DNA of 64,000 nt from Citrobacter freundii (GTDB taxonomy: Bacteria > Pseudomonadota > Gammaproteobacteria > Enterobacterales > Enterobacteriaceae). The stretch spans positions 2,356,001-2,420,000 of the forward strand of contig NZ_CP099222.1 of NCBI RefSeq assembly GCF_029717145.1. Reading direction: 5' to 3'. Position 1 is the stretch's first letter; each line of letters begins with the position of its first letter. Below the pieces are notes generated by a model, which did not search any database, was not told the origin of the DNA, and was given only the letters and a program-made list of their open reading frames with translations. The position numbers were made by a program, and so were the translations under genes. Positions 1 through 64,000 of this stretch are shown piece by piece.

Positions 1-593
1 GCATGACCGAAATTTAATGACTGATCGCGACGACCGGTTTGGCGCGGAACGTAACGCGCGGTCAACGCCATCACCACTGACACAATCGGCACATTGATTA
101 AGAATACAGAACCCCAATAGAAGTGCTCCAGCAGCATACCGCCAACCAGCGGACCAAATGCTGCCCCGCCGGAACCGACCGCCGCCCAGACGCCAAGCGC
201 CATATTACGGTGACGCTGTTCAGCAAAGGTCGCACGAATACCGGCCAGCGTCGCCGGGACGATCATTGCCGCACCAATTGCCAGCACGGCGCGCGTGGCG
301 ATAAGCCATCCGGCGGTATGGGCAAAGGCTGCAGCCAGCGAGGCCAGACCAAACAGGCCTCCGCCCAGCAGCAGCAGGCGTTTAAAGCCAATGCGATCGC
401 CCAGTGCCCCCATCGGCAGCACCATCCCTGCCATCACCAGGGAATAAATATCAATGATCCACAGCAGCTCGTTACCACTGGCACCCAGCGTCATACTCAG
501 CGTGGGCGCGGCAACGTGCAGCACCGTTGCATCAATCGCAACAGGGATGTAGACCAGCACAATAATCACTAACGTTAACCACTGACGAAACAT
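1..593 (-). CDS. smvA: MFS multidrug efflux pump SmvA (partial, C-terminus outside window)
   Basis: The reverse strand from the ATG at 593 reads into the left window edge without a stop, giving the first 197 residues of a major facilitator protein. The N-terminus begins MFRQWLTLVIIVLVYIPVAI and is followed by MFS hallmarks (GALGDRIGFKR between membrane segments 2 and 3, then GAAMIVPATLAGIRATF). This matches SmvA of the 14-helix drug:H+ antiporter family, an inner-membrane exporter of methyl viologen, dyes and cationic biocides. It is divergent from a TetR gene at 710, the arrangement seen in Salmonella and Klebsiella, and the 116-bp gap holds two palindromes. About the last 300 residues lie outside the window. 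Family call is firm; substrate range is by homology. Confidence 0.93.
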   Translation of the reverse strand, partial: MFRQWLTLVIIVLVYIPVAIDATVLHVAAPTLSMTLGASGNELLWIIDIYSLVMAGMVLPMGALGDRIGFKRLLLLGGGLFGLASLAAAFAHTAGWLIATRAVLAIGAAMIVPATLAGIRATFAEQRHRNMALGVWAAVGSGGAAFGPLVGGMLLEHFYWGSVFLINVPIVSVVMALTARYVPRQTGRRDQSLNFGH

Positions 594-615
594 AAAACTC
601 CCTACAAAACTTAAA

Positions 616-668
616 CTGGACACATGTCCAGCTTTAACGATCCTACGGAAAATTGAACATATGTCCAA
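616..668. promoter_or_regulatory. Twin palindromic operators for SmvR
   Basis: Two imperfect palindromes share the core GGACAYATGTCC-like symmetry: CTGGACACATGTCCAG at 616-631 and TTGAACATATGTCCAA at 653-668. They lie between the divergent starts of smvA (593) and smvR (710), where a TetR-type repressor is expected to bind to control both genes. The TTGAAC of the second site could double as a -35 element for smvR. Binding is inferred from symmetry and position. Confidence 0.7.
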
Positions 669-709
669 CTTTTTGTTAGACTGCTTTCAACGTAGGTAGG
701 GGGGGATAT

Positions 710-1288
710 ATGAGTTATTTGAATCGGGATGAACGTCGGGAAGTGATCCTGCAGGCGGCAATGCGCGTCGCGCTGGAAGAAGGGTTTAGCGCCATGACGG
801 TACGACGCATTGCAACCGAGGCGAAAGTGGCGACCGGCCAACTGCATCACCATTTCACGTCAGCCGGTGAGCTTAAGTCTCAGGCGTTTGTTCGTCTGAT
901 TCGTACCCTGCTTGATGCGGAACAGGTCAGCGAAGGTGCGACCTTCCGCGAGCAACTCCACGCTATGCTTGGCAGTGATGACGGCGGGTTTGAGCCGTAC
1001 ATTAAACTCTGGCGAGAAGCGCAGATCCTGGCTGACAAAGACCCCGAAATCAAAAGCGCCTACCTACTGACCATGCGCATGTGGCATGAAGAAACAACGG
1101 CGATCATTCTTCGCGGACAGCAAGAAGGTGAGTTTTTGGCCGAACCGGATGCCGCCGACGTCGCCTGGCGCTTGATCGGTCTAGTGTGTGGCCTCGACGG
1201 TATGTATGCGCTGGGGATGTCAGAAATGGCGGATCCAGCCTTTACACGGCATCTGGATCGAATGATTCGTCTGGAGCTGTTTAGTTAA
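710..1288 (+). CDS. smvR: TetR-family repressor SmvR
   Basis: This 192-residue protein has an N-terminal TetR helix-turn-helix (about residues 10-55, with the core SAMTVRRIATEAKVATGQLHHHF) and a helical ligand-binding C-terminal domain. It is divergent from smvA and matches the repressor SmvR, which holds back smvA until cationic biocides or dyes bind it. Two palindromes in the shared intergenic region are its likely operators, so it should repress itself as well. The start ATG at 710 follows a G-rich stretch (GGGGGGATAT) that can serve as ribosome binding site. Family assignment is sure; the name rests on the conserved pairing with smvA. Confidence 0.88.
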   Translation: MSYLNRDERREVILQAAMRVALEEGFSAMTVRRIATEAKVATGQLHHHFTSAGELKSQAFVRLIRTLLDAEQVSEGATFREQLHAMLGSDDGGFEPYIKLWREAQILADKDPEIKSAYLLTMRMWHEETTAIILRGQQEGEFLAEPDAADVAWRLIGLVCGLDGMYALGMSEMADPAFTRHLDRMIRLELFS

Positions 1289-1295
1289 TGTTATT

Positions 1296-1318
1296 GATAC
1301 ATTAATAATGTATCTTTT
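1296..1318 (+). terminator. Possible weak terminator after smvR
   Basis: GATACATTA and TAATGTATC form an A+T-rich inverted repeat with a one-base spacer, followed by TTTTAT, eight bases after the smvR stop codon. The stem is weak, so this may only be a palindrome. Confidence 0.3.
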
Positions 1319-1495
1319 ATATTTACAATTAGTAACACATAAGCAACGCTTAATTCTCCACTCACTCCGCACTATTGCGCTTTTTTATCTATCCTTTCAT
1401 TCAATATTCTTAACGCTTTTCAATAATTTCTAATCAGGGCCAGTACGGCTCTGTATGCGTTTATTTCTTGAACGACGTGCGCATGTGAGGATAAT

Positions 1496-2881
1496 ATGTC
1501 ACCTTCAAATGAGAAAAATAATCGTTATCTTTTAACCGACTGGAAACCAGAAAATGCCGCCTTTTGGGAAAATAAAGGTAAGCATATTGCCCGAAGAAAC
1601 CTCTGGATATCAGTCAGTTGTCTCCTTCTTGCGTTCTGTGTCTGGATGCTATTTAGCGCCGTAGCAGTAAACTTAAATAAAATTGGTTTTAATTTCACCA
1701 CCGATCAACTTTTTTTATTAACCGCATTACCGTCCCTTTCTGGTGCAATATTACGCGTCCCCTACTCCTTTATGGTGCCTATATTTGGCGGCCGCCGCTG
1801 GACGGTTTTTAGCACTGCGATTCTTGTTATCCCGTGCCTGTGGCTCGGATTTGCGGTGCAAAATACAGCTACTCCGTTTGGCGTATTTATCGTTATTGCG
1901 CTGATGTGTGGTTTTGCTGGCGCCAACTTTGCCTCCAGCATGGGCAATATCAGTTTCTTCTTCCCGAAAGCGAAGCAAGGCAGCGCACTCGGCGTTAACG
2001 GCGGTCTCGGCAATCTGGGCGTCAGCGTGATGCAATTGATCGCTCCACTGGTGATTTTTCTGCCTATTTTTACCTTCCTCGGCGTCCAGGGCGTGCCGCA
2101 ACCTGATGGTTCGTTACTGTCATTGACCAACGCCGCCTGGATTTGGGTGCCGTTGCTGCTGCTCTCCACTCTGGCAGCGGGCATCGGCATGAACGATATC
2201 GCCAGTTCCAAAGCCTCTATCGCCTCACAGCTGCCGGTACTGAAGCGTTTTCATCTGTGGCTGTTAAGCCTGTTGTATCTCGCCACCTTCGGTTCATTTA
2301 TCGGTTTTTCCGCCGGGTTTGCCATGCTGGCCAAAACCCAGTTTCCTGACGTGAATATTCTGCAGCTGGCGTTCTTTGGGCCGTTTATCGGCGCACTGGC
2401 GCGCTCAGCGGGCGGCGTTATCTCGGACAAGTTTGGCGGTGTGCGGGTGACGTTAATCAACTTTATGTTTATGGCACTGTTTAGCGGCCTGCTGTTCCTC
2501 ACCTTGCCGGGTTCGAGTTCTGGAAACTTCACCGCCTTCTACCTGGTGTTTATGGGACTGTTCCTGACCGCCGGTCTGGGCAGCGGCTCAACTTTCCAGA
2601 TGATTGCGGTGATCTTTCGCAAAATAACCATTTACCGCGTGAAATTGCACGGTGGTACGGAAGAACAGGCCCAGCGCGAAGCGGTAACCGACACCGCAGC
2701 GGCCCTTGGTTTTATCTCGGCCATTGGCGCAGTGGGTGGTTTCTTTATTCCGAAAGCCTTCGGTACCTCGCTGGCGCTGACTGGATCACCAGTGGGCGCC
2801 ATGAAAATATTTTTAGTGTTTTACATCGTCTGCGTGCTGGTGACCTGGCTGGTCTATGGCCGCAAATCACAAAAAAAATAA
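1496..2881 (+). CDS. narU: Nitrate/nitrite transporter NarU
   Basis: A 461-residue polytopic MFS protein of the NarK/NarU nitrate-nitrite porter group, normal length for NarU (462 in E. coli). The nitrate signature is visible in segment 5 (GFAGANFASSMGNISFFFP then KAKQGSALGVNGGLGNLGVS) and again in segment 11 (AAALGFISAIGAVGGFFIPKAFG), together with the two pore arginines expected for this family. It exchanges or takes up nitrate and expels nitrite across the inner membrane. It is the first gene ahead of narZYWV with a 55-bp gap, so it feeds substrate to the enzyme encoded next. ATG 1496 is preceded by TGAGGA at good spacing. In E. coli this locus is induced in stationary phase through RpoS; that regulation is assumed here. 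Confidence 0.96.
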   Translation: MSPSNEKNNRYLLTDWKPENAAFWENKGKHIARRNLWISVSCLLLAFCVWMLFSAVAVNLNKIGFNFTTDQLFLLTALPSLSGAILRVPYSFMVPIFGGRRWTVFSTAILVIPCLWLGFAVQNTATPFGVFIVIALMCGFAGANFASSMGNISFFFPKAKQGSALGVNGGLGNLGVSVMQLIAPLVIFLPIFTFLGVQGVPQPDGSLLSLTNAAWIWVPLLLLSTLAAGIGMNDIASSKASIASQLPVLKRFHLWLLSLLYLATFGSFIGFSAGFAMLAKTQFPDVNILQLAFFGPFIGALARSAGGVISDKFGGVRVTLINFMFMALFSGLLFLTLPGSSSGNFTAFYLVFMGLFLTAGLGSGSTFQMIAVIFRKITIYRVKLHGGTEEQAQREAVTDTAAALGFISAIGAVGGFFIPKAFGTSLALTGSPVGAMKIFLVFYIVCVLVTWLVYGRKSQKK

Positions 2882-2936
2882 CAACTATTTGGCCTGCAGA
2901 TCGTAGGCAGCGTCCATTAGGAGCAGGAGAAATGTC

Positions 2937-5900
2937 ATGAGTAAACTGTTGGATCGCTTTCGTTACTTTAAACAAAAGGGCGATACGTTTGCCGACGGGC
3001 ACGGGCAAGTCATGCACACCAATAGGGATTGGGAAGACAGCTATCGTCAACGCTGGCAGTTCGATAAAATTGTCCGCTCGACCCACGGCGTCAACTGTAC
3101 CGGCTCATGCAGCTGGAAAATCTACGTTAAAAACGGCCTGGTCACCTGGGAAACCCAGCAAACTGACTATCCACGCACCCGCCCGGACCTGCCCAACCAT
3201 GAACCTCGCGGATGCCCGCGCGGTGCCAGCTATTCCTGGTATCTTTACAGCGCCAACCGCCTGAAATACCCGCTGGTGCGTAAACGCCTGGTCGAACTGT
3301 GGCGCGACGCCCTTTCCCGCCAGCCCGACCCGGTACTGGCGTGGGAATCCATTATGCACGATCCGCAAAAGTGCCAGAGCTACAAACAGGTACGCGGACG
3401 TGGCGGATTTATCCGTTCCAACTGGAAAGAGTTAAATCAACTGATCGCCGCCGCTAACGTCTGGACGGTGAAAACCTACGGCCCGGATCGCGTAGCCGGA
3501 TTCTCCCCCATCCCTGCCATGTCGATGGTCTCCTACGCAGCGGGGACACGCTATCTGTCGCTGCTCGGCGGCACCTGTCTGAGTTTCTATGACTGGTACT
3601 GTGACTTGCCTCCGGCCTCACCTATGACCTGGGGCGAGCAGACTGACGTGCCGGAATCCGCCGACTGGTATAACTCCAGCTATATCATTGCCTGGGGCTC
3701 AAACGTTCCGCAGACCCGTACGCCAGATGCTCACTTCTTTACCGAAGTCCGCTATAAAGGCACCAAGACCATCGCTATTACGCCGGACTACTCGGAAGTT
3801 GCCAAGCTGTGCGATCAGTGGCTGGCACCGAAGCAAGGCACTGACAGCGCGCTGGCGATGGCCATGGGTCACGTTATCCTCAAAGAATTCCATCTTGATA
3901 AGCCCAGCGACTACTTCATCAACTATTGCCGCCGTTATACCGATATGCCGATGTTGGTGCTGCTGGATGCCCGGGAAGACGGTAGCTTTGTACCCGGACG
4001 GATGATGCGCGCCTCGGACCTCGTCGACGGACTGGGTGAAAGTAATAACCCTGAATGGAAAACCGTGGCCTTCAACAGCGCCGGTGAACTGGTGGTACCG
4101 AATGGTTCTATTGGTTTTCGCTGGGGCGAAAAAGGTAAATGGAACCTCGAGTCGCTGGCTGCCGGCACGGAAACAGAACTGTCCCTGTCATTACTCGGCC
4201 AGCATGATGAGGTGGCGGGTGTGGCGTTCCCCTATTTTGGTGGTAACGAAAATCCGCATTTTCGCAGCGTGAAGCAGGAGCCGGTGCTGGTGCGTAAACT
4301 ACCGGTTAAGCACCTTACCCTCGCTGATGGCCGCCGTTGTCCGGTGGTCAGCGTGTACGATTTAGTCCTGGCGAACTACGGGCTCGATCGCGGACTCGAT
4401 GATGACCTCGCGGCCCGTGATTACAGTGAGATTAAAGCCTACACCCCGGCCTGGGGCGAACAAATCACCGGCGTGCCTCGCCGTCATATCGAACAAATTG
4501 CCCGTGAATTTGCCGATACCGCGCACAAAACCCATGGTCGTTCGATGATCATCCTCGGGGCAGGCGTCAACCACTGGTACCACATGGACATGAACTACCG
4601 TGGGATGATTAACATCCTGGTGTTCTGTGGCTGTGTCGGTCAAAGCGGCGGCGGCTGGGCGCACTATGTCGGACAGGAAAAACTGCGCCCGCAGACCGGC
4701 TGGTTACCGTTGGCCTTTGCGCTGGACTGGAACCGCCCTCCGCGTCAGATGAACAGCACCTCGTTTTTCTACAACCATTCCAGCCAGTGGCGCTATGAAA
4801 AAGTCACCGCCCAGGAGTTGCTCTCTCCGCTGGCCGACGCGTCGAAATTTACCGGACATCTGATCGATTTCAACGTCCGTGCCGAGCGTATGGGCTGGCT
4901 GCCTTCTGCCCCACAGCTCAACCTGAACCCATTAACCGTTAAAGCCCGAGCGGAACAGGCGGGATTATCTCCAGCGGAATACACCGCGCAGGCGCTGAAG
5001 TCCGGTGATATCCGCATGGCCTGTGAGCAACCGGACAACGGCAGTAACCACCCGCGTAACCTGTTTGTCTGGCGTTCGAACCTGCTTGGCTCCTCCGGCA
5101 AAGGGCATGAATACATGCTCAAATATTTGCTGGGTACCGAAAGCGGTATTCAGGGTGAAGCGCTGGGCGAAAGCGAGGGCATTAAACCTGAAGAGGTGGA
5201 ATGGCAAACGGCGGCCATCGAAGGCAAGCTTGACCTGCTGGTCACGCTTGATTTCCGTATGTCCAGCACCTGCCTGTTCTCCGATATCGTGTTGCCGACC
5301 GCCACCTGGTATGAAAAAGACGACATGAATACCTCGGATATGCATCCGTTTATTCACCCCCTGTCAGCGGCGGTTGATCCGGCCTGGGAATCCAAAAGCG
5401 ACTGGGAGATTTACAAGGGCATTGCCAAAGTGTTCTCCGAGGTCTGCGTGGGGCATCTGGGTCAGGAAACCGATGTGGTGCTGCAACCGCTCCAGCATGA
5501 CTCTCCGGCAGAGCTGTCACAGCCGTTTGATATTCAGGACTGGCGCAAGGGTGAATGTGACCTCATTGCCGGTAAAACGGCCCCCAATATAACCGTTGTG
5601 GAACGCGACTACCCCGCCACTTACGAACGCTTTACCTCGCTCGGTCCGCTAATGGATAAACTGGGTAACGGCGGGAAAGGCATCTCGTGGAACACCCAGG
5701 CTGAAGTCGATTTCCTCGGTAAGCTGAACTACACCAAGCGTGAAGGCCCGGCGAAAGGCCGACCGCTGATCGACACCGCGTTGGACGCCTCTGAAGTGAT
5801 CCTCGCGCTGGCACCGGAAACCAACGGTCAGGTGGCGGTGAAAGCCTGGCAAGCCCTGGGGGCGATGACCGGGCGTGATCACACGCATCTGGCTCTGAAC

Positions 5901-6677
5901 AAAGAAGACGAGAAGATTCGTTTTCGCGATATTCAGGCACAGCCGCGCAAAATCATCTCCAGCCCAACCTGGTCGGGTCTTGAAAGCGAGCATGTCTCCT
6001 ACAACGCCGGCTATACCAATGTGCACGAACTGATCCCATGGCGCACCCTGTCCGGTCGCCAGCAGTTGTATCAGGATCACGCGTGGATGCGTGCCTTTGG
6101 CGAAAGCCTGGTGGCTTATCGACCGCCAATCGATACCCGTAGCGTGACGGAAATGCGTGAGGTTCCACCGAACGGCTTCCCGGAAAAAGCGCTGAATTTC
6201 CTGACGCCGCACCAGAAATGGGGCATCCACTCCACGTACAGCGAAAACCTGCTGATGCTGACGCTGTCGCGCGGCGGGCCGATTGTCTGGATCAGTGAAA
6301 CCGACGCCAAAGAGCTGGGGATCGAGGATAACGACTGGATCGAAGCCTTCAATGCCAACGGCGCGTTGACCGCCCGTGCGGTGGTCAGCCAGCGTGTGCC
6401 GCCGGGAATGACCATGATGTACCACGCACAGGAGCGAATCATGAATATCCCCGGTTCTGAAGTTACCGGCATGCGCGGTGGTATTCACAACTCAGTGACC
6501 CGCGTGTGTCCGAAACCGACGCACATGATCGGCGGTTATGCGCAGCTGTCCTACAGCTTTAACTACTATGGCACCGTCGGCTCTAACCGCGATGAGTTCA
6601 TCATGATTAGAAAAATGAAAAATATTGACTGGCTGGATGATGAAGGTCGCGATCAGGTACAGGAGGCGGAAAAATGA
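2937..6677 (+). CDS. narZ: Respiratory nitrate reductase 2, alpha subunit NarZ
   Basis: The 1246-residue catalytic subunit of the membrane-bound nitrate reductase Z, same length as E. coli NarZ. The N-terminal FS0 iron-sulphur ligands are present as His50, Cys54, Cys58 and Cys93, and Asp223 in the segment YCDLPPASP matches the aspartate that ligates the molybdenum of the bis-MGD cofactor. It reduces nitrate to nitrite on the cytoplasmic face with electrons from quinol through NarY and NarV. There is no twin-arginine leader of the usual exported kind. The start ATG follows AGGAGAAATGTC. The stop overlaps the narY start by four bases (ATGA), indicating translational coupling. Confidence 0.97.
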   Translation: MSKLLDRFRYFKQKGDTFADGHGQVMHTNRDWEDSYRQRWQFDKIVRSTHGVNCTGSCSWKIYVKNGLVTWETQQTDYPRTRPDLPNHEPRGCPRGASYSWYLYSANRLKYPLVRKRLVELWRDALSRQPDPVLAWESIMHDPQKCQSYKQVRGRGGFIRSNWKELNQLIAAANVWTVKTYGPDRVAGFSPIPAMSMVSYAAGTRYLSLLGGTCLSFYDWYCDLPPASPMTWGEQTDVPESADWYNSSYIIAWGSNVPQTRTPDAHFFTEVRYKGTKTIAITPDYSEVAKLCDQWLAPKQGTDSALAMAMGHVILKEFHLDKPSDYFINYCRRYTDMPMLVLLDAREDGSFVPGRMMRASDLVDGLGESNNPEWKTVAFNSAGELVVPNGSIGFRWGEKGKWNLESLAAGTETELSLSLLGQHDEVAGVAFPYFGGNENPHFRSVKQEPVLVRKLPVKHLTLADGRRCPVVSVYDLVLANYGLDRGLDDDLAARDYSEIKAYTPAWGEQITGVPRRHIEQIAREFADTAHKTHGRSMIILGAGVNHWYHMDMNYRGMINILVFCGCVGQSGGGWAHYVGQEKLRPQTGWLPLAFALDWNRPPRQMNSTSFFYNHSSQWRYEKVTAQELLSPLADASKFTGHLIDFNVRAERMGWLPSAPQLNLNPLTVKARAEQAGLSPAEYTAQALKSGDIRMACEQPDNGSNHPRNLFVWRSNLLGSSGKGHEYMLKYLLGTESGIQGEALGESEGIKPEEVEWQTAAIEGKLDLLVTLDFRMSSTCLFSDIVLPTATWYEKDDMNTSDMHPFIHPLSAAVDPAWESKSDWEIYKGIAKVFSEVCVGHLGQETDVVLQPLQHDSPAELSQPFDIQDWRKGECDLIAGKTAPNITVVERDYPATYERFTSLGPLMDKLGNGGKGISWNTQAEVDFLGKLNYTKREGPAKGRPLIDTALDASEVILALAPETNGQVAVKAWQALGAMTGRDHTHLALNKEDEKIRFRDIQAQPRKIISSPTWSGLESEHVSYNAGYTNVHELIPWRTLSGRQQLYQDHAWMRAFGESLVAYRPPIDTRSVTEMREVPPNGFPEKALNFLTPHQKWGIHSTYSENLLMLTLSRGGPIVWISETDAKELGIEDNDWIEAFNANGALTARAVVSQRVPPGMTMMYHAQERIMNIPGSEVTGMRGGIHNSVTRVCPKPTHMIGGYAQLSYSFNYYGTVGSNRDEFIMIRKMKNIDWLDDEGRDQVQEAEK

Positions 6678-8218
6678 AAATACGCTCACAGGTAGGCATG
6701 GTTCTTAATCTGGATAAGTGCATCGGCTGCCACACCTGCTCCGTCACCTGTAAAAACGTCTGGACCGGACGTGAAGGTATGGAATACGCATGGTTTAACA
6801 ACGTCGAAACCAAACCGGGGATTGGTTACCCCAAAAACTGGGAAGATCAGGAAGAGTGGCAAGGCGGCTGGGTTCGCGACGTTAACGGTAAAATCAGACC
6901 GCGCCTGGGCGGCAAAATGGGCGTGATCACCAAAATTTTTGCCAACCCGGTGATCCCGCAAATTGATGATTACTACGAGCCGTTCACCTACGATTACCAG
7001 CATCTGCATAGCGCACCGGAAGGCAAACATCAGCCCACCGCCCGTCCGCGTTCGCTGATTGATGGCAAACGGATGGACAAGATTATCTGGGGGCCAAACT
7101 GGGAAGAACTGCTCGGCGGCGAGTTTTCTAAGCGCGCACGCGACCGTAACTTCGAGAAGATGCAAAAGGAGATGTACGGCCAGTTCGAAAACACCTTCAT
7201 GATGTATCTGCCGCGCCTGTGTGAACACTGCCTGAACCCGAGCTGTGTGGCGACCTGCCCGAGCGGTGCCATCTACAAGCGTGAAGAAGACGGCATTGTG
7301 TTGATCGACCAGGATAAATGCCGCGGCTGGCGTTTGTGTATCAGCGGTTGCCCGTATAAGAAAATCTACTTTAACTGGAAAAGCGGCAAGTCGGAAAAAT
7401 GTATTTTCTGCTATCCGCGCATTGAATCCGGCCAGCCGACGGTGTGTTCAGAAACCTGCGTCGGGCGCATTCGCTATCTCGGCGTCCTGCTGTACGACGC
7501 TGACCGCATTGAAGAAGCGGCCAGCACCGAGCATGAAACCGATCTCTACGAGCGCCAGTGCGACGTGTTCCTCAACCCGAACGATCCAGCGGTCATTGAA
7601 GAAGCGCTGAAACAGGGTATTCCGCAAAACGTGATTGACGCCGCCCAGCGCTCGCCGGTCTACAAAATGGCAATGGACTGGAAGCTGGCTCTGCCGCTGC
7701 ATCCGGAGTATCGCACCCTGCCAATGGTCTGGTATGTGCCGCCGTTGTCACCGATTCAGTCGATCGCCGACGCCGGTGGCCTGCCGCACAATGGCAATAT
7801 CCTGCCCGCGGTAGAATCGCTGCGTATTCCAGTGCAATACCTCGCCAACATGCTCAGCGCGGGCGATACCGGCCCGGTGCTGCGCGCGCTGAAACGTATG
7901 ATGGCGATGCGCCACTACATGCGCTCGCAAACCGTTGAAGGTGTCACCGATACCCGCGCCATCGATGAAGTCGGGTTGAGCGTGGAGCAGGTCGAAGAGA
8001 TGTATCGCTATCTGGCGATTGCCAACTACGAAGACCGCTTCGTGATCCCGACCAGCCACCGCGAAATGGCCCGTGATGCCTTCCCGGAGAAAAACGGCTG
8101 CGGCTTTACCTTCGGCGATGGTTGCCACGGTTCAGATACCAAATTCAACCTGTTCAACAGCAGCCGCATTGATGCTATCGACATCACCGAAGTGCGCGAT
8201 AAAGCGGAGGGTGAATAA
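6674..8218 (+). CDS. narY: Respiratory nitrate reductase 2, beta subunit NarY
   Basis: A 514-residue ferredoxin-like electron-transfer subunit. Four cysteine groups are visible: Cys16/19/22/26 in CIGCHTCSVTCKN, CEHCLNPSCVATCP near residue 184, CRGWRLCISGCP near 217, and CIFCYPRIESGQPTVCSETC near 244. The Trp in CxxWxxC replaces a cysteine and is the mark of the [3Fe-4S] cluster; the others hold three [4Fe-4S] clusters. It carries electrons from the haem subunit NarV to NarZ. It overlaps narZ by 4 bp at its start and shares one base with narW at its end. Confidence 0.97.
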   Translation: MKIRSQVGMVLNLDKCIGCHTCSVTCKNVWTGREGMEYAWFNNVETKPGIGYPKNWEDQEEWQGGWVRDVNGKIRPRLGGKMGVITKIFANPVIPQIDDYYEPFTYDYQHLHSAPEGKHQPTARPRSLIDGKRMDKIIWGPNWEELLGGEFSKRARDRNFEKMQKEMYGQFENTFMMYLPRLCEHCLNPSCVATCPSGAIYKREEDGIVLIDQDKCRGWRLCISGCPYKKIYFNWKSGKSEKCIFCYPRIESGQPTVCSETCVGRIRYLGVLLYDADRIEEAASTEHETDLYERQCDVFLNPNDPAVIEEALKQGIPQNVIDAAQRSPVYKMAMDWKLALPLHPEYRTLPMVWYVPPLSPIQSIADAGGLPHNGNILPAVESLRIPVQYLANMLSAGDTGPVLRALKRMMAMRHYMRSQTVEGVTDTRAIDEVGLSVEQVEEMYRYLAIANYEDRFVIPTSHREMARDAFPEKNGCGFTFGDGCHGSDTKFNLFNSSRIDAIDITEVRDKAEGE

Positions 8219-8913
8219 TGCAGATCCTCAAGGTTATCGGGCTGTTGATGGAGTATCCGGATGAATTGCTGTGGGAATGTAAGGACGATGCGCTGGCGCT
8301 GGTCGCCAGTGATGCACCGATGCTGAGCGAGTTCACCCGCGAACTGTTAACTGCCCCGCTGCTGGATAAGCAAGCCGAATGGTGCGAGGTGTTTGACCGG
8401 GGGCGCGCCACCTCGCTGCTGCTGTTTGAACATGTTCATGCGGAATCACGCGATCGCGGTCAGGCGATGGTTGACCTGCTGGCACAGTACGATAAGGTCG
8501 GGTTACAGCTCGCCTGCCGTGAGCTGCCTGATCACCTGCCGCTGTATCTGGAGTATTTGAGCGTGCTGCCGGAGGCAGAGGCTAAAGAGGGATTGCAAAA
8601 TGTCGCGCCGATCCTGGCGCTGCTTGGCGGGCGCTTAAAGCAGCGTGATACCCCATGGTATCAGCTGTTTGACGCCCTTCTCATGCTGGCGGGCAGTCCG
8701 CTTTCAAGTGACAGTGTCACGAAGCAGGTCGGCGCAGAAACCCGTGACGATACCCGCCAGGCGCTCGACGCTGTATGGGAAGAGGAACAGGTGAAGTTCA
8801 TTGAGGATAACGCCACCGCCTGTGACAGTTCACCGTTGCAAAGCTACCAACGGCGCTTTAGCCAGGACGTGGCGCCACAGTATGTTGACGTCAGCTCGGG
8901 AGGCCCGAAATGA
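8218..8913 (+). CDS. narW: Nitrate reductase 2 assembly chaperone NarW
   Basis: A 231-residue acidic cytoplasmic protein of the NarJ/NarW (TorD-like) chaperone family, not part of the final enzyme. Family features are the N-terminal start [17 protein letters not shown] and the segment [23 protein letters not shown]. NarJ-type chaperones bind the NarG/NarZ N-terminus, assist insertion of the molybdenum and FS0 cofactors, and hold back membrane attachment until this is done. The start codon overlaps the narY stop by one base and its own stop overlaps narV by four, so all four genes are coupled. Confidence 0.95.
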
Positions 8914-9590
8914 TACAGTACCTGAACGTCTTTTTTTACGACATCTACCCGTATCTGTGCGGGACAGTGTTTATCCTCGGCAGCTGGCTACGCTACGACT
9001 ACGGCCAGTACACCTGGCGCGCCTCCTCCAGCCAGATGCTGGACAAACGCGGCATGGTGTTGTGGTCAAACCTGTTCCACATCGGCATTTTGGGGATTTT
9101 CTTCGGCCATCTGTTTGGCATGTTAACCCCGCACTGGATGTACGCCTGGTTCCTGCCTATCGCAGTGAAGCAGCAAATGGCGATGATTGCGGGCGGGATT
9201 TGCGGCGTGCTGACGCTGGTCGGCGGCGCGGGTTTGCTGGTTCGTCGTCTGACGAATTCGCGAATTCGCGCGACATCCTCTACCGCTGATATTCTGATCC
9301 TGTGTGTTCTGCTGGTTCAGTGTATCCTCGGTCTGACCACCATTCCGTTCTCAGCACAACATCCGGACGGCAGTGAAATGCTGAAACTGGTGGGCTGGGC
9401 GCAGTCGGTGGTGACCTTCCAGGGCGGCGCGTCTGCGCATCTGGATGGCGTGGCGCTAATTTTCCGCGTCCATCTGGTTCTGGGGATGACCATCTTCCTG
9501 CTGTTCCCGTTCACCCGTCTGGTCCACGTGTGGAGCGCGCCGGTCGAATATTTCACCCGTCGTAACCAGATCGTCCGTTCTCGCCGATAA
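8910..9590 (+). CDS. narV: Respiratory nitrate reductase 2, gamma subunit NarV (cytochrome b)
   Basis: A 226-residue inner-membrane dihaem cytochrome b with five predicted membrane segments, the first at [21 protein letters not shown]. Histidines for haem ligation lie in [16 protein letters not shown] (segment 2) and in FRVHLVLG and TRLVHVW near the C-terminus. It anchors NarZY to the membrane and oxidises quinol at the periplasmic side. It ends the operon; the downstream sequence is a REP-type repeat rather than a clear terminator. Confidence 0.96.
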
Positions 9591-9609
9591 ATTCGCGTTG
9601 TATTGCCAA

Positions 9610-9667
9610 ATCCGGCCTACAGGGAGATTCCGTAGGCCGGATAAGACGCAGGGCGTCGCCATCCAGC
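9610..9667. repeat. REP/BIME palindromic repeat after narV
   Basis: ATCCGGCCTAC (9610-9620) pairs with GTAGGCCGGAT (9632-9642), and the latter continues into a second REP-like unit (GCCGGATAAGACGCAGGGCG, then TCGCCATCCAGC). This is the standard enterobacterial REP consensus. It sits 20 bp after the nar operon, where REP elements commonly stabilise the 3' end of mRNA. Confidence 0.85.
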
Positions 9668-9710
9668 ATTTTGCACGTTATGATGCTTCTCCACTCCAGG
9701 GAGAACGCCA

Positions 9711-10607
9711 ATGAAACCACAGGTTTACCACGTCGATGCCTTTACTCCACACCCGTTTCGCGGCAATTCCGCAGGCGTTGTGCTGCATGCTGACGGACTG
9801 AGTGAGGCGCAGATGCAGCTGATTGCGCGTGAACTGCGTCATTCTGAAACCGCTTTTCTGCTCACCAGCGACGACAGTGACGTGCGTATTCGCTATTTCA
9901 CGCCAACGGTCGAAGTACCTATCTGTGGGCACGCCACCGTCGCCGCACACTATGTTCGCGCCAGCGTGCTTGGACTGGGCAATACGACCGTCTGGCAAAC
10001 GTCGTTGGCCGGGCGTCACCGCGTTGATATTCATGCTGAAGATAACGGCTATCGCATCAGTCTGGAACAGGGTACGCCGACTTTTGAGCCGCCGCTGGAG
10101 GGACCCACGCGTGCAGCCATCATCGCAGCCCTGCATCTGACCGAAGACGATATACTGCCGGGACTGCCGCTCCAGATTGCCTCGACCGGGCATTCGAAAG
10201 TGATGATCCCGTTGAAACCAGAGGTCGACCTCGACGCCCTGTCCCCGGACCTGTCGGCATTAATCGCGATCAGCCAGCACATTGGCTGCAACGGCTTCTT
10301 CCCGTTTCAGATTCGATCAGGGGAAAATGCCACTGATGGTCGGATGTTTTCACCGGCGATTGGCATTGTGGAGGATCCGGTCACCGGCAATGCCAATGGT
10401 CCAATGGGCGCATGGCTGGTGCACCACAACCTAATGGCTCATGACGGAAAAACCTTGCATGTTCAGGGGCATCAAGGCCGTGCGCTGGGACGCGACGGCA
10501 TTGTCGAGGTGACGGTGGCAATCCAGGACAATCAGCCGCAAAAAGTGACGATTACCGGTGCGGCGGTGATCCTGTTTCATGCCGAATGGGCGATAGATTT
10601 TAATTGA
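9711..10607 (+). CDS. yddE: PhzF-family isomerase YddE
   Basis: A 298-residue protein of the PhzF/DapF-like fold, normal length for YddE (297). The N-terminal half holds HVDAFTPHPFRGNSAGVVL and the catalytic-glutamate motif RHSETAFLL, and the C-terminal half holds the second conserved strand with EDPVTGNANG. The fold is shared with diaminopimelate epimerase and with PhzF of phenazine synthesis, but no substrate is known for YddE. ATG 9711 is preceded by CAGGGAGA. It is convergent with nhoA, with a REP element between them. Confidence 0.93.
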   Translation: MKPQVYHVDAFTPHPFRGNSAGVVLHADGLSEAQMQLIARELRHSETAFLLTSDDSDVRIRYFTPTVEVPICGHATVAAHYVRASVLGLGNTTVWQTSLAGRHRVDIHAEDNGYRISLEQGTPTFEPPLEGPTRAAIIAALHLTEDDILPGLPLQIASTGHSKVMIPLKPEVDLDALSPDLSALIAISQHIGCNGFFPFQIRSGENATDGRMFSPAIGIVEDPVTGNANGPMGAWLVHHNLMAHDGKTLHVQGHQGRALGRDGIVEVTVAIQDNQPQKVTITGAAVILFHAEWAIDFN

Positions 10608-10610
10608 GTC

Positions 10611-10648
10611 GGTAGGCCGGATAAGACGCATCACGTCGCTATCCGGCA
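10611..10648. repeat. REP element between convergent yddE and nhoA
   Basis: GGTAGGCCGGATAAGACGCA followed by TCACGTCGCTATCCGGCAA is a single REP unit whose ends (GCCGGATA and TATCCGGC) are complementary. It lies in the 51-bp gap between the two convergent stop codons. Confidence 0.85.
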
Positions 10649-10658
10649 AATCATCACC

Positions 10659-11504
10659 CTATTTACCCGCCTCCGGATGCGTATCAAACGCCGCCATCAC
10701 CGTTGCCAGTTCCGCCTCGGTAAAGCCGTGTTTGGCATCATCAACTCCCAGACCAAAGCGGTCCTGTAACAGAGCATACAGGCTCGCGACGTCAGGTAAG
10801 TTAATCTGTTCTACCGCATGGCCCGCTTCATAGTGCGTAAAATGGAAGTTGGTCAGGGTCAGCTTACCGCCGTCTGGCAGATGACGACACATCAGCAGGT
10901 GATGGCGAAAATGCGACTGTGGCCAATGCGCGGACCAGAAGTTACCTATCAGATGATCGCTCTGATGCTGAGTGACCAGATCGAAGTGGTACATCGATTG
11001 CCAGTGCTCATGATGACGGAACTGCAGGATCCAGTCCTCGTCTTCCCGAATCAGCCGGTATTCACCGTGCGGTGTCTGCTGTTCAATGTCGGCCTGCAGA
11101 CGAATCGGCGCGGTTAGCGTTTGTCCGCCAAAACCAACATCGGCAATCCACGCTTCACCTTGTAATTCGACCAGTAACAGTCGATGCGTGCGCGGCGGCA
11201 AGCTGGGCGGATTTGCCAGCACCACCCGCCCAAGTAAACTGCGCACGGTAAAGCCAATCTCCCGCAGCGCACGCTCAAATACCCCATTCTGCTCAAAGCA
11301 ATAGCCGCCGCGACGCGCGCCCACCAGTTTCTCTTCCAGCGACTGCTCGTCGAGCTGCATTTCTCGCGGCAGCAGCACATCGAGATTTTCAAACGGAATC
11401 GCACCGTTGTGCAGTAAATGCAGCGCCTGCAAAGTGTCAATGTTGACGTTAGCCGTACCTGACCAGCCAATACGGGAAAAATAAGCGGTTAAAAAAGGCG
11501 TCAT
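10659..11504 (-). CDS. nhoA: Arylamine N-acetyltransferase NhoA
   Basis: A 281-residue arylamine N-acetyltransferase, which moves acetyl from acetyl-CoA to arylamines and N-hydroxyarylamines by way of an acetyl-cysteine. The catalytic triad is complete: Cys69 in ARRGGYCFEQNG, His107 in PPRTHRLLLVEL and Asp122 in WIADVGFGG. The start at 11504 (MTPFLTAYFSRIGWSG) gives exactly the E. coli NhoA length; the reading frame is open for 31 more codons upstream without family similarity. It is divergent from yddH. A second, different NAT is encoded at 48749-49615. Confidence 0.95.
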   Translation of the reverse strand: MTPFLTAYFSRIGWSGTANVNIDTLQALHLLHNGAIPFENLDVLLPREMQLDEQSLEEKLVGARRGGYCFEQNGVFERALREIGFTVRSLLGRVVLANPPSLPPRTHRLLLVELQGEAWIADVGFGGQTLTAPIRLQADIEQQTPHGEYRLIREDEDWILQFRHHEHWQSMYHFDLVTQHQSDHLIGNFWSAHWPQSHFRHHLLMCRHLPDGGKLTLTNFHFTHYEAGHAVEQINLPDVASLYALLQDRFGLGVDDAKHGFTEAELATVMAAFDTHPEAGK

Positions 11505-11661
11505 ACCGGATCCCTGTGCGTTGAATGTTGTACTTATAACGCATTTTTCATTTTCCGCCGTCGATTTTGTGCGCTCCCGCCGTATGCCGGGCGACAAAAT
11601 CGCTAATCCCGTTAATATCTATATTAATTGTGTGCACTATCCACTCAACTGAGGATCCACC

Positions 11662-12234
11662 ATGAGTCATTTCCGTCCGGTTGAATTACACCATGCCAGC
11701 CGACTGTTAAATCACGGTCCAACGGTCTTGATAACCAGTCGTGATGAAAATACGCAGCGGCGAAATGTGATGGCGGCGGCGTGGTCCATGCCCGTTGAGT
11801 TTGACCCGCCGCGTATTGCCATTGTGGTGGATAAGACCGCCTGGTCGCGTGAACTCATTGAACGTAGCGGCATGTTTGGCATTGTCATTCCCGGCGTGGC
11901 GGCAACTAACTGGACCTACGCGGTGGGCAGCGTTTCTGGTCGCGTGGAAGATAAATTTAACTGCTACGGCATTCCGGTAGTCAAAGGTCCGGTGCTGGGC
12001 TTACCGCTGATAGAGGCTAAATGCCTGGCGTGGATGGAGTGTCGCCTGCTGCCTGCAACAACTGCGCAAGAGAAATATGACACCCTGTTCGGTCAGGTTG
12101 TTTCCGCTGCAGCGGACGATCGCGTCTTTGTCGACGGACGCTGGCAGTTCGATGATGACAAACTCAACACCCTGCATCATCTCGGTGCGGGCACCTTTAT
12201 CACCAGCGGAAAACGCATTACTGCAGGTGAGTGA
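11662..12234 (+). CDS. yddH: Flavin reductase-like protein YddH
   Basis: A 190-residue FMN-binding split-barrel protein of the flavin reductase-like group. The N-terminal half reads RPVELHHASRLLNHGPTVLI and then NVMAAAWSMPVEFDPPRIAI, the typical flavin pocket of this family. Members reduce FMN with NAD(P)H or use bound FMN for reduction, but no substrate of YddH is known. It is a single gene with its own strong terminator downstream, divergent from nhoA. Possible partner oxygenases are encoded some 10 kb away, so no operon link can be claimed. Confidence 0.9.
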   Translation: MSHFRPVELHHASRLLNHGPTVLITSRDENTQRRNVMAAAWSMPVEFDPPRIAIVVDKTAWSRELIERSGMFGIVIPGVAATNWTYAVGSVSGRVEDKFNCYGIPVVKGPVLGLPLIEAKCLAWMECRLLPATTAQEKYDTLFGQVVSAAADDRVFVDGRWQFDDDKLNTLHHLGAGTFITSGKRITAGE

Positions 12235-12241
12235 TCGGAAC

Positions 12242-12273
12242 GGATGACAGCCCCCTGTCATCCACGTTTTTTT
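12242..12273 (+). terminator. Rho-independent terminator of yddH
   Basis: GGATGACAG and CTGTCATCC form a nine-base-pair perfect stem with a four-C loop, followed by ACG and a seven-T run. It begins seven bases after the yddH stop codon. Confidence 0.92.
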
Positions 12274-12441
12274 ATTCTACTTTTTCTTAAAACTTCCAAA
12301 AAAAACAATTGGATAAAACAACCACCGTGACCTTGCCGATTCATTCATGTGAATTATAGTTAAGTTTGCTCTAATTCAAATATTTAACCAAAACGCTATC
12401 CGTAGACACCGCACGTCCTGAAGTCTCTGAGAGGATTTACG

Positions 12442-12579
12442 ATGCAACTTAATAGAATCGCACAAAGTTTACTCCTGGCTGGGTTATTAACATCGTTTGC
12501 CGTCCCTGTTATGGCTGCTGAAGCGCCAAAAGACGCCACTGCCGCCACGCAACAGGCCAACAATGCGCTCCTTCTCTGA
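12442..12579 (+). pseudogene. Detached signal-peptide fragment of the alkyl sulfatase gene
   Basis: ATG 12442, preceded by GAGAGGATTTACG, opens a 45-codon frame that reads MQLNRIAQSLLLAGLLTSFA then VPVMAAEAPKDATAATQQ, a clear Sec signal peptide with an Ala-x-Ala cleavage site, and ends at TGA 12577-12579. The mature enzyme continues in the next reading frame from about 12570 (FSDNTDF). YjcS-type sulfatases have signal peptide and enzyme in one frame, so one extra base, or two missing, around 12566-12576 (GCGCTCCTTCTCT) has split the gene. It may be a true mutation or an assembly error. Confidence 0.85.
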
Positions 12580-14404
12580 TAACACCGACTTTACTGACGC
12601 CCATAAAGGCTTTATCGCCCCGATTCCTCAGGAGGTGATTAAAGGTGAGCAAGGTAACGTGGTCTGGAACCCGCAACAGTACGCCTTTATTAAAGAAGGT
12701 GATAAATCACCGGATTCGGTTAACCCAAGCCTGTGGCGACAGGCTCAGCTAATCAACATCAGCGGACTGTTTGAAGTAACGGATGGCGTCTACCAGATCC
12801 GTAACCTCGATTTGTCGAACATGACGATTATCGAAGGTAAAGAAGGCATCACCGTGGTTGATCCGCTGGTCTCTGCTGAAACAGCTAAAGTAGGGATGGA
12901 TCTTTACTTTAAAAACCGGGGTAACAAACCGGTTGTAGCGGTAATTTACACCCACAGCCACGTTGACCATTATGGCGGCGTACGCGGCGTTGTTGTTGAA
13001 GCCGACGTGAAAGCGGGCAAGGTGAAGATTTATGCGCCAGCTGGCTTTATGGAAGCCGCGGTGGCAGAAAATATCATGGCCGGTAACGTCATGAGCCGTC
13101 GCGCCAGCTATATGTACGGTAACCTGCTAAAACCGGACGCCAAAGGCCAGGTCGGCGCGGGACTCGGCACCACCACCTCTGCGGGCACGGTTACTCTGAT
13201 TGCACCCACCAATATCATTGAGAAAGATGGGCAAAAAGAAGTTATCGACGGTCTGACCTATGATTTCATGTTGGCACCAGGCTCTGAAGCCCCGTCGGAA
13301 ATGCTGTGGTACATCGAAGAGAAAAAGCTGATTGAATCTGCCGAAGATGTCACCCATACCCTGCACAACACCTACTCGCTGCGCGGCGCTAAAATCCGTG
13401 AACCGCTGCCGTGGTCAAAATACATCAACGAAGCGATTGTGCGCTGGGGGGACAAAGCTGAAATCCTGATGGCGCAGCACCACTGGCCAACCTGGGGTAA
13501 CGACAAGGTCATGACACTGCTGAAAAGCCAGCGTGACTTGTACCGTTACATCAACGATCAAACGTTACGTATGGCCAACGAAGGTCTGACCCGTGACGAG
13601 ATCGCCGCGAACTTTAAACTGCCGGACTCGCTGGCACATACCTGGGCCAACCGGGGCTACTATGGCTCTGTTAGCCACGATGTGAAAGCCACCTACGTGC
13701 TGTATCTCGGCTGGTTTGACGGCAACCCGGCAACGCTTGATGAATTGCCACCGGAAGAAGCCGCGAAGAAATTCGTCGACTATATGGGCGGTGCCGATGC
13801 TATTTTGCAAAAAGCGAAAGCCGACTATGACCAGGGTAACTACCGCTGGGTGGCGCAGGTCGTGAGCAAAGTGGTGTTTGCCGATCCGAACAACCAGGCC
13901 GCGCGTAATCTGGAAGCCGATGCGCTGGAACAATTAGGCTACCAGGCTGAATCCGGACCGTGGCGTAACTTCTATCTCACCGGCGCACAAGAGTTGCGTA
14001 ACGGCGTGATCAAAGGGCCAACCCCGAATACCGCCAGCCCGGATACCGTCCGCGCGATGACGCCAGAAATGTTCTTTGACTATCTGGCCGTGCATATTAA
14101 CGGGCAGAAAGCAGGCGACGCGAAATCGGTATTCAACATCGACCTCGGTAGCGACGGCGGTAAATACAAGCTGGAGTTGGAAAACGGCGTGCTAAACCAC
14201 ACCGCCAATTCTGAAGCCAAGGACGCAGACGCAACTATCACGCTCAACCGTGACACGTTGAACAAAATCATCCTTAAGGAAGTGACGCTGAAACAGGCTG
14301 AACAGAGTGGCGATGTGAAGGTGACCGGTGACGGCGCTAAACTTGATTCTATGCTGGGCTACATGGATAAATTCGAGTTCTGGTTCAATATCGTTACCCC
14401 TTAA
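12497..14404 (+). CDS. Alkyl/aryl-sulfatase, YjcS/SdsA1 family (N-terminal frameshift)
   Basis: The long frame encodes a class III zinc-dependent alkyl sulfatase related to E. coli YjcS and Pseudomonas SdsA1, which hydrolyse SDS-like sulfate esters in the periplasm. The metallo-beta-lactamase motif THSHVDHYGG is near residue 152, with the further metal region HTLHNTYSLRGAK and the C-terminal sterol-carrier-like domain (from about residue 520) that ends EFWFNIVTP. Homology begins only at FSDNTDFTDAHKGF, so the listed upstream residues are out-of-frame sequence. The real start and signal peptide lie in another frame at 12442. ATG 12563 could start a cytoplasmic form but has no good ribosome binding site. 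Enzyme family is certain; whether the gene works is doubtful. Confidence 0.85.
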   Translation: MPSLLWLLKRQKTPLPPRNRPTMRSFSDNTDFTDAHKGFIAPIPQEVIKGEQGNVVWNPQQYAFIKEGDKSPDSVNPSLWRQAQLINISGLFEVTDGVYQIRNLDLSNMTIIEGKEGITVVDPLVSAETAKVGMDLYFKNRGNKPVVAVIYTHSHVDHYGGVRGVVVEADVKAGKVKIYAPAGFMEAAVAENIMAGNVMSRRASYMYGNLLKPDAKGQVGAGLGTTTSAGTVTLIAPTNIIEKDGQKEVIDGLTYDFMLAPGSEAPSEMLWYIEEKKLIESAEDVTHTLHNTYSLRGAKIREPLPWSKYINEAIVRWGDKAEILMAQHHWPTWGNDKVMTLLKSQRDLYRYINDQTLRMANEGLTRDEIAANFKLPDSLAHTWANRGYYGSVSHDVKATYVLYLGWFDGNPATLDELPPEEAAKKFVDYMGGADAILQKAKADYDQGNYRWVAQVVSKVVFADPNNQAARNLEADALEQLGYQAESGPWRNFYLTGAQELRNGVIKGPTPNTASPDTVRAMTPEMFFDYLAVHINGQKAGDAKSVFNIDLGSDGGKYKLELENGVLNHTANSEAKDADATITLNRDTLNKIILKEVTLKQAEQSGDVKVTGDGAKLDSMLGYMDKFEFWFNIVTP

Positions 14405-14416
14405 ACATAACGTACA

Positions 14417-14440
14417 ACGGGCGGATTATCCGCCCGTTTT
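14417..14440 (+). terminator. Terminator of the sulfatase gene
   Basis: CGGGCGGA and TCCGCCCG form an eight-base-pair G+C-rich stem with a three-base loop, followed by TTTT. It lies 14 bases after the sulfatase stop and ahead of the convergent pptA stop. Confidence 0.9.
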
Positions 14441-14443
14441 CTC

Positions 14444-14671
14444 TCACATACTGTAACCCGGTTTTTTAATCAGCGTATCCATGTGCGGTGCGATTTCCCT
14501 ATCCCACACCTGCTGCCAGGCTTTTGGGTCAACCTCATTGAGCGCGACGCTCACCGAGCTGTCTTTACTTTGCAGATGGCGAACGATCACCTCGGTAATC
14601 TCCGCCGCCAGCGCGGATTTTTGTTCATCATTCAAATCGCGGGGAAAACATTTAATATCAACGTGCGGCAT
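14444..14671 (-). CDS. pptA: 4-oxalocrotonate tautomerase-family enzyme PptA
   Basis: A 75-residue tautomerase starting [20 protein letters not shown] and ending KKPGYSM, close to E. coli PptA (YdcE). Pro1 left after Met removal is the catalytic base; the enzyme tautomerises phenylenolpyruvate-like ketones and its natural substrate is unknown. The start at 14671 is set by AAGGAACCTGCT and by Pro2; an upstream in-frame ATG would add 42 unrelated residues and destroy the catalytic N-terminus. It begins only 22 bp after the LacI-type gene, so the two are likely co-transcribed here. Confidence 0.93.
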
Positions 14672-14693
14672 AGCAGGTTCCTTATTATTGTCT

Positions 14694-15698
14694 TTACGCG
14701 GACTCGCGTACGATAAGATGAAATCCGACATCGATAATATCGTCTTCACGAGGAATGTGCTCAATTCTGTCGGCGAGCAGCGAGGCGGCACGCTGTCCAA
14801 TGGCGCGGCGGTCTACGCTGACGGTGGTAATTGCCGGGCGATTGCTAGCGGCAAAATCAAGATCGCCAAAGCCCACCACTGCTAAATCGTGTGGTACCGC
14901 CAAACCACGGCTTTCCGCCTCCATAATTGCCCCCTGCGCGAGGGTATCCGAGCTACAGACAATCACATCAAATTCGCTGTCGGCAAAAAGCTGCGTCAAG
15001 CCACTGCGTCCCAACGCCAGCGAAGCCGGAAGCGGCACATCCACCTGCGGCACCGTGGTAATGCCATGGCGACTCAACACATCACAGAGTCCGTGTTTAC
15101 GCTGACCGGCGCGGCGATCGGCGGTCCATAACAGGCCCGGGCGACGATAACCTTTTGCAAGGAGATAGTCAGCCACCGCCTGCCCGACTTTTTCGTGCGA
15201 GAACCCCACCAGCATATCGATGGGGGTTGGCGTCAAATCCCAGATTTCCACTACCGGGATGGCGGCGTTGAGGATCACTTTTTTCAACTCAACGGTGTGG
15301 TGGATACCCGTGAGCACCACGCCGTCCGGTCGACGAGAAAGCAGCGTCGCTACCAGCTCGGCTTCGGTTTGCTGCGTATACCCAGCCACGCACAGCAAGA
15401 TGTGATACCCACGTTCAGCCAGTTCGTCGCTCAACGACTGAATGGTATCGACAAACATATTGTTGTTAATTTGTGGGACCACTACCGCAATCAGTTTGCT
15501 GCGACGTGAGGCCAACCCCCCCGCCAGTGCGTTGGGAATATATCCGGTGGCGCGAACGGCCTGCATCACCTTTTCTACTGTTTTCGGGCGCACCATTTGC
15601 GGGGTATTCAGCGCCCTGCTTACGGTCATTGGCGATAATCCCGCGGTGCGGGCAACATCTTCCAGCGTTGGTGCGCGGGGAGGTCTGGAATTTTTCAC
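14694..15698 (-). CDS. LacI-family regulator of the talarate/galactarate genes
   Basis: A 334-residue LacI/GalR repressor. The N-terminal helix-turn-helix reads [20 protein letters not shown] with the hinge helix following ([21 protein letters not shown]), then a periplasmic-binding-like sensor domain. GTG 15698 is the only reasonable start because a stop lies upstream in frame with no ATG between. It is divergent from the dehydratase gene at 16018 and the gap contains repeated GCGCAATCAT half-sites. It resembles GntR-type gluconate repressors of the family; a sugar-acid inducer, such as galactarate or L-talarate, is inferred from the neighbours. Confidence 0.87.
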
Positions 15699-15826
15699 GG
15701 TTGATGCCTTTGTAAAAATCGCCGATGGATTTGTGCATTATTCATCATGATTTCGGCCATTGCCAGCATCCCTGGTGCATAACGCAGAGAAAACAGCAGC
15801 TTAGTGAAATAACGCCTTGTAAAATA

Positions 15827-15992
15827 TTAGCGCCATCATAATGATTTGTGCATTTTCACACAATGCGTTGGAATGTGATGCTGTTTATAAAAATAGCCCC
15901 TGCTATCTCAGCATTTGTGATCGATTGTTCAAATCGGAAGCAATTTACTGGCGTAATGATTGCGCCACCATTAAAAATGTTAGCGCAATCAT
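15827..15992. promoter_or_regulatory. Operators for the LacI-type regulator in the divergent gap
   Basis: The 319-bp gap between the LacI gene and the dehydratase gene holds three similar sites. TTAGCGCCATCAT is at 15827-15839. A mirror pair, ATGATTGCGCC at 15956-15966 and TTAGCGCAATCAT at 15980-15992, forms an inverted repeat 25 bases ahead of the dehydratase start. The ATGATTGCGC half-site with CG symmetry is LacI-like. One site near each gene would allow looping repression. Binding is inferred. Confidence 0.6.
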
Positions 15993-16017
15993 TTTATAAC
16001 CACTAGGAGAGAACAAG

Positions 16018-17214
16018 ATGTCACTAAGTGCGAATTCCGATGCCGTAACTTATGCCAAAACGGCCAACGCAAAAACAGCGGCTGAAACAGGCGACCGTAT
16101 TGAGTGGGTAAAACTGTCTCTGGCCTTTCTGCCGCTGGCAACGCCAGTCAGCGATGCTAAAGTGCTCACCGGTCGCCAGAAACCGTTAACTGAAGTCGCC
16201 ATTATCATCGCTGAGATCCGTAGCCGTGACGGATTTGAAGGGGTGGGATTTAGCTACTCGAAGCGCGCAGGCGGTCAGGGTATTTATGCGCATGCCAAAG
16301 AGATCGCCGATAATCTGCTTGGCGAAGATCCGAACGATATAGACAAGATCTACACCAAATTGCTGTGGGCCGGCGCTTCCGTTGGCCGCAGCGGGATGGC
16401 GGTCCAGGCCATCTCCCCTCTCGACATCGCCCTGTGGGATATGAAGGCCAAGCGCGCGGGCCTGCCGCTGGCAAAACTGCTGGGCGCACATCGCGACTCC
16501 GTTCAGTGCTATAACACCTCCGGAGGATTCCTGCATACGCCGCTGGATCAGGTGCTCAAAAACGTGGTTATCTCCCGCGAAAACGGCATTGGCGGCATCA
16601 AACTGAAAGTCGGTCAGCCAAACTGCGCCGAAGATATTCGTCGCTTAACCGCGGTGCGTGAAGCGCTGGGCGATGACTTCCCGCTGATGGTTGACGCCAA
16701 TCAGCAGTGGGATCGGGAAACCGCCATTCGCATGGGACGCAAAATGGAACAGTTCAATCTGATCTGGATTGAAGAGCCGCTGGATGCCTATGACATTGAA
16801 GGCCACGCTCAACTGGCTGCTGCGCTTGATACACCGATTGCCACCGGCGAAATGCTGACCAGTTTCCGCGAGCATGAGCAGTTGATCCTCGGCAACGCCA
16901 GTGATTTTGTGCAGCCCGACGCCCCACGCGTGGGCGGTATTTCTCCATTCCTTAAAATTATGGACCTGGCGGCAAAACACGGGCGCAAGCTGGCTCCACA
17001 CTTTGCCATGGAAGTGCACCTGCATCTGTCCGCCGCTTACCCACTTGAACCGTGGCTGGAGCATTTTGAATGGCTGAACCCGTTATTCAATGAACAACTG
17101 GAACTGCGCGATGGTCGGATGTGGGTTTCAGATCGCCATGGTCTGGGATTCAGTATTAGCGAACAGGCACGCCGCTGGACGCAGTTAAGCTGTGAATTTG
17201 GCAAGCGCCCTTAA
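16018..17214 (+). CDS. L-talarate/galactarate dehydratase (enolase superfamily)
   Basis: A 398-residue enolase-superfamily enzyme nearly identical in my memory to the characterised Salmonella L-talarate/galactarate dehydratase, which removes water from L-talarate or galactarate to give a keto-deoxy acid. Active-site residues are in place: Lys195 and Lys197 in GIKLKVGQ, magnesium ligands Asp226, Glu252 and Glu278, and the acid/base His328 in LAPHFAMEVH. It is mandelate-racemase subgroup. ATG 16018 follows TAGGAGAGAAC. It is followed by a sugar-acid transporter and divergent from a LacI regulator, a complete uptake-catabolism-control module. No aldolase or kinase for the product is in the window. 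Confidence 0.94.
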   Translation: MSLSANSDAVTYAKTANAKTAAETGDRIEWVKLSLAFLPLATPVSDAKVLTGRQKPLTEVAIIIAEIRSRDGFEGVGFSYSKRAGGQGIYAHAKEIADNLLGEDPNDIDKIYTKLLWAGASVGRSGMAVQAISPLDIALWDMKAKRAGLPLAKLLGAHRDSVQCYNTSGGFLHTPLDQVLKNVVISRENGIGGIKLKVGQPNCAEDIRRLTAVREALGDDFPLMVDANQQWDRETAIRMGRKMEQFNLIWIEEPLDAYDIEGHAQLAAALDTPIATGEMLTSFREHEQLILGNASDFVQPDAPRVGGISPFLKIMDLAAKHGRKLAPHFAMEVHLHLSAAYPLEPWLEHFEWLNPLFNEQLELRDGRMWVSDRHGLGFSISEQARRWTQLSCEFGKRP

Positions 17215-17221
17215 CGTATCT

Positions 17222-17241
17222 GGCGGGGAATAATACCCGCC
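17222..17241 (+). other. Intercistronic hairpin between dehydratase and transporter genes
   Basis: GGCGGG and CCCGCC form a six-base-pair stem with an eight-base loop, eight bases after the dehydratase stop. It is followed by CTCTTTCCC rather than a T run, so it may protect the upstream message or lower expression of the transporter rather than end transcription. Confidence 0.45.
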
Positions 17242-17288
17242 CTCTTTCCCTACAGAAACGCTCTCAAACCTAATAACAGGAGTGGGTG

Positions 17289-18599
17289 ATGAACACAATA
17301 ATAAAGCGCACTAAAGTGCGTTACAGTATTTTGATATTTCTGTTTCTGGCCACCGTATTTAATTATGCCGATCGTGCAACGTTATCCGTTGTCGCACCGA
17401 TTATGAGTAAAGAGTTGGGTTTTGACCCTGAAGCAATTGGGCTGGCCTTTTCTGCATTTGGTATTTCATACGTCATTATGCAATTGCCAGGCGGCTGGTT
17501 ACTGGACCGTTACGGCTCTCGCCTGGTGTACGGCTGCGCGCTGATCGGCTGGTCGCTGGTGACCATGTTTCAGGGCACCATTTATCTGTATGCCAGTCCG
17601 CTGATCGTATTGATTATCTTACGTCTGATGATGGGCGCTATCGAAGCCCCCGCCTTCCCCGCCAACAGTCGCCTGAGTGTACAGTGGTTTCCTAATAACG
17701 AGCGCGGGTTTGTCACCTCAGTTTATCAGGCAGCGCAATATATCTCGCTAGGCATTATTACGCCGCTGATGACCATCATATTGCATAATTTGAGCTGGCA
17801 TTTTGTCTTTTATTATATCGGGGCAATTGGCGTTATTCTGGGTATATTCTGGCTGGTTAAGATCAGAGATCCGATGCATCACCCGAAAGTTAACCAGCAG
17901 GAACTTGACTACATTCGTAATGGCGGTGGCGAACCATCGTTGGGAAATAAGAAAGAACCACAAAAAATCACCTTTGCGCAGATTAAAAGCGTTTGCGTCA
18001 ACAGGATGATGATCGGTGTTTATATCGGGCAGTTCTGTGTCACATCCATTACCTGGTTCTTCCTGACCTGGTTTCCGACTTATCTGTACCAGGCTAAGGG
18101 AATGTCGATTCTCAAGGTCGGGTTTGTCGCCAGTATTCCTGCGATTGCCGGTTTTATCGGTGGATTGTTAGGTGGCGTATTCTCTGACTGGTTATTGAAA
18201 CGCGGCTACAGCCTGACGGTTGCCCGCAAGCTGCCGGTCATCTGCGGGATGCTGCTTTCCTGCGTGATTGTTATCGCCAACTACACCTCTTCAGAATTTG
18301 TGGTGATTGCCGCCATGAGCCTGGCATTTTTCGCCAAAGGTTTTGGCAATCTGGGCTGGTGCGTACTCAGCGATACCTCACCAAAAGAAGTGTTGGGCAT
18401 TGCCGGAGGTGTGTTCAATATGTGCGGCAACATGGCCAGTATCATCACCCCACTGGTTATCGGCGTCATCCTTGCCAATACCCAGTCGTTTGATTACGCC
18501 ATTTTATACGTCGGCTCGATGGGGCTGATTGGGCTGTGTTCGTATCTGTTTGTCGTCGGACCGTTGGATCGTATTACCCTGACGCCGTCCGTCGCGTGA
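17289..18599 (+). CDS. MFS sugar-acid (galactarate/talarate-type) transporter
   Basis: A 436-residue MFS protein of the anion:cation symporter (GudP/GarP/ExuT) group with 12 predicted membrane segments. Typical motifs are FNYADRATLSVVAPIMSKEL after segment 1, GGWLLDRYGSRLVYG between segments 2 and 3, and EAPAFPANSRLSVQWFPNNE in segment 4. The place directly after the dehydratase gene, 74 bp downstream, points to galactarate, L-talarate or a related aldarate as substrate taken up with protons. ATG 17289 is placed six bases from AGGAG; an in-frame GTG three bases earlier is less likely. Confidence 0.88.
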   Translation: MNTIIKRTKVRYSILIFLFLATVFNYADRATLSVVAPIMSKELGFDPEAIGLAFSAFGISYVIMQLPGGWLLDRYGSRLVYGCALIGWSLVTMFQGTIYLYASPLIVLIILRLMMGAIEAPAFPANSRLSVQWFPNNERGFVTSVYQAAQYISLGIITPLMTIILHNLSWHFVFYYIGAIGVILGIFWLVKIRDPMHHPKVNQQELDYIRNGGGEPSLGNKKEPQKITFAQIKSVCVNRMMIGVYIGQFCVTSITWFFLTWFPTYLYQAKGMSILKVGFVASIPAIAGFIGGLLGGVFSDWLLKRGYSLTVARKLPVICGMLLSCVIVIANYTSSEFVVIAAMSLAFFAKGFGNLGWCVLSDTSPKEVLGIAGGVFNMCGNMASIITPLVIGVILANTQSFDYAILYVGSMGLIGLCSYLFVVGPLDRITLTPSVA

Positions 18600-18624
18600 T
18601 TTAACCGTATGGCGATATTTCGCC

Positions 18625-18666
18625 CGCTGTTCCGGGACTTGCACTCCTGCGGAACAGCGTTTTTTT
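18625..18666 (+). terminator. Strong terminator of the talarate/galactarate operon
   Basis: CGCTGTTCCG (18625-18634) and CGGAACAGCG (18650-18659) form a perfect ten-base-pair stem followed by seven T. It lies 26 bases past the transporter stop. Confidence 0.93.
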
Positions 18667-18738
18667 ACGGCTACGATTTGCTCAGCGCTCGCTGCATCGA
18701 GGTTAGCCATTTTCCCGCGGCGCATAGCGCGCCCCGGT

Positions 18739-19512
18739 TCACAGCACCTTCGACAAAAACTGCTGCGTGCGCGGATGACGCGGATGATTCAGTACCTGCT
18801 CGCTGCTACCCTGCTCGACGATTTTACCATCGACCATAAACACCACCTGATCCGCCACCTCCCGGGCAAAACCAATCTCGTGCGTCACCACCACTAACGT
18901 GGTACCGGACTTTGCCAGGCCTTTAATGACATCCAGCACTTCGCCCACCAGTTCAGGATCAAGCGCGGATGTCGGTTCATCAAACAGCATCACACGCGGG
19001 TTCAACGCCAGCGCACGAGCGATGGCGATACGCTGCTGCTGCCCGCCAGATAAATGGCGTGACCAGGCATCGGCTTTATGCCGCAAGCCTACCGCATCCA
19101 GCAGGGTTAATGCCCGCTCGGTAGCGGATTTCCGTGACGCGAGTCCGTGAGCCACCGGCGCTTCAATCAGGTTCTCCAGTACCGTTAAGTGCGGGAAGAG
19201 ATTAAAGTTCTGAAACACATAGCCCACGTTAATGCGCTGGCGCAGAATATCCGCCTCTTTCAGTTCATACAGTTTGTCTCCCTGTCGGCGATAACCTATA
19301 TAGTCGCCGTCGATCTGAATGAAGCCTTCATCGACGCGCTCCAGATGGTTGATTGCCCGCAGTAACGTGGATTTTCCCGAACCCGATGGCCCGAGAATAA
19401 CCGTTACCGTACCAGGCGGGATCTCCAGCGACACGTCATCCAGCGCTTTATGGCGGCCGAAGGACTTGCTGACGCCAGTAATGGAAATATGGCCTTCAGG
19501 CGAGTGGGACAT
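18739..19512 (-). CDS. Polar amino-acid ABC importer, ATP-binding subunit (S-modified cysteine operon)
   Basis: A 257-residue ATPase of the GlnQ/HisP group. Walker A is GPSGSGKST, the signature [15 protein letters not shown], Walker [15 protein letters not shown] and the switch histidine VVTHEIGFA. The start at 19512 ([19 protein letters not shown]) follows a strong AGGAGG six bases upstream; the frame is open for 35 more unrelated codons. It overlaps the permease gene by 17 bp and is the last of seven same-strand genes. Homologues in the Bacillus yxe and ytm operons (YxeO, YtmN/TcyN) import cystine-like or S-modified cysteine compounds; the substrate here is inferred from the operon. Confidence 0.9.
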
Positions 19513-20422
19513 GGACGACCTCCTGAGGCGTAAGTTGACGGCGACCTTTAACTGCGCGGCTGACGCGGGTGGTATTGATGGCTGAGCGCCGTTCGCTGCG
19601 GGCCAGCGCGCGTTCAACCAGGTGTTGAATCAGCGACAGAACGCTGGTGATCGCCAGATACCACACCGCCCCAACCATCAGCAACGGGATCACCTCCTGG
19701 GTACGGTTGTAGATCATCTGGATGGTGTAAAACAGCTCCGGCATCGCCAGCACGTAAACCATCGCCGTGCCTTTCGCCAGGCTAATAATTTCATTGAAGC
19801 CGGCAGGCAAAATGGTGCGCAGCGCCTGCGGCAGGATAATGCGCAGCGTGCGTCGCCAGGCAGGTAAACCCAGCGCTGCCGCAGCCTCATACTGGCCGTG
19901 ATCGACACCGAGAAATCCGCCACGAATAATCTCGGCGGTATAGGCGCTTTGCACCAGCGTCAAACCCACTACCGCGGTAGAAAACTGACCCAGTACATTG
20001 ATGGTCGCGAAGCTGCCCCACTGAACGTGGGTGAAAGGAATGCCAATCGTCAGCGTGTCGTACAGATACGAGAAATTGTATAAGATTATCAGCACCACGA
20101 TCAGCGGCAGCGAGCGAAACAGCCAGATGTATCCCCAGGCCAGGCTATTCAGCAGCCACGATGATGAGAGACGTGCCAGTGCCAGCAATCCACCGAACAC
20201 CACACTCAACAGTGTGCCGATAAGGGTCAGCAGCAACGTTTGCCCCAGACCGGACAAAATCACCGGGTCGAAGAACCAGCGGGCAAACACGCCCCACTCC
20301 CAACGCGGATTAAACGCCACCGACTGGATAATCACCGCCAGCACAAACAGCGCGACTATCGCACCTGCCGTGCGCATCGGATAGCGTGCCGGGACGACTT
20401 TGATGGTTTCCGTCGTTTTCAT
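19496..20422 (-). CDS. Polar amino-acid ABC importer, permease subunit
   Basis: A 308-residue His/Glu/Gln/Arg-type permease with membrane segments from about residue 18 and the ATPase-docking EAA loop ([25 protein letters not shown]) near residue 185. A single permease gene means the importer likely works with a homodimeric channel. It is long for the family because of an N-terminal segment of about 60 residues and a basic C-terminal tail (about 35 residues after the last helix) that overlaps the ATPase start. It belongs to the same operon as the binding protein at 20951-21883, with a GNAT gene in between. Confidence 0.9.
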
Positions 20423-20431
20423 TTTTTCTCC

Positions 20432-20941
20432 TCAGGCAATTTTTGCCTGACCTGCGATGGTCAACAGTTTGGTAAAGCGCAGCCGACCGTCAAACGGCGG
20501 CAGGCTGTACTCTTCCGGGTTACGTGCAATATCAAATTGTGGATCGTACCCCTGACGCAAATAGAGCTGAACGGCCTCCGGTTGGCGAAACCCTGTCGTC
20601 AGGTAGATACGGCTGTAGCCCGCCAGTAGCGCCCGTCGTTCCAGTTCCTGTACCACGTGCGCCGCCAGCCCCTGCTTACGCAGGGTGCTTTGGGTCCAGA
20701 TGCGTTTAATCTCAGCCGTGTCTTTGTCGTAAGGTTTGTAGGCCCCGGTGGCGATAATCTCGCCGTCACGCTCCAGCACCACAAAGATCCCCTGCGGCGC
20801 CAGATACCATTCGGTCAATTCAACTTCAGCATCACGGGAAAAATAATCGCCATAGCGCGCGGCATATTCAGCAAACAGACCGTTCAGAATCGGCTGCAGT
20901 TCTGCCGCCTCCGGCGAGACCACGCGGAATTGATCGCTCAC
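20432..20941 (-). CDS. GNAT-family N-acetyltransferase (YxeL-like role)
   Basis: A 169-residue GNAT protein. The acetyl-CoA-binding core is visible as AEIKRIWTQSTLRKQGLAAH then VVQELERRALLAGYSRIYL, with the C-terminal strand RLRFTKLL. In the Bacillus yxe operon the equivalent gene product N-acetylates S-(2-succino)cysteine before oxidative cleavage. The gene is wedged between the binding-protein and permease genes with gaps of 9 bp on each side, so it is certainly part of the operon. The acetyl acceptor is inferred to be the imported cysteine derivative. Confidence 0.85.
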   Translation of the reverse strand: MSDQFRVVSPEAAELQPILNGLFAEYAARYGDYFSRDAEVELTEWYLAPQGIFVVLERDGEIIATGAYKPYDKDTAEIKRIWTQSTLRKQGLAAHVVQELERRALLAGYSRIYLTTGFRQPEAVQLYLRQGYDPQFDIARNPEEYSLPPFDGRLRFTKLLTIAGQAKIA

Positions 20942-20950
20942 GTTGCCTCC

Positions 20951-21883
20951 TCAGTCGCCTAAACCGGCCGGGTTGATTTCTGATTGTGGAATGCGTTCCA
21001 CCCCCTCTCCCCAGCGATTCAAGACTTTGTCGTAGTCACCGTTGGCGATCACACCGTTAAGCGCGGTTTGCACCGGCTGTACCAATCCGCTGTCTTTTTT
21101 CAGCGTTACGGCGATATGCGCGGCCTTTGGCCAGCCACCGTCGACGCTACCCACGAGTTGCGTTTTTCCATTGAGCGCTGCTTTCCACGCGCCGATAACG
21201 TTAGGGCCAAAATAGGCATCGGCGCGGCCTGACTGTAGCGCCAGCGTCTGGGCGGCATCATCCTTGGTATAGACTGGCGTAAACGCCGGTAACCCGTTCT
21301 TCAGGTTCTCTTCATTCCATGCCAGAAGAATGGCTTCCTGGTTGGTCCCGGAGCCGACAATAATGCGCAGCCCGGCGATATCTTTTGCCTGTTCAATTTT
21401 GGTCAACTTACTGCCGGTTTTGACGTAAAAACCGAGTGAATCTTTACGATACGTGGCGAAGTCGAACTTTTCTTTGCGCGCTTTGGTGACGGTAATATTG
21501 CTGATCGCAGCATCATATTTGCCGGAAGCTACGCCCAACGGCCAGTCTTCCCATGACGTTGGCACCACGTTCAACTCCAGCCCCAGACTGTCGGCCACCA
21601 GACGGGCGATATCCGCCTCGCTGCCGATCAGCGTTTTATTGTCATCTGCAAACACCGTCAGCGGCGGCTGGCTCAGTCCGGCAATCGCCACCGTGAATTT
21701 ACCCGGTACGGCCAGCTGCAGCCTGGCGGGCAACTGCGCGATCGCCTGGGCGTTTTTCACCGTGTTAATCGGCGTTTTATTGGCCTCCAGGCTTACGCCC
21801 GTGCCGTTGATGGTGACATCGTTTGCCCAGACGGAAGCGCTGAAAGCCAGGGACAGCGCCAAAAGTAATGATTTTTTCTGCAT
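20951..21883 (-). CDS. Periplasmic amino-acid-binding protein of the S-modified cysteine operon
   Basis: A 310-residue class 3 extracellular solute-binding protein. It has a Sec signal peptide (MQKKSLLLALSLAFSASVWA, cleavage at about residue 20). The binding-domain hallmark DAAISNITVTKARKEKFDFA carries the conserved aspartate and arginine that hold the amino-acid backbone. It should deliver its ligand to the permease and ATPase encoded downstream. There is an unusual extra segment of about 50 residues between the signal peptide and the first lobe (LSQPPLTVFADDNKTLIG). Ligand inferred as cystine-like or S-substituted cysteine. Confidence 0.88.
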   Translation of the reverse strand: MQKKSLLLALSLAFSASVWANDVTINGTGVSLEANKTPINTVKNAQAIAQLPARLQLAVPGKFTVAIAGLSQPPLTVFADDNKTLIGSEADIARLVADSLGLELNVVPTSWEDWPLGVASGKYDAAISNITVTKARKEKFDFATYRKDSLGFYVKTGSKLTKIEQAKDIAGLRIIVGSGTNQEAILLAWNEENLKNGLPAFTPVYTKDDAAQTLALQSGRADAYFGPNVIGAWKAALNGKTQLVGSVDGGWPKAAHIAVTLKKDSGLVQPVQTALNGVIANGDYDKVLNRWGEGVERIPQSEINPAGLGD

Positions 21884-21895
21884 CGTATTTGTCTC

Positions 21896-23209
21896 TTATT
21901 GTGTGAATTGATTGGCAGGTGTCGCTAAGCCAAGGCTGGCACGCAAAGTCGTGCCGGGGTAGTCAAGACGGAACAGACCGCGCGCCTGAAGTAACGGGAT
22001 CACCTGTTCAACAAAGCGTGGGAAGGTGTCCGGCGTGCCGCCCTGAATGATAAATCCGTCGGCGGCTCTCTCATCGAACCACTGCTGCAGGCCGTCAGCC
22101 ACCTGTTCCGGCGTACCGCTAAAGCGGGGGCGTGGGCTGGCCGCTTCCAGCGCAGCCTGGCGCAGGGTTAACCCGCGCTCACGTGCATTGCGCTTGATTT
22201 CATCGGTGGTGCTGCGAAAACTGTTTTGCCCGAGATCGCCGAGCTCCGGGAACGGCGCATCAAGGGAATATTGCGCGAAATCGTGATGTTCAAAATAGCG
22301 GCCGAGGTAATTCAGCGCGTCGTTAATGGAAACCAGCGCTGCGGTGGTTTGATATTGCTGTTCAGCATCCTGCTCGTTGTCACCCACAATGACGCTGATG
22401 CCCTGGAAAATATGCAGATCATCGTCACCCCGCCCCGCTATTTCCAACTGGCTTTTCACATCCTGATAAAAAGCTTTGGCCTCTGCCAGTGATTCCTGAT
22501 GGGTGAAAATGGCGTCAGCGTGTGTTGCTGCTAATTTCTTTCCATCCTCAGAAGCGCCAGCCTGAAATATAATCGGCCGTCCTTGTGGTGTACGGGCAAT
22601 ATTTAAAGGGCCGGCAACCTGGAAATAATCGCCATGATGATTGAGCGTATGCAGTTTCTGCGGATTAAAGAATTCACCGCTCGTTTTATTACGGGTAAAC
22701 GCATCCTCTTCCCACGAATCCCACAATCCTTTGACCACCTGCAAATATTCATCGGCAATACGGTAGCGTTGAGCATGTTCCGGGTGCTGCGCGCGAGAAT
22801 AGTTCTTTGCTGAACCTTCCAGGGGCGATGTCACCACATTCCATCCAGCGCGCCCCTGGCTGAGATGATCGAGGCTGGCAAACTGTCTCGCGGTGGTAAA
22901 CGGTTCGCTGTATGACGTTGAAACCGTGCCCACCAGTCCCAGATTGTTGGTGATGCTCGCCAGTGCCGACAATACCGTTAGCGGTTCAAAGCGATTTAAA
23001 AAATGTGGGATGGATTTCTCATTGATATACAAACCATCGGCAACAAAAATAAAATCCAGTTTACCTTGCTCGGCAATTAATGCAGTGTCTTTGACAAACT
23101 CAAAATTAATACTGGCATCGGCAAGTGCTGCTGGATGACGCCATGCTGACATATTCCCGGAGGCACCATGCAGAATAGTACCCAACCGTAATTGCCTTTT
23201 TTTAGCCAT
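21896..23209 (-). CDS. FMN-dependent monooxygenase, NtaA/SnaA/DszA (YxeK-like) family
   Basis: A 437-residue two-component flavin monooxygenase of the bacterial luciferase superfamily. Family features are the N-terminal [18 protein letters not shown], the strand [42 protein letters not shown] (typical NtaA/SnaA/DszA block at about residues 110-140) and the C-terminal [14 protein letters not shown]. Bacillus YxeK, of this family, oxygenates N-acetyl-S-(2-succino)cysteine to release N-acetylcysteine. Needs reduced FMN from a separate reductase, not encoded in this operon. It lies 12 bp ahead of the binding-protein gene. Exact substrate is inferred. Confidence 0.88.
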
Positions 23210-23234
23210 AGTACCCCCTACCCAACAGGTAAAA

Positions 23235-24356
23235 TTAAAGGTGTGTGAATGCCGTTTTCGCTAAATGCGTAAAGTACTGCGCGGCGGGTTCAATTAATCG
23301 TTCGTCAGGATTAAATCCCGGATGGTGTAATCCGTATTCGCTGGCGCTGCCAATACTGACAAATGCCCCGGGCGTATTTTGCAGATAGACGGCAAAATCC
23401 TCTCCCCCCATATGCAGATCGGCATAGTGCGTCGTGTACCCGGAGGTTTTTGCCACCTCGGTGGCAATCTCTGCCCAGCGCGAATCGTTGACCAGCGCCG
23501 TGGGGCCCGCGTGCCAGATAACATCAATTTGTGCGCCAAAGGCGTGGGCAAATCCGGCGGCGATGTCATTCACCCGTGATTTGACCTGCTGCTGAACGAC
23601 TGTGCGATGGGTTCTGAGCGTCCCTTCCAGCTCAACGGATTCTGGCAGCACGTTCCACGTGTTGCCGCCCTGAATACGGGTCACGCTCAACACCACCGAA
23701 TCCAGCGTGTTAACCTCCCGGCTGGCCACGCCTTGCAACACCGTCACCAGTTGGCTGGCAAGCAGAATGGCATCTTTGCCTTCATGTGGCCGAGCGGCAT
23801 GTGCGCCTTTGCCATGGATACGCAGCACGACACGATCGACGTTGGCATAAAATGCGCCGCCACGCGTGGCAAACTCACCCACCGGTAAGCCAGGCTCGTT
23901 GTGCATACCGAAAATCGCCGCTACGTTTTGTAGCGCCCCGGCGCGGATTAACGCTTTCGCGCCACCAAAGTTTTCTTCCGCAGGCTGAAACAGGATACGA
24001 ACCCGCCCCGGTAATGCGCTTTCTTGCTGTTTCAACAACAGCGCAGCACCGAGCATGACGCTGGTATGCACGTCGTGTCCGCAGGCGTGCATGACCCCCG
24101 GCGTTACGGAGCGAAACGCCACATCGGCATTCTCTTCTATCGGTAAGGCGTCGATATCGGCCCGCAGGGCGATAACATCGTCTCCTCGCCCAACCTCAGC
24201 CACCAGACCGGTGCTCAGTTCAAAGGGCAAAATGTTGACGTCGGCAGCACGCAACCAGTCGCGAATACGTGCTGTAGTCGCCACCTCCTGTAAGGACAGC
24301 TCCGGATACTGGTGCAGTTCACGGCGCCAGCCGATAAGCGTCGAGGCCAATGACAT
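23235..24356 (-). CDS. M20-family N-acyl amino-acid amidohydrolase (YxeP-like)
   Basis: A 373-residue metallo-aminoacylase. Metal-binding motifs of the M20D group are present: [13 protein letters not shown] near residue 70, [17 protein letters not shown] near 90, [12 protein letters not shown] near 125 and the C-terminal [12 protein letters not shown] near 320. It should remove an N-acetyl group from cysteine or an S-modified cysteine after the oxygenase has acted, the role of YxeP and related SndA-type enzymes. The start shares one base with the stop of the upstream gene (TGATG), so translation is coupled. Confidence 0.88.
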
Positions 24357-25354
24357 CAGACGACCTCCACAGCGGAATGGGCCTGCGCCAACAAATGCAG
24401 CGATGTCAGACGCGCATGACCTTCTGCTAGCGGGGTATCGATAATAAATTCATCAATGCCGTACTGCGCGTGCAGGCTGTTCAGCTTTGCGGCCACATCT
24501 TCGGCCGTTCCGTGCAACAACGCCTGCGCTCGACGGGCAATTTTTCGTGGCACGCTACCCGCCTGTGCGGCGAATGCCAACGCCTGCTCTTCACTGGCCA
24601 CCGTCACGCGTTGACCATCTTCCAGCTCAACGCCCCATATTTGTACGTTCTCCGCCAATTGCGCGGCAGTCTCCGGATTGTTCGCCACAATCACCTGCAC
24701 GGCGACAATCGTCGGGCGCACACTGTTGGCTTGCCAGTAAGTCAGAACATCGCGTAGCAGCGCCGGATCACCGTTCAGGTGCGCGGCAAAGATAAAATTC
24801 CAATCAGACTCTGCCGCCAACTGTGCGCTTGGCACGCTGGCCCCCAACACGAATCTTTGCGGCGGAGAGGGCGGGATCGGCGTCGGAAATACCGCGTGCC
24901 CGGTTTCCGTCCCGGTCAATGCCAGCCAGGCATCGAGCTGCGAAAGCTGCTCGGCAAAGCTGCCCTTTTCACTCTGATGTAGCCCCTGCTGGAGCGCCTG
25001 CGTTGACAGCGGTAGACCGCCTGGGGCTTTCCCCACGCCGAGATCAACGCGCCCTGGGGCCAGTGATGCCAGTAAATTGAAGTTTTCCGCTACTTTATAC
25101 GGGCTGTAATGTTGCAGCATAACGCCACCAGAGCCAACGCGGATACGTTGTGTTTGGCCAAGGATCCAGGCGATCACCAGCTCCGGTGACGGACTGGCTA
25201 GCTGCGGCGTATTGTGATGCTCCGCTATCCAAAAGCGGTGGTATCCCCACGCCTCTGCCAGCTGTGCCAGCTGTAGCGTACGGGCAAGCGCAATGGCGGC
25301 AGTTTCGGTTTCCCCTATGGGGCTTTTATCGAGAATACTCAGGCAATATGACAT
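24356..25354 (-). CDS. Luciferase-like (LLM class, MsnO8-type) flavin oxidoreductase
   Basis: A 332-residue single-domain LLM oxidoreductase beginning MSYCLSILDKSPIGETETAA. Typical family motifs are YHRFWIAEHHNTPQLASPSP near residue 40, IRVGSGGVMLQHYSPYKVAE near 75 and GRVDLGVGKAPGG near 100. It is the first gene of the seven-gene operon and has a weak ribosome binding site (GTGAG at some distance). A second oxygenase of another family (21896-23209) is in the same operon, so the two may act on different S-alkyl groups or successive steps. No substrate can be named from sequence alone. Confidence 0.83.
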   Translation of the reverse strand: MSYCLSILDKSPIGETETAAIALARTLQLAQLAEAWGYHRFWIAEHHNTPQLASPSPELVIAWILGQTQRIRVGSGGVMLQHYSPYKVAENFNLLASLAPGRVDLGVGKAPGGLPLSTQALQQGLHQSEKGSFAEQLSQLDAWLALTGTETGHAVFPTPIPPSPPQRFVLGASVPSAQLAAESDWNFIFAAHLNGDPALLRDVLTYWQANSVRPTIVAVQVIVANNPETAAQLAENVQIWGVELEDGQRVTVASEEQALAFAAQAGSVPRKIARRAQALLHGTAEDVAAKLNSLHAQYGIDEFIIDTPLAEGHARLTSLHLLAQAHSAVEVV

Positions 25355-25850
25355 GTTACAGGCTCACGATTGTTAACATGTCGTTATTATTAAATTATCA
25401 AACAACCATTCAGAAACATTTAATTCACATTTACTCAGCTAAAAAATCGCTAACCAACCTTACTTCTACTACGGGTAAGGTCTCTCCTGGGCAGGTATAA
25501 GAAGCAGAAAAAACATACCCTACAAAATATAATAGGGTTACTGTTTATGCCAGAAACCCAACAATATCATTTTGCGGTAGTTTTATTTTTGCGCACTATA
25601 TTTATGCTGAATTTAATTTAAGTCAGCTGAAGAATCTCTTTAGGTTATACACTTGTATTTATTGTTTCATATTTATGACCATTAACAATCTGCATACAAC
25701 AAAATTTTTATTTGAAATACTTTCGTCAGGCTAATGATTAGTAGAGAATGCAACGTTTCTTATTAAAAATGGTTTAAAACAGCTTTTTAATATCCCCTGG
25801 TATTATTCCGGGGATTTTTGTATGACTTGAACATACCACCAGGGACCGCC
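25355..25850. other. A+T-rich divergent control region, 496 bp
   Basis: This non-coding stretch separates the S-modified cysteine operon (leftward) from the PAS chemoreceptor gene (rightward) and must hold both promoters. It is strongly A+T-rich. ACCCTA and TAGGGT at 25517-25538 form an inverted repeat with a ten-base spacer, a possible operator. A hairpin with a T run ends at 25819. I see no regulator gene for the operon nearby and no convincing long open frame. Confidence 0.5.
25792..25819 (+). terminator. Hairpin and T run just upstream of the chemoreceptor gene
   Basis: ATCCCC (25792-25797) and GGGGAT (25810-25815) form a stem with a 12-base loop, followed by a run of five T (25815-25819). 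It has the form of an intrinsic terminator for rightward transcription and lies 31 bases before the chemoreceptor start, where no upstream rightward gene ends. It may close a short leader RNA or attenuate the chemoreceptor gene. Confidence 0.55.
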
Positions 25851-27392
25851 ATGAAAAGTAACATGCCCGTTACACAAGTTGAGCACACACTTAACGCGAA
25901 AGCGACGCTGCTGTCGACGACGGATAAAGAAAGCCACATTACCTATGCCAACACGGCTTTTATTGAAGCCAGCGGCTTTAATGAAACCCAGCTCATGGGC
26001 GAACCCCACAATATTATTCGCCATCCCGATATGCCCTCTGCCGCCTTCGCCGACATGTGGCACACTCTCCAGCAGGGTGACAGCTGGACCGGGATGGTGA
26101 AAAATCGCCGGGAAAATGGTGACCATTACTGGGTTCGCGCCAACGTCACCCCCGTCTGGCACCGTGAAAAATTAACCGGCTACATCTCTGTGCGTACCGT
26201 TCCATCACGGGAAGAAATAGCCCAGAGTGAGCAGCTGTATGAAAAAATAAATAGCCAGCAATTTAAAGGTTTCCGACTTTTTAAAGGCATTATTATTCGT
26301 CGTGGCATACTGGCATGGACCTCTGCGTTTAAATGGTTAAGCATAAGTCAGCGAGTCAATTATGCTTTAGGGGTAGTAGCCCTGCTCTGCGTATTATTAA
26401 CACTCGCACCGGTGAATTCATTTATTCAGGCTGGCGGAATGATCGTGCTATTTCTGCTATTTGGCATTTACCTTAAGTGCCAAATTTGTCAGCCAGTTAA
26501 TACGCTGCTCAGTCAAATGAAAAAGGTTGTCTCCGGCCGTAAACCCGATAACTGTCATTTAAATCGCGTAGATGAAATCGGGATGCTGATGCGACTGGTT
26601 AATCAATCCGGGCTGAATCTAAATTCTCTGGTGGATGATGTCAGTACACAAATCGCCGGGATCCGCGAAATCAGTCAACGGGTATCAAAAGAAGGCGTTG
26701 CATTGCATACACGTTCCGAAGAAACCTCCGCTGACCTGCAGCAAACCGCTGCCGCCATTGAAGAAATTGGCAGCGCGGTGCAACAAACCGCCGATACCGC
26801 CGCACAAACGATGACCATGGCCGATAAAACCAGCGTCAACGCGACGGAAGGCGGCGATATCATGAAACAGACCATCGGCATGATGCAGGCTATCTCGCGT
26901 GATAACAGTCAGATCGTCGACATCATCGGTGTTATCGACAGTATCGCCTTTCAGACCAATATTCTGGCGCTGAATGCTGCCGTCGAGGCCGCACGCGCCG
27001 GGGAGTCCGGTCGTGGTTTTGCCGTTGTGGCGGCGGAAGTGCGCAACCTGGCGCAGCACTCCGCCTCAGCCGCCAAAGAGATCAAGCAGCTAATTGAGAA
27101 GAACGTCGCGAACGTCAACTCCGGCGTAAAAATGGTGGAGCAGACGGAAACGCATCTCACGGGCATGATCGGTGACGTATTGCAGATGTCGATGATGATT
27201 AAAGACATCAGCCTCGCGACGCGGGAACAAACCCAGGCGCTGGATCTGATCAATGACTCGATTTCACGCGTCGGCACCATGACCCACACTAACGCCGAGA
27301 TGGTGGAACGTGTCACTGATGCCACCGCCGATTTAACTCAGCGTTCCTCACGACTGCAGCAGGCCGTTCAGGTCTTTGGCGTATCGGCATAA
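25851..27392 (+). CDS. Aer-like PAS-domain methyl-accepting chemotaxis protein
   Basis: A 513-residue chemoreceptor. Residues about 1-130 form a PAS domain without signal peptide ([16 protein letters not shown]-like block and NIIRHPDMP), so sensing is cytoplasmic, as in the aerotaxis receptor Aer. A hydrophobic hairpin follows at about 175-215 ([20 protein letters not shown] and [15 protein letters not shown]), then a HAMP-like linker and the signalling domain with the conserved hairpin tip [21 protein letters not shown]. There is no C-terminal NWETF-type tether for CheR. ATG 25851 gives the PAS start and follows CAGGGACCGCC. Signal is inferred as redox or oxygen through FAD; DxxR-like PAS ligands were not verified. 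Confidence 0.88.
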
Positions 27393-27538
27393 TGCAGGCT
27401 TTGCGTCACTGATTAATTGACTGTAGGATGCTCGGCCGACAGTTTTCCCCTCTAACACAATGAAGGGTAACGCTGTTTTCGCCGCTGCACGGGCGGCAAA
27501 AAGGATTTTGTTAATTTGTCAGGCCAACAGGAAACGCA

Positions 27539-28981
27539 ATGAACACACACAACACGCAAGCCGCAGAACAACATGCGGCGAAACGACGCTGGCTGAATGC
27601 TCACGAAGAGGGGTATCACAAAGCGATGGGCAACCGACAGGTACAGATGATCGCCATCGGCGGCGCGATTGGTACCGGGTTGTTTTTAGGGGCCGGGGCA
27701 CGTTTACAAATGGCTGGACCCGCTTTAGCGCTGGTGTATCTGGTATGCGGTATTTTTTCATTCTTTATTCTTCGTGCGCTCGGAGAACTGGTTCTGCACC
27801 GCCCTTCCAGCGGCAGTTTTGTCTCCTACGCCCGTGAGTTCCTGGGAGAGAAAGCGGCCTATGTGGCTGGCTGGATGTACTTTATCAACTGGGCGATGAC
27901 CGGGATCGTCGATATCACTGCTGTCGCGCTGTACATGCACTACTGGGGGGCGTTTGGCGATGTGCCACAGTGGGTATTTGCCCTTGGTGCGCTGGCGATT
28001 GTTGGTACCATGAACATGATTGGCGTGAAATGGTTCGCCGAGATGGAGTTCTGGTTTGCGCTGGTCAAAGTGTTGGCAATCGTGATTTTTCTGGTGGTTG
28101 GTACGGTCTTTTTAGGTACCGGACAACCACTGGACGGTAACACCACCGGGTTTCATCTGATCACCGATAACGGTGGCTTCTTCCCGCACGGTCTGTTACC
28201 CGCGCTGGTGCTGGTACAAGGTGTGGTCTTTGCTTTTGCCTCTATTGAACTGGTGGGTACGGCCGCCGGAGAATGCAAAGATCCGCAAACCATGGTGCCA
28301 AAAGCGATCAACAGTGTGATTTGGCGCATTGGCCTTTTCTACGTCGGCTCCGTCGTACTGCTGGTGCTGCTGCTGCCATGGAACGCCTATCAAGCGGGCC
28401 AAAGTCCGTTTGTGACCTTCTTCTCGAAACTCGGCGTGCCGTATATCGGTAGTATCATGAACATTGTGGTGCTGACCGCCGCCCTTTCCAGCCTCAACTC
28501 GGGGTTGTATTGCACCGGACGAATTTTACGTTCGATGTCGATGGGCGGTTCTGCCCCCAAATTTATGGCGAAAATGAGCCGTCAGCAGGTCCCCTGGGCT
28601 GGGATCCTCGCCACGCTGGTGGTGTATGTGGTTGGTGTTTTCCTCAACTATCTGGTGCCTTCGCAGGTGTTTGAGATCGTGCTGAACTTCGCGTCGTTAG
28701 GGATTATTGCGTCGTGGGGATTTATCGTGGTGTGCCAGATGCGTTTTCGTCAGGCCATTAAAGACGGCAAAGCGGCAGACGTCAGCTTCAAGCTCCCGGG
28801 CGCGCCGTTTACCTCGTGGTTAACGTTGCTGTTCCTGCTAAGCGTGCTGGTGCTGATGGCCTTTGATTATCCGAACGGCACCTACACCATCGCGTCGTTA
28901 CCGTTGATTGCTATTCTGCTGGTTGCCGGATGGTTTGGCGTGCGTAAACGCGTGGCGGAAATCCAGCGCACCGCGCCGTAA
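27539..28981 (+). CDS. ansP: L-asparagine permease AnsP
   Basis: A 480-residue amino-acid permease of the APC/AAT family with 12 membrane segments. The family motif GNRQVQMIAIGGAIGTGLFLG starts near residue 30, and AFASIELVGTAAGECKDPQT is in segment 6. Length and sequence agree with enterobacterial AnsP, an inner-membrane asparagine:proton symporter. The place next to yncE agrees with the E. coli and Salmonella maps. ATG 27539 follows AGGAAACGCA. A strong hairpin terminator closes the gene. Confidence 0.94.
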   Translation: MNTHNTQAAEQHAAKRRWLNAHEEGYHKAMGNRQVQMIAIGGAIGTGLFLGAGARLQMAGPALALVYLVCGIFSFFILRALGELVLHRPSSGSFVSYAREFLGEKAAYVAGWMYFINWAMTGIVDITAVALYMHYWGAFGDVPQWVFALGALAIVGTMNMIGVKWFAEMEFWFALVKVLAIVIFLVVGTVFLGTGQPLDGNTTGFHLITDNGGFFPHGLLPALVLVQGVVFAFASIELVGTAAGECKDPQTMVPKAINSVIWRIGLFYVGSVVLLVLLLPWNAYQAGQSPFVTFFSKLGVPYIGSIMNIVVLTAALSSLNSGLYCTGRILRSMSMGGSAPKFMAKMSRQQVPWAGILATLVVYVVGVFLNYLVPSQVFEIVLNFASLGIIASWGFIVVCQMRFRQAIKDGKAADVSFKLPGAPFTSWLTLLFLLSVLVLMAFDYPNGTYTIASLPLIAILLVAGWFGVRKRVAEIQRTAP

Positions 28982-28988
28982 TCGCATT

Positions 28989-29026
28989 CAGGCCTGACAG
29001 CGTATCCCCGTCAGGCCTGCTTTCTT
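28989..29026. terminator. Terminator between convergent ansP and the lipoprotein gene
   Basis: CAGGCCTGAC (28989-28998) and GTCAGGCCTG (29010-29019) form a perfect ten-base-pair stem followed by CTTTCTT on the plus strand. It sits in the 43-bp gap between two convergent genes; the T run favours the ansP direction. Confidence 0.88.
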
Positions 29027-29246
29027 AGTTGGCTTCGATTAACTGCGCAACATCATTGCTGTTAATTTCCCGCGCGTTGCCATCCTGATCGGTATAGCTG
29101 GTCATCCCGGTGTCTTTATCCAACTGCGGTTTGCCCTGGGTGACGATAGTTTGCCCACTTTTCGTGGTCATGACGTAATCCGTTGAACAACCTGCCAGAG
29201 TAAACAGCATTACGCCTGCGCAAAGGCAGATAAATGGCTTTTTCAT
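29025..29246 (-). CDS. Small YgdI/YgdR-family lipoprotein
   Basis: A 73-residue lipoprotein. The signal peptide MKKPFICLCAGVMLFTLAGC carries the lipobox LAGC with the acylated Cys20, followed by the DUF903 (YgdI/YgdR) SH3-like domain (DYVMTTKSGQTIVTQGKPQL). Ser21 after the cysteine suggests outer-membrane sorting. Function of the family is unknown. It lies alone between ansP and yncE; its leftward end meets the ansP terminator. Confidence 0.88.
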   Translation of the reverse strand: MKKPFICLCAGVMLFTLAGCSTDYVMTTKSGQTIVTQGKPQLDKDTGMTSYTDQDGNAREINSNDVAQLIEAN

Positions 29247-29383
29247 GATATTCCTGTGTTATGCAATGAGCCGATAAGGACCTAGTGTAAGTCCCTGATG
29301 TTTATCAGGCCAGCGATGGGGTGTAACGAGGCGTATCGTGGGGTATGGATAAATAACAGGAGGGGTTTCCCCCTCCGGGTAAA

Positions 29384-30445
29384 TTACAGCGCGATGCGAA
29401 TCACATCATCCGGCTGTGTGGCTTCCTGCTCACGTGAAGATTTTTGTTTCACGCTAACATACAGGGTTTTGCCATCAGCGGAGAGCGCCAGGCTGTTCGG
29501 GAACGTCGGGGTGTCGAATGTTTTGACGACTTTATAGCTTTTCGCGTCAATCACGCTGACCTTACCGGCCTGACGATGCGTCACGTAGGCTTCATTGCGC
29601 GCAGGGTTGAACAGCACAGCCAGAGATTCCGGCGCGGCGACTTTCGCCAGTACTTTGCCGTCACGGGTATCAATCACCAGCACTTCTGCCGCTTTAGAAT
29701 CGGTAATAAACGCGCGGTTACCAGCGGTATCCAGGCTCAGGTTGATAAAGAAATGCTCTTTGCCGTCATCCAGCAGCTTTTTGCGGCTGAGAATTTTATT
29801 GTCTGCGGTATCGATGGTAATAAACTCACCGTCAGCATTGGTGGTGTACAAGCGTTTAGCCTTGCTGTCGACAGCCAGACCGGTGCTCATTTTACCGGTG
29901 TTAGCAATGGTGGTTTTCAGTTTGATGGTTTCACCGTCGACCACCCAGATCACGCTCTCTTTACCAATCCCGCTGATGTAGACCGTGTTGGTGGCGTCAT
30001 CGGCTACCAGCTGACGCGGCTGCAGCGGACGGACATCTTCCGAACGTTTACGCGCATCCAGTACCAGACGGCCTTTTACGTCGCCGGTTTTAGCATCCAT
30101 CGCGGTGACTGCACTGTTGACAGTATTACCAAACCACAGGGTCTGTGTCGCATTATTGATGGTGGCGCCAAACGGTTTCAGGTCGTTATGAATCGCCTGA
30201 GTTACTTCCAGCGTGATCGGATCGAGACGGTAAACCACCCCGCCCTTATCCAGCTTACGACTCTGGGAGGTGGCAAGCCACAGCGCGTTTTCCTGTTGGC
30301 TGTACGCCATTTCGTAGGCGCCTTTGCCTACCGCTTTGCGCAGCAGTTCTTCCGCAGCCTGCGTACTAAAAGAGGATGCAACAAGCAGTGAACCTAACAG
30401 TAAAGAACCACGCAGACGCGGTGAAAACAGATGACGTAAAGACAT
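29384..30445 (-). CDS. yncE: YncE, periplasmic seven-bladed beta-propeller
   Basis: A 353-residue protein with Sec signal peptide (MSLRHLFSPRLRGSLLLGSL, cleaved near Ala30) followed by YVTN-type propeller repeats, for example NTVYISGIGKESVIWVVDGE, KRLYTTNADGEFITIDTADN and GKTLYVSVKQK. It is almost the same as E. coli YncE, a secreted Fur-regulated protein able to bind single-stranded DNA, with unclear role. The start at 30445 matches the family; an in-frame ATG eight codons earlier is less likely. A good Fur box lies upstream. The TonB receptor gene yncD, divergent from yncE in E. coli, is absent. Confidence 0.94.
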   Translation of the reverse strand: MSLRHLFSPRLRGSLLLGSLLVASSFSTQAAEELLRKAVGKGAYEMAYSQQENALWLATSQSRKLDKGGVVYRLDPITLEVTQAIHNDLKPFGATINNATQTLWFGNTVNSAVTAMDAKTGDVKGRLVLDARKRSEDVRPLQPRQLVADDATNTVYISGIGKESVIWVVDGETIKLKTTIANTGKMSTGLAVDSKAKRLYTTNADGEFITIDTADNKILSRKKLLDDGKEHFFINLSLDTAGNRAFITDSKAAEVLVIDTRDGKVLAKVAAPESLAVLFNPARNEAYVTHRQAGKVSVIDAKSYKVVKTFDTPTFPNSLALSADGKTLYVSVKQKSSREQEATQPDDVIRIAL

Positions 30446-30527
30446 GACGACTCCCTTTGATAAATTCATTTGTTACTGCTTCACAATGCTTCAATCAGCA
30501 AAATCATGGTTTTGCCTTTTTAAGAAT

Positions 30528-30546
30528 GAGAATAGTAATCATTATT
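30528..30546. promoter_or_regulatory. Fur box upstream of yncE
   Basis: GAGAATAGTAATCATTATT agrees with the 19-base Fur consensus at 15 positions (own count), with the right half AATCATTATT nearly perfect. It is 83 bases before the yncE start codon, consistent with iron repression of yncE. Confidence 0.75.
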
Positions 30547-30614
30547 TATCTCAAAGTGGAGTGTTTATTCGCTTTCTGGCAACAACCTTCTTATTTTCTC
30601 CATAAATGCTTAAC

Positions 30615-30639
30615 GTGCCGCTCACAAACAGAGCGGCAC
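30615..30639. terminator. Hairpin after curA
   Basis: GTGCCGCTC (30615-30623) and GAGCGGCAC (30631-30639) form a nine-base-pair stem with a seven-base loop, 16 bases beyond the curA stop. There is no clear T run on either strand, so termination may be inefficient. Confidence 0.6.
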
Positions 30640-30654
30640 ACCGGATTTTCGCGA

Positions 30655-31689
30655 TTAATCTTCAGCGAGCCGGATCACAACCTTGCCAAAGTTTTTCCCG
30701 GTCAGCAGACCAATAAAGGCTGCCGGAGCATTCTCCAGCCCCTCCGTAATCTGTTCCCGGTACTGGATTTTGCCTTCTTTGACCCAGCGTCCCATCTCCT
30801 GCTGGAACTCATGAATGCGATGACCGTAATCCTGACCAATAATAAAGCCCTGCATCCGGATGCGCTTTTTCAGTATGGTGGCCATCAGCAGCGGTAAGCG
30901 GTCGGGACCTGCCGGTAACGCCGTGGCGTTATAACCACTGACCAGCCCACACACCGGAATGCGCGCAGAGGTGTTGAGTAACGGCAGCACCGCGTCGAAG
31001 ACTTTGCCGCCAACGTTTTCATAATAGATGTCGATCCCCTGCGGACAAGCCTGCGCCAGCTGTTGCGCGAAATCAGGCGCATGGTGATCGAGGCAAAGAT
31101 CAAAGCCGAGCACCTCGGTGGCATGACGGCATTTTTGCGCTCCACCGGCCACGCCGACTACCCGACACCCTTTGAGTTTGCCAATTTGCCCGACGGTTGC
31201 GCCTACCGGCCCGGTGGCTGCTGCCACCACCAACGTCTCTCCGGCTTTAGGTTGGCCGATATCCAGCAGCCCCATATACGCGGTAAAGCCCGGCATGCCC
31301 AACAGACCTAACGCCCAGGATGGATGTTCAGGGTTATCGCCTAATTTTACCAGCCCGCTACCATCAGAAATGTCGAAATCCTGCCAGCCGCTGTAGCTCA
31401 GAACCCATTCACCAACGTGATAATCAGGATGATTTGATGCCATCACCCGGCTGACGGTACCGCCGACCATCACCGCGCCAATCTCCACCGGGGGAGAATA
31501 TGAAGGCTCATCGCTCATGCGACCGCGCATATAGGGATCGAGAGACAGATACACGTTGCGCAGTAAAACTTGCCCTTCCCCGGGAGTGGCGACAGCCCCC
31601 TCTTCCAGACGGAAATTACTGAGTACCGGAGCGCCATGGGGGCGTGAAGCCAGTACCCAGCGGCGATTGCGTTGCAGTTGTTGACTCAT
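30655..31689 (-). CDS. curA: NADPH-dependent curcumin reductase CurA
   Basis: A 344-residue zinc-independent medium-chain reductase of the leukotriene B4 12-hydroxydehydrogenase group. The segments SLDPYMRGRMSD near residue 50, the cofactor loop AAATGPVGATVGQIGKLKGC near 155 and YYENVGGKVFDAVLP near 240 are typical. It reduces double bonds of enones such as curcumin with NADPH. The start at 31689 (MSQQLQRNRRWVLASRP) is the family start; 12 upstream codons are open but unrelated. In E. coli the FadR-like gene mcbR lies upstream; here an XRE-cupin gene takes that place, in the same direction. Confidence 0.93.
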   Translation of the reverse strand: MSQQLQRNRRWVLASRPHGAPVLSNFRLEEGAVATPGEGQVLLRNVYLSLDPYMRGRMSDEPSYSPPVEIGAVMVGGTVSRVMASNHPDYHVGEWVLSYSGWQDFDISDGSGLVKLGDNPEHPSWALGLLGMPGFTAYMGLLDIGQPKAGETLVVAAATGPVGATVGQIGKLKGCRVVGVAGGAQKCRHATEVLGFDLCLDHHAPDFAQQLAQACPQGIDIYYENVGGKVFDAVLPLLNTSARIPVCGLVSGYNATALPAGPDRLPLLMATILKKRIRMQGFIIGQDYGHRIHEFQQEMGRWVKEGKIQYREQITEGLENAPAAFIGLLTGKNFGKVVIRLAED

Positions 31690-31758
31690 TGATGTTCTCC
31701 TCTGCTTTTGGCATGAATCCATCAATAGTAGACGCCCCGCGCTAGCGATGCTTTCACA

Positions 31759-32334
31759 TTAATTGCCGACGGCGTTTAACCGCACAACCAGATAAACACA
31801 GGGTTGCGCGGTTTCATTAATAAATCGGCAGTCATTCGGCGGGCCGAGTTCCAGACAATCACCGGCCTTCATTTCGTGGCGCGTGTCCCCTTCGACAAAT
31901 ACTAACTCCCCCTGCTGCAGCCAGATTAGCTGTCTGGCCTGTACGTAGGACGAAGCGGGCATGGGAATGTCGCTCCCGGCTGGCAGTTCTATCTGCACCA
32001 GATCGATGGGCAGATCGCTGCGCGGGGAGACGTGGCGGCGCAGATAATGGCTTTGCGGATCGTGCCAGACTGGCTGGTTGGCGAAGCGCAGCAGCTTGCC
32101 CTCCTGCATTTCAGCCCGCGCCATCAGCGTTGACATGCTGATGCCAAATGCCCCGGAAAGCCGCCCCAGCAGCGTTGCCGTTGGACTGCTCTCGCCACGC
32201 TCAATTTTATGGATCATGGCCCGCGACACGCCCGCGCGCTCGGCAAGTTCCGTCAGCGACCAGCCGCGAGATTCCCGTTCTATGCGAATTCTTGCACCGA
32301 TCCGTTGATTTATGCTGTCTTCAATAGTATTCAT
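31759..32334 (-). CDS. XRE-family regulator with C-terminal cupin (divergent from mnaT)
   Basis: A 191-residue two-domain regulator: helix-turn-helix at about residues 12-66 (GWSLTELAERAGVSRAMIHK, IERGESSPTATLLGRLSGAF) and a small-molecule-binding cupin at about 110-185 (LPIDLVQIELPAGSDIPMPA, WLQQGELVFVEGDTRHEMKAGDCLELGPP). It is divergent from mnaT-ydcZ with 37 bp between starts, so it very likely controls these two genes and itself. A perfect 8-base inverted repeat spans its own start codon. It is similar in layout to the regulator at 42835 and to SutR at the right edge. Confidence 0.87.
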   Translation of the reverse strand: MNTIEDSINQRIGARIRIERESRGWSLTELAERAGVSRAMIHKIERGESSPTATLLGRLSGAFGISMSTLMARAEMQEGKLLRFANQPVWHDPQSHYLRRHVSPRSDLPIDLVQIELPAGSDIPMPASSYVQARQLIWLQQGELVFVEGDTRHEMKAGDCLELGPPNDCRFINETAQPCVYLVVRLNAVGN

Positions 32335-32353
32335 ATTGTAATACTATAGTGAA
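32324..32353. promoter_or_regulatory. Palindromic operator over the XRE start codon
   Basis: ATAGTATT (32324-32331) and AATACTAT (32340-32347) are perfect inverted repeats with an eight-base spacer that contains the XRE gene start codon (complement of CAT at 32332-32334). The right arm runs into ACTATAGTGAA (32343-32353), an 11-mer found again upstream of the GNAT gene at 43883. Likely site of autorepression and of mnaT control. Confidence 0.6.
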
Positions 32354-32371
32354 CAACACCTGAGGTTCAAC

Positions 32372-32890
32372 ATGTCAATTCGCTTTGCCAGTAAAGAAGA
32401 CTGCGCCGCTATTGCAGAAATCTACAATCACGCGGTGCTGCATACGGCGGCTATCTGGAACGATCAAACTGTCGATGCCGAAAACCGTATATCCTGGTAC
32501 GAAGCCCGGAAAATACTGGGGTATCCGGTGCTGGTGAGTGAAGAGAATGACGTGGTCACCGGGTATGCGTCTTTCGGCGACTGGCGTAATTTTGATGGTT
32601 TTCGTCATACCGTTGAGCATTCGGTGTATGTGCATCCGGATCATCAAGGCAAAGGCCTGGGGCGCACATTACTCAGCCGGTTGATTGATGAGGCCCGCAG
32701 GTGCGGTAAGCATGTGATGGTCGCGGGCATTGAGTCGCAGAATCAGGCATCGTTGCACCTGCACAGCACGCTCGGTTTTGTCTTAACCGCGCAAATGCCG
32801 CAGGTGGGGACAAAGTTTGGCCGCTGGCTGGATCTGACCTTTATGCAGCTGCAACTGGACGATCGCCGCGATCCGGACGCACGCGGATGA
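32372..32890 (+). CDS. mnaT: L-amino acid N-acyltransferase MnaT
   Basis: A 172-residue GNAT enzyme starting MSIRFASKEDCAAIAEIYNH, close to E. coli MnaT (YncA), which acetylates methionine sulfone, methionine sulfoximine and related amino-acid analogues, and is related to phosphinothricin acetyltransferases. The acetyl-CoA site is HSVYVHPDHQGKGLGRTLLS, and the acceptor-site strand is VMVAGIESQNQASLHLHSTL. It overlaps ydcZ by four bases (ATGA) and is divergent from an XRE-cupin gene that probably controls it. Confidence 0.93.
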   Translation: MSIRFASKEDCAAIAEIYNHAVLHTAAIWNDQTVDAENRISWYEARKILGYPVLVSEENDVVTGYASFGDWRNFDGFRHTVEHSVYVHPDHQGKGLGRTLLSRLIDEARRCGKHVMVAGIESQNQASLHLHSTLGFVLTAQMPQVGTKFGRWLDLTFMQLQLDDRRDPDARG

Positions 32891-33336
32891 ACTCGACGCT
32901 AACCCTCTCCTTTCTGATTGCCGCCGGCATTGGTCTGGTGGTGCAGAACACCTTAATGGTACGTATTACTCAGACCTCTTCAACCATTCTGATTGCCATG
33001 CTGCGCAATTCGCTAGTGGGGATTGTGCTGTTTGTCAGCATTCTGTGGTTTAAGCAAGGTATGGCGGGGTTTGGTGAGCTGGTTTCCAGCGTACGCTGGT
33101 GGACGTTAATTCCCGGTTTATTGGGTTCGTTTTTTGTCTTCGCCAGTATTAGCGGCTATCAACATGTGGGGGCTGCCACCACCATTGCGGTGCTGGTTGC
33201 CAGTCAGTTGATTGGCGGTCTGCTACTGGATATCTTGCGAAGCAACGGCGTACCGCTGCGTGCGCTGGTGGGGCCAGTTTGTGGCGCGGTGTTGCTGGTA
33301 ATCGGCGCCTGGCTGGTGGCCAGACGCGCGTTTTAA
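32887..33336 (+). CDS. ydcZ: YdcZ, DMT-superfamily (DUF606) inner-membrane protein
   Basis: A 149-residue hydrophobic protein with about five membrane segments, the first SFLIAAGIGLVVQNTLMVRI and the last GPVCGAVLLVIGAWLVARRA. It belongs to the half-size DMT transporters of the DUF606 group, which work as pairs or dimers; export of small metabolites is proposed for the family but no substrate is known. Translational coupling to mnaT (ATGA overlap) suggests that it may export the acetylated or toxic amino acid handled by MnaT. Confidence 0.9.
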   Translation: MNSTLTLSFLIAAGIGLVVQNTLMVRITQTSSTILIAMLRNSLVGIVLFVSILWFKQGMAGFGELVSSVRWWTLIPGLLGSFFVFASISGYQHVGAATTIAVLVASQLIGGLLLDILRSNGVPLRALVGPVCGAVLLVIGAWLVARRAF

Positions 33337-33337
33337 C

Positions 33338-33415
33338 TGCCTGATGGCGCTTTGCTTATCAGGCCAACGGAATATGCCTGTAGGCCTGATAAGGTGTGAG
33401 CACCGCCATCCGGCA
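33338..33415. repeat. BIME-type double REP between convergent ydcZ and ydcY
   Basis: TGCCTGATGGCGCTTTGCTT with ATCAGGC following (33338-33364), and GTAGGCCTGATAAGG to ATCCGGCA (33380-33415), form two head-to-tail REP units with the standard GCCTGATGGCGC and GCCATCCGGCA ends. They fill the gap between convergent genes. Confidence 0.85.
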
Positions 33416-33423
33416 AGGAAATA

Positions 33424-33657
33424 TCAGAGAATAGTGCCACCTTTGGTGAGCTGCTCGCGGCGGGCTTCCATATCCTCTTTATACTGACGACCATGATGCG
33501 CAATCGCCGTGCGCAGACGCTGTTGCTGGGTGTAGCGATCTTCCCGGCTCAGTTCTGCATCATCGCTGAGCGCAATCAGCAGTTCGTTCATATGCGTAAT
33601 GACGCTCTCTTCAATGGCGGCGTCGACGCGGGCGCTGACCTCATCCAGGTGCGACAT
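33424..33657 (-). CDS. ydcY: Small conserved protein YdcY
   Basis: A 77-residue soluble, charged, probably helical protein of the DUF2526 family (MSHLDEVSARVDAAIEESVI at the start, KGGTIL at the end), as in E. coli next to ydcZ. No membrane segment or signal peptide. Function unknown. It lies 17 bp downstream of a dipeptide-binding-protein gene on the same strand, and may be co-transcribed with it here, an arrangement absent from K-12. Confidence 0.9.
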   Translation of the reverse strand: MSHLDEVSARVDAAIEESVITHMNELLIALSDDAELSREDRYTQQQRLRTAIAHHGRQYKEDMEARREQLTKGGTIL

Positions 33658-33674
33658 ACTTTCTCCTTAACTGA

Positions 33675-35273
33675 TTAATTTAATTTAGCTTTTGAAAAAT
33701 CACTGCCCATCAGGCTAACGCTGTATCCGCTGACGTTACTGCGTGTGGCATAAAACGTTTTGCCGTTTGCCAGCGCGATCCACGGCGCCTGCTGGTAGAA
33801 AATCTCTTGCGACTGCTGGTAAAGCGCGGCACGTTCTTGCGGCTTGCTCACCTGTTTCGCCTTTTGCACCAGCGCATTATACGCTTTATCGCACCAGCGT
33901 GCGGCGTTGGATCCGGTTTTAATGCTGTTGCAGCCCAGCAGGACATCAGCGAAGTTATCCGGATCGCCGTTGTCAGACATCCAGCCAAACAGCGCGGTGT
34001 CGTGCTCGCCCTTACGCATTCCGGAGAGGTACTCGCCCCACTCCCAGGAAACGATTTTCGCCTTCACGCCAACCTTCGCCCAGTCGCTTTGGATCATCTC
34101 AGCGATCCGACGGGAGTTCGGGTTGTACGGACGTTGAACCGGCATCGACCATAGCGTCGCCTCAAAACCGTTCTCCAGCCCAGCTTTCTTCAGCAGTTCT
34201 TTCGCTTTTTGCGGGTCGTAATCGTAGTCCTTCAGATCGTTGTTAAAGCCCATCATATTCGGCGGAATCGGTGATTTTGCCACCGTGCCTGAACCTAAAA
34301 AGACGGCGTTAATGATCGCTTTTTTATCGGTCGCGTAGTTCAGCGCCTGACGTACCAATACGTTATCAAATGGTTTTTTCTCGGTATTAAATGCCAGATA
34401 ACCGACGTTCAGTGCGTCGACCGAATGCAGCGTCAGGTCGTTGTTTTTCTTAATTTCCTCAAACTGCACCGGCGCAGGCGCGGGAATTATCTGGCACTCA
34501 TTGGTTTGCAGTTTTGCCAGTCGCGTTTGCACGTTTGGCGTAATGGCGAAGATCAGGTGTTTGGTCGGAACGTCACCATCCCAGTAGTTCGGGTTGGCCA
34601 GATAGCGGATCTGTGAATCCTGCTTATACTGTTGCAGCACGTAAGGTCCGGTGCCAATCGGCCAGGTATCGACGTTTTCCGGCGTACCTTTTTTCAGCAT
34701 CTGGTCGGCATATTCCGCAGAGAGAATGGACGCGAAGTCCATCCCCCAGTCGGCCAGAAACGCCGCATTAGGTTCGTTCAGCACAAACTGGACATGATAA
34801 TCATCAACCTTCTTCACCTCTTTGATCAGCTTGTCCAACCCGACATCGTTGAAGTACTCATAGTTACCCTGCGAGACGTTATGGTACGGATGATCGGCAT
34901 CTTTCTGACGTAATACCGAGAACAGAACGTCATCCGCGTTGAAATCACGGGTCGGTTTGAAGAATTTATTGCTGTTGAACTTCACGCCCTGACGCAGGGT
35001 AAAGGTATACGTCAAGCCATCCGGGGATATCGTCCAGTCGGTAGCCAGAGACGGCACCGGGGTATTTTTCACCGGATCAAAGTTAATCAGTCGGTTATAC
35101 AGCACCTGAGAACTGGCCACAAACGACGGACCGGAGCTGGCGATTTGCGGGTTAAAGGATTCGGGAGACGCTTCAGAGCAGTAGATAAGGGTGTCGGTAT
35201 TGGCAGCAAATACAGCGCCGGTTGGTAATCCCGCGCTGAGCGCCAGCGCGAGCAACGTTTTCCTTGCAATCAT
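33675..35273 (-). CDS. Orphan family 5 (DppA-like) peptide-binding protein
   Basis: A 532-residue periplasmic binding protein with Sec signal peptide (MIARKTLLALALSAGLPTGA, cleavage after AVFA). Family 5 motifs are present: TLIYCSEASPESFNPQI, the strand GTGPYVLQQYKQDSQIRYLANPNYW region near residue 220 and the DppA-like block LFGWMSDNGDPDNFADVLLGC near 430. It should bind dipeptides or haem like DppA. No permease or ATPase genes are nearby, so it must use a transporter encoded elsewhere, probably DppBCDF. The start at 35273 is set by the signal peptide; 24 upstream codons in frame are unrelated. Divergent from srfA. Confidence 0.88.
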   Translation of the reverse strand: MIARKTLLALALSAGLPTGAVFAANTDTLIYCSEASPESFNPQIASSGPSFVASSQVLYNRLINFDPVKNTPVPSLATDWTISPDGLTYTFTLRQGVKFNSNKFFKPTRDFNADDVLFSVLRQKDADHPYHNVSQGNYEYFNDVGLDKLIKEVKKVDDYHVQFVLNEPNAAFLADWGMDFASILSAEYADQMLKKGTPENVDTWPIGTGPYVLQQYKQDSQIRYLANPNYWDGDVPTKHLIFAITPNVQTRLAKLQTNECQIIPAPAPVQFEEIKKNNDLTLHSVDALNVGYLAFNTEKKPFDNVLVRQALNYATDKKAIINAVFLGSGTVAKSPIPPNMMGFNNDLKDYDYDPQKAKELLKKAGLENGFEATLWSMPVQRPYNPNSRRIAEMIQSDWAKVGVKAKIVSWEWGEYLSGMRKGEHDTALFGWMSDNGDPDNFADVLLGCNSIKTGSNAARWCDKAYNALVQKAKQVSKPQERAALYQQSQEIFYQQAPWIALANGKTFYATRSNVSGYSVSLMGSDFSKAKLN

Positions 35274-35555
35274 TGTTGTATGCCTTCTTATTTTATTATT
35301 CATCACATTATCAGAGCATAGCTGACAAAAACTGACTAATAACAAATCACTATCAGGTTATTCTTATCCGGTGGTTTTCGCTGATTAATTCGACAGCACC
35401 GGTGAAATAATTTCCCTTAAGTCTTTTTCAAAACGTCAAGATTTTTCCCCGCGCTCTATGCCATGAAAATTCGCCCCTTTTTGCCTCTCTTCCACCGTTT
35501 GCTCGCGTTTATAAACCGTAAAGTAGATGTGTGAAGAAGTCTAAGGGATAACAAC

Positions 35556-36866
35556 GTGGCAAAAACTCTCTTGCGCAGCGGCAATTTGGATGACTATCAG
35601 GCCGTGGGCGGCGGTGGTCAGGCCGTTTTTGATTCAGCATTGCAAATTCGTGAAACGCTTCGTCTGCGAAAACAGCAGGCCATGGCCGATTGTCTGGCGA
35701 TCCCGCAAGTCAATGATAATGGCGATCGGGTTGACTGGTATTCCCCGATTGAAGGACAAGCCGTCGCCTGGAAAGCCGCAGATGAAGACGCACGCTTTCG
35801 GGCATTACGCTATCTGGCCAGCACGCTGGACAGCGCGGCGACTCTCAGTCGTAAAAGCCTGCAATCGGGTAAAACCTCGCTGCAATTGTTTGGTTCTCTG
35901 CTGGAAAAGGCCGTTCAGTTTCCTGGGGAAAATCACGTTTTTCTGGTTGATGGCAAACCGGTGATAACGTTCTGGGGATTCGTCAATCTGAACGAAAACA
36001 CGCGTGACGATGTGCTCGACTGCTTGCGGATTGCCGATGTTCCTCCGGTCATGCCCGCACAGCAAGCCGAACCTGAAGAAGATATGGTCGTCCCGGAAAT
36101 CACCTTTGCCGAAGCCGATGCACCTTTACTGACTCCGGTCGTGGAAACACCCAAGCCCGCAGAACCTGAACCGCAGCCCCCGGTCATCGTAAATGAACCC
36201 GAGGCCTCACCACCGCCCATATTGCCAACACCTGCGCGTAAACTGCCGCTGTGGAGCCTGCCGGTTGCCGCGGTCATTATTGCCGCTATCGTTGGACCGT
36301 TACTGTGGAAACAGCAGGCGACACGCCCTGCGCCCGCGCTGCAGCCGATTGAGGTTGCGAAGGTCGACATCAAGCCGCTACCCGTACTGACACCTTCGCT
36401 GCCGCTGCATCGCGCGGAAGTTGTCCCGGTGGTAAAAAAAGAGAAGCCTGCCGAGGGGCCGGTGGTGATTGCCGCGATCCCGAAAGATGCGCTGGTCATG
36501 GACGCGAACCAGATGAAGGTCGGCACCACCCGCTTCCTCAACGGTAACTGGCGCGTGATGGTCGACATCAAAGATCCGGTCAGCGGTAAAGCGCCCTCGC
36601 TGCGTTATCAGATCCAGACCAATAAAGGCACTGCGCGAGTCGTCCACGGCGACAATGTGGTATGTCGTGCGGAGATTTTCTCCGGTCTGCACCAGTCGGG
36701 TGAATTAATGATTAAAAGTCGTGGGAACGCGCGTTGTACGGACGGCTCGCGTTATCCGATGCCGGAAATCACCTGTAAAGCGGGAACCAACGACGTAGCC
36801 GCCTGTACCGCACGTTATGACGATCACGCGGAGATCCCCATGACCATCAAAAAGATAGGTGCCTGA
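35556..36866 (+). CDS. srfA: SrfA, membrane-anchored subunit of the SrfABC system
   Basis: A 436-residue protein matching Salmonella SrfA. An N-terminal soluble domain (to about 165) is followed by a Pro/Glu-rich linker (about 165-225, with PAEPEPQPPVIVNEPEASPP), one membrane segment (LPLWSLPVAAVIIAAIVGPL, about 230-250) and a C-terminal domain with four cysteines, presumably periplasmic (VCRAEIF, ARCTDGSRYP, ITCKAGTNDVAACTARY). The start is GTG 35556, preceded by TAAGGGA. It overlaps or nearly touches srfB. In Salmonella srfABC is activated by SsrB; the biochemical role is unknown. Confidence 0.87.
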   Translation: MAKTLLRSGNLDDYQAVGGGGQAVFDSALQIRETLRLRKQQAMADCLAIPQVNDNGDRVDWYSPIEGQAVAWKAADEDARFRALRYLASTLDSAATLSRKSLQSGKTSLQLFGSLLEKAVQFPGENHVFLVDGKPVITFWGFVNLNENTRDDVLDCLRIADVPPVMPAQQAEPEEDMVVPEITFAEADAPLLTPVVETPKPAEPEPQPPVIVNEPEASPPPILPTPARKLPLWSLPVAAVIIAAIVGPLLWKQQATRPAPALQPIEVAKVDIKPLPVLTPSLPLHRAEVVPVVKKEKPAEGPVVIAAIPKDALVMDANQMKVGTTRFLNGNWRVMVDIKDPVSGKAPSLRYQIQTNKGTARVVHGDNVVCRAEIFSGLHQSGELMIKSRGNARCTDGSRYPMPEITCKAGTNDVAACTARYDDHAEIPMTIKKIGA

Positions 36867-36870
36867 TTTT

Positions 36871-39852
36871 ATGTTGGTGAATCTGTGTGATTACAAACAG
36901 AGCGTGACGCTCATTGCCAATAGCGGCGTACAGTTTCTGGATTTTGGCCTGACGCCGCAGGAATCCGCGCATCACGGGCGCTTTGTGCGCAAAACGGCCA
37001 ACGGCCCGCTGCTGCGACTGGATTTCGACCTGACAACGGGCCGCTATACGTTACCAGGTAGCACTGGCGGGCAACCCGAAGTGGTCAAGCCAGAAAGCAC
37101 CCAGACATTACATTATTCACTGGACGTGCTCGACGGCGTCTGGCTGCCGCTGCCGTTCCTGCGCTTTAACCCGCCGCGCACATTTGTCGAAGGCCCGGAT
37201 AACTGGGCGCGCGTACAGGTGCGCAAGCTGGCACAACCGGACAGTGCGGGCAACACGCACCGTGTGACCGTGGCGCTGGACAGCCAGTTAACCGAGCATG
37301 CCCCCGCCGTATTGACGCCAAATGAAAACGATTTGCTCAACGGCACGCGATTTGCGCTGGCCTGGCACGATAAAGAAATCGCTGATTTCCTCGACCAGAC
37401 GTGGATTGACGGCTGGCTGCGCGAGTCTTTTTTGCACTATGTGACGCAACAAGAAAACCGCGCCGAACAAGAGATCCAGCTCGCGCTGCGAAATTTCGAA
37501 TATCAGGCGCACTGGCTGAATGTGCTGACCCTGTTAGGCGAGCAGCTTGCCATTCCGGAAGTAAAGCTGGTGACGCACACCCTTAGCACCCCGGCCATTC
37601 CTGTCGATCTGATCTTGGATATCGGCAATACCCATACCTGCGGCGTATTGATTGAAGATCACGGTGACGCCAATGACGGGCTACGCCAGACGGCAGAATT
37701 ACAGGTCCGTTCATTAAGCGAGCCGCAATACCTCAACGATCCGCTGTTCACCAGCCGACTGGAGTTTTCCGAGGCGCGTTTTGGGAAACAGCACTTTTCC
37801 GTGGAGAGCGGTCGTGACGATGCCTTCATCTGGCCGTCGATCGTTCGTGTCGGCGATGAAGCCCGCAAGCTGGCCATGCAGCGCGTCGGCACCGAAGGCA
37901 GCAGCGGGATCTCCAGCCCGCGTCGGTACCTGTGGGATGAAACACCGGTGTTGCACGACTGGCGCTTTAGCCAGATGAATGGCAAAACTCAGCGCGAACC
38001 GCTGGCAACTGCCTTCCCGCTGATGAATCTGATGAACGATGATGGCCAACCGCTGTTTAGCCTTCCGCAGGATGACCGGCTGCCGGTATTCTCACCGCAG
38101 TACAGTCGCAGCACGCTGATGACTCATATGCTGTGCGAAGTTCTGGCGCAGGTGCTGGGGCAAATTAACAGCGTGGCGACACGTCTGCGCCTCGGTTTTC
38201 CGGCCTCGCCTCGCCAGCTGCGTACGCTGATCCTGACCCTGCCGTCGGCGATGCCAAAACAAGAGCGTGAGATCTTCCGCCTGCGCATGTTTGAGGCTAT
38301 TGCATTAGTGTGGAAAGCGATGGGCTGGCATCCGCAGGATGACGATTTTACCACCCGCAAGCAGCAGGAAAAAAGCGTAGTCCCCGTCCCTGAGATCCAG
38401 ATGGAATGGGATGAAGCCAGCTGTGGGCAGCTGGTTTGGCTATACAATGAAGCGATTTCACACTACGACGGGCACACCGAATCGTTCTTCAACGCCCTCG
38501 CCCGCCCGGACCGCCTTCCGGAACCGGGTGAAGTCAACGGTCGCGCCCTGCGTGTGGCATCAATCGACATTGGCGGCGGCACCACGGATATGGCCGTGGT
38601 CCATTATCAGTTAGATGATGGCGTGGGGGCGAATGTCAAAATCACGCCGCATCTGTTGTTTCGTGAAGGGTTCAAGGTTGCCGGAGATGACTTGCTGCTC
38701 GATGTTATCCAATGCTGCGTGCTACCCGCCCTGCAAACCCGCTTACAACAGGCGGGGGTTACCGACGCCGCCGCCCTGCTGGCCACGCTGTTTGGCGACT
38801 CCGGGCGCATCGACACCCAGGCGATTTTACGCCAGCAAACGGCGTTACAGCTGTTTATGCCGCTCGGGCATGCGGTGCTCTCAGCGTGGGAGCAAAGCGA
38901 TGTTAACGACCCGGTAGCGGGACTGCATGCCACCTTTGGTGAACTGCTGGCCCAGCCGCCAACGCGTAACGTGATGAACTATATCCAGCAGGCCATCGAT
39001 CATGCGTTGCCTGCGGGCTCGCCGGTTTTTGACGTGCTGAGCGTGCCGCTGCAAGTGCAGTTCAGACCATTACAGGAAGCCTTACTGGCCGGGCAGTTTA
39101 CCCTGACCTCTCCGCTGCACGCCGTGTGTGAAGCCATCTCGCACTATCGTTGTGACATTTTACTGGTAACCGGCAGACCCGCCTGTTTACCAGGCGTACA
39201 GGCGCTGATTCGTCATCTGCAACCCGTTCCGGTTAATCGTATGATTTGGATGGACAGCTACCGTGTGCATGAGTGGTATCCGTTTAGCCAGCAAGGGCGT
39301 ATTGGCAATCCGAAGTCCACCGCCGCCGTGGGCGCCATGCTGTGCAGCCTGGCGCTGGATTTGCGTCTGCCGCGTTTTAACTTTAAAGCCGCCGATATCG
39401 GCGCGTACTCGACGGTACGCTATCTCGGCGTGTTAGATAACACGGTTAATACGCTGCGCGATGAGAATATCTGGTATCACGATATCGACCTCGACAAGCC
39501 AGGCGCAAAGCTGGACGCGCGCCTGAATTTCCCGCTGCGTGGCAATGTGACGTTAGGTTTCCGCCAACTGGAGAACAGCCGCTGGCCCGCCACCCCGCTG
39601 TATACGCTCAGTATCAACTCTGCTGAGCTGGCGAAAACCATCGCCGGTGATGGCGTATTAAATGTGCGTCTGCAATTACGTGGCGGTAGCAAAGAAACCG
39701 GCCCGGAATACTTCGTCCTCAGCGATGCCTGGCTGCAGGATGGCACACCCGTTGCCGCTAACGCCTTAACCTTAAAACTGAATACGCTGGCAGACCGCCG
39801 CCACAGCGGCAGCCATTACTGGATTGATAGCGGGAGTGTGTACCTGAAATGA
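36871..39852 (+). CDS. srfB: SrfB, large actin/Hsp70-like ATPase-fold protein
   Basis: A 993-residue protein of the SrfB family. Two phosphate-binding motifs of the actin/Hsp70 fold are visible: LILDIGNTHTCGVLIED near residue 245 and SIDIGGGTTDMAVVHY near 565, and a third region near 760 (CDILLVTGRPACLPGVQALI) that fits the adenosine motif. Residues 1-240 are a separate N-terminal domain. This suggests ATP-dependent assembly or chaperone-like action in the cytoplasm. ATG 36871 is preferred; an in-frame GTG at 36859 would overlap srfA by eight bases. The stop overlaps srfC by four bases. Confidence 0.88.
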   Translation: MLVNLCDYKQSVTLIANSGVQFLDFGLTPQESAHHGRFVRKTANGPLLRLDFDLTTGRYTLPGSTGGQPEVVKPESTQTLHYSLDVLDGVWLPLPFLRFNPPRTFVEGPDNWARVQVRKLAQPDSAGNTHRVTVALDSQLTEHAPAVLTPNENDLLNGTRFALAWHDKEIADFLDQTWIDGWLRESFLHYVTQQENRAEQEIQLALRNFEYQAHWLNVLTLLGEQLAIPEVKLVTHTLSTPAIPVDLILDIGNTHTCGVLIEDHGDANDGLRQTAELQVRSLSEPQYLNDPLFTSRLEFSEARFGKQHFSVESGRDDAFIWPSIVRVGDEARKLAMQRVGTEGSSGISSPRRYLWDETPVLHDWRFSQMNGKTQREPLATAFPLMNLMNDDGQPLFSLPQDDRLPVFSPQYSRSTLMTHMLCEVLAQVLGQINSVATRLRLGFPASPRQLRTLILTLPSAMPKQEREIFRLRMFEAIALVWKAMGWHPQDDDFTTRKQQEKSVVPVPEIQMEWDEASCGQLVWLYNEAISHYDGHTESFFNALARPDRLPEPGEVNGRALRVASIDIGGGTTDMAVVHYQLDDGVGANVKITPHLLFREGFKVAGDDLLLDVIQCCVLPALQTRLQQAGVTDAAALLATLFGDSGRIDTQAILRQQTALQLFMPLGHAVLSAWEQSDVNDPVAGLHATFGELLAQPPTRNVMNYIQQAIDHALPAGSPVFDVLSVPLQVQFRPLQEALLAGQFTLTSPLHAVCEAISHYRCDILLVTGRPACLPGVQALIRHLQPVPVNRMIWMDSYRVHEWYPFSQQGRIGNPKSTAAVGAMLCSLALDLRLPRFNFKAADIGAYSTVRYLGVLDNTVNTLRDENIWYHDIDLDKPGAKLDARLNFPLRGNVTLGFRQLENSRWPATPLYTLSINSAELAKTIAGDGVLNVRLQLRGGSKETGPEYFVLSDAWLQDGTPVAANALTLKLNTLADRRHSGSHYWIDSGSVYLK

Positions 39853-42008
39853 GCAAGACGTTAAACACCGCACAGGCCGCCATCGAATGGGTAACGGACG
39901 TGCGTGCACGCGCGGCACGCCTGGATGATGAAGCAGATTCCCTGCTGGCTCAGCTCACGTTAGCCGCGGTCAATGAAACCGCGATCAATGAGACATTCGC
40001 CGCGCCGGGTTGTGTGGGATTGTACGGCCACTCACAGGCGGCGAAAGCGCATTTGCTCTGCGCATTGTGCAGCGATTCGGGTGGCAAACTGAACATCATC
40101 ACGCCGGATCGCAGCATCGATTACTTTACGCACATTAACCCCGGCCATGCGCCAACCAACATGGCTATTCGCTTCACCCGCGACGAAACCCCATTGGACA
40201 GCGCATGGCCGCTGCGCCTGCGGTTGATGAGCGAGGCGGAGCTGGTTCAGCTGTTTATCGCCCAGTTCTGTGCGTTACCTGACAACCGTCAGGTTGAAAA
40301 AGCGATCATTGAGACGCGGTTAGAAAAATGGCAGACGCTGCGCCAGCGCCATCCTGTGCCGGGGATCTGCGCACAAGACGTGGCCACCATCGCGCGTTTC
40401 TGGCGTTCTCGTGTTCCCTCAAACCAGCAGCAAATTGACGATGCGCTGTGGCACCAGTTTGCCATGCTGCTTCCGGCACTGGATCTCACCACCCGGGCAC
40501 ATGCCTGGGCATTACTGTGGGGAGAACAGCCAGAACTCACGCAGCAGTTTCTGGCACTGGCGCATACGCTGCAGCAAACCGGGCATGCCAAAGAATTAGC
40601 TGCGCCGTTTAGCCTGCTGGTCGACCATTTCGGCTTGCCCGCCGAAAGCTTTCTCACTCAGGCGGCACTGACCGGGAACGACGCGCCAAGTGATGTGGTG
40701 GTGCATCCCATTGCCGACAATCAGTTGCTTAATGCGGTCAGCCTGTCGCTGGAATCACTGGCGCTGTTGACCCGCGAACTGGTACTGACGGTAGAAGACG
40801 CGGTGCTGGAGAGCACGGACCTGCTGGATATCCCCCTGGCACCGGATGCGCATCCACACCCGCTATGGCGAGCAAAATTAGGCTGGATGCTGGAGCATTA
40901 CCGCCAGTGTCTGCAACCTGATGTGTTAGTCATCTGCAACGCGGTATCCACCCGTTCGCAGACGCCGACCGTCACCCGCACACTACTCGGTTGGATCAAC
41001 GATACCCAGCCGCTGCACGATGCTGCGTTACCGGGCGTGGTGTGGGCCATTACCCCACAGGATGCACGTTTTAGCACCCAACAGAACCTCGATGAAGCCG
41101 TTCAGCAATTACTGGGCAAACCCGGACTGCACTGGGGCACGCTGCAGGCGCTGGATAAGCACAGTTTACAGCGGCTGGTTGAATGGTTGTCGCAGGCCAC
41201 TTCGCCCGCTCAGCGTCAGGCTCGGTTTATCTCTCTGCACGAGCAGTTCCAGCAGCGAATTCGCGCCACGTTAATGAGCTGGTTACACACGGATGACGAG
41301 ACGACCGGGGCGAGTGAATCACTTATTCGCCAGTTGCAAGCTCAGGCGGCAAAACATGGCGAGTTGCTGGAGGGACTACTGCCGCCTATGCGCAGCGTGG
41401 AGTCGTTGTTACGTATTCAACAACCGCGCGAGGAGCAGGTTAGCGGCTTATTTAATGATGCGATCGACCTGTTTGCTGACGCGCGAGATACGTCTCACCC
41501 GCAAGAGAGTGAAGAGACCGGATACCTGGCGCATAAAATGTGGATCAACCATGTGCGCCAGTGGTGTCGAAATGAGAGTAACGCGCGTCGCCTGCACCTG
41601 GAGCCGCAAACTTTAAGGCAGGTTGCTGACATCCTGGTGACCACCAGTTACCGGCTGGAGATGCCACAACGCCTGCACGCTATTATGCAGCGCGAGAACG
41701 TCTGCGCAGCGCAGTTGCACGCGGATATCGGTGATTTTATTACCTGGCTTGGGTTTGCTCGCGTTGCCGAGGAACTGCGCCCTGCCAGCAGGATCCTAAA
41801 AGGTGCCGCTATCTTTAGCGCCCCACCGCAACAACCGATGCGTCGACTGGCAAAACTGGACGAGCAACCTCGGCATGGTGCCAGCCGATACGTGTATGAC
41901 TGGTTGGTTGCCCTGTACACCCGCGCCAATGAAAACGTCGGCTATCAGCATCCGCTGGACGTGACTGACGCTGACAGGTTGCGATTAATCGCGCTGCTAA
42001 AGGCCTGA
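39849..42008 (+). CDS. srfC: SrfC, putative virulence effector/partner protein
   Basis: A 719-residue soluble protein of the SrfC family, coupled to srfB by an ATGA overlap. Near residue 55 it has CVGLYGHSQAAKAHLLCALC, which looks like a worn P-loop: the glycines and a lysine are present but the GKS/T end is lost. The rest is rich in helices (LFIAQFCALPDNRQVEKAII, VLAL-type repeats) without membrane segments. It has been listed as a virulence effector in Salmonella from its SsrB-dependent expression, but no enzymatic function can be read from the sequence. It ends the srfABC operon. Confidence 0.86.
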   Translation: MSKTLNTAQAAIEWVTDVRARAARLDDEADSLLAQLTLAAVNETAINETFAAPGCVGLYGHSQAAKAHLLCALCSDSGGKLNIITPDRSIDYFTHINPGHAPTNMAIRFTRDETPLDSAWPLRLRLMSEAELVQLFIAQFCALPDNRQVEKAIIETRLEKWQTLRQRHPVPGICAQDVATIARFWRSRVPSNQQQIDDALWHQFAMLLPALDLTTRAHAWALLWGEQPELTQQFLALAHTLQQTGHAKELAAPFSLLVDHFGLPAESFLTQAALTGNDAPSDVVVHPIADNQLLNAVSLSLESLALLTRELVLTVEDAVLESTDLLDIPLAPDAHPHPLWRAKLGWMLEHYRQCLQPDVLVICNAVSTRSQTPTVTRTLLGWINDTQPLHDAALPGVVWAITPQDARFSTQQNLDEAVQQLLGKPGLHWGTLQALDKHSLQRLVEWLSQATSPAQRQARFISLHEQFQQRIRATLMSWLHTDDETTGASESLIRQLQAQAAKHGELLEGLLPPMRSVESLLRIQQPREEQVSGLFNDAIDLFADARDTSHPQESEETGYLAHKMWINHVRQWCRNESNARRLHLEPQTLRQVADILVTTSYRLEMPQRLHAIMQRENVCAAQLHADIGDFITWLGFARVAEELRPASRILKGAAIFSAPPQQPMRRLAKLDEQPRHGASRYVYDWLVALYTRANENVGYQHPLDVTDADRLRLIALLKA

Positions 42009-42016
42009 CGTCGTCA

Positions 42017-42190
42017 TTAGAAAAGAGAAAACAGGAGTGCGACGGGAAAGCTCATCGGCCACGTCGCCCCGACTAATACCGCGCTGAGAAAGCGAATACG
42101 CTTTTTATCGCGCGATAGAAACCAGGTGATGATAGCCGCGATGGCGGCCATTACCGCATAAAAAACCAGCATGTTTTGATACAAAGACAT
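42017..42190 (-). CDS. ortT: OrtT, small membrane toxin-like protein (orphan of GhoT family)
   Basis: A 57-residue membrane protein beginning MSLYQNMLVFYAVMAAIAAI and ending FPVALLFSLF, which matches E. coli OrtT (YdcX) almost residue for residue. Two hydrophobic helices flank the charged turn SRDKKRIR. OrtT is an orphan GhoT-like toxin that lowers membrane potential and was linked to growth under antimicrobial stress that hits tetrahydrofolate. The gene is convergent with srfC, eight bases from its stop. In E. coli ortT and ydcY are neighbours; here srfABC and a binding-protein gene lie between. Confidence 0.93.
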   Translation of the reverse strand: MSLYQNMLVFYAVMAAIAAIITWFLSRDKKRIRFLSAVLVGATWPMSFPVALLFSLF

Positions 42191-42382
42191 TTAGGGCATC
42201 CGGGCCAGAAGGGAAAATCGCGCGCAATATGCTCTTTTTTATGACACACATCAAGTTTTATTCATTTTTTTAAGAAAACCGGCGAGAAAACAACCGTTCT
42301 CCGTAATGTTCAGATTTCGTACTATTGCGGATAGTTTTAACCCGTACTATACCCATAAGGGTTAAATCGAAAGGTGGCAAAA

Positions 42383-42478
42383 ATGAATGTTTCCAGTAAA
42401 ACCGTAGTACTGATAAATCTCTTTGCTGCTGTAGGACTTTTCAGCCTGATATCCGCAAGGTTTGGCTGGTTTGCTTGA
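42383..42478 (+). CDS. yncL: YncL, 31-residue membrane protein
   Basis: The 31-codon frame reads MNVSSKTVVLINLFAAVGLF and then SLISARFGWFA, the enterobacterial small protein YncL, a single membrane helix. AAAGGTGG lies eight bases before the ATG. In E. coli it is stress-induced and its role is unknown. It is divergent from ortT and the gap of about 190 bp holds both promoters. Confidence 0.92.
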   Translation: MNVSSKTVVLINLFAAVGLFSLISARFGWFA

Positions 42479-42834
42479 TGTGACTCTTGTTGATTAATTG
42501 CAGCGTCTGCTGGCAGAGAGAACATTCTCTCTGCCATTGATGTGCGATCTTCCCACTGCTTCACCTGCCAGTAAATTATCCTTAGTGTGTAATAGCCCTA
42601 ACCTTTCTGCGGTAATGAGATAGCGAAACCCGGCATGCATTGCCCCCTAAACTGTTCCGTAACCAAATTTTCCATTCCGTTGCGTTCTGACCTCACGCAC
42701 TGCCCTGTCTCATCAATAATCCATTCGCACTGTTCTCAACGCTTCGAAAGCCTAAATTTTTAGACTTACAAAATCATTTATTTCAGCCCAATTTATGTAA
42801 TGGCATAATCAGGCAGGCTAAAGTGAGGGCGAAA
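42479..42834. other. Non-coding stretch with strong hairpin after yncL
   Basis: GGCAGAGAGAA (42512-42522) and TTCTCTCTGCC (42525-42535) form a perfect eleven-base-pair inverted repeat with two bases between, 33 bases after yncL. There is no T run, so it is either a Rho-aided mRNA end or a binding site. The remaining 300 bases up to the XRE gene hold no open frame or repeat that I can recognise and mark the left edge of the accessory block. Confidence 0.55.
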
Positions 42835-43419
42835 ATGGATAAAACATCTCAAAATCAGATAGTAGATAGCGACATTGCGCGTTTATTGCTTAAACACAGA
42901 AAGGCTCGAAATTTGACTGTAACAGAACTTGCCCAACGATCGGGCGTCAGTCAGGCCATGATTAGCAAAGTTGAACGAGGCACCTCCAGTCCCAGTGCCA
43001 CGATACTGAGTCGTTTAGCCAATGCCATGAATATAACGCTATCAAAACTTTTTGCGGAGCTTGAGCAGCATCAGAACTCACTGGTTCGTTTCGCGGATCA
43101 GCAGCAGCATTGGACAGATGAACAATCAGGCATTACCCGCTGGTCACTGTCCCCTGCGGGGGCATGCCCGGAGCTTATAAAAGTTGAAATTCCTGCTATG
43201 GGTCAACTGACGATACCCGCCTCTGCGAATGAGCATCTTTCCGGGCAAACACTGTGGATGTTGAGCGGCAGCCTTGATTTTCGGGTTAATCATCAGACCC
43301 ATCACTTACAAGCCGGTGACTGTCTTGCCCTTACCTTTGCAAGCGAGTGCCAAATGAGCAATCCTGATAGCGTACAGAGTTGTTCTTACATCGTCGCTTT
43401 TAGTCAAAAAAATCAATGA
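42835..43419 (+). CDS. XRE-family regulator with C-terminal cupin (beside a GNAT gene)
   Basis: A 194-residue protein with helix-turn-helix at about residues 15-68 (NLTVTELAQRSGVSQAMISK, VERGTSSPSATILSRLANAM) and a cupin at about 110-185 (LTIPASANEHLSGQTLWMLS, HHLQAGDCLALTF). It has the same layout as the regulator at 31759-32334 and can be aligned with it along the whole length (for example RFADQQ/RFANQP after the HTH). ATG 42835 follows GTGAGGGCGAAA; an in-frame GTG at 42823 is less likely. The convergent GNAT gene carries two operator-like repeats upstream, so that gene is its likely target. Confidence 0.86.
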   Translation: MDKTSQNQIVDSDIARLLLKHRKARNLTVTELAQRSGVSQAMISKVERGTSSPSATILSRLANAMNITLSKLFAELEQHQNSLVRFADQQQHWTDEQSGITRWSLSPAGACPELIKVEIPAMGQLTIPASANEHLSGQTLWMLSGSLDFRVNHQTHHLQAGDCLALTFASECQMSNPDSVQSCSYIVAFSQKNQ

Positions 43420-43439
43420 TATTGCCCCTACTTAAGGGG

Positions 43440-43883
43440 TTACATCACATTAGACTTGCTTAGATGTAACAGGGGGTAAGGCCTTCCCTGATTGTCCTGC
43501 TCGGAACGGCCTGTAACCTGAAAGCCCATATGCTGATAAAACCCTATAGCCTGCTGATTTTGTTCATTTACATCGACGCTTAAATCAGGATGCAGATCCA
43601 AAGCATATGAGATCAACCGTTTTCCAACGCCAAGTCCGCGAGCAGAAGCATCGACAAAAAGTGCCTCCAGATGGCTCTCATGTAGAAACATAAATCCTAG
43701 CGGTTGGTCTTCCTGATTTGTTGCAACCCATACAGGGGTTTCTGAAAAAAAACTGACAACGTCTTTTTCGATCTCTTGTCGGTCGTGGGTTGTCAGAAAA
43801 TCGTGCGTGGCATCTACAGAATTTTTCCAAATTTGGATAATTTCTGACGCTTCAGAGGGTCGTGACATTCTGATTTTTAACAT
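43440..43883 (-). CDS. GNAT acetyltransferase, YjaB-like
   Basis: A 147-residue GNAT protein similar along its length to E. coli YjaB (SVDATHDFL near the start, NEQNQQAIGFYQHMGFQVTG then RSEQDNQGRPYPLLHL at the end). The acetyl-CoA loop is ARGLGVGKRLISYAL. YjaB was described as a protein-lysine acetyltransferase, but a small-molecule acceptor is equally possible. It is convergent with the XRE-cupin gene, 20 bp apart, and its upstream region holds two direct repeats that match the operator of the other XRE gene in the window. A+T content is higher than in the backbone genes. Confidence 0.87.
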   Translation of the reverse strand: MLKIRMSRPSEASEIIQIWKNSVDATHDFLTTHDRQEIEKDVVSFFSETPVWVATNQEDQPLGFMFLHESHLEALFVDASARGLGVGKRLISYALDLHPDLSVDVNEQNQQAIGFYQHMGFQVTGRSEQDNQGRPYPLLHLSKSNVM

Positions 43884-43943
43884 TTTATCTACCTTAAGTG
43901 GTCATTACTTTGTGTATTTACATACAAAATGAGCCGACTTAAG

Positions 43944-43974
43944 TTTACTATAGTGAAATTAAATTTACTATAGT
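43944..43974. promoter_or_regulatory. Two direct repeats, likely operators of the XRE-cupin regulator
   Basis: TTTACTATAGT occurs at 43944-43954 and at 43964-43974, exactly 20 bases apart, which places both on one face of DNA. The core ACTATAGT is itself a palindrome. The first copy extends to ACTATAGTGAA, the same 11-mer as at 32343-32353 by the other XRE-cupin gene. They lie 61-91 bases before the GNAT start. Confidence 0.6.
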
Positions 43975-44071
43975 ACTTTAATTGTTATACCTTATCATTC
44001 CCCATGAGAAGTGCTAACACACCGGTTAGTCTGATCCTCATCATCGTCTGCGACAATGATCCTGGGCTTTT

Positions 44072-44115
44072 TCAAACCGACTTTTCGCTCCTCGCTCACA
44101 GCCAGCAGCGGACAT
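44072..44115. repeat. Dispersed repeat, copy A
   Basis: Contains CAAACCGAC (44072-44080), CGCTCCTCGCTCACAGC (44085-44101) and GCCAGCAGCGGACATT (44100-44115). The middle block is found exactly in copy B at 46309-46325, the last block exactly in copy C at 48555-48570, so this copy links the two others. Confidence 0.65.
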
Positions 44116-44385
44116 TCCACCTATGACAGTTCGCTTTGTGCCAAATGCGGACTTCCTTTGCAAAGCGACCCCACCAAAATTTAATGTGAATTGGAGCAAT
44201 TATCATGCTGAATTATTCGATTTATAGATGTATATTTTAGTTCTGACGAACAGTATTCTTTTTGTCAGCTTTTTAAATTTTAGTTACTTCCGTTTATTAT
44301 TAAAAGTTTAGGGCATAAGGGATAACCCATAATTAAAGCATGGAAACCCTTTTGCTGAACATGTCATGCATAAGGAGTGATGCAA

Positions 44386-46248
44386 GTGAGTTTCCCTCTA
44401 GAATTGACAGCGCAAATTGCTGGTCACAATGAAAATTTCAATCGCAAGGTCACCTTAAACAGAGGTCTTACAGTTCTACTCGGCCCAAATGGCTCTGGAA
44501 AAACACATCTTTTGAGGGGGCTCAAGCAAAGTCTTAGTCAGCATACGAATGGAAAGTATGTGCGCTTTCTCTCTGCTGGACGAATGGGGATGTTGGAGCA
44601 GTATAGATCAGACTTTGACGGGCATCGTGGAGGCTCACCACAGTACGACTACGCAACTTATGGTAGCAAGAGTGATGCTGTTCGCAGACATCAGATGGAA
44701 ACTATTAATGGCGATTTCCAAACGCTTGCTGAACGGGCTGATATTTTAATTAAAATTCAGGAGAGACTTCGGAAGTTATTCAAGCGCGACATTCTTATTG
44801 AATGGGATGGTGGATCACTAAAAATATTATTTTCGCGATTGGACATAGAAGCAAAATCATACTCGTCAGGCAGAGAGGCATCCGGATTGATGCATCTGGT
44901 TGGGATTTTATCTGCACTTTATGATGATGATGTAGGGGCGCTTCTTCTAGATGAACCAGAGGTTTCCTTGCATCCTCAGTTACAGGCATTTCTTCTTCAT
45001 GAAATCCTCAGTGTCTCGGGCCACCCGTCTGAGGGAGGTAATAAAAAGATTGTTATCATCGCTACTCATTCAACAGAAATGCTCCAAATTCAGAAACCGG
45101 AAGATTTACTATCTCTTGTCTTCTGTTATGACCTGATTAGTGAGCCAGTGCAAATTCCAGCTGACGCTGGCGAGCTCAGGAACAAAAAAGTACAAAACTT
45201 AATTGCTCGTCTCGGACAAGAGCATAAGTTATCATTGTTTTCCAAACGGCCTTTATTAGTTGAAGGCCCCTCTGATGTAATGATTTGCAGTGCGCTTGCA
45301 AACAAACTTGATATACATCTTGAAGCTGCCGGATCACAGTTATTACCTGTGATTGGTAAAGGGCAGATGCCAACCGTGGCAAAATTATTGCGTTTACTCG
45401 GCAAAAGCCCAGTTGCGTTGGCGGACGCTGATGGAATCGCTGATGGTCTTGATCTTGTCAATTCATACCTTAATGATAACCCCACCGCAGAAACGCGAGC
45501 CAGTGAGTTAGGGTATCGATCCTCGCAACAAATGGTTAGTGCTATATTCACAGATTTTTGCAAATTGGTAGATTGCCGGTGGAATGAAATTTCTGCAATC
45601 GCCGAATTGCACCCGTATTGGGTGAACAAGAAAACCGAGGAAGTGGCACAAGCAAAGCGCCGCTCTGCTTTCTGTACACTTTTCATTATTGATGATAATG
45701 AATTAGAAAATTTAGCTAAGGACAATGAGTGGAGTAGTATAAAGATCCGTTTAAAAGTGCTTCTTGACCTGCTGGAACAGTGTGGCCTATTTATTTTACG
45801 CAAAGGTTCAGTAGAGTCTTACTATCAAAATTCAGATCCATTTACTTCAATTGGAAAGCCAAGTGCGGCTGTTGGTGAAATTGACCATATCAATCAGTTA
45901 TCGCTTGACGATGTTAACACCGCATATTCAGATTTGATCCGCTGCGTCCAGCATGCCTCGAGCACTGAAGTAATATGTGAGGCTGATGCACTGAGAGATC
46001 TTTTACTTTCAATTGTTGCACCAGCACATGCCAGACTAAAGAGTGGTGAATCATCAACAAACTTCAATATCTTGGCTCGTTCAATTTTGGGTGAGCGTTC
46101 TAAAATATTTGGTTTGGCTATAGAAGGTGAAAAACTTGTTATCTCAATCGAGAGTAACATTCTTAATGTTAGAGGTTTCCCCGTATCTATTGGAAAAGAT
46201 GATGATGTACTAAAATGTATCAATGCAGCCCTTGCCTCTAATCTTTAA
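44386..46248 (+). CDS. OLD-family ATP-dependent nuclease (AAA ATPase + TOPRIM)
   Basis: A 620-residue single protein. Walker A is GPNGSGKT (33-40), the ABC-like signature YSSGREASGL is near residue 160, Walker B GALLLDEPEVSLHPQ near 185 and the H-loop IIATHSTEML near 225. A TOPRIM domain follows with LLVEGPSDVMICSAL near 290 and DADGIADG near 350, expected for a metal-dependent nuclease. This is the order of OLD family proteins, often antiphage. GTG 44386 stands nine bases from AAGGAG; ATG 44380 is too close to it. No helicase or reverse transcriptase partner gene is next to it. The gene is clearly A+T-richer than the backbone. Confidence 0.85.
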   Translation: MSFPLELTAQIAGHNENFNRKVTLNRGLTVLLGPNGSGKTHLLRGLKQSLSQHTNGKYVRFLSAGRMGMLEQYRSDFDGHRGGSPQYDYATYGSKSDAVRRHQMETINGDFQTLAERADILIKIQERLRKLFKRDILIEWDGGSLKILFSRLDIEAKSYSSGREASGLMHLVGILSALYDDDVGALLLDEPEVSLHPQLQAFLLHEILSVSGHPSEGGNKKIVIIATHSTEMLQIQKPEDLLSLVFCYDLISEPVQIPADAGELRNKKVQNLIARLGQEHKLSLFSKRPLLVEGPSDVMICSALANKLDIHLEAAGSQLLPVIGKGQMPTVAKLLRLLGKSPVALADADGIADGLDLVNSYLNDNPTAETRASELGYRSSQQMVSAIFTDFCKLVDCRWNEISAIAELHPYWVNKKTEEVAQAKRRSAFCTLFIIDDNELENLAKDNEWSSIKIRLKVLLDLLEQCGLFILRKGSVESYYQNSDPFTSIGKPSAAVGEIDHINQLSLDDVNTAYSDLIRCVQHASSTEVICEADALRDLLLSIVAPAHARLKSGESSTNFNILARSILGERSKIFGLAIEGEKLVISIESNILNVRGFPVSIGKDDDVLKCINAALASNL

Positions 46249-46305
46249 CTTATTACTCGAGCGGACCTGCATGAAGAGCCCTTAAGTAGGTTATTCCATG
46301 TAGAC

Positions 46306-46329
46306 GTCCGCTCCTCGCTCACAGCGGAC
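46306..46329. repeat. Dispersed repeat, copy B
   Basis: GTCCGCT (46306-46312) and AGCGGAC (46323-46329) are perfect inverted repeats enclosing CCTCGCTCAC; the block CGCTCCTCGCTCACAGC is shared with copy A. It is followed by a further degraded unit (GTCCGCTCCGTGCCAGGAGC). It lies 58 bases after the OLD nuclease gene and has no T run typical of a terminator. Confidence 0.65.
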
Positions 46330-46384
46330 CTTCAGATCCGTTAGTTAGTCCGCTCCGTGCCAGGAGCGGGTTTCTGACAAATCC

Positions 46385-46645
46385 CTATTCGATACGTCTC
46401 ACATCAGGATGACGCTCTGTTGCTGCTTCATGGAAAATATCGTCCAGCCAGCCCAATATCTCGTCTTCTGTCATATTGTCCGGAATAGCAATGTCGTAAA
46501 GCCGGGAGAATTTTCGTTCCGTCAGGTCTGCGCGGAATACAAGCCAGCGAACACCTTCACGCTTGACCCCAATATGTCGTCCAAAAACATTGTAGATCAG
46601 CACTATTGGACCCCTTTCAAGAATTGTGTCACTGGGATGGTACAT
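46385..46645 (-). CDS. Small protein overlapping the SulP gene (DUF7661-like)
   Basis: An 86-residue soluble protein whose core reads IYNVFGRHIGVKREGVRWLV then FRADLTERKFSRLYDIAIPD, followed by an acidic segment EDEILGWLDDIFHEAATERH. This resembles a family of small bacterial proteins of unknown function (DUF7661). ATG 46645 lies within the last codons of the SulP gene, overlapping it by 17 bases on the same strand, so its translation is probably coupled. A start further upstream would run through the SulP sequence and is unlikely. A regulatory role for the transporter is conceivable but not shown. Confidence 0.72.
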   Translation of the reverse strand: MYHPSDTILERGPIVLIYNVFGRHIGVKREGVRWLVFRADLTERKFSRLYDIAIPDNMTEDEILGWLDDIFHEAATERHPDVRRIE

Positions 46646-48359
46646 CACCGTCTGATTCGCCCTCACCCGCACTCTCTTTGCTTTGAATGAACCGGAGTGC
46701 CAAATAGAGGTCTGGAGCCAGAAGCATGTCATCATCATTCATTGTTGGCCGGCTTTCTTTAAACCAGCGTGTTAATTCCGTTTTCCGGCCCGCCAGGATT
46801 AACGTAATCTGTCGACTTTTCAGGTCACGCTTTAACTCATTAATGGTGGCCAGGACACTTATATCTGAATAGGTGAAGCAGGCAACGGCATCAATAACCA
46901 CCCATTTAGGTTGTAATGTTGTACCATCAACTAAGTTTAATACCCGACGTTTAAAATAAGCCACATTAAAATAGGTCAACGGGGAGTTAAATCGATACAT
47001 CAACACGCCCGGAACCATTTTAATATCGGTTGAATTACCTAATGAGTGAATCATTCCATTTTCGTCGGTTCCCAGTAAGTGCTCAGAAGGACGAAAGACT
47101 GTACGCAGGAACTGTAACAGACCGAGCAACACGGCAAGCCCGATCCCCTGGATTACACCGATAATTAACACACAGCCAAAGGTGAAAAAGGCCAAACGAA
47201 ATGCCTGTTTATTTCTTCGCCTCAGGTTCCATAGCCCACGTAAATCAATCAATGACCACGAGGCATACATTAGAACAATACCTAATGCAGAAACCGGAAT
47301 AAACTGTAATGGCTGCGTAAAAAATACGACTATGATACCGATGAGTAAGGCTGCAACCACGGAGACCAGCTGACTTTTCCCCCCAGTTGAATCATTAACA
47401 GCGGTTCGGGAATCGGCTCCACTGATAGCAAACCCCTGAGATAATCCAGACATGAGATTCGCAATACCCAGAGCTCTAAACTCAGCATCAGCATTAATGT
47501 CATAGCCATTTTTCGCGGCGAAACTACGGGCGGTCAGCATAAGACTGACAAAACTGACCAAAGCCAGGTTCAGCGCCGGGATCACTAAATCACGCATCAG
47601 ACCTGGCTGGAACGCCGCCCAGTTAACGACGGGTAAACCAGGCTGAAAACCGTCGCCTCCAATAGTGGCAATCCCATGATTTTGTGCTGATGTTCCCCAT
47701 ACCAGCGCCGTTGTTATCACAATGGCAATCAACGGTGCTGGCCAGTGGCTGCGATACGTTTTGATAACCATTAAAATAACTAACGTTAAAAGTGATAGTC
47801 CTAAGGTTAATAAATGGCTGTCTACGATTCGGCCTGGCAAGGCAATTATTTTTTCAATAACCTGCGCCTCATCAAGTGTGATCCCTAAAACCTTACCTAA
47901 TTGCCCGACAATAATCGTCACGGCTACGCCATTAAGCAAACCAGTAAGAATGGGATGAGAAAGCAGATCGGCAAGTGCGCCCAGGCGAAATTTACTGGCA
48001 AGCAGGCACCATCCGCCCATCATCAATGTCATGATGATCGTCAGTTGCCAGTGCAGTTCGGGATTACCTGCAGAGAGGGGAAACACGACGGCCGCAATCA
48101 CCGCGCAGGTTGTAGCATCAGGACCAACAATAAGCTGACGTGAAGAACCAAACAGTGCATAAGCGATCATCGGTAAAACGCAGGAATACAGCCCTACGAT
48201 TGCCCCAACACCCGCCAACTCAGCGTAAGCAATAGCAACGGGTAGTGCGACAGCCGCAACAGATAACCCGGCTTTAACATCATGTTTTAGCCAGCTTTTA
48301 TCGTAGGCTAATAAATTTTGTAAACCAGGCATGTAATTTAAAAAAAATTTTCCGAACAC
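46629..48359 (-). CDS. SulP-family inorganic anion transporter with STAS domain
   Basis: A 576-residue transporter. The N-terminal part has the SulP membrane domain with about 12-14 segments (GLSVAAVALPVAIAYAELAG near residue 30, and GADSRTAVNDSTGGKSQLVS near 315, typical for segment 10 of the family). Residues 440-560 form a cytoplasmic STAS domain (WVVIDAVACFTYSDISVLATINELKR). SulP proteins move sulfate, bicarbonate or C4-dicarboxylates with sodium or protons; the ion cannot be read from sequence. No carbonic anhydrase is fused or adjacent, which would have suggested bicarbonate. Confidence 0.9.
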   Translation of the reverse strand: MFGKFFLNYMPGLQNLLAYDKSWLKHDVKAGLSVAAVALPVAIAYAELAGVGAIVGLYSCVLPMIAYALFGSSRQLIVGPDATTCAVIAAVVFPLSAGNPELHWQLTIIMTLMMGGWCLLASKFRLGALADLLSHPILTGLLNGVAVTIIVGQLGKVLGITLDEAQVIEKIIALPGRIVDSHLLTLGLSLLTLVILMVIKTYRSHWPAPLIAIVITTALVWGTSAQNHGIATIGGDGFQPGLPVVNWAAFQPGLMRDLVIPALNLALVSFVSLMLTARSFAAKNGYDINADAEFRALGIANLMSGLSQGFAISGADSRTAVNDSTGGKSQLVSVVAALLIGIIVVFFTQPLQFIPVSALGIVLMYASWSLIDLRGLWNLRRRNKQAFRLAFFTFGCVLIIGVIQGIGLAVLLGLLQFLRTVFRPSEHLLGTDENGMIHSLGNSTDIKMVPGVLMYRFNSPLTYFNVAYFKRRVLNLVDGTTLQPKWVVIDAVACFTYSDISVLATINELKRDLKSRQITLILAGRKTELTRWFKESRPTMNDDDMLLAPDLYLALRFIQSKESAGEGESDGDVPSQ

Positions 48360-48748
48360 TTTATTCTCCGGATATTGTTCTTACCCACGCAATGTTGGCA
48401 CACTTCTGAGTGAGGTTCTGGTTATCTAATGCTCCCGGAATGAGGCCGCCACCGTTCAGGCCCTAATAACCTCAACCATCTTATTATTCTGACTGGTGTT
48501 AAACATAGTTCAAAACCGACCGTGCCTTCTGACCCCAAAAATTGTCCGCTGAGTGCCAGCAGCGGACATTAAGCATGGATTTATGTAGGGGAAAGTGCGA
48601 TTAGTGCAGTTGTAATATTAATAAGATTTCGCTCGCTGCCGAATAATGAGCAAATCCAGTATACGATTGTTGGTACTCCGCTCAATGATACTGCTCCGGC
48701 CGATAACATCAACGTATGTATCGGGCCGGTCGTCAACAACTTGCTGTT
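48360..48748. other. Non-coding region between SulP and second NAT gene
   Basis: This 389-bp gap holds copy C of the dispersed repeat (48511-48570) and, further right, an open stretch of about 60 codons without a start (about 48587-48769) that I could not match to any family. The SulP promoter should lie in the left part. Confidence 0.45.
48511..48570. repeat. Dispersed repeat, copy C
   Basis: CAAAACCGAC (48511-48520) and, after a gap, GTCCGCT (48544-48550) with AGCGGAC (48561-48567), a perfect inverted repeat. The block GCCAGCAGCGGACATT (48555-48570) is identical with copy A at 44100-44115. Confidence 0.65.
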
Positions 48749-49615
48749 TTACGTACTTTCGCGAGTCTGAACCCATTCTTCATGGATCTTCTGTACTTTA
48801 ACCCACAGTTTTTTAAGCGATATCTCAGGAACGTTTTCGAAAGTCAGACCGAATTCTTCATCAAGCACTTCCTGCCACTCGGGTAAAGACGTTGAGATGT
48901 GAGTCGTAACGACTTCGCCATCGGTTTTTGTTAAAACGCAACCTCGCAGTATCGTTTTGCCGTGTGGCTTCCGGAGTTGTGCAGTAACAACTTTTGCATA
49001 TCCGGATTCAGGGGAATGCATATTAAAGTGATGACGGTCTACGAAATCACTCATAGAAGCGGGTTGCTCAGCCATATTCACGCCTGCGATCCAGCACGAT
49101 GGATCGGCAATGAGATGCCAATCGCCCACGCCGTCCTTGTCCATGGCTTCCATGCCAAACTGCATCGAGTCCTGGTTAACGGTAGTATTCATCAGAGGCA
49201 TTTGCTCATGAAGCGCATCGCCAAGACCGACATCCACCCACCATCTCCCGTTGGGATTATTTTCACTCGGCAACCCCTCAGCGATGATAGCTGCATGGTT
49301 TTCCAGTTTTATATGCTCAGGGCCTTCAGCGCCGTGGACGTTTGCTGGGTGAATACTCACACGGTAACCAAGGTGGGTGAGTAGCGTATGTAAGCCGCCA
49401 TTGAGCTGAAAACAATAACCACCTCGTCGGGTTGTTGCCGCTCTTCTGAAACTTTCCATGGCGTCAATTCCCCAATCCTGACCAAGGTGGATCCAGAATG
49501 TTTCGTAAGGGATCCGCTCTACATGAGCTTGATGTAAACGGGTAAGTGCCTCAATGGAGGGTTTTTCTGCGTCAAGGCCAAGGCGAGCCAGATAGGCTTT
49601 TACTAAATCGTTCAT
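48749..49615 (-). CDS. Second arylamine N-acetyltransferase
   Basis: A 288-residue NAT with a complete catalytic triad: Cys68 in TTRRGGYCFQLNGG, His107 in IKLENHAAIIAEGL and Asp128 in RWWVDVGLGD. It differs strongly from NhoA at 10659-11504; the C-terminal third has FVDRHHFNMHSPESGYAKVV then TAQLRKPHGKTILRG. It acetylates arylamines or hydroxyarylamines, or an unknown native substrate. It is divergent from a LysR gene with 243 bp between, which is likely its regulator. The placement in the accessory block suggests acquisition rather than duplication. Confidence 0.9.
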   Translation of the reverse strand: MNDLVKAYLARLGLDAEKPSIEALTRLHQAHVERIPYETFWIHLGQDWGIDAMESFRRAATTRRGGYCFQLNGGLHTLLTHLGYRVSIHPANVHGAEGPEHIKLENHAAIIAEGLPSENNPNGRWWVDVGLGDALHEQMPLMNTTVNQDSMQFGMEAMDKDGVGDWHLIADPSCWIAGVNMAEQPASMSDFVDRHHFNMHSPESGYAKVVTAQLRKPHGKTILRGCVLTKTDGEVVTTHISTSLPEWQEVLDEEFGLTFENVPEISLKKLWVKVQKIHEEWVQTREST

Positions 49616-49858
49616 GTTAATGTCATATTCCTAAGTCTGTGCATGTTGAATTTTCATTTTTGAGAGTTTATCAGAGGGAGGGTTTGGAGCTTTAAAAAGG
49701 GCTGATGTCGTCAGATAGATTCTAAATCTGCTCAAGGCAATACATTTTCTCTATAATTATGGGCATTGCTAACTGAAAGTGGCTGTATTTTAATATCCAC
49801 ATTCAGTACTGTGTAGCGTCTAAATTGAGAATAATGTTTTCATATTTGAGAGGAGTCG

Positions 49859-50773
49859 ATGGACTTAAATGCCTTAAAGATGTTTGTTCTGACAGCCCGC
49901 TGCGGTAGCCTTTCTGCAGCAGCGCGGGAAAACAACATACCGCTTCCGACGCTAAGCCGTAGGATCGCTGAACTTGAGCATGAGCTGGATGTTGTTCTGC
50001 TAGAACGCACTGTGAAAGGTTGCAGAGCAACAGAGGCGGGTAAAAAATTGCTGGATCAGGCCAGTTCGGCTATTGATACGCTTAATGATGCCGAGCAGTT
50101 CCTCACCACTGCCGATTCCCGCATTACAGGCCGATTACGCCTGACAATGCCTCAATCACTTGAACCGTGGTGGGAAATCATCAGGCAGTTTCAGCGTATA
50201 TATCCGGGTATTGCCATTAACGTTTATACGACTGAACGTCGAGTGGATTTAGTTTCTGAAGGTATTGATGTCGCGCTGAGAGTTGGAAGCATCTCTGATG
50301 ATGATGTCGTTGCGAGCCATCTCATGGATTTCAGGCATATTCTGGTCGCCAGCCCGGCGCTTTTTCAGGGCAGTGAGCCCCCCAAAGAGCCATCAGACCT
50401 GATGAAGTATCCCTGTGCCGCCTGGGGTTCGGTGATAGGCGCGCGTCCGGTGTGGATGCTCGGTGAACATACCTACGATGTTCCAGCGACCTTCATCGTC
50501 AATGATTATCTTCATTTGCGCTCTGGAGCCCTTGCTGGCGACTACATTACTGAGTTACCTGCTTTTTTTGCTGCGGAATACATTAATAGTGGAAAACTGA
50601 TTGAGGTTTTACCCCAGACACGTTTGCCCTACTCATCATTGCATCTGGTTTATAAAAAACACCGACATGTTTCCACGGCGGCCAGAGCCTACATAGAATT
50701 CTGTAAGGCTAATGTACACATACTAAAAGAAAAAAGCCGCGTACCCTCAGATGATGAAAGTATGTATCCATGA
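49859..50773 (+). CDS. LysR-family regulator divergent from the second NAT gene
   Basis: A 304-residue LysR protein. Helix-turn-helix at about residues 2-60 (LNALKMFVLTARCGSLSAAA, PLPTLSRRIAELEHELDVVL, LLERT) and an effector domain of the DsdC/CrgA-like group (LRLTMPQSLEPWWEIIRQFQ, GIDVALRVGSISDDDV). ATG 49859 is preceded by GAGAGGAGTCG. By the usual rule for divergent LysR genes it should control the neighbouring NAT gene and itself; the effector is unknown. It ends with an acidic tail (SDDESMYP). Confidence 0.9.
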   Translation: MDLNALKMFVLTARCGSLSAAARENNIPLPTLSRRIAELEHELDVVLLERTVKGCRATEAGKKLLDQASSAIDTLNDAEQFLTTADSRITGRLRLTMPQSLEPWWEIIRQFQRIYPGIAINVYTTERRVDLVSEGIDVALRVGSISDDDVVASHLMDFRHILVASPALFQGSEPPKEPSDLMKYPCAAWGSVIGARPVWMLGEHTYDVPATFIVNDYLHLRSGALAGDYITELPAFFAAEYINSGKLIEVLPQTRLPYSSLHLVYKKHRHVSTAARAYIEFCKANVHILKEKSRVPSDDESMYP

Positions 50774-51091
50774 ATTTGAATTATCAGCCAAACCGATAGC
50801 GTATGTAGGTAAGGCGGTGACCGATTCACGCTGTGAGTTCAAGGGGTAGATGCAACGCTATCCTTAATCGAAGGGGAAGTTGCCATGAAACCCAGATACC
50901 GGGCATCAGCGAAGTGATGTTCATTAAGAGAACGGAACGCGACTCCAATGTATGTAAATTAGCCTGACCTCGCGGATATTTCCAACTTACCGCCGTCCGA
51001 TGGCGACGAGGCCAGTGCCGCGCATAGTATAGACACCCTTCTACCAGTAATTAGCTATCCGTGCGTCTATGGCCATGCGCGGGTACTGATT
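50774..51091. other. Non-coding region between LysR gene and patD
   Basis: 318 bases between the LysR stop and the patD stop with no recognisable gene, repeat or clear terminator on either strand. It marks the right edge of the accessory block: everything from 51092 on follows the E. coli order again. Confidence 0.5.
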
Positions 51092-52519
51092 TTACTCGTG
51101 TTTAATCATCACATGGCGGATAACGGTGTAATCCTCGAGTCCATAAACCGACATGTCCTTACCGTAACCGGAGAGTTTTTGCCCGCCGTGCGGCATTTCG
51201 CTCACCAACGTGAAGTGGGTGTTGACCCAGGTACAGCCATACTGCAAGCGGGCGCTGAGGCGATGGGCACGACCGACGTCTCGCGTCCAGACCGAAGATG
51301 CCAGCCCGTATTTTGAATCGTTAGCCCATGCCAGGACCTGAGCCTCATCATCAAACTGGGTGATGCTGACCACCGGGCCGAAGACTTCCCGCTGAACGAT
51401 AGCATCGTCCTGCTTCGCGCCCGCCAGCAGCGTTGGGGCAAAATAGTAGCCTGCACCCTCTACTTTTTTACCGCCGGTGATGACTTTGATGTGCCCGAGC
51501 GCTTTGGCCTCATCCACCGCTTTGGTGATGCGATCCAAATGAGCCTGAGAGCTTACCGGCCCCAACTCTGTTGATTCATCATTCGGTGAACCGGTTTTCA
51601 GGCTGGCGACCGCCGCACCCAATTTTTCGACCAGCGCGTCGTAAATGCCTTTCTGCGCGTAGATGCGACAGGCTGCGGTGCAATCCTGCCCGGCGTTGTA
51701 ATAACCGAACGTGCGTACGCCGCTCACCACCGCATCGAGATCGGCATCATCAAAAATAATAACCGGGGCTTTGCCGCCCAACTCCATATGCGTGCGCTTA
51801 ATCGATGGCGCAGTATGCCCAATGATGTGTTCACCGGTAGCAATAGAGCCGGTCAGTGAAACCATACGCACTTTTTCATGACCGGTCAGTGGATCGCCCA
51901 CGGTTTTACCACGACCAAACAGCACGTTAATCACGCCTGCCGGGAAAATATCTTTCGCCAACTCCGCCAGCTTCAGTGCTGTTAATGGGGTAATTTCGGA
52001 TGGTTTAATCACCACGCAGTTACCTGCAGCCAGCGCCGGGGCCAGTTTCCACGCAGCCATCATCAGCGGATAGTTCCACGGTGCGATAGACGCCACCACC
52101 CCCAGCGGATCGCGACGGATCATGGACGTATGCCCTTCCAGATACTCCCCGGCCGCCAGGCCGTTGAGCGTACGTGCCGCACCGGCAAAGAAGCGGAAAA
52201 CATCCACAATCGCCGGAATTTCATCATTTAGCACGCAGTGAAAAGGCTTACCGCAATTCAAGGATTCCAGCTCAGCAAATGTCTGCGCGTTTTCGGCGAT
52301 AGTGTCCGCCAGCTTCAGTAACAGCTCTGAACGCACTTTCGGCGTGGTTTGTCCCCAGCTGGCAAAAGCCTCATCGGCGGCACGGACGGCTGCATCAACC
52401 TGCACGGTTGACGCCTCGGCAATTTCCAGGATCACGTCACCGGTAGCAGGGTTATAGACCGGCTGCTTTTCACCTTCACCGTTGACCAGTTCGCCGTTAA
52501 TCAGTAATTGATGTTGCAT
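51092..52519 (-). CDS. patD: Gamma-aminobutyraldehyde dehydrogenase PatD
   Basis: A 475-residue aldehyde dehydrogenase which oxidises 4-aminobutanal to GABA with NAD+ in putrescine breakdown. The catalytic residues are visible: the Asn in [15 protein letters not shown], the Glu in [13 protein letters not shown] and the Cys in [17 protein letters not shown]. It agrees with E. coli PatD (YdcW) across the length. It lies 21 bp after ydcV and is the last gene of the ydcSTUV-patD operon, whose ABC importer fits putrescine or GABA-like substrates. Confidence 0.96.
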
Positions 52520-52540
52520 AGCAATTTCCCATATTGTCGT

Positions 52541-53350
52541 TTATTTACCGTTTCCGGCGAGAGTGTCGCCTTCACGCGTCAGCCACCAGGCCCCTAAAAT
52601 CGGCAGTGTTGTGACCGCCATCACCAGCAATGCCACTACGTTGGTCACCGGGACATCACGCGGACGTCCCAGTTGATTGAGTAGCCACAGCGGAAGTGTT
52701 CTTTCGTGTCCGGCCGTGAACGTTGTTACGATGATTTCATCAAACGACAACGCAAACGCCAGCATGCCTCCGGCCAACAGCGCCGACGCAAGATTCGGCA
52801 GCACCACATAGCGGAAGGTTTGCCAGCCGTTCGCCCCCAGGTCCATCGACGCTTCAACCAGACTCCATGATGTGCGACGAAAACGGGCCACAACGTTGTT
52901 AAATACCACCACCACACAAAACGTCGCATGCCCCACCACGATGGTCAGGAAGCCGGGTTCCAGATTGATGGTTTTAAATGCAGTCAGCAGTGCCAGACCG
53001 GTGATAATGCCCGGTAGCGCAATAGGCAAAAGCAACAACAGCGATATTGCGTTCTTGCCAAAGAAATCCCGCCGCCACAGGGCCGCCGCCGCCAGCGTTC
53101 CTAGCACCAGTGCGATGGCCGTCGACAGCGCGGCGATTTTAAGTGACAGTGTCACTGATTCCAGAATATCGCTACGCTGTGCCGCCACGCTAAACCACCG
53201 TAGCGTAAGCCCCTGCGGTGGAAAGCTAAAAGCGGCTTCCTCAGTATTAAACGCATAGGCGGCGATGATGAGGATGGGAAAGTGCAGGAAAATCACGCCA
53301 CCCCATGCGGCCAGTTTGAGTAAAAACGGTGCGCGTTCAGAGTGCATCAA
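52541..53350 (-). CDS. ydcV: Putrescine/spermidine-type ABC permease YdcV
   Basis: A 269-residue inner-membrane permease of the PotC class with six predicted segments and the ATPase-docking EAA loop ([20 protein letters not shown]) near residue 165. It forms the channel with YdcU. It overlaps ydcU by 14 bases. Known from E. coli as part of an importer predicted to take putrescine or GABA-like amines. Confidence 0.94.
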
Positions 53351-54281
53351 ACGCTCCCAGACGCTTCACGAACGCCAGATACAGTGCGATTAATACAATC
53401 GGCACCAGGGTGAATGCCGCCGCCATTGGCATGTTGCCGATAGCCCCTTGTTGCGAATAGACCATGTTGCCGATGAAAAAACCCGGCGGCCCCACCAGTT
53501 GCGGCACAATAAAATCACCCAGCGTCAGCGAGAAGGTAAAGATTGAACCAGCAGCAATACCGGGGATAGCCAGCGGCAGCACTACATAGCGGAAGGTCTG
53601 ACGCGGGCGGGCGCCCAAATCCGCCGAAGCCTGCAGCAATGACGGCGGTAACCGTTCCAGCGCAGCCTGTACCGGCAGGATCATAAAAGGTAGCCAGATG
53701 TAGACGAAAACCAGAAAACGCCCTAATCCTGACGTCGACAGCGTATTCCCGCCCACGGCTGGCAGCGTCAGAAACGCGGTCAGGATCGGCTCCAGCCCGA
53801 GATGGGTTAAAAACCACTGCGCCACGCCGTCTTTAGCCAACAGCAACGTCCACGCGTAGGCTTTGACGATATAGCTGGCCCACATTGGCAACATGACGGC
53901 GATGTAAAAAAAGGCTTTCATCTTGCCGCTGGTGTAACGCGCCATATACCACGCCATCGGAAACGCCAGAATGGCGCTGGCAATAGTCACCGCTATTGCC
54001 ATGGTCAACGTGCGTAAAATGATGTCGTAATTCGCCGGGTTAAACAGCGCCTGCAGGTTCGCCAGCGTCAGATCTGGCGTAACGGACATGGTGAAATCGT
54101 CAAAGGTATAAAACCCTTGCCACAGTAATGTCAGCAATGAACCAAAGTAGACGACACCAAACCACATCAGCGGTCCGAGCAGCAGTAAAAACAGCCCCAG
54201 CCCCGGATTACGCCAGAAATAGCCCGAGATTTTGTTCAACCTGGTGGTCTGGGGAGGTGAATGTAAAACGTTCATCGCCAT
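53337..54281 (-). CDS. ydcU: Putrescine/spermidine-type ABC permease YdcU
   Basis: A 314-residue PotB-class permease. The N-terminal segment begins [20 protein letters not shown], and the EAA loop is [20 protein letters not shown] near residue 215. It starts directly after the ydcT stop with no gap, so its expression is coupled. Partner of YdcV in the membrane. Confidence 0.94.
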
Positions 54282-55298
54282 TCACCTCTCCTCAACCAGC
54301 GGGACCATCACGTCACGTGACCACGAGGCCATGACCTGCTGACCCGGCGACAGCGTTGACGGCAGCATTTCTCCCGTCAGGTTCGCCTGGCTTACCAGCA
54401 ACTTTTCGCCACCAGCCAGTTTTAGCTCAAACCGTGTCGCGGCCCCCTGATACTGCACCGCCTGAATAACGCCCGGCGCCTGCACTTCTGCGCCAGGATC
54501 ATTCAAGCGAATGTGTTCCGGGCGCAGAGAGAACATTCCCTGCAGGCCGCAGACATTCGCCGACATGGCGGTATCAAAGACGTTTGATGTCCCGACAAAG
54601 CTCGCCACAAACGGCGTGCGTGGGCGCATATAGAGTTCACGGGGAGAGTCCACTTGCTCAATGCGGCCGTTATTAAACACCGCCACGCGATCGGACATCG
54701 ACAGCGCCTCACCCTGATCGTGGGTGACAAAAATGAAGGTGATACCCAGCGCCTGCTGTAGTTTTTTCAATTCCAACTGCATCTGTTCACGCAGTTTAAG
54801 ATCCAGCGCCCCAAGCGGTTCATCCAGCAGCAGCACGCGTGGTTCATTAACCAGCGCGCGGGCGATCGCCACGCGCTGGCGCTGTCCACCGGAAAGCTGC
54901 GACGGTTTACGCTCATAAACGAAGCCGAGCGCCACCTTCTCCAGTGCTTCTCGCGCTTTGGCATGGCGCTGTTTTTTATCCATCCCTTTAACCATCAACC
55001 CATAGGCCACGTTATCGAGGATCGACATATGCGGAAACAACGCGTAATCCTGAAATACCGTGTTGACGTCCCGCTCCCAGGGCGGCAACTCGCTGGCCTG
55101 CTTGCCAAAAATGCTAATTGCACCGCCTGACAGCTGTTCAAAACCAGCTATCAGGCGCAGACAGGTAGTTTTGCCAGAGCCGGATGGCCCCAGCATAGAG
55201 AAAAACTCACCATCGTTAATCGCAATACTGACCCCATCGACGGCACGAACATCCCCGTACAATCGCGAGACATTGTTAAATTCCACTGCGTACGTCAT
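54282..55298 (-). CDS. ydcT: ABC transporter ATPase YdcT
   Basis: A 338-residue ATPase of the PotA/CUT1 type with C-terminal TOBE domain. Walker A is GPSGSGKTT, signature QLSGGQRQRVAIARAL, Walker B VLLLDEPLGALDLK and H-loop IFVTHDQGEALS; the regulatory TOBE part begins around residue 250 (SLRPEHIRLND). It energises the YdcUV channel. It lies 16 bp after ydcS. Confidence 0.95.
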   Translation of the reverse strand: MTYAVEFNNVSRLYGDVRAVDGVSIAINDGEFFSMLGPSGSGKTTCLRLIAGFEQLSGGAISIFGKQASELPPWERDVNTVFQDYALFPHMSILDNVAYGLMVKGMDKKQRHAKAREALEKVALGFVYERKPSQLSGGQRQRVAIARALVNEPRVLLLDEPLGALDLKLREQMQLELKKLQQALGITFIFVTHDQGEALSMSDRVAVFNNGRIEQVDSPRELYMRPRTPFVASFVGTSNVFDTAMSANVCGLQGMFSLRPEHIRLNDPGAEVQAPGVIQAVQYQGAATRFELKLAGGEKLLVSQANLTGEMLPSTLSPGQQVMASWSRDVMVPLVEER

Positions 55299-55314
55299 AA
55301 AACCCCCAGCGGAA

Positions 55315-56460
55315 TCAGCGACCGCCCATAATGGCTATGTAATCTTGCGTCCAGCGACTGTAAGGAACGAACTTGCCCCCTTCGGCGATCGGCGTTTTCC
55401 AGAAGGCGATTTTGTCGAAATAGCTATAGCCATTGGTTTCACATCCTTTTTCACCCAGCAGCGGGCTGGCTTTGCATCCCTCAGGCACGACCGGCAGCGA
55501 TCCAAACCAGGCGGCAACGTCGCCCTGCACTTTCGGGGTTAATGACCAGTTCATCCATTTGTAAGCACAGACCGGATGTTTTGCTTCGCTGTGCAACATG
55601 GTGGTATCCGCCCAACCGGTAACCCCTTCTTTTGGGAAGACGGTGGCGACAGGTTGCCCTTCAGCCTTCAGGGCGTTAGCCTGATAAGGCCATGCGCTGG
55701 AGGCGACAACACCTTCGTTTTTAAAATCACTCATTTGCACGGTGGTGTCATGCCAGTAGCGATGGACCAGACTATGCTGATCTCTCAGGACCTTAATGAC
55801 GGCCTGATACTGTTTCTCGGTCAGCTGATAGGGGTCGGTAATGCCCAGTTGTGGTTGGGTGGCTTTAACAAATAACGCCGTATCTGCGATATAAATCGGA
55901 CCGTCGTAAGCCTGGACGCGCCCTTTATTGCTTTTGCCGTCTTCCAGCGTTTGCGCTACAAACACCACTTTCCAGCTATCCGGCGGCGTTGGGAAGGTCT
56001 TGGTGTTGTACATCAGCAGGTTTGGCCCCCACTGATACGGTGTGCCGTACACTTTTCCCCCGACGTTAAACCATTCACCGTTGACTACACGCGGATCGAT
56101 GATTTTCCAGTTCGGAATAAGTGCAGTATTAATAGGTTGAACACGTTTCCCCATAATTAAACGCAGTGACGCGTCACCGGATGCCGTGACCAGGTCATAT
56201 CCGCCTTTTGCCATCAGGCTAACCATTTCGTCTGAGGTAGCCGCCGTTTTTACATTCACCGCGCAGCCCGTTTCCTTCTCAAACTGTGAGACCCAGTCAT
56301 ATTGTTTATCCGTTTGGCCACGTTCGATATACCCCGGCCAGGCAATAATATCCAGGCGTCCTTCTGGTTTATCTAATGATGTTGGGGGTTCAGCTGCGTG
56401 GGCGGTCATCAGTGTCATACTGAGCGCACACAGGCTCGTGAGGGCAAATTGCTTGCTCAT
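55315..56460 (-). CDS. ydcS: Periplasmic binding protein YdcS
   Basis: A 381-residue polyamine-type (family 1) binding protein with a Sec signal peptide (MSKQFALTSLCALSMTLMTA, cleavage after HA-A near residue 22). It matches E. coli YdcS throughout (LDIIAWPGYIERGQTDKQYD, YDLVTASGDASLRLIMGKRV). YdcS is also reported to act as a poly-3-hydroxybutyrate synthase in E. coli. It is first in the ydcSTUV-patD operon, followed by no large gap. Four cysteines in the mature part could form two disulfides. Confidence 0.95.
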   Translation of the reverse strand: MSKQFALTSLCALSMTLMTAHAAEPPTSLDKPEGRLDIIAWPGYIERGQTDKQYDWVSQFEKETGCAVNVKTAATSDEMVSLMAKGGYDLVTASGDASLRLIMGKRVQPINTALIPNWKIIDPRVVNGEWFNVGGKVYGTPYQWGPNLLMYNTKTFPTPPDSWKVVFVAQTLEDGKSNKGRVQAYDGPIYIADTALFVKATQPQLGITDPYQLTEKQYQAVIKVLRDQHSLVHRYWHDTTVQMSDFKNEGVVASSAWPYQANALKAEGQPVATVFPKEGVTGWADTTMLHSEAKHPVCAYKWMNWSLTPKVQGDVAAWFGSLPVVPEGCKASPLLGEKGCETNGYSYFDKIAFWKTPIAEGGKFVPYSRWTQDYIAIMGGR

Positions 56461-56790
56461 AACGTCTTACTCCTGTCGAAAAAAAATAATGAGCGGCAGC
56501 CTTGCCGTAAATATATGTCCTTTCCTAAAAGTAGTCGGGGTGTTGGCAGCGTTCCTGCTGGCGCAAGGAAATTTAATCAGGTTGTGAGCTAACGCTCATT
56601 ACGCTGTCAGTTATTGCAACGTTATTAAATCTTCTGGAGTATAGACAACGAGTTAGATGCACGAAGGGGAATAATTAGAGGTATTGATATTTTGTATGGT
56701 TGCACCTGAAGAAATAACATCGTGATTTTACTGGTGCTATTTCAAAAATAAGAATGGGCTATTCTTTTATATTGAATAGCCCATTCATTA
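56461..56790. other. ydcS promoter region and ydcR end
   Basis: 330 bases between the ydcS start and the ydcR stop. The left part should hold the promoter of the ydcSTUV-patD operon; I see no clear sigma-70 consensus. The right end holds the ydcR terminator (56742-56786). Confidence 0.5.
56742..56786 (-). terminator. Terminator of ydcR
   Basis: GAATGGGCTATTC (56752-56764) and GAATAGCCCATTC (56774-56786) form a 13-base-pair stem with a nine-base loop; the minus strand then runs into TTATTTTTG. It directly follows the ydcR stop. Confidence 0.88.
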
Positions 56791-58200
56791 TTATTTCATC
56801 ATCTCGCGAATTAATTTCCCAAGTTGTTTCACGGCCTGCTCTTCGCGTTCTCCCCAGTGCCATGCGGTATTGAAGCGAAAGAAGCGTGTCCAGGTTCCTG
56901 ACGTCGAGAACATTTTCCCCGGTGCAATGCTGATATGGTGCGCCAGTGCCTGCGTGCTGAGCTCGCCCGCATCAAGCGGTTCAGGCAGTTCGAGCCACAG
57001 AAAATAGCCGCTATCGCTATGATGAATTTTGACTTCCGCCGGAAGATGGCGCAGCAGCGTTTGCCAGGCTTGCTGTTTGCGTTCTGCCAGTTGACGACGT
57101 AGCCGACGCAAATGCGCGTCATAACGCCGGGTAGAGAGGTAATCCACCAATGCGAGTTGCATCGGGGAACTGGTTGATAAGGTGCTCATCAACTGAAGCC
57201 GCTGAATGCGCCGCGCATGCTTCCCCGCCGCCACCCAGCCAACGCGAAATCCGGGCACCAGGCATTTTGAAAACGACGAACAGTGTAGCACTCTGTCGCC
57301 ACGATCCCAGGCTTTGGCGGGCAGCGGTTTTTCACGGCCAAAATACAGCTCGCTGTAAACATCATCCTCGATCAGCATCACGTTGTATTTTTCCAGCAAC
57401 GCGACCAGATGGGCCTTTTTCTCTGCGCTGAGCGTAAATCCCAACGGGTTTTGGCTGTTGGTCATCAGCCAGCAAGCCTTCACCGGATACTCTTGTAAAG
57501 CCTGCTCCAGTGCGACGAGATCGAACCCATCCTTGACGTCGGTGGCAACAGACAGCGCTTTTAAACGTAGCCTTTCAAGCGCCTGCAAGGCGCCGTAAAA
57601 ACAGGGATTTTCGACAATCACCCAGTCGCCAGGTTCGGTCACCGCTTGCAGGCTCAGGTTGAGGGCTTCCAGCGCCCCGGCGGTAATCACAATGTCATCC
57701 GGCGAAATAGTGATCCCCTGCTGGGCATAGCGACGGGCAATGGCATTACGCAATTCGGCATTACCCGGCGGCAGGTTTTCAATCACGCTCATTGCCGTCG
57801 CCGTTTTGCTCACCTGCGCCAACGAACGGTTAAGCTGCTGCAGGGGAAATAAACGGGGGTCGGGAAATGCGGACGCAAACGGCATCACCGAAGCATCCCG
57901 GCTGGCCTGCAGCATGTCAAAAATATACGTGTTGATATCGACCGCTTCATCGCGCACAACCTGCGATTGCGGGGTTGCCGACTCACGTTCGGGCCGCGCG
58001 GCAACATAATAGCCGGATTGCGGCCGCGCAATGATCCGCCCCTGACTTTCCAGCAGCTGATAAGCATGGCCGACGGTCATAAAACTCATCCCACTGGTCG
58101 CCACCTGTTCACGTAAAGAAGGTAGACGATCGCCGGGTTGCCAGACGCCAGAGGCGATTTGATCGCGAATTTGTTCCGCCAGCCGTTGATATTTTTTCAT
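56791..58200 (-). CDS. ydcR: MocR-type regulator YdcR (GntR HTH + aminotransferase domain)
   Basis: A 469-residue protein with an N-terminal GntR winged helix (YQRLAEQIRDQIASGVWQPG, DRLPSLREQV, residues 4-70) and a fold-type I aminotransferase domain (about 95-465). The PLP lysine is in the block HCSSFSKCLVPGFRVGW and the PLP aspartate region is LIEDDVYSELYFG. MocR proteins use PLP and an amino acid or amine as effector. It matches E. coli YdcR; the neighbouring ydcSTUV-patD genes are its expected target. It is divergent from a bd-oxidase operon, which it might also control. Confidence 0.93.
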   Translation of the reverse strand: MKKYQRLAEQIRDQIASGVWQPGDRLPSLREQVATSGMSFMTVGHAYQLLESQGRIIARPQSGYYVAARPERESATPQSQVVRDEAVDINTYIFDMLQASRDASVMPFASAFPDPRLFPLQQLNRSLAQVSKTATAMSVIENLPPGNAELRNAIARRYAQQGITISPDDIVITAGALEALNLSLQAVTEPGDWVIVENPCFYGALQALERLRLKALSVATDVKDGFDLVALEQALQEYPVKACWLMTNSQNPLGFTLSAEKKAHLVALLEKYNVMLIEDDVYSELYFGREKPLPAKAWDRGDRVLHCSSFSKCLVPGFRVGWVAAGKHARRIQRLQLMSTLSTSSPMQLALVDYLSTRRYDAHLRRLRRQLAERKQQAWQTLLRHLPAEVKIHHSDSGYFLWLELPEPLDAGELSTQALAHHISIAPGKMFSTSGTWTRFFRFNTAWHWGEREEQAVKQLGKLIREMMK

Positions 58201-58272
58201 GATGATTCTCGGGAGTCAGATGCAGGTGACGCTCGCAGTGTATATCAGTCAATAAAATTAACAACATTCTGA

Positions 58273-58466
58273 CAACTGTTATGGGATTGTGTTTTTACTG
58301 CATTGTGAACGAAAGCGGTTAACCACATGCTCACACCGCGAGCCTGCACAGCATCAATTTTCGTCGCGTGCTTTAAATAGAATAAATAATTGATTTTATG
58401 GGTGTTTAAAAAATGAAGTTTTCATATCAGTACCACTAACAAATAACAGCACAGCAACTGTTATGG
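58273..58466. promoter_or_regulatory. Direct repeats in the ydcR-bd oxidase divergent region
   Basis: The 12-mer CAACTGTTATGG is present twice in the same direction, at 58273-58284 and 58455-58466, with a partial copy GAACTGTT at 58474-58481. MocR regulators often bind direct repeats, so these are candidate YdcR sites, one near each gene start. The 350-bp region (58201-58550) also holds the promoters of both operons. Confidence 0.5.
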
Positions 58467-58550
58467 TTAAAAAGAACTGTTCTGTTTCTGCCCCCCACTG
58501 TTCCTCAGGCATAGAATTGCGCTAAATCAATTTTGCCTGCGGAGTTAAGC

Positions 58551-59954
58551 ATGTTCGGTCTTGACGCGTTTCACCTGGCGCGCATCCAGTTCGCGTTTAC
58601 GGTGTCGTTTCACATCATCTTTCCGGCCATTACTATCGGTCTTGCCAGCTATCTGGCGGTGCTTGAAGGTCTGTGGCTGAAAACCAAAAATCCCACCTGG
58701 CGTTCGCTGTATCATTTCTGGTCTAAAATATTCGCCGTCAACTTTGGTATGGGCGTGGTTTCGGGCCTGGTAATGGCCTACCAGTTCGGTACCAACTGGA
58801 GCGGTTTTTCCGAGTTCGCCGGGAGTATCACCGGGCCGCTGCTGACCTATGAAGTACTGACCGCCTTCTTCCTCGAGGCAGGATTCCTTGGCGTGATGCT
58901 GTTTGGCTGGCAGCGCGTGGGTCCAGGTCTGCACTTCTTCGCCACCTGTATGGTCGCGCTGGGCACCATTATTTCAACTTTCTGGATCCTCGCCTCCAAC
59001 AGCTGGATGCAAACACCGCAGGGTTACGAAATTATCAACGGACAAGTCGTGCCGGTGGACTGGTTTGCCGTCATCTTCAATCCGTCCTTCCCCTATCGTC
59101 TACTGCATATGTCCGTCGCCGCCTTCCTGAGCAGCGCCCTGTTTGTCGCGGCGTCGGCGGCCTGGCATCTATTACGTGGAAATAATACGCCGGCAATTCG
59201 TGCCATGTTTTCAATGGCCCTGTGGATGATGCTGATCGTCGCCCCGTTACAGGCGTTGATTGGCGATATGCATGGACTTAATACCCTGAAGCATCAACCC
59301 GCCAAGATTGCCGCCATTGAAGGTCACTGGGAAAACGTGCCCGGTGAACCGACCCCGCTGTTGCTGTTCGGCTGGCCGGATATGGAACAGGAGCGCACCC
59401 GCTACGGACTGGCAATACCCGCGCTGGGCAGCCTGATTTTGACCCACAGTCTGGATAAACAAGTTCCGGCTCTGAAAGAATTTCCGAAAGAAGATCGTCC
59501 TAACTCCACCATGGTGTTCTGGTCATTTCGCATTATGGCGGGGCTGGGGATGTTGATGATCTTGCTCGGCACATTTGCCCTGTGGCTGCGCTACAAACAA
59601 CGCCTGTATACCTCGCGTCCTTTCCTGCGCTTCGCACTATGGATGGGACCCTCCGGTCTGATTGCCATTCTGGCCGGATGGGTGACCACCGAAGTTGGTC
59701 GTCAGCCGTGGGTTGTTTACGGCCTGCAACGGACGGCGGATGCGGTTTCCGCACATGGCGATTTGCACATGAGCATCAGCCTGATGGCCTTCTTTGTGGT
59801 TTACAGTTCGGTCTTCGGTGTGGGCTACAGCTACATGATCCGCCTGATCCGTAAAGGACCGCAGGAAGATGACCCGACGAGTCCGCCAACGGGTACTCCT
59901 GCACGACCGCTTTCCGCTGCGGTCCTCGATTCTCAACCGGAGGCACATCGCTAA
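58551..59954 (+). CDS. Cytochrome bd-type quinol oxidase subunit I (CIO-like)
   Basis: A 467-residue CydA-family protein. His21 in TVSFHIIFPAITIG is the expected haem b595 ligand, the GRQPW motif is present (TEVGRQPWVVYGLQR) near residue 385, and a short quinol loop indicates the CIO (cyanide-insensitive oxidase) branch instead of the long-loop E. coli CydA. It oxidises ubiquinol and reduces oxygen to water without proton pumping. ATG 58551 follows CGGAG; an upstream TTG in frame is not needed. The stop overlaps the next start (ATGG) by one base. Confidence 0.92.
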   Translation: MFGLDAFHLARIQFAFTVSFHIIFPAITIGLASYLAVLEGLWLKTKNPTWRSLYHFWSKIFAVNFGMGVVSGLVMAYQFGTNWSGFSEFAGSITGPLLTYEVLTAFFLEAGFLGVMLFGWQRVGPGLHFFATCMVALGTIISTFWILASNSWMQTPQGYEIINGQVVPVDWFAVIFNPSFPYRLLHMSVAAFLSSALFVAASAAWHLLRGNNTPAIRAMFSMALWMMLIVAPLQALIGDMHGLNTLKHQPAKIAAIEGHWENVPGEPTPLLLFGWPDMEQERTRYGLAIPALGSLILTHSLDKQVPALKEFPKEDRPNSTMVFWSFRIMAGLGMLMILLGTFALWLRYKQRLYTSRPFLRFALWMGPSGLIAILAGWVTTEVGRQPWVVYGLQRTADAVSAHGDLHMSISLMAFFVVYSSVFGVGYSYMIRLIRKGPQEDDPTSPPTGTPARPLSAAVLDSQPEAHR

Positions 59955-60964
59955 TGGGTATTGATTTATCAGTTATCTGGTTCGTTATCATCGTGTTCGC
60001 CACGCTGATGTATATCGTGATGGATGGTTTCGACCTTGGGATTGGCATTTTATTTCCGGCCATTCAGGACCCCGACGATCGCGATGTGATGGTCAACAGC
60101 GTCGCGCCGGTCTGGGACGGCAATGAAACCTGGCTGGTGCTGGGGGGCGCAGGCTTGTTTGGTGCCTTTCCGCTGGCCTACGCGGTGATCGTCGATGCGC
60201 TGACCATCCCCTTAACCCTGATGCTAATCGGCCTGATTTTTCGCGGTGTGGCCTTTGAGTTTCGTTTCAAAGCAACGCCCGCACACCGGCCATTCTGGGA
60301 TAAAGCGTTTATATGCGGTTCAATCCTCGCCACCTTTACCCAGGGCGTTGTCGTCGGTGCGGTGCTTAATGGATTCTCAGTCAGCGGACGCAGCTACAGC
60401 GGCGGACCTTTCGACTGGCTCACCCCTTTCACACTGTTTTGCGGCGTGGGCCTGGTAGTGGCCTATGCGCTGCTGGGTGCGACATGGCTGGTGATGAAAA
60501 GCGAAAATCCACTACAGGATAAAATGCGCAACGCCGCCAAAAAACTGCTGCTGGCGTTGCTGGTCGTCATTGCCATTATCAGCCTGTGGACACCGCTGGC
60601 GCACAGCGCCATTGCCGATCGCTGGTTTAGCCTGCCAAACCTGTGGTTCCTGATGCCGGTTCCACTCCTGGTCGCGCTGATCAGTCTGTGGTTGTGGCGT
60701 TCGCTGGGCCAGCAGCACAGCCATGCACTGGCGTTTATCCTGACGCTGGGGCTAATTTTCCTCGGTTTCAGCGGACTGGGGATCAGCATCTGGCCGCATA
60801 TCATTCCACCGTCCATCACCCTCTGGCAGGCGGTAGCCCCGCCACAAAGTCAGGGCTTTATGCTGGTAGGTGCCTTATTGATCATCCCAATAATTCTCGT
60901 CTACACCTTCTGGAGCTATTACGTTTTTCGCGGCAAAGTTCAACCTGGTGAGGGGTATCATTGA
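59954..60964 (+). CDS. Cytochrome bd-type quinol oxidase subunit II (CIO-like)
   Basis: A 336-residue CydB-family membrane protein with about eight or nine segments. The family start is visible (IWFVIIVFATLMYIVMDGFDLGIGI) and the conserved VAPVWDGNETWLVLGGAGLF near residue 48. It is shorter than E. coli CydB (379), in agreement with the CIO branch. It forms the oxidase with subunit I and shares single overlapping bases with the genes on both sides. Confidence 0.93.
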   Translation: MGIDLSVIWFVIIVFATLMYIVMDGFDLGIGILFPAIQDPDDRDVMVNSVAPVWDGNETWLVLGGAGLFGAFPLAYAVIVDALTIPLTLMLIGLIFRGVAFEFRFKATPAHRPFWDKAFICGSILATFTQGVVVGAVLNGFSVSGRSYSGGPFDWLTPFTLFCGVGLVVAYALLGATWLVMKSENPLQDKMRNAAKKLLLALLVVIAIISLWTPLAHSAIADRWFSLPNLWFLMPVPLLVALISLWLWRSLGQQHSHALAFILTLGLIFLGFSGLGISIWPHIIPPSITLWQAVAPPQSQGFMLVGALLIIPIILVYTFWSYYVFRGKVQPGEGYH

Positions 60965-61089
60965 TGCAACAATCAATCTGGAAACGCCTGATGTGGCTGG
61001 TGATCCTGTGGGGCGGCAGCGTGCTGGCCCTGGCCGCTGTTGGCATGGTCTTCCGTGTGCTGATGACGGCAGCAGGTTTTAAGTCCTGA
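60964..61089 (+). CDS. DUF2474 small subunit of the bd-type oxidase
   Basis: A 41-residue protein (MQQSIWKRLMWLVILWGGSV then LALAAVGMVFRVLMTAAGFK) with one membrane helix. It starts on the stop codon of subunit II (TGATG) and matches the DUF2474 proteins typical of CIO-type operons, the counterpart of CydX in E. coli. It probably stabilises the haem site of the oxidase. Confidence 0.88.
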   Translation: MQQSIWKRLMWLVILWGGSVLALAAVGMVFRVLMTAAGFKS

Positions 61090-61105
61090 GTCTGCATTCA
61101 TATTG

Positions 61106-61130
61106 GTCGGGTAGCGTAGCGTTACCCGAC
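61106..61130. other. Hairpin after the bd-type oxidase operon
   Basis: GTCGGGTA (61106-61113) and TACCCGAC (61123-61130) form an eight-base-pair stem with a nine-base loop, 17 bases after the last stop codon. No T run follows (AGCTAAAATCCC), so it is a weak terminator or an mRNA-protecting stem. Confidence 0.55.
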
Positions 61131-61275
61131 AGCTAAAATCCCAACGTTATATAAACAAAAATGCAATAACCGGCGAATTGATGAAACATCGATTGCCTTT
61201 AACTCGATTAAATAATGAAATAGTCACTCGACGAAATTACCGCAATTTTTGTTAAAACGTACCAGAGGGTGAATG

Positions 61276-61506
61276 ATGTTTAAGAAAGGGTTAACAGTGT
61301 TATTGCTGAGCAGTGCGCTTTTTTCTGGCCAGCTTTTCGCTACTAATCAGGGACATGAATATCTTCAGGTGCAGGATGCCGATCACTTATTACGTCACAC
61401 GGCTGACAGCGATGAACTGCGTATGACGGCGGAAGAATCCGCCGCCGATCTCCGCGAACACCATCACTGGCAAAAATCACGCAAACCCGATACCCATCAA
61501 AGTTAA
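61276..61506 (+). CDS. yncJ: YncJ, small periplasmic protein
   Basis: A 76-residue protein with Sec signal peptide (MFKKGLTVLLLSSALFSGQL, cleavage near Ala23) and a short, charged mature part (DADHLLRHTADSDELRMTAE, HHHWQKSRKP) like E. coli YncJ. In E. coli YncJ is linked to envelope-stress (Cpx) induction. ATG 61276 is better spaced from AGAGGG than the in-frame ATG at 61273. It is convergent with rlhA with only three bases between the stop codons and no room for a terminator. Confidence 0.9.
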   Translation: MFKKGLTVLLLSSALFSGQLFATNQGHEYLQVQDADHLLRHTADSDELRMTAEESAADLREHHHWQKSRKPDTHQS

Positions 61507-61509
61507 CGC

Positions 61510-63471
61510 TTAGCCTTTACGCTTCGGCAGCGTTTTCATCAGTTCATCCGGACTGACGGAAGCCACGATGCTGCCCGGCAACGGCATTTTCAGAATGTGA
61601 TGTTTCATCTTGCCGATGACGTGCATTTCGCACGGTCGGCAATCAAATTTCAGCGTCAGCACATCGTCACCGTTGACCAACTGCATTGGCGTCGCTTTCC
61701 AGCTTTTGATGTTACCTTTGGCCTGTTTTGGGCACAGATTAAAGGCAAAACGCAGGCAGTGCTTGGTGATCATCACCGGCACCTCGCCTTTTTCCTCATG
61801 CGCTTCATAAGCAGCATCAATCAGCTGAACACCATAACGGTGATAAAACGCGCGCGCTTTATGGTTATAGACGTTTGCCAGAAAACTCAGATGCGTTTGC
61901 GGGTAAACCGGGGCCGGGTCGGCTACCGGTTTGCGGCGGCCACGCTGGTAACTGGCCAGTCGCGCTGCGTCCAGCATTTCAACGGCGTCACGACGCAGTT
62001 GATTAAGCTGACCGTTCGGCACAAACAGTGCGCCCGGCAGATTCACCTGAATATCACGGGCGTAATACAGCGTCTGCCCAAGCTTTGCCAGCCCCTCCTG
62101 CAAATTGCTCAGCGCTTTTTCCGCGTTGTTCGCTTCCTCAAACTGGCCGTCCAGCGTGTGGGTGATGCTCACGCCCTCTTCGCTGGTGAGCGTCAGGATC
62201 AGCTGTTCCTGCCAGCCGCCCAGTTCAATATCGACCGCCACGCGACGTTCGCTGGACGTTTTGGTCAACGCCTGCTGCCAGTTATGATCGAGGTTACGAT
62301 TCAACGGATGATGCGGACGCACTTTATGCAGATCGGCCGGCATTTCATTCGGCCAGACCCGATAGCGGTTGTTCCCCGTTTTCTCGACGGTATTGGCGCG
62401 AAATCCAACCACATCGCGTTTGATCAACACGTTCAGACCATCGCCGTTAGCCAGCGGTTCCGTCACTTCAACATCAAGGTGATCTTTTCCCACCTTCAGC
62501 ACTTCGCCTACCGGCAAGCCGATAAATTTCGGCGAGTCGAATGCACCGATATCCCCTTTGCGGGCGGTGACAAAGTAATCAGTGCTGCCACGGTGGAACG
62601 TTTTGTCCGTGGAGGGGGTAAAGAAATGTTCTGTACGACCGGCTGAGGCACGGGCCAAATCACCGCGTTGTTCGATAATCGCATCCAGCATCTGGCGATA
62701 ATGGGCGGTGATATTTTTCACGTAGCTCATGTCTTTGTAGCGGCCTTCAATTTTGAAGGACCGCACGCCTGCGTCGATCAACGCGCCCAGATTAGCGGTC
62801 TGATCGTTATCTTTCATCGACAGCAGGTGTTTTTCGTATGACACCACCCGCCCCTGATCGTCTTTCAGGGTATACGGCAGGCGACAAGCCTGAGAGCAGT
62901 CACCACGGTTAGCGCTGCGCCCGGTCTGGGCGTGGGAAATATAGCATTGGCCGGAATACGCCACACACAACGCACCGTGAATAAAAAACTCAAGGGTCGC
63001 GTCGGTAGCCTGATGGATGGCGCTAATCTGTTCCAGACTCAGCTCGCGCGCCAGTACAATCTGGGTAAACCCAACATCACCGAGAAACTTAGCCTTCTCG
63101 ACGCTGCGAATATCACACTGGGTGCTGGCATGCAGCTCAATGGGCGGAATATCCAGCTCCAGAATCCCCATATCCTGTACAATCAGGGCATCAACGCCGG
63201 TCTGATACAGGTCGGTAATCAACCGCTGAGCGGGTTCCAGCTCATCATCGTGTAAAATCGTGTTCAACGTCACAAAGATTTTTGCCCCATAGCGATGGGC
63301 GAAAGGCACCAGTTCAGCAATATCCTTCAGGCTGTTACTGGCATTATGACGTGCACCAAACCCCGGTCCACCAATGTAAACGGCATCTGCGCCGTGCAAA
63401 ATGGCTTCGCGCGCAATCGCGGTGTCACGGGCCGGGCTTAACAATTCAAGACGATGAGGTTGCTGAGGCAT
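61510..63471 (-). CDS. rlhA: 23S rRNA 5-hydroxycytidine C2501 synthase RlhA
   Basis: A 653-residue U32-family protein, the same length as E. coli RlhA (YdcP). The U32 signature is ELHASTQCDIRSVEKAKFLG and the cysteine block FIHGALCVAYSGQCYISH, GDCSQACRLPY (about residues 168-200) can hold an iron-sulphur cluster; CLRFAFNLCPK and DCRPCEMHV near the C-terminus are further metal-binding candidates. It hydroxylates C2501 of 23S rRNA using prephenate-derived chemistry. The start at 63471 (MPQQPHRLELLSPARD) is preferred over an ATG six codons earlier. Confidence 0.95.
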   Translation of the reverse strand: MPQQPHRLELLSPARDTAIAREAILHGADAVYIGGPGFGARHNASNSLKDIAELVPFAHRYGAKIFVTLNTILHDDELEPAQRLITDLYQTGVDALIVQDMGILELDIPPIELHASTQCDIRSVEKAKFLGDVGFTQIVLARELSLEQISAIHQATDATLEFFIHGALCVAYSGQCYISHAQTGRSANRGDCSQACRLPYTLKDDQGRVVSYEKHLLSMKDNDQTANLGALIDAGVRSFKIEGRYKDMSYVKNITAHYRQMLDAIIEQRGDLARASAGRTEHFFTPSTDKTFHRGSTDYFVTARKGDIGAFDSPKFIGLPVGEVLKVGKDHLDVEVTEPLANGDGLNVLIKRDVVGFRANTVEKTGNNRYRVWPNEMPADLHKVRPHHPLNRNLDHNWQQALTKTSSERRVAVDIELGGWQEQLILTLTSEEGVSITHTLDGQFEEANNAEKALSNLQEGLAKLGQTLYYARDIQVNLPGALFVPNGQLNQLRRDAVEMLDAARLASYQRGRRKPVADPAPVYPQTHLSFLANVYNHKARAFYHRYGVQLIDAAYEAHEEKGEVPVMITKHCLRFAFNLCPKQAKGNIKSWKATPMQLVNGDDVLTLKFDCRPCEMHVIGKMKHHILKMPLPGSIVASVSPDELMKTLPKRKG

Positions 63472-63549
63472 ACGGTTGTTACCATCCAAAAGCGGTAAAA
63501 TGGCGGCTATTGTAGTCAGAAGCGCGACGTTGCGAAATAGTTTTCCCTA

Positions 63550-64000
63550 TTAACTCCGTGGGTAATGGATGAGCGAATGAAAGTGAACCGGCAGTTCACT
63601 GCTGTTCCGATAACTGTGTGCGGTATCCCCGGCAAAACGCACTCCCTCACCGGTTTTTAACGTTCGCCATCTGCCGTCAATGTCCATATCCAGCAGGCCA
63701 TTAATCACCACCACATGTTCAATAACGCCGGTCTCATGCGGGGTAGATTCGCTAAGCGCTCCCGGTGCCAGCAGTATCGAAAAATGGTCAAAGCAGAGCT
63801 GTGGATCCCACGGGAACAACGGCGTGACGATCATCGCCTGCTGCTGCGGGTCGAATGCGGGCGTGCTCTCCGCTTCCGGCGGCGTGATAAAGCTCGAAAA
63901 GGGAACGTTCAGTCCGGTGGCGATTTTCCATAATGTCGCCACCGTTGGGCTGGATTCGTTGCGCTCAATCTGCCCCAGCATGGCTTTTGACACGCCGGTC
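63550..64000 (-). CDS. sutR: XRE-cupin regulator SutR (partial, N-terminus outside window)
   Basis: The minus strand from the right edge to 63550 encodes the last 149 residues of a regulator like E. coli SutR (YdcN, 178 residues), which regulates sulfur utilisation genes. The recognition helix (TGVSKAMLGQIERNESSPTV) is at the edge, so about 29 residues with the first helices are missing. The cupin domain (GVIEHVVVINGLLDMDIDGR) ends with HFHSLIHYPRS. It is the third XRE-cupin regulator in the window and lies 78 bp upstream of rlhA in the same direction. Confidence 0.92.
   Translation of the reverse strand, partial: TGVSKAMLGQIERNESSPTVATLWKIATGLNVPFSSFITPPEAESTPAFDPQQQAMIVTPLFPWDPQLCFDHFSILLAPGALSESTPHETGVIEHVVVINGLLDMDIDGRWRTLKTGEGVRFAGDTAHSYRNSSELPVHFHSLIHYPRS

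Follow-up and report, generated by a model that had tools for sequence, protein, structure and literature searches.

A seven-gene operon of Citrobacter freundii that is probably a variant CmoO/CmoJ-type system for S-alkylcysteine salvage

A seven-gene operon of Citrobacter freundii probably serves the salvage of S-alkylcysteines (thioethers) by a variant of the known CmoO/CmoJ system. It lies in a window of 64,000 nucleotides (NZ_CP099222.1, positions 2,356,001 to 2,420,000), and "window" is used here for this whole stretch of DNA. The dealkylation of N-acetyl-S-alkylcysteines via the sulfoxide by CmoO and CmoJ of Bacillus subtilis is known chemistry, and both enzymes act on N-acetylated forms (PMC10863075). 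The assignment is supported by the orthology of both flavin enzymes, by the M20 family, and by the conserved operon; all reactions and the substrate range are predictions from sequence. An earlier note on this DNA had proposed the import, acetylation, oxidation, and deacetylation of a cysteine S-conjugate, with the Bacillus yxe operon as the model. That outline is still the best reading, but the choice of model did not hold.

In the proposed pathway, the binding protein, permease, and ATPase would import a cysteine S-conjugate, which the GNAT acetyltransferase may then N-acetylate. The CmoO-type LLM enzyme would oxidize the sulfur to a sulfoxide, and the CmoJ-type enzyme would use reduced FMN and oxygen to cleave the C–S bond, leaving N-acetylcysteine sulfenic acid and an aldehyde. 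General cell thiols would then reduce the former, and the M20 enzyme would release cysteine. The flavin reductase is presumably encoded elsewhere, and the operon may be controlled by sulfur supply. The predicted features are listed in Table 1.

Table 1. Features of the operon and its upstream region (positions within the window)
Feature	Position	Strand	Basis
CmoO-type LLM flavin monooxygenase (MsnO8 family), predicted N-acetyl-S-alkylcysteine sulfoxidase	24356..25354	-	TIGR03558, reciprocal best hit, tree
M20 amidohydrolase, predicted N-acetylcysteine deacetylase (SndA/YxeP type)	23235..24356	-	TIGR01891, PDB match, motifs
CmoJ-type FMN monooxygenase, predicted N-acetyl-S-alkylcysteine sulfoxide C-S monooxygenase	21896..23209	-	PDB match, identity, tree
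Periplasmic amino-acid binding protein (SBP family 3)	20951..21883	-	PF00497
GNAT acetyltransferase, predicted N-acetylation of imported S-alkylcysteine; no clear SnaA/YxeL subfamily member	20432..20941	-	PF00583, profile search, fold model
ABC permease, polar amino acid type	19496..20422	-	NCBIfam
ABC ATPase	18739..19512	-	NCBIfam; start = ATG 19512
Conserved element upstream of the operon; may be a regulatory or promoter-proximal site	25412..25430	-	Upstream-region alignment

The seven genes form one tight operon. Seven open reading frames on the minus strand (18739..25354) were confirmed in the order given earlier, and NCBIfam and Pfam place their products, from 5' to 3' of the operon, as an MsnO8-family LLM protein, M20 amidohydrolase, NtaA/DmoA FMN monooxygenase, SBP_bac_3 protein, GNAT, permease, and ATPase. 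The gaps from the first gene to the last are -1, 25, 12, 9, 9, and -17 nt. Reading frames, gaps, and families thus bear out the tightly packed minus-strand genes and the classes that had been named for them. The adopted ATG of the ATPase gene overlaps the end of the permease gene; a longer reading frame with a TTG start at 19617 was not adopted. The identical seven-gene order, counted where successive matches lay at most 154 nt apart and all on one strand, recurs in 56 of the 82 related loci examined, so the arrangement is more than chance. A second binding-protein gene is added in 39 of these 56 loci and is absent from all Citrobacter loci (0/10). The operon is present in Escherichia sp. ESNIH1. 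For E. coli, the collection searched gave no near match with the whole operon and no distant match with the CmoJ gene.

The first gene encodes a protein that scored 334.6 bits against TIGR03558 (cut-off 166.95). It is the reciprocal best hit of B. subtilis YtmO/CmoO between whole genomes, and in the tree it groups with CmoO at a support of 100/99, with the genome's own second LLM copy falling outside this clade. By these tests, it is an orthologue of CmoO. The earlier note had regarded the LLM enzyme as additional to the pathway, which is contradicted by both the best hit and the clade. Because both flavin enzymes are predicted CmoO/CmoJ orthologues and the monooxygenase is not YxeK, this gene would encode the expected sulfoxidase of the known cmo pathway.

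The best PDB match of the monooxygenase is YtnJ (1yw1, 564 bits), and the protein is 56.7% identical to CmoJ (YtnJ) and 48.7% to YxeK. The latter value falls below the 50% identity that Hillmann et al. used as the limit for a close homologue (PMC9706529). The tree places the protein inside the CmoJ clade with support of 100/100, and a constrained clade of five window-type and three YxeK rows was rejected (p-AU 6.4e-5). On sequence and tree, then, it is an orthologue of CmoJ and not of YxeK, and the yxe operon falls away as the model. Gene neighborhoods point in the same direction. Among 93 genes with a better score to CmoJ than to YxeK, 74 have a CmoO-type LLM gene no more than 5 kb away, vs 1 among the 14 for which YxeK scores better, and the locus of this single YxeK-scoring gene also has a CmoJ-type gene adjoining that LLM gene. 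The link is not universal, as 19 of the 93 CmoJ-type genes have no LLM gene within 5 kb in the DNA covered.

It is therefore highly improbable that the operon is of the yxe/scm type and breaks down S-(2-succino)cysteine with an extra LLM enzyme, and this model was rejected on tree and pairwise scores. The B. subtilis yxe/scm operon does share an acetylase, a monooxygenase, a single-permease importer, and an M20 deacetylase with the operon described here. The ATPase and permease also score slightly better to yxe (241 vs 224 bits and 96 vs 84 bits, respectively), and the M20 protein is slightly closer to YxeP than to SndA. However, the yxe monooxygenase belongs to the other clade, its locus has no LLM match, the GNAT is not YxeL, and the binding protein matched, weakly, only binding proteins of the ytm locus. 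Pfam matched none of the seven proteins to a lyase domain that would suggest a 2SL lyase in place of YxeK. Caution is needed in calling such operons S-(2-succino)cysteine loci from gene content alone.

The M20 protein scored 368.7 bits against TIGR01891, and its best PDB match is YxeP (1ysj). It is 45.8% identical to YxeP and 44.3% to SndA, contains the stretches HACGHD, FQPAEE, and GGEDF, and falls in a tree that does not separate SndA from YxeP affinity. SndA and YxeP have both been assayed as N-acetylcysteine deacetylases (PMC12757645). By homology, the M20 protein is placed in this deacetylase family, at family level only.

The acetyltransferase is the one real departure from the known CmoO/CmoJ system. 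As single sequences, this GNAT and SnaA are each other's best hit, with 27 bits in either direction, and the pairwise alignment with YxeL covers 86 aa at 29% identity (E 5e-6). The identification as SnaA was dropped, since profiles prefer another B. subtilis GNAT. In the B. subtilis genome, the GNAT profile matched this other protein at 1.1e-7 (a stretch running over one stop) and SnaA second at 8.9e-4, with YxeL not among the matches; on clean open reading frames the ranking was the same (31.9 bits, 20.7 for SnaA, and 8.7 for YxeL). Profile-profile comparison aligned the window-type and SnaA/YxeL-type GNATs over 141 columns with 97% probability. The predicted structure has the GNAT fold (mean pLDDT 90.1; nearest match 3lod), and the fold search returned the generic fold only, with no substrate hint; that SnaA/YxeL structures were missing from its lists carries no weight. 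Because its profile fits another acetyltransferase better than SnaA or YxeL, the protein looks like a replacement acetyltransferase, or it has another job, and the operon is classed as a variant, distinct from the B. subtilis type. The earlier note had held that GNAT and M20 proteins from unrelated families would speak against its reading. The M20 protein does belong to the family foreseen, but by profile the GNAT is not clearly SnaA/YxeL.

Loci of Rahnella and Rouxiella are among the closest known systems. They share both flavin enzymes, with 69-71% identity for CmoJ, but in six of them CmoJ is immediately preceded by a SnaA/YxeL-type GNAT, and the transporter and M20 genes are outside that run. 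A CmoO-type LLM gene precedes this GNAT in five of the six; the remaining locus gave no LLM match in 8 kb upstream. With a SnaA/YxeL-type enzyme in these loci and a different profile here, it is operon position alone that points to the acetylation step. The GNAT gene sits between those of the binding protein and the permease in all but one (61/62) of the loci with a binding-protein match. This couples it to import, which argues that acetylation after uptake matters.

The permease and ATPase of the importer resemble cystine systems, with all cystine-model scores below the equivalog cut-offs. The best NCBIfam rows of the binding protein were TIGR01096 (76.0 bits) and the cystine binding protein PRK11260 (71.6 bits), both below cut-off; that of the permease was the cystine permease PRK15100 (130.4 bits), and that of the ATPase was the L-cystine ATPase TcyN (PRK11264, 294.5 bits). 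TcyJKLMN, encoded in the B. subtilis operon, takes up cystine and cysteinopantetheine as well (PMC11487621). Such likeness would suit a plain importer of cystine or another amino acid, with flavin enzymes of unrelated purpose merely sharing its promoter. This is extremely unlikely, as CmoO and CmoJ orthologues are repeatedly found next to each other in loci of Enterobacterales, Burkholderia, Paenibacillus, and Bacillus whose other neighbors differ, which indicates that the two enzymes are coupled to each other.

Acetylated conjugates such as mercapturic acids could instead be imported directly, with CmoO and CmoJ stripping the S-group, the M20 enzyme deacetylating the product, and the GNAT having another role, for example trapping free conjugates. 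The genera carrying the operon are gut or plant dwellers, which would fit such scavenging, as would the difference of the GNAT from SnaA and the use of N-acetylated forms by CmoO and CmoJ. The position of the GNAT gene within the importer genes and the polar amino acid family of the binding protein speak against this proposal, and we consider it rather improbable. A broader suggestion, itself unlikely, is that the operon of gut and plant Enterobacterales removes the S-groups of S-alkylcysteines from the diet, of cysteine sulfoxides from plants, or of mercapturic acids from the host. The acetyltransferase would then be a new recruit, and the two binding proteins present in most genera would serve to widen the substrate range. 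If true, microbes would have a way to reverse detoxification of the glutathione type and to recover the sulfur in the form of cysteine.

S-alkylcysteine salvage of the CmoO/CmoJ type remains the preferred reading. The cmo operon of B. subtilis likewise holds orthologous CmoO and CmoJ together with an M20 deacetylase, a GNAT, and an ABC importer, parts of which resemble cystine systems. It has two permeases and two binding proteins, whereas a single permease (and one binding protein in Citrobacter) is found here, and the gene order differs. NCBIfam and Pfam revealed no homologues of CmoI (glutaredoxin-like), RibR, YtnM, or a flavin reductase among the seven proteins. The authors of the CmoO/CmoJ pathway placed it in soil bacteria (PMC10863075). 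If the present reading is true, the pathway extends to Klebsiella, Citrobacter, Enterobacter, Raoultella, and Pantoea; in the open-access literature searched, no paper on a CmoO/CmoJ operon in Enterobacterales was found. It would also assign a function to genes whose annotation goes no further than "LLM class flavin-dependent oxidoreductase", "M20 peptidase aminoacylase family protein", and "GNAT family N-acetyltransferase", and it would pose the testable question of which S-conjugates serve these bacteria as sulfur source.

A LysR-type gene (YtlI) adjoins the B. subtilis operon, whereas no regulator gene lies inside or directly beside the operon here, as had been noted before. The LacI-type gene at 14694-15698 is separated from it by an MFS gene and an enolase-family gene, and no sulfur-regulator site was identified for the operon. 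The short element upstream of the first gene is kept in the upstream regions of Citrobacter and Klebsiella/Raoultella; farther out, the Klebsiella/Raoultella sequence can no longer be aligned to the window. The element may be a regulatory or promoter-proximal site, and its own genome contains no other match without mismatch. One further place in the genome resembles the element with 2 mismatches, in a stretch that, by eye, contains an aldo/keto-reductase-like open reading frame.

The seven-gene operon described in the earlier note is real, with gaps of -1, 25, 12, 9, 9, and -17 nt between successive genes. That note modeled it on the yxe operon of B. subtilis, which acts on S-(2-succino)cysteine; the outline of import, acetylation, oxidation, and deacetylation is plausible, but the proper model is the CmoO/CmoJ S-alkylcysteine pathway. 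Our only claim, in which every reaction is predicted, is that the operon works like the cmo (ytm/ytn) pathway. As described in excerpts of PMC10863075, CmoO catalyzes sulfoxidation of N-acetylated S-alkylcysteine, and CmoJ then splits the sulfoxide, yielding an aldehyde together with N-acetylcysteine sulfenic acid; reduction and deacetylation of the latter follow. According to PMC12757645, it is unclear exactly which substrate the ytn cluster handles.

The closest solved structure to the window monooxygenase is B. subtilis YtnJ, named CmoJ in the literature; an identical YtnJ is carried by our B. subtilis reference (G333), the source of the ytm/cmo and yxe loci compared. Sequence identity to the window enzyme is 56.7% for CmoJ and 48.7% for YxeK, compared with 48.1% between those two, and an excerpt of Hillmann et al. 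(PMC9706529) treats >50% identity as marking a close YxeK homologue. Two trees, a quick one of 85 rows hand-picked out of 130 family ORFs and a careful one of 30 rows, placed the window enzyme inside the CmoJ clade, apart from YxeK (support 100/100 in the careful tree). Grouping window-type sequences with YxeK (five vs three rows, constrained) was rejected, being 188 log-likelihood units worse (p-AU 6.4e-5). Two Paenibacillus loci (L082 and L083) contain a tandem pair of CmoJ-type genes beside a CmoO-type LLM gene.

Reciprocal best hits between two whole genomes link the window LLM enzyme to YtmO (CmoO), at 41.6% identity. A 34-row tree united it with CmoO and 27 relatives from CmoJ-type loci in a single clade (100/99), outside which fell the four remaining matches in B. 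subtilis, as did the second LLM copy of its own genome. With the 4-kb loci L086-L103 and own-genome loci omitted, a CmoO-type LLM gene was present within 5 kb of 74 of the 93 genes whose better score is with CmoJ, against 1 of the 14 whose better score is with YxeK; at this one exception (L120), a CmoJ-type gene also adjoins the LLM. The 19 CmoJ-type genes lacking an LLM within 5 kb include several from Burkholderia and some others. Because of these counts, and because a search of the B. subtilis yxe locus gave no LLM match, the LLM enzyme is the customary partner of CmoJ. Since the fitting model is the CmoO/CmoJ pathway, this extra enzyme is not the novelty it had been taken for.

The M20 protein shares HACGHD and FQPAEE stretches with both YxeP and SndA, is about equally close to each, and is not assigned to either by a 23-row tree. 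Its predicted role is the same either way, because both enzymes deacetylate the same product: according to excerpts of PMC12757645, YtnL (SndA), ScmP (YxeP), and YhaA all show N-acetylcysteine deacetylase activity in vitro, with redundant roles in vivo. Top-scoring models were cystine transport for the permease and ATPase, and lysine/arginine/ornithine, followed by cystine, for the binding protein, all below curated cut-offs. Within the B. subtilis loci the binding protein matched, weakly, only the two ytm-locus binding proteins. The single permease is shared with yxe, whereas the ytm locus has two. Compared with B. subtilis cmo, the operon has a simpler importer and a different GNAT, and is missing CmoI, RibR, and YtnM.

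Among the seven proteins, the GNAT stands out. In single-sequence searches it and SnaA were reciprocal best hits (27 bits each way), but profile searches reversed this assignment as SnaA counterpart. A 12-row profile matched another B. subtilis GNAT at 2,898 kb (1.1e-7, in a stretch with one stop) ahead of SnaA (8.9e-4), with YxeL missing from its matches; clean ORFs left the order unchanged (31.9, 20.7, and, for YxeL, 8.7 bits), as did an 18-row profile. SnaA and YxeL are 46% identical, and an uncontrolled profile-profile comparison of the GNAT with their group (141 columns, 97% probability) shows GNAT kinship. Structure prediction gives an ordinary GNAT fold for the protein. In six Rahnella/Rouxiella loci, an SnaA/YxeL-type GNAT lies directly 5' of CmoJ, preceded by CmoO in five; the sixth (L066) had no LLM match within 8 kb upstream. 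In contrast, the gene of the Enterobacteriaceae-type operon sits within the transporter genes, between those for the binding protein and permease in 61 of the 62 loci where a binding protein was matched. The most parsimonious explanation is a takeover of acetylation by another GNAT in this operon type, although this protein may instead serve a different role. Membership of the GNAT in the SnaA family was not borne out when tested by profile, and the operon is therefore classed as a variant of the cmo type.

Coordinates of the operon, its surroundings, and the GNAT genes of Rahnella/Rouxiella
Feature	Location	Strand	Remarks
Operon	window 25354 -> 18739	minus	transcription order: LLM, M20, NtaA-type monooxygenase, binding protein, GNAT, permease, ATPase
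ATPase gene start	window 19512	minus	
Conserved block 5' of first gene	window 25412-25430 and neighbouring positions	minus	from alignment
Alkyl sulfatase gene	window 12497-14404	+	metallo-beta-lactamase fold, Alkyl_sulf_dimr and Alkyl_sulf_C domains
SnaA/YxeL-type GNATs	L064 7405-7965; L065 2390-2950; L066 7369-7965; L071 7382-7972; L075 7372-7932; L078 7372-7932		directly upstream of CmoJ

All seven genes, in the same order on a single strand and spaced by no more than 154 nt from one match to the next, were found in 56 of 82 loci (80 genome-contig loci, the best 80 of 279 by monooxygenase similarity, and two from a plasmid collection); such counts are not independent, as similarity guided the choice of loci and many of them are closely related. 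A second binding-protein gene 3' of the ATPase gene, optional in these relatives in a further difference from B. subtilis cmo, occurs in 42 of the 82 loci (39 within the 56) but is absent from all 10 Citrobacter loci. In the loci read, its product (e.g., L016 12490-13383) shares 47-56% identity with the first binding protein. Counting rows, we found the monooxygenase in full length and at ≥69% identity in 49 of 246 sampled genomes of the family, a sample that takes in reduced genomes; one of the 49 (G533) has an internal stop in the gene, and in a further genome (G503) the enzyme is split in two pieces. Searching an E. coli collection for the operon and for its CmoJ-type gene gave zero matches. 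One Klebsiella pneumoniae record filed as a plasmid (L004, CP125156.1) has a chromosome-like size of 5.37 Mb, and several operon genes are absent from its distributed gene table.

As the earlier note held, no regulator gene is linked to the operon. The block upstream of its first gene is conserved in the window, in Citrobacter, and in eight sequences from Klebsiella/Raoultella. Distal to it, the Klebsiella/Raoultella sequence cannot be aligned to the window, whereas in a ten-sequence Citrobacter alignment this part aligns as well, except in L011. The block pattern has one site without mismatch and one with two mismatches in the 4.74 Mb genome carrying the window. Citrobacter gillenii UMG736 (L006) carries a monooxygenase 100% identical to the window enzyme. 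Upstream of the operon are genes for a PAS/MCP chemoreceptor and an amino acid permease, and a convergent MFS gene lies at its downstream end. The alkyl sulfatase gene, about 4 kb past that end and separate from the operon, encodes another sulfur-related enzyme. Between 42000 and 50000 of the window, GC content falls from about 0.54 to 0.43-0.47, and this region is possibly acquired.
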